Source: Methylococcaceae bacterium (lineage in GTDB: Bacteria; Pseudomonadota; Gammaproteobacteria; Methylococcales; Methylomonadaceae). Taken from it: 10,235 nt of DNA. How positions within the stretch are numbered: the stretch's first letter is position 1; every line of letters starts with the position of its first letter. The position numbers were made by a program, and so were the translations under genes. The stretch is from the NCBI GenBank assembly GCA_013140465.1, contig JABFST010000325.1, positions 1-10,235 of the forward strand. Reading direction: 5' to 3'. Positions 1 to 10,235 of this stretch are shown here, piece by piece. The notes under the pieces are model-generated. The model saw nothing but the letters and a program-made list of their open reading frames with translations, made no database searches and had not been told where the DNA came from.

Positions 1-915
1 GACGTTGCCGCCAGAGGCTTGGACGTAGACCGCATCACCCATGTAGTCAACTACGACATCCCTTACGATACCGAATCTTACGTCCACCGTATTGGCCGTA
101 CCGGCCGCGCGGGCCGCACCGGCGACGCGATTCTGTTTATTGCTCCTAGGGAACGCAAACTGTTGGGCAATATCGAAAAAGCCACCAAACAGCGGGTGGA
201 GGAAATGGGCTTGCCTTCTACCGAAGTCATCAACAACAAACGCATTTCCCGTTTTAAACAAAACATCACCGATACTTTGGCGGTTGAAGAGCTGAGCTTT
301 TTCAGCCAACTGATCGAACAATACCAGCAAGAACACAATGTTTCGGCCTTGGAAATTGCCTCGGCATTGGCGAAACTCGTACAAGGCGACACGCCTTTGT
401 TAATGCAAAACTTACCTAAAAAAGCTTACGAAAAAAGCGAAGACCGCCCGTTTCGTGACCGCGACGACCGTCCTTCACGCGAAGACCGCCCGCAACGTGG
501 TGACCGTGATCGTGGCGACCGTGACCGTGGTGACCGCAAACCTAAGCGTTCGTTTGGCAGCGGTACAGTCGAAATGGAAACCTTCCGCATTGAAGTGGGC
601 CACAACCACGGCGTAAAACCCGGCAATATCGTCGGTGCTATCGCCAACGAAACGGGCATTGACGGCGACCATATTGCGCGTATCCGTATCGAAGATGATT
701 ACAGCACGGTTGAATTGCCAGCGGGTATGCCTAAAGAACTGATCGAAGAACTGAAAAAAATCAGGGTCGTGGGTCAACAACTGAACATTTCCCGTTTTGA
801 AGACTCCCCTTTCGCCAGCAGACGTGCAAGACCCGAAGATGATGCTAAAAAAGTGGACAAAAGCAAAAAACGCATGAGTTCCACTTCGCGCCGCGCTAAG
901 CCTAAGGCCGAATAA
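1..915 (+). CDS. deaD: DEAD-box ATP-dependent RNA helicase, C-terminal part (DeaD/CsdA type)
   Basis: ATP-dependent RNA unwinding, in this family linked to ribosome assembly and RNA decay in the cytoplasm, especially in the cold. The gene enters from the left edge, and the reading frame is open from base 1. The first codons give DVAARGLD, helicase motif V, so the internal TTG at 19 is not a start. Motif [13 protein letters not shown], follows at visible residues 29-39. After a helical extension comes a low-complexity stretch rich in Arg, Asp and Gly (about residues 147-184). The last folded part (about 192-270) looks like the DbpA/CsdA RNA-binding domain, with the segment [17 protein letters not shown]. 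The tail is basic (KKVDKSKKR), as expected for RNA contact. The domain order matches DeaD rather than RhlB, RhlE or SrmB. Motifs Q, I, Ia and DEAD lie outside the window. The gene stops at TAA 913-915 and faces dnaQ. Confidence 0.93.
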
Positions 916-932
916 CTAGCTAGCCCCTGTGC

Positions 933-962
933 ATGGGGGATCGGCTACAGCCGATTCCCCAT
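933..962 (+). terminator. Stem-loop between convergent deaD and dnaQ
   Basis: Arms 933-946 and 949-962 pair over 14 positions with one G-T mismatch and two bases between them, so the real loop will be slightly larger. The stem is GC-rich and starts 17 bases after the deaD stop and 16 bases before the end of dnaQ. No clear T-run follows on either strand, so it is not a textbook intrinsic terminator. The mismatch becomes a G-U pair in the rightward transcript and an A-C mismatch in the leftward one, so the structure favours the deaD mRNA. It may end transcription inefficiently or protect the 3' end. Confidence 0.55.
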
Positions 963-978
963 TGGGTCTTGTCCCGCC

Positions 979-1707
979 TTAACGTAACCACACACACCCT
1001 CCCCCCGCTTTTTCTATCGCTGCCAGCCGTTGTTGGTGGGCATCTTGTTCTTCTGCATTGCAGCTTATCACTTTTAAAGCCGGACGGTCAGCGCGTAGCG
1101 TAACGACGGCTGTCGCGGGCATGTCATTTTGGCTTGTTTCCAAATGTCCATCCAATAACGACTCTTGTCCGCCTGTCATCAGCAAAAACACATCGGCCAA
1201 AATTTCCGAGTCCAGCAACGCGCCGTGTAAGTCACGGTGGCTGTTGTCTATGCCATAACGTTTGCATAAGGCATCCAAGCTGTTGCGTTGCCCGGGATGC
1301 AATTTTCGGGCATAGGCTAAGGTATCAAAGACCTTGCAATAATCTGTAATTGTCCCGCGTTTTTCCTTCAGCAAGTTTAGTTCGTGATTAATAAAGCCGA
1401 CGTCAAAGGGCGCGTTGTGGATCACCAACTCCGCGCCTTGCACAAAAGTAAGAAAATCCTCTGCGACCTCGGCAAAGCGCGGCTTGTCTTGTAACGCCTC
1501 ATTAGTGATGCCATGCACGGCTATCGCGCCGTCATCGATCGTACGGTCTGGGTTGATGTAGACATGAAAGGTTTTGCCTGTTAAGCGGCGTTTGACCAAT
1601 TCGACACAGCCAATTTCAATGATCCTATGCCCGTCTTGCGGGCTTAAGCCTGTTGTTTCGGTGTCTAACACGACAATGCGGTGGGTAAAAGTGCGTTTTG
1701 CGGTCAT
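979..1707 (-). CDS. dnaQ: DNA polymerase III epsilon subunit, 3'-5' proofreading exonuclease
   Basis: Proofreading subunit of the replicative polymerase core; it removes misincorporated 3' nucleotides and binds the alpha and theta subunits. At 242 residues it is almost the length of the E. coli protein (243). The DEDDh exonuclease motifs are all present. Exo I is VVLDTETTG with Asp15 and Glu17, Exo II is HNAPFDVGF with Asp102, and Exo III is HRDLHGALLDSEILAD with His157 and Asp166. The HPGQRNSLDALCKRYGI segment is typical of DnaQ. The C-terminal third (about 185-242) is less conserved and corresponds to the linker and tail that bind the alpha subunit. The ATG at 1707 gives the expected short N-terminus before Exo I, but no convincing Shine-Dalgarno precedes it. 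It starts 24 bases after the stop of the interrupted membrane-protein gene on the same strand, so it may have shared that gene's transcript; the upstream insertion could therefore affect its expression. Confidence 0.96.
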   Translation of the reverse strand: MTAKRTFTHRIVVLDTETTGLSPQDGHRIIEIGCVELVKRRLTGKTFHVYINPDRTIDDGAIAVHGITNEALQDKPRFAEVAEDFLTFVQGAELVIHNAPFDVGFINHELNLLKEKRGTITDYCKVFDTLAYARKLHPGQRNSLDALCKRYGIDNSHRDLHGALLDSEILADVFLLMTGGQESLLDGHLETSQNDMPATAVVTLRADRPALKVISCNAEEQDAHQQRLAAIEKAGGGCVWLR

Positions 1708-1731
1708 AGTGTTATCAGGGTGATGAGAATG

Positions 1732-2562
1732 TTATTCGGGCTGGGATTTGACCATCCGCCACCAAAACCAGTCTTGGACATACAAATAGCGGCGTATCGG
1801 GGTTTTGACCATCAGCAATAACAAGCCGATGGAATACAAACACCACACTGCTGCCCATTCGTTAGGATTGGAGGTGGTCAAATACGCCAACAAAGGGCCG
1901 GTGATGATGTGGTATAGGGTCATGCGCCAAGAGCCATACAGCACAGGCATGACGAAAGCGGCGATGATGTACATATTATAGAGCATCAAACTGGTGGTGG
2001 CGGGAATTTCCCAGGCAATATGCCAAGCCCCAGAAACCGAACACACTTTTTTGCCGCAGATAGGGACAAAAAACGGTTTGATGTAGTCCGTAAAGACAAT
2101 GAAGCGGGTTTTGGCTTCGTAACAGAAAGTTGCGCCTTCGGTAGGAAACAGCCGCAACAATAGGCACACGGTCGCTATAAAGCACACGCTATAGACGAGG
2201 GGGGTAATTTTGGTTTTGATTCTAGCCGGGACAAAGTGCAAAGAAACGGCATTGATAAAAAACGGCTGGAAGGCAATATGGATATAACCCAGCAACGTTG
2301 CTATCTGGTTGGCGGGATTGCTGCACTCGTCTATGACCGTGTAAGTATAGGCTTGCAGCAGTTCCATCAAAGAGAAATAACCTAGGGCTGCACATAAAGC
2401 CGCAGGTTCTTTTTTATAGTAAAAATAAGCAGTACTTGATAAGCCGATAGTCGCCAATACCGCCGACGCTCGCTGCGAGACAGGAGTCGAGTAGTCCCCA
2501 GAAGCGATAGTGCATGTGTTTTCACGAAGCGTAGCGTAGTGAAAATGCAGGCTTTCCGACAT
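1732..2562 (-). CDS. DUF5765-like multi-pass membrane protein, N-terminus replaced by repeat sequence
   Basis: A hydrophobic protein with about seven predicted membrane segments, for example around AALCAALGYFSLMELLQAY, ATLLGYIHIAFQPFFINAV, ITPLVYSVCFIATVCLLL and AAVWCLYSIGLLLLMV. Function is unknown. I recognise the pattern YFSLMELLQA..Y..ID with a following IHIAFQPFFINA segment as the DUF5765 family, from memory. Family members as I recall them begin MCWS..AS directly before the first membrane helix. Here residues 1-31 of the ORF are instead encoded by a palindromic repeat (2470-2562), and family-like sequence begins at Ala32 (ASAVLATIG). The ATG at 2562 has no Shine-Dalgarno. The original start is at 2742, in the same frame but separated by a TGA at 2572-2574. 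The gene is therefore either a recent pseudogene or is translated by restart. It lies 24 bases upstream of dnaQ on the same strand. Confidence 0.72.
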   Translation of the reverse strand: MSESLHFHYATLRENTCTIASGDYSTPVSQRASAVLATIGLSSTAYFYYKKEPAALCAALGYFSLMELLQAYTYTVIDECSNPANQIATLLGYIHIAFQPFFINAVSLHFVPARIKTKITPLVYSVCFIATVCLLLRLFPTEGATFCYEAKTRFIVFTDYIKPFFVPICGKKVCSVSGAWHIAWEIPATTSLMLYNMYIIAAFVMPVLYGSWRMTLYHIITGPLLAYLTTSNPNEWAAVWCLYSIGLLLLMVKTPIRRYLYVQDWFWWRMVKSQPE

Positions 2563-2724
2563 CGCGTCGAGTCATTGCGTAACGATGTTGCATACCCCTT
2601 GTTGGGTATGCGACGAGTGGAGCAGGACGGCTGGGGCAGCCGTAGGCATTGGCGGTCGCGTGATTTTTGCCGCTTGTTGGGCAGGGATGCCCATAAAAGC
2701 TTTCGCAAAAATAGCGACTCCCCG
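2470..2724. mobile_element. 255-bp palindrome-rich insert splitting the DUF5765-like gene
   Basis: The sequence between the codons for MCWSGE (2725-2742) and ASAVL (2469 downward) is a chain of short inverted repeats. They include an 8-bp stem at 2663-2670/2705-2712 enclosing a 6-bp stem at 2678-2683/2688-2693, the latter around a GGGA loop. A 7-bp stem lies at 2627-2633/2637-2643 and an 8-bp perfect stem at 2590-2597/2604-2611. A 7-bp stem lies at 2519-2525/2539-2545, and CTCGctgCGAG lies at 2469-2479. Outside the first stem, GTCGC (2655-2659) and GCGAC (2714-2718) also pair. There is no transposase-like ORF, so it would be non-autonomous. A possible 4-bp target duplication is AGCG (leftward strand) at 2723-2726 and 2471-2474. 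The boundaries are inferred from where coding similarity stops and may be off by a few bases. Confidence 0.75.
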
Positions 2725-2742
2725 CTCCCCACTCCAACACAT
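2725..2742 (-). pseudogene. Orphaned 5' end of the DUF5765-like gene (original start)
   Basis: Six codons read leftward as ATG TGT TGG AGT GGG GAG, Met-Cys-Trp-Ser-Gly-Glu. This matches the conserved N-terminus I recall for the DUF5765 family, in which MCWS plus about two residues is followed by AS and a membrane helix. The continuation A-S-A-V-L is found 255 bases further on in the same frame. Reading on from Glu6 gives repeat-derived codons until the TGA at 2572-2574, so the present product from this start would be a peptide of about 56 residues. The intact gene originally spanned about 1732-2742. Confidence 0.75.
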
Positions 2743-2746
2743 AAAT

Positions 2747-2751
2747 CCCTC
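2747..2751 (-). promoter_or_regulatory. Ribosome binding site of the original start at 2742
   Basis: On the leftward strand GAGGG lies four bases before the ATG at 2742. Neither the ATG at 2562 nor its flank has anything comparable. This is the main reason for placing the ancestral start at 2742. Confidence 0.6.
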
Positions 2752-2761
2752 ATCATGATAA

Positions 2762-2787
2762 CAGTTAAAAATCGCGGATTTTAACTG
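2762..2787. repeat. Hairpin in the leader of the interrupted gene
   Basis: CAGTTAAAAATC (2762-2773) pairs with GATTTTAACTG (2777-2787) around a GCG loop, leaving one A bulged. It lies 20 bases upstream of the original ATG at 2742, where an operator or 5' leader structure would be expected. AT-rich stretches around it could hold a -10 element, but I cannot define a promoter with confidence. Confidence 0.5.
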
Positions 2788-2807
2788 AGATCAGGATCAG
2801 ATTCATT

Positions 2808-2828
2808 GGTTTTTTTTGTTAAAAAACC
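2808..2828. repeat. A/T-rich stem-loop
   Basis: GGTTTTTT (2808-2815) and AAAAAACC (2821-2828) form a perfect 8-bp stem with a five-base loop. It could be a weak transcription stop or part of an AT-rich promoter zone for the gene starting at 2742. No gene ends next to it. Confidence 0.4.
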
Positions 2829-2858
2829 CTTAACTATCAACGGGATTTATCGAAAAAA

Positions 2859-2951
2859 TGTAACTTCTCATGAGTAGCAGGATAAAGACCTGCGAGGTTT
2901 ATAAAACCTCGCAGGTCTACCGCTATTGCCTATAACTAATGATAAGTTACA
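2859..2951. repeat. Nested inverted repeat, about 93 bp
   Basis: The core is a perfect 15-bp inverted repeat, AGACCTGCGAGGTTT (2886-2900) with AAACCTCGCAGGTCT (2904-2918), around a three-base loop. An outer pair, 2859-2871 (TGTAACTTCTCAT) and 2939-2951 (ATGATAAGTTACA), matches at 12 of 13 positions. Inner and outer symmetry together suggest one small mobile or dispersed element rather than a simple terminator. It has no T-run and no adjacent gene end. Confidence 0.65.
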
Positions 2952-2988
2952 AAAAATTGCCGGTCTGGATCACGGCTTATAGTTAAGC

Positions 2989-3061
2989 GGAGTACAACGG
3001 CTTTAGACCATTTCTTCGCGTAGTAATACTGACTCGGCAAGGTCTAAAGCCGTTGCACTCC
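2989..3061. repeat. Pair of 21-bp inverted repeats, MITE-like
   Basis: Arm 2989-3009 (GGAGTACAACGGCTTTAGACC) and arm 3041-3061 are inverted copies matching at 20 of 21 positions, separated by 31 bases. The only difference is at the sixth base from the outer end. A short ATCACGG (2969-2975) and CCGTGAT (3064-3070) also face each other outside the arms, at unequal distances. The unit lies about 85 bases beyond the 3' end of the receptor gene and could fold as its mRNA end, but the long arms look more like a dispersed repeat. Confidence 0.65.
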
Positions 3062-3146
3062 AACCGTGATGCACGCATTGCACAACTCGCGGCACTAAGC
3101 CCACCCCTAAAACAGGCATTCTTGCTAAGGGCGGGCAAACTAACAA

Positions 3147-5402
3147 TTAGGCTTTGGGCAGGGTAAACACGCCTACAGAAGCCACCAACAAATCTGACAA
3201 GGTTACTAGCAACTCAGTTTGGGTGCCTTGATCCTGCAATTGGCTATAGGTTTCTTCGGTGCTTTTTTGGATTTGTTGGGCGCGTGTCAGCAAGCGTTGG
3301 GTGCTTTCTGATTGGTTGGTAGAACTGACTGCGATACGTTCAACCAATTGCACCAAGTTTGCCGTGGTGTCACGCGTTTCACGCATTTCGTCACCCGCTT
3401 GTTGCGCCAGCTCGGTACCCTTGACCACTTGGCTGATCGCGTTGTTCATCGTGATAACAGTATCAGCGGTTTCCACTTGGATGTTATTGACCAGCGCAGA
3501 GATTTTTGATGTTGCTTCGCGCGAGTTTTCAGCCAGCTTTTGTACCTCGCCCGCAACCACGGCAAAACCACGTCCGGCTTCACCCGCAGACGCGGCGTGC
3601 ATGGACGCGTTAATGGCCAGAATATGGGTACGCTCAGCAATGTCGTTAATCAAGCTAACCACACCGCCAATTTCTTGCGAGCGTTCGCCTAAGCGCTTAA
3701 TCCGTTTTTCGGTTTCGCGGATGGTGTCCCGAATCGTGGTGATGCCTTGGATGGTGCCTAATACCGTTTCTTGCGCCTTATCGGTGTTCTTAATCGCCTT
3801 TTCCGCCGCTTCGTTACAAGAAGCCGCCAAGTGGGCAATGTTTAACATCGCAGCAGACGCGGCAGTTAATTCGCTAGCGGCTTGCTCTACTTCGCGCTTT
3901 TCTTCCGCCGCCACATCAATAACCCGGGCTGACTGGCTTTGCACTTGTTGTGATGCGCCCGCCACCTCACCTGCAATCTGTACGACGCGGTTCAATACTT
4001 TTCCGGTTTCTTCCGAGAGCAAGTTTAACGCGTCCGACAGCGGCCCGGTCACGTCTTCTTCCACGTTGGCGCGTACCGTCAGATCTTTTTGCGCCAATTT
4101 TGCCACCGTCATCAACAATTCTACGATGGAGTTGTTCAAGACTTCGTTTTCTTGCTCAATTTTGGCCCGCACCGCCTCACGTTGGTCAACCATCGCGTCG
4201 AACTGGCGACCTAATAAGCCAATCTCGTCAAAAGTTTGCATTTGGGCACGCACGGTATTATCACCCGCAGACAGTTTTTGGATAACGCCTACCAAATAAC
4301 TGACCGGACGGGTAATGGAGTTGACGATAAACATGGCAATTAACGCAACCCCTAACAGCAAACTGACAATAACCGCTGAAATCAGCAATAATTTGTCTGT
4401 ACCCGACTTTATTTGTTGGTTAAAGATAGTGTCCAGTTCTTTTAAGCCGACATCGATTAATTTGAAAGTTTCATCAATGGCTTGGGTATATTGTTTGAAG
4501 TATTCGGTCGATGAATAGGTTGGGAAGGGCTTGCTGACAATTTCGGTATCCGATAGCTTTAGGGCAGTGTTAACCAAGTTTGACGTGGTTTTAAGCTGTA
4601 TATCGATGGGGGTTTGCAGTTTCTGGTTGATTTCCAAAAATTTGTTAAAGTCACGCGTCGCGTTGCTTAAATGTAAGTTCGCTATACTGGTCATCAAACT
4701 TAATCGTCCACGATCTTGCAGGGTGACTACGCTTTCTGGCACGGCGACGGTTTTGGCTTTACTGTCAACCACCACGGGCTTTGCCGCTTTCGCCAATAAG
4801 GTCGCACCCCAACCCCGCGCTTGGCCTAGGTATTCAGTCAATATTGGCGTATCCACCAACATTGAACGCATCAAATAATAAGATTCTGAATAAGGGTCTA
4901 ATGACAAGCCATAATGGTCAGTAATTAAATCCAAAACCTCTAACACATTGGCGATCAATTTGGTATGTGCGGCAAAGTTTTCTTGGGCGGTTATTGATCG
5001 CGCATCCACATTCTGGACTATCTTAGGCCAATCTTGTTTAATGCTCGCCCAGAGCTTTTGTAATCCCGGGTTGCTGATGGACTTGATGGTGGTATCAAAC
5101 AGCATTATTTGCTTGTCGGCCAAGGTTTTGCTGTCCTGCACTTCGGCAACCATTGCCATATTGCCGTTTAACAGCGCACTCGACGAACCCCGATGTTTGG
5201 GCAACAAGCGCACTAACTCCAAGATTTGTTTGGCAGGTTTAAGACCTTGCTGCTCCAGCTTGGTCACATTGATTTTTTCCAACTGGGTATCCACAAACGC
5301 GTACAAGGCAAAACCGACTAGCGTCGCTGCAATCACCGCCAACACAGCGAATTTCTGCCGCAACATTAGTCGGCTAAACGGATTAATAGTTTGTTGTTTC
5401 AT
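3147..5402 (-). CDS. pilJ: Methyl-accepting chemotaxis receptor, PilJ-like
   Basis: A 751-residue inner-membrane receptor that would control the CheA-like kinase encoded just upstream. Membrane helix 1 is at about 14-38 and helix 2 at about 337-362. The periplasmic part between them (about 300 residues) is predicted all-helical. It contains LPKHRGSSSALLNGN (about 67-81), which recalls the nitrate/nitrite-sensing (NIT) or PilJ N-terminal type. A HAMP domain follows TM2 from about 363 (NSITRPVSYL), and a second HAMP-like segment is at about 425-478. The cytoplasmic coiled coil runs from about 480 to 720. Its hairpin tip at about 588-625 is ERTHILAINASMHAASAGEAGRGFAVVAGEV, a variant of the standard QTNILALNAAVEAARAGE...VVADEV. 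There is no CheR-binding pentapeptide at the C-terminus (FTLPKA). The ATG at 5402 is 67 bases after the kinase stop, preceded by only a weak AGAG. The symbol is assigned by cluster context and is less certain than the family. Confidence 0.85.
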   Translation of the reverse strand: MKQQTINPFSRLMLRQKFAVLAVIAATLVGFALYAFVDTQLEKINVTKLEQQGLKPAKQILELVRLLPKHRGSSSALLNGNMAMVAEVQDSKTLADKQIMLFDTTIKSISNPGLQKLWASIKQDWPKIVQNVDARSITAQENFAAHTKLIANVLEVLDLITDHYGLSLDPYSESYYLMRSMLVDTPILTEYLGQARGWGATLLAKAAKPVVVDSKAKTVAVPESVVTLQDRGRLSLMTSIANLHLSNATRDFNKFLEINQKLQTPIDIQLKTTSNLVNTALKLSDTEIVSKPFPTYSSTEYFKQYTQAIDETFKLIDVGLKELDTIFNQQIKSGTDKLLLISAVIVSLLLGVALIAMFIVNSITRPVSYLVGVIQKLSAGDNTVRAQMQTFDEIGLLGRQFDAMVDQREAVRAKIEQENEVLNNSIVELLMTVAKLAQKDLTVRANVEEDVTGPLSDALNLLSEETGKVLNRVVQIAGEVAGASQQVQSQSARVIDVAAEEKREVEQAASELTAASAAMLNIAHLAASCNEAAEKAIKNTDKAQETVLGTIQGITTIRDTIRETEKRIKRLGERSQEIGGVVSLINDIAERTHILAINASMHAASAGEAGRGFAVVAGEVQKLAENSREATSKISALVNNIQVETADTVITMNNAISQVVKGTELAQQAGDEMRETRDTTANLVQLVERIAVSSTNQSESTQRLLTRAQQIQKSTEETYSQLQDQGTQTELLVTLSDLLVASVGVFTLPKA

Positions 5403-5469
5403 GATGCGATCTCTGGTTGATAAAAGGTAAAGCAGTAATTATATTTTTGGCTTGGGGCTAAGTTGGCTG

Positions 5470-8400
5470 CTAAGGGGTGGCTGTCGCCAACAAACCCTGA
5501 ATTTTGCCCAATAAGTCGTCTTCTTGCACGGGCTTGACCAGGTAAAAATCGATCCCCGCTTCCAAGGCCAACTGGCGGTGCGCTTGGGTCGTGCGCGAGG
5601 TAATCATAATCACCGGCAAGGTTTTAAGATTTTCACGCGTGCGGATGTGGGCGGTAAGCTCAATCCCGTTCATACGCGGCATTTCCAAGTCGGTCAGCAC
5701 AATATCTGGCTTAAAGTCTGCCAATTGTTCAGTCGCTTCAATGCCGTCGCGCGCTGTCCTAACCGCAAAGCCCGCATCTTGCAATAGTTGCTCTAAGGCA
5801 CGGCGTTGGCTGAGCGAATCATCCACCAACAGCACGGTCGGCAAGCGGGTTTCAGGCAGCCATTCCTCGGCTAACTCGGTGTAGGTCACGGCATCAGCAT
5901 ATTGTCTACGCAGCAATTCGGGCAAATCCACGACCGCCGCCACTGTGCCGTCGCCCATGATGGCAGCCCCGGCAAATCCAGGAATTTTATTGACGTACTG
6001 ACCCAAGCTTTTGATGACGATATCCAAACTGTCGGTAATCGCGTCAATCAGGACGGCAGTGGTTTGTTCGTCGTGTTGCACCAACAGTACTGTGCGGTAG
6101 TAGAGTTCACGTTTGCGGCGTTCAGGAATGCGCAGCAAACGGCTTAAAGGTACGGCCTCATAGCGTTCATCAGCCAACAGCACAAATTGTCCTTGGTCAT
6201 CATCAAGAATAGTCGCCGCCCCTGCAAACAAAATTTGCGTGACGCCTTTATTGGCTATCGCCACTTTGTAAGTGCCCACTTGCGTCAATAAGGCATGGAC
6301 GCGGCTCATGGGCAAAGGCACTCTTAAGTCTACGCTGAGTCCGAGTCCCGGCACCGAATCTAAGGCTAAGCTGCCGCCTAGCCCAACAACTTGGTAATGC
6401 ACGGCATCCATACCGACACCCCGCCCTGAGGTTTGGGTAGCGACGGTGCGGGTCGAAAAATTTGGGCGCAATATGTAGCGCGCCAAGTCTTTATCGCTGA
6501 GGTTTTGTCCTGAATCCAGCAAACCGCGCCGTATCGCCGTGTCGCGGATGGCCGCAAAATCCAAACCGCGCCCATCATCTTGCACGCGCACGCGGATGTG
6601 GTTACCGTCTAGCTCGAAGTGTAAGGCGAGCGTGCCATGCGGGTTTTTACCCGCCGCCAGCCGCTGTTCGGCGGTTTCTATACCGTGGTCTACGGCATTA
6701 CGCAACAAGTGCATTAACGGGTCTAGCAAGCTATTTAGCGTGTCGCCGTTGACCATAAGATGGTCGCCAGTCAAGACTAAATCGCATTGTTTTTGGGTGA
6801 GCCTACAGGTTTGCCGTAAACTGCGCTGCAAGCGTTGGGCTATCGACGACACGGGCAGCAAACGCGTTTGCATCATCACCGCTTGGGTTTCATTACCGAT
6901 ACGTTGCTGGTCTTCCAGCACCTCGTTCATGGCCTCCAGTTCTTTGCTGGCATCCTTACTGATTTCGCGGGCATCAAACGCCGCTTCCACCATGCGTCGG
7001 CTGGCGGTGTGCAATTCGTTATACTGATCCATTTCCAAGGCATCAAAATCGGCTTGGCCTTTGCCCGACGCTTGCCCAGTCAAATCTTTTAGGTCCACCA
7101 ATTGTTCCAGCTCATCACCCAACTGCCGCAGCAGCTCAATCTGTGCTTCCATCGCACGCAGTTGCGCCCTGATGCGGCGCAAACGTTCGTTGGCTTGGCT
7201 GTTAAGGATGACGTTTTCATCGGCTAGCTTAAATAAATCATCCAGCTGTGCGCTGGCGACGCGCACCGATGAACTAGCGGCTATCGGTTCGTCGGTGTTT
7301 GGTAGTGCAGGTTCGGGCGGTATGCTGCCCACTTGATCGTTAGGTTCAAGCAGTGCGGCTACACCGACCTGCTCTATCTGGTTAGCCCAATCCAAAACGC
7401 TTTGTAACACCAGCAACGCATCTTCTGGCGGTGGGCTAAAGCCTGTCAGCGATTCCCCCATGACTGCCAAACAATCTGCCGCATCCATTAACACGGACAA
7501 TAAGGCATAACCCGGCAATTGCTGTGCGCTGGCAAACGCCAACAGTATATCTTCCAGCTGATGGGTCAGTTCGGCGATGCCTTTAATGCCGACGGTATTG
7601 GCAGCGCCTTTTACTGTGTGGGCAACGCGTTGGGCTATTTCAAGGTCGGCTAAGCTGCCACCTGTTTGTAAGCGTTGGATAGCCGAGGAAAATTCTTGGA
7701 TCTGTAGCGGCAGTTCATGCAAGAGTATATCCAGCAACTCTGGATTGACATCCTCGGGCAAGGTCAAATCTATATCGTTTAGGGTCGCGGTTTGTTTGCG
7801 GATTTCAGGCTCGGGTTCATGCAGGTTGGCATCGGTGGCCTTAAAGTGCGCCATGATAAGGCCCGCATCTTCTAGGGTGACAGGCAACAGCCAGCTGTCC
7901 GCACCTAATATCGCAAGTAAAGGCAAACCTGCTTGGCTATCACTGACCGCCGCCAAATAGGCAATAGTTTCGCTGATCCAGGTTTGCAACAAGACTTGGT
8001 GTTCGGCACTAAAAACGCCAATATTGGCATGAAAGCGTTCAATATTGGCCAGTACTTGTTCACAAACCAAGGCCAAGCCAGTAAAACCAGCCATATTGGC
8101 GGCACTGATATAACGCTCCAACTCCTCGCCGATGTTTTCCAAATCTGCCGCCAATGCGTCGGTTTGGCCTAAAGGTAAAGCATCGATCAAGCCACTGATG
8201 TAACGCGCTTGGGTGTCCAATAACGCCACCAATTCCAAACTGGCTTTTGATAACACAGGGTTAGGGCTAATCACAACCTTCTCTGGGGTATCGGCTAGAG
8301 CAGGTTCGTCAGGCGCGTCGGCTATTATCTCTATGCCGTCGGATAAGGCCGTCATGTCGGTGTTGAGCTGTTCGGCCAGCAACAATAACTCATCATCGGC

Positions 8401-8673
8401 CAAAATAACCTGCAATACGGGATGCTGCAAAATATCAAATATACCCGCGATGCTGAGTCGGTCGCCCAGTCGATAATCCTTATACACTTGCGGCAAACCT
8501 ACCAACAGTGCCTGTAATTCGCTTGTTAAGCCCTCTGCGGGCAAGGCCGCCAAAGCCTCGCCGATCAACAGGCACGCATCTTGGAAACCATAGCAACCGT
8601 CTTCGGCGGCATTATCGGCTAATGCGGCAAGCACTGCGGCTATATCATCTGATGTCGGGGGCAAGTCGGTCAT
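5470..8673 (-). CDS. Hybrid CheA-type histidine kinase with C-terminal receiver, ChpA/PilL-like
   Basis: Cytoplasmic kinase that autophosphorylates on its Hpt histidine and passes phosphate to receivers. The domains in this 1067-residue protein are in order. Residues 1-290 are helical and Hpt/FimL-like without an obvious phospho-histidine. A canonical Hpt domain at about 305-400 has HTVKGAANTVG with His352. A linker and dimerisation helices occupy about 470-620. The ATPase has the N box HLLRNAVDHG at about 655-664, a G1-like DDGRGLD at 699-705, and F/G2 NFSTRTVATQTSGRGVGMDAV at about 738-758. A CheW-like domain is at about 790-925, and the receiver at about 945-1064 has Asp951/Asp952, phospho-acceptor Asp995, Thr1025/Ser1026 and Lys1047. 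It is far shorter than Pseudomonas ChpA (about 2,470 residues with many Hpt-like domains). The ATG overlaps the TGA of the CheW gene as ATGA and has AGGAA upstream, indicating translational coupling. Confidence 0.9.
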   Translation of the reverse strand: MTDLPPTSDDIAAVLAALADNAAEDGCYGFQDACLLIGEALAALPAEGLTSELQALLVGLPQVYKDYRLGDRLSIAGIFDILQHPVLQVILADDELLLLAEQLNTDMTALSDGIEIIADAPDEPALADTPEKVVISPNPVLSKASLELVALLDTQARYISGLIDALPLGQTDALAADLENIGEELERYISAANMAGFTGLALVCEQVLANIERFHANIGVFSAEHQVLLQTWISETIAYLAAVSDSQAGLPLLAILGADSWLLPVTLEDAGLIMAHFKATDANLHEPEPEIRKQTATLNDIDLTLPEDVNPELLDILLHELPLQIQEFSSAIQRLQTGGSLADLEIAQRVAHTVKGAANTVGIKGIAELTHQLEDILLAFASAQQLPGYALLSVLMDAADCLAVMGESLTGFSPPPEDALLVLQSVLDWANQIEQVGVAALLEPNDQVGSIPPEPALPNTDEPIAASSSVRVASAQLDDLFKLADENVILNSQANERLRRIRAQLRAMEAQIELLRQLGDELEQLVDLKDLTGQASGKGQADFDALEMDQYNELHTASRRMVEAAFDAREISKDASKELEAMNEVLEDQQRIGNETQAVMMQTRLLPVSSIAQRLQRSLRQTCRLTQKQCDLVLTGDHLMVNGDTLNSLLDPLMHLLRNAVDHGIETAEQRLAAGKNPHGTLALHFELDGNHIRVRVQDDGRGLDFAAIRDTAIRRGLLDSGQNLSDKDLARYILRPNFSTRTVATQTSGRGVGMDAVHYQVVGLGGSLALDSVPGLGLSVDLRVPLPMSRVHALLTQVGTYKVAIANKGVTQILFAGAATILDDDQGQFVLLADERYEAVPLSRLLRIPERRKRELYYRTVLLVQHDEQTTAVLIDAITDSLDIVIKSLGQYVNKIPGFAGAAIMGDGTVAAVVDLPELLRRQYADAVTYTELAEEWLPETRLPTVLLVDDSLSQRRALEQLLQDAGFAVRTARDGIEATEQLADFKPDIVLTDLEMPRMNGIELTAHIRTRENLKTLPVIMITSRTTQAHRQLALEAGIDFYLVKPVQEDDLLGKIQGLLATATP

Positions 8674-9161
8674 GATACGGTTTCCTGACGGGATTGGTGC
8701 TGGCCTAAGGTGCGGAACAGGCTGTCAAACTGCGCCTTCAGCCATATTTCGCCATGATATGAATAACATTGCGCCACAAAGGGCAGCAAGGCCGGGGGCA
8801 AGGTTTCTACAGGAGGAATAGGTACAAAAGACTGAGCCTGTTCCGATAATAATTGCGGATAACCATCAATCCAAACTGCCATCGTCTTGTCACCCCGCCC
8901 TATCGTGAACAAACGTCGTTCCTTGGTAGCCAAAGTGCCCATGCCTAACCATAAGTGCAAATCGATAACGGGGACTATCAGTCCCCTGACATTCAACAAG
9001 CCGCTTAACCAAGGCTCAACATTGGGGATAGGGTTGACGTGCAAGCGTTCCAGCACTTCGCAATGGATGCTGACGGGCAAAATAAAGCCCCATGCACCCA
9101 CGCGAAAGCCTAAAACACTGTCCGCCAAGGGTTCAGTGTTGGTGACGGCATTGGCATTCAT
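8670..9161 (-). CDS. pilI: CheW-like adaptor protein, PilI-like
   Basis: Scaffold protein that links the receptor tip to the CheA-type kinase in the signalling array. The 163 residues contain the CheW core signature LSGLLNVRGLIVPVIDLHLWLG (about 53-74), preceded by a strand pair (VLGFRVGAWGFILPVSI) typical of the fold. The remainder, including AVWIDGYPQLLS, fits the second beta-barrel. The ATG at 9161 has AGGGGA five bases upstream. The gene begins 9 bases after the PilH-like stop, and its TGA overlaps the kinase ATG. Assignment to PilI rather than another CheW rests on the neighbouring PilH/PilG-like receivers. Confidence 0.85.
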   Translation of the reverse strand: MNANAVTNTEPLADSVLGFRVGAWGFILPVSIHCEVLERLHVNPIPNVEPWLSGLLNVRGLIVPVIDLHLWLGMGTLATKERRLFTIGRGDKTMAVWIDGYPQLLSEQAQSFVPIPPVETLPPALLPFVAQCYSYHGEIWLKAQFDSLFRTLGQHQSRQETVS

Positions 9162-9170
9162 CGGTGTCCC

Positions 9171-9536
9171 CTAGTTGAGTGACGACAAGACAGCGGTGAT
9201 TTCAACAGCCTCGTAGGGTTTGGCAATCAGGCTTTTGGCGCCTTGCATCTGCGCCCACACGCGGTCTGCTTTTTGATGTTTGGAACTGACAAAAATAATG
9301 GGGATGGCTTTGGTTTCAGGGTCATCGCGCAAGGCGCGGCAAGCGGCATATCCGTCTATGCCCGGCATCACGATGTCCAAGAAAATAACATCGGGTTTCT
9401 CCGATTTGGCTTTTTGTATCGCCTCTGCGCCATCATTAGCCGTCAATAAGATACATTGGGTATCTTTAAGGGCATTTTTTAGATTAGCTAAATCCGTTTG
9501 AGAATCATCGCAGATTAATATTTTGTGAATAGTCAT
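9171..9536 (-). CDS. pilH: Single-domain response regulator, PilH-like
   Basis: Stand-alone CheY-type receiver, probably a phosphate acceptor from the kinase of this cluster. From the chosen ATG it is 121 residues, the length I recall for Pseudomonas PilH. The acidic pair is in ILICDDSQTD, the phospho-acceptor Asp in VIFLDIVMPGIDGY, the switch Ser in IIFVSSK and the Lys in LIAKPY. RVWAQMQGAKSLIAKP resembles PilH (KVWGKRQGARDYLTKP in Pseudomonas, from memory). The frame stays open upstream to a TTG at 9590, with another ATG at 9578. The ATG at 9534-9536 (MTIHKILICDD) is preferred because it starts the domain as in homologues, although its Shine-Dalgarno is poor. No output domain is present. 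It is followed after 9 bases by the CheW-like gene. Confidence 0.85.
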   Translation of the reverse strand: MTIHKILICDDSQTDLANLKNALKDTQCILLTANDGAEAIQKAKSEKPDVIFLDIVMPGIDGYAACRALRDDPETKAIPIIFVSSKHQKADRVWAQMQGAKSLIAKPYEAVEITAVLSSLN

Positions 9537-9678
9537 GGTGGTTGTCTTTATTATGGGCTCGCCAGCCTTGTTAAGCATAACTGGCGGCAATAGGTTGATG
9601 ATGCCCTACGGTTAGCCTTATAGGCCCTACACAAAAGGCCAATAACGCATAAGACCCCCGCAGGGCTTAAAGTAAATC

Positions 9679-9697
9679 AGCCTGTCTACGATAGGCT
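9679..9697. repeat. Stem-loop in the pilG-pilH gap
   Basis: AGCCTGTC (9679-9686) pairs with GATAGGCT (9690-9697) with one G-T position and a three-base loop. It is followed rightward by TTTATT, so it has terminator form only on the rightward strand, where no gene ends. Leftward, it lies in the 221-base gap between the two receiver genes. Its role is unclear. Confidence 0.4.
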
Positions 9698-9728
9698 TTT
9701 ATTGTGTAACAGTTGTGACGCTCAAGCA

Positions 9729-9749
9729 GGGCAAGCAACCGTGTTGCCC
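9729..9749 (-). terminator. Stem-loop directly after the pilG-like gene
   Basis: GGGCAA (9729-9734) and TTGCCC (9744-9749) pair around a nine-base loop. An alternative inner pairing GCAAC/GTTGC uses part of the same bases. It begins 8 bases beyond the TAA of the PilG-like gene on the leftward strand. There is no T-run, so if it acts it may cause partial termination or stabilise the mRNA end. It would separate the first receiver gene from the rest of the cluster. Confidence 0.4.
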
Positions 9750-9757
9750 AAAGGCGT

Positions 9758-10235
9758 TTAAGAACGCGCGGTCAGCCATGCCAATACCCTTAGGCTTAGC
9801 TTTTGGAACGCCTCTTCTTGAACGGGCTTAGTCAAATAAGTGGTACACCCAGCCATAATGCCTTTCACTTCATCCATAGGCGAGGTTTTGCCGGACACCA
9901 TAATAATCGGGGTTTTTTTGTACGCCGGATTTTTGCGCAATTGGGTGCAGGTTTCATAGCCATCCATCCCCGGCATCATCACATCCAAAAATATCAGGTG
10001 GTAGGTATTGTTAGCCGCCATCGCCAAAGCCGCCTCGCCACTTTCGGCAAAATCAACGCCGCCGATTTGTTCCAAGGCTTCCAGCTTTAATTGCAAGGAT
10101 TTTTGTATCGCCAAGCTATCATCCACGACCAATGCGCGGTAGCGTAAAGGCTCAGGGGTAGGCGCAGCCACAGGCGTGGGAATAACGACCACGGGTGCTG
10201 GCGCAGGAGCAGCGACTAATACCTCAGGCTCGGGT
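9758..10235 (-). CDS. Response regulator receiver protein with Pro/Ala-rich N-terminal linker, PilG-like (5' end outside window)
   Basis: The C-terminal part is a CheY-like receiver with the acidic pair in ALVVDDSLAIQ, phospho-acceptor Asp in LIFLDVMMPGMDGY, switch Ser in IIMVSGKTS and Lys in YLTKPV. It ends soon after the domain, so no DNA-binding output follows it. The GTG at 10192 is not convincing as a start, because the frame stays open to the window edge and encodes more of the same Pro/Ala/Val-rich linker (PEPEVLVAAPAPAP and on). The protein is therefore longer than a stand-alone PilG (about 135 residues), and something, perhaps a second domain, lies upstream. Context with the PilH-like receiver suggests a PilG role in pilus extension control. 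A fusion to an unrelated N-terminal domain is equally possible. The gene is on the leftward strand, first of the visible cluster. Confidence 0.8.
   Translation of the reverse strand, partial: PEPEVLVAAPAPAPVVVIPTPVAAPTPEPLRYRALVVDDSLAIQKSLQLKLEALEQIGGVDFAESGEAALAMAANNTYHLIFLDVMMPGMDGYETCTQLRKNPAYKKTPIIMVSGKTSPMDEVKGIMAGCTTYLTKPVQEEAFQKLSLRVLAWLTARS

Follow-up and report, generated by a model that had tools for sequence, protein, structure and literature searches.

The question raised by this locus is what separates the first codons of a DUF5765 membrane-protein gene of a Methylococcales methanotroph from the rest of its reading frame, how the separating DNA came to lie there, and what has moved it. 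The window, i.e., the whole stretch of DNA analysed (contig G000:C272, 10,235 bases), comes from a 3.6-Mb genome in 507 contigs (assembly 83% complete), and protein comparison placed the nearest named homologues of its DUF5765 gene in Methylococcales. The answer that we favour, at a probability of about 0.85, is that the 255-bp stretch lying in codon 6 is a non-autonomous mobile repeat, inserted there probably recently, which inserts exactly, without target duplication, beside a CNNN tetranucleotide, and which has one hairpin end (Table 1). Elsewhere in the window, the chemosensory-pili-like cluster contains, next to the genes listed in the table, what we take by eye to be a CheW-like ORF and two receiver-like ORFs; an imperfect 22-base palindrome (82%) at 2749–2800, immediately upstream of the DUF5765 start, is possibly a regulatory element, and a perfect 15-base inverted repeat, AGACCTGCGAGGTTT, with a 3-base loop, is located at 2886–2918 between DUF5765 and the next gene.

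Table 1 Features of the split DUF5765 gene, the inserted repeat and their surroundings (positions in the window)
Feature	Position	Strand	Basis or remark
DUF5765 gene, remainder (from codon 6, base 3, through the stop at 1732)	1732..2470	-	Pfam match and identity to P0001
Flanking tetranucleotide CGCT beside the CGCTG end of the repeat (CNNN type)	2467..2470	+	C at that place in 74/76 copies of other genomes
Mobile palindromic repeat, 255 bp, type A, GCGGGGAGTCGC... to ...CTGTCTCGCAGCG	2471..2725	-	100% identical second copy
ATG within the repeat, possible restart	2560..2562	-	9 nt past the TGA, in frame with the gene remainder
In-frame TGA within the repeat, codon 57 from the ATG at 2742	2572..2574	-	Translation
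Conserved long hairpin at one repeat end: GTCGC/GCGAC, ATTTTTGC/GCAAAAAT, apical stems	2647..2725	-	Covariation count
DUF5765 gene, first 17 nt (codons 1–5 and two bases of codon 6)	2726..2742	-	Orthologue N-termini
Original DUF5765 start ATG	2742-2740	-	Encodes MCWSGE; read from the sequence
Shine-Dalgarno-like GAGGG of the original start	2747..2751	-	Four bases before the ATG; read from the sequence
Chemosensory-pili-like cluster	3147-10192	-	MCP and large CheA-like histidine kinase with Hpt and receiver domains (Pfam)

An earlier note on this DNA had claimed that a palindromic repeat splits the gene behind a leftward ATG preceded by GAGGG and encoding MCWSGE, and both the start as read there and the anatomy proved real. 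The sequence 3′ of the insert, ASAVLATIGLSS... (ASAVLATIGL), is in frame with MCWSGE and runs to the stop, and Pfam DUF5765 (PF19069) matched this remainder with an E value of 1.8e-35 and 121.4 bits against a cut-off of 25. Orthologue loci were fetched in 30 cases, and 28 of them were readable, those set aside being the window itself and L039, which begins at a contig edge inside the gene; in all 28, the N-terminus MCWSGEAS[AT]VLA is free of any insert, codons 6 and 7 read GAA GCN, and the 255 bp is absent, so a native coding origin of the stretch was rejected. MCWSGEAS was likewise present in 16/16 proteins compared (in one behind an N-terminal extension), in agreement with the beginning MCWS..AS that the earlier note gives for DUF5765 proteins. 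The alignment with homologues proposed in the earlier note therefore came out as it had expected: no relative among these loci carries the 255 bp as conserved coding sequence and no homologue lacks MCWS, the two outcomes that it had named as speaking against it.

The best homologue, P0001 (a protein record only, from a 972-bp metagenome contig), is an uninterrupted protein of 251 aa, 96% identical to that of the window, and the window gene minus the insert is 756 nt, i.e., 251 codons plus stop, which is the same length. From this length and the GAA of the orthologues, the insert is placed within codon 6 (GA|A), with no arginine codon there before. Its length had been given correctly as 255 bp, and its position, 2471–2725 rather than 2470–2724 after codon 6, had been one base off; the additional R postulated in MCWSGE(R)ASAVL was dropped. 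DUF5765 relatives were found at E 1e-5 in 184 of 201 family genomes, own genome included, where, within the 83% complete assembly, there was no second intact orthologue, only relatives of 52% and 30% identity. The name DUF5765 had no mention in the literature searched, a body with most subscription journals outside its scope.

The boundaries of the repeat were set by the block common to both copies in its own genome, together with the GAA codon of the orthologues. Searching that genome with 2460–2745 returned G000:C137:1599-1853, identical to the insert in 255/255 bases (100%) and with unrelated flanks, and a third match that is a 25-base end piece (C162:108-132), so the full copies number only two. 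The second copy (L004:1599-1853) sits where an RND-type membrane-fusion gene ends and an RND-type pump gene begins; 12 loci were scanned for comparison, own locus included, and in the four relatives with a readable tail 2–5 bases separate the first gene's stop from the ATG of its neighbour. Among the DNA compared, there was no empty counterpart for either of the two copies. Since an unrelated site has the same 255 bases without a difference and the 245 codons past the junction form an open frame with 96% identity to P0001, the insertion into the DUF5765 gene looks recent, and probably is; the earlier supposition of a recent entry between otherwise undamaged halves is in keeping with this. As minus-strand RNA, 2460–2745 folded better than 200/200 dinucleotide shuffles (z = −3.92). 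A known structured RNA was rejected, since Rfam gave 0 matches at gathering score in the window, the 255 bp included, and the lone match in 2430–2780, with an E value of 2.5, was taken as chance.

The repeat belongs to a family 255–295 bp in length, present in many copies and carrying no transposase gene. The 255-bp query matched 21 of the 35 genomes of the genus, own genome included, at E 1e-3, many of these matches being partial and diverged, and a one-end pattern matched at least 120 stretches of public genomes. Among the 80 matches listed, 78 are named as methanotrophs or mussel gill symbionts (Bathymodiolus symbionts, Methylovulum, Methylobacter, Crenothrix, Methylomonas, Methyloglobulus, Methyloprofundus and others), all of which we take to belong to Methylococcales; the other two, L192 and L218, come from bins labelled Sphingobacteriaceae and Legionella and are perhaps misbinned methanotroph contigs, cases of transfer or, for the short L218 match, chance. 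As for carriage by phages or plasmids, the repeat occurred in 0 phage records and in 2 plasmid records, both of methanotrophs. Literature searches, with most subscription journals outside their scope, returned no paper describing this family.

Two kinds of 3′ end were distinguished, type A (...CTGTCTCGCAGCG, as in the window) and type B (...TGATTTTCAGCG), with CAGCG terminal in both. As regards terminal inverted repeats, type A carries GGAGTCG at positions 5–11 and CGACTCC at positions 237–243 of 255, and the type B end, in a consensus judged by eye, has no CGACTCC counterpart. From 106 copies sorted, 25 with no recognised 3′ end were dropped, and 78 of the remaining 81 are shorter than 330 bp. 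The 77 copies above 200 bp, 66 of type B and 11 of type A and most of them from one or two mussel-symbiont genomes, entered the frame and length, frame-restoration and flank tests, for which 64, 68 and 76, respectively, were usable. The mussel symbionts contribute 56 copies of 295 bp with a mean identity of 99.0% to their consensus, so the family has lately been active there. Genic copies are in modest shortage: frames of at least 100 codons span 34/64 insertions versus 421/640 random points, and frames of at least 250 codons span 11/64 versus 186/640.

Several copies have themselves been altered. A second repeat family of the mussel symbiont (AGGCGCGCCATGC...GCTGACAGCG) sits inside first-family copies in L204 and L247, the CAGCG end being common to both families, and the stretch inserted in the repeat in L254 is a different sequence from this second family. 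In L010 and L085, the normal 3′ end of the repeat is replaced by another sequence, GAACCGTGC.TACGG, which in our estimation resembles a group II intron end, so that group II introns may enter the repeat of this family.

The mode of insertion was read from filled and empty sites. An empty counterpart, defined by at least 95% identity and 60 bp on each side, was available among the DNA fetched for 26 of the 72 copies with enough flank that were taken into this comparison, and 25 of the 26 showed a gap of exactly 0 and one a gap of 8. All 26 are from the Bathymodiolus japonicus symbiont, the counterparts are mostly further members of multi-copy sequences rather than alleles of one locus, and the 25 are counted as copies, whether or not they are independent events. 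A looser list of counterparts also contains, among the matches listed, some gaps of −1, mainly at one copy in L234. Target duplication was seen in 0/76 copies at 4, 5 and 6 nt; flank identity at 3 nt occurred in 3/76 versus 1.24 expected, and at 2 nt in 2/76 versus 6.0 expected. Excision at the exact ends restored frames of at least 200 codons in 18/68 copies, and shifting it by +1, +2, −1 and −2 did so in 2, 5, 4 and 2 of 68.

The target is one-sided and short. Read on the strand opposite to the CAGCG end, the tetranucleotide that precedes the junction there consists of C (74/76), not G (74/76), any base, and not G (74/76), and no long target consensus was seen in the 76 flanks; at type A ends within the genus, the first of these four bases is C in 21/24, own two included. 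The target in the window is CGCT, with G at the second position, where 74 of 76 others have none, so the not-G rule at this position is not strict. At its other end, the repeat itself has a similar tetranucleotide, with C, C (75/77), any base, and not G (75/77), or C-[CT]-N-H in most copies, the leading C being fixed by the search pattern.

At the opposite extremity from CAGCG, the first ~80 bases of the repeat form the hairpin. In 27 diverse copies, 82.3% of the alignment cells were paired versus 42–51% when the structure was slid, and cells changed on both sides numbered 25, where shuffles gave 11.4 and sliding no more than 14; the structure was defined manually on the hairpin of the window copy, and this count leans towards it, a bias on which the slid controls bear. 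Pairs with two-sided change (6 versus 6.3 shuffled) and further pair types (16 versus 16.7) were not above the shuffles. The 27 rows of this alignment (A1) are 29 diverse starts minus L025, L190 at 3530 and L212, plus the window copy, and RNAalifold gave only 4 pairs for this end, with no covariation, owing to indels. Folded as DNA, the hairpin end reached z = −2.62 and −3.58 against shuffles versus −0.10 and −0.17 for the opposite end, which has no strong DNA hairpin.

Insertion without target duplication, a short one-sided target, a hairpin and, at the element's far end, a tetranucleotide resembling the target are features of the Y1 transposases of the IS200/IS605 type. The repeat is thus rather likely to be moved in trans, by single-strand cut-and-paste, by such a Y1 (HUH) transposase. 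In this mechanism, the enzyme would recognise the end hairpin, would cut 3′ of the CNNN at one flank and 3′ of the similar tetranucleotide belonging to the other end of the repeat, and would join the cut repeat to a new CNNN site. Within the genus, genomes with a strong copy had a Y1 match in 15/15 cases, own genome included, versus 11/20 of the others (Fisher p = 0.004), where strong means E below 1e-25, a cut-off set afterwards, and where the strong-copy genomes are also larger (3.8 versus 2.7 Mb), which confounds the association. Copies are located near Y1 genes in G012 and G026, and 9 of 30 Y1 loci contain whole or partial copies, which, judged by position only, are read as neighbours by density or as copies interrupting the Y1 gene; in L319 and L323 the Y1 match is a partial one starting some 30 bp away from the copy, an arrangement that an interruption of the gene by the copy would produce. 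In L140:1630-1979, a truncated repeat copy is followed by an IS200-like remnant.

The own genome also has a RAYT-like gene (G000:C267), which was rejected as the obvious partner: it is flanked on both sides by a different repeat, with an array on one side, and the surrounding 4.3 kb contains no ends of the 255-bp repeat at up to 4 mismatches. A palindrome in the window at 2989–3061, GGAGTACAACGGCTTTAGAC..., belongs to this flanking REP family, which has 260 sites in the genome at no more than 1 mismatch (0 for the reversed-pattern control) and which, together with the RAYT-like gene, looks like a REPIN/RAYT system.

A different enzyme that leaves no duplication, e.g., a DEDD or serine recombinase, is a possible but clearly less likely mobiliser. 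It would accord with the outcome of the search for a parent, in which the Y1 loci fetched (from 35 genus genomes and 4 others, a part of the Y1 matches) yielded no Y1 element with the same ends, and with a second end devoid of a strong hairpin. That search, however, covered Y1 only, no long target consensus was seen, and a one-sided four-base target matched by the element's own other end, combined with a hairpin end, is what the repeat presents, in common with HUH Y1 systems like IS608 and ISDra2. Rather improbable, too, is the wider proposal that the family, spread across Methylococcales and expanded in the mussel symbionts, is moved by a transposase of unrecognised type with a target of little beyond the C four bases before the junction, which would co-mobilise types A and B and the unrelated CAGCG-ended second family. 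Mobilisation by a Y1 transposase in trans is retained here as the preferred reading.

As to the protein, we infer that the insert either inactivates the gene or causes the first residues to be replaced by 31 repeat-encoded ones through a restart at the ATG at 2562. The in-frame TGA, which the earlier note had passed over, acts as a stop for translation from the original ATG, and the ORF from 2562 begins with 30 and two-thirds repeat-derived codons, so the earlier count of 31 such residues stands, while the verdict that this start must be a mis-annotation goes too far, as it could be in use now. A stronger version, in which the repeat is tolerated as coding sequence, like the Rickettsia palindromic elements, and gives a working protein with a repeat-derived N-terminus, appears rather improbable. 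It draws on the length of 255, a multiple of three, on the position of the internal ATG in the right frame just past the TGA, on the intact 245 codons downstream of the repeat, and on the 2/6 frames open in the window repeat versus 0.34 in shuffles (2 being reached by 4.4% of them); the second copy, moreover, leaves the frame of the membrane-fusion gene, to which it is antisense, open through 85 codons before a stop. Against it, the frame used in the window copy contains a stop, the ATG at 2562 has no clear Shine-Dalgarno upstream as read from the sequence, and MCWSGEAS is found in every orthologue read. Elsewhere, lengths divisible by three occur in only 4/77 copies, so the family is not kept in frame, and a frame-keeping element was rejected on the repeat lengths and stop counts.

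An assembly artefact, joining the repeat between unrelated flanks, is very improbable: the assembly is in 507 contigs and several contigs of relatives terminate inside the repeat, but here the flanks belong to one gene, whose halves join with no base lost or gained, and those of the second copy are neighbouring genes in all four readable relatives. Removal of the repeat from the mRNA as a small intron is least probable of all, since, although the insertion is exact and duplication-free, the repeat region folds strongly and joining its ends restores reading frames, the 30 copies in frames of at least 150 codons are 15 sense and 15 antisense, where an intron would be sense, and the second copy of the own genome is antisense, so that splicing is unlikely. 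The reading as an inserted non-autonomous mobile repeat is therefore kept.

Among known systems, the IS200/IS605-derived non-autonomous elements (palindrome-associated transposable elements) are characterised by the absence of target duplication, a short one-sided target, a hairpin end and no transposase gene, all of which the repeat shares; it differs from them in that the Y1 loci fetched yielded no tnpA-bearing relative that has its ends and in that its second end is without a strong hairpin. REPINs and REP sequences are palindromic, multi-copy and thought to be moved by RAYT transposases, relatives of Y1 (PMC3116915, PMC3733652). The present repeat is likewise palindromic and multi-copy, and GGAG precedes its end hairpin, but it is longer (255–295 bp), is not composed of two inverted copies of one REP, is often inside frames, and is not beside the own RAYT-like gene, which has its own REP family. 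The Rickettsia palindromic elements (PMC10969869) are palindromic repeats inside protein-coding genes, as is the window copy, from which they differ in that the present family is not kept in frame and the window copy has a stop codon. The CGTC-tagged REPs are 20–40-bp hairpins with a CGTC tag for which a dedicated transposase is not known (PMC3733652); they resemble the present family as a mobile-looking palindromic family with no known dedicated transposase, and are many times shorter. Compared with a classical MITE, the repeat is a short multi-copy element lacking a transposase gene, and it lacks the target-site duplication.

Events of this kind, in which a small non-autonomous mobile repeat inserts, are ordinary, and one lesson of the present one is that gene starts can fall inside mobile repeats, as the obvious ORF start does here. 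The point of interest left is the missing mobiliser; what moves the CGTC repeats is left open in PMC3733652. The site described here shows cleanly, and probably soon after the event, a gene with such a repeat inside it, and in a mussel symbiont this family offers filled and empty sites by the dozen, so that together they make a good system for finding the mover of orphan palindromic repeats.
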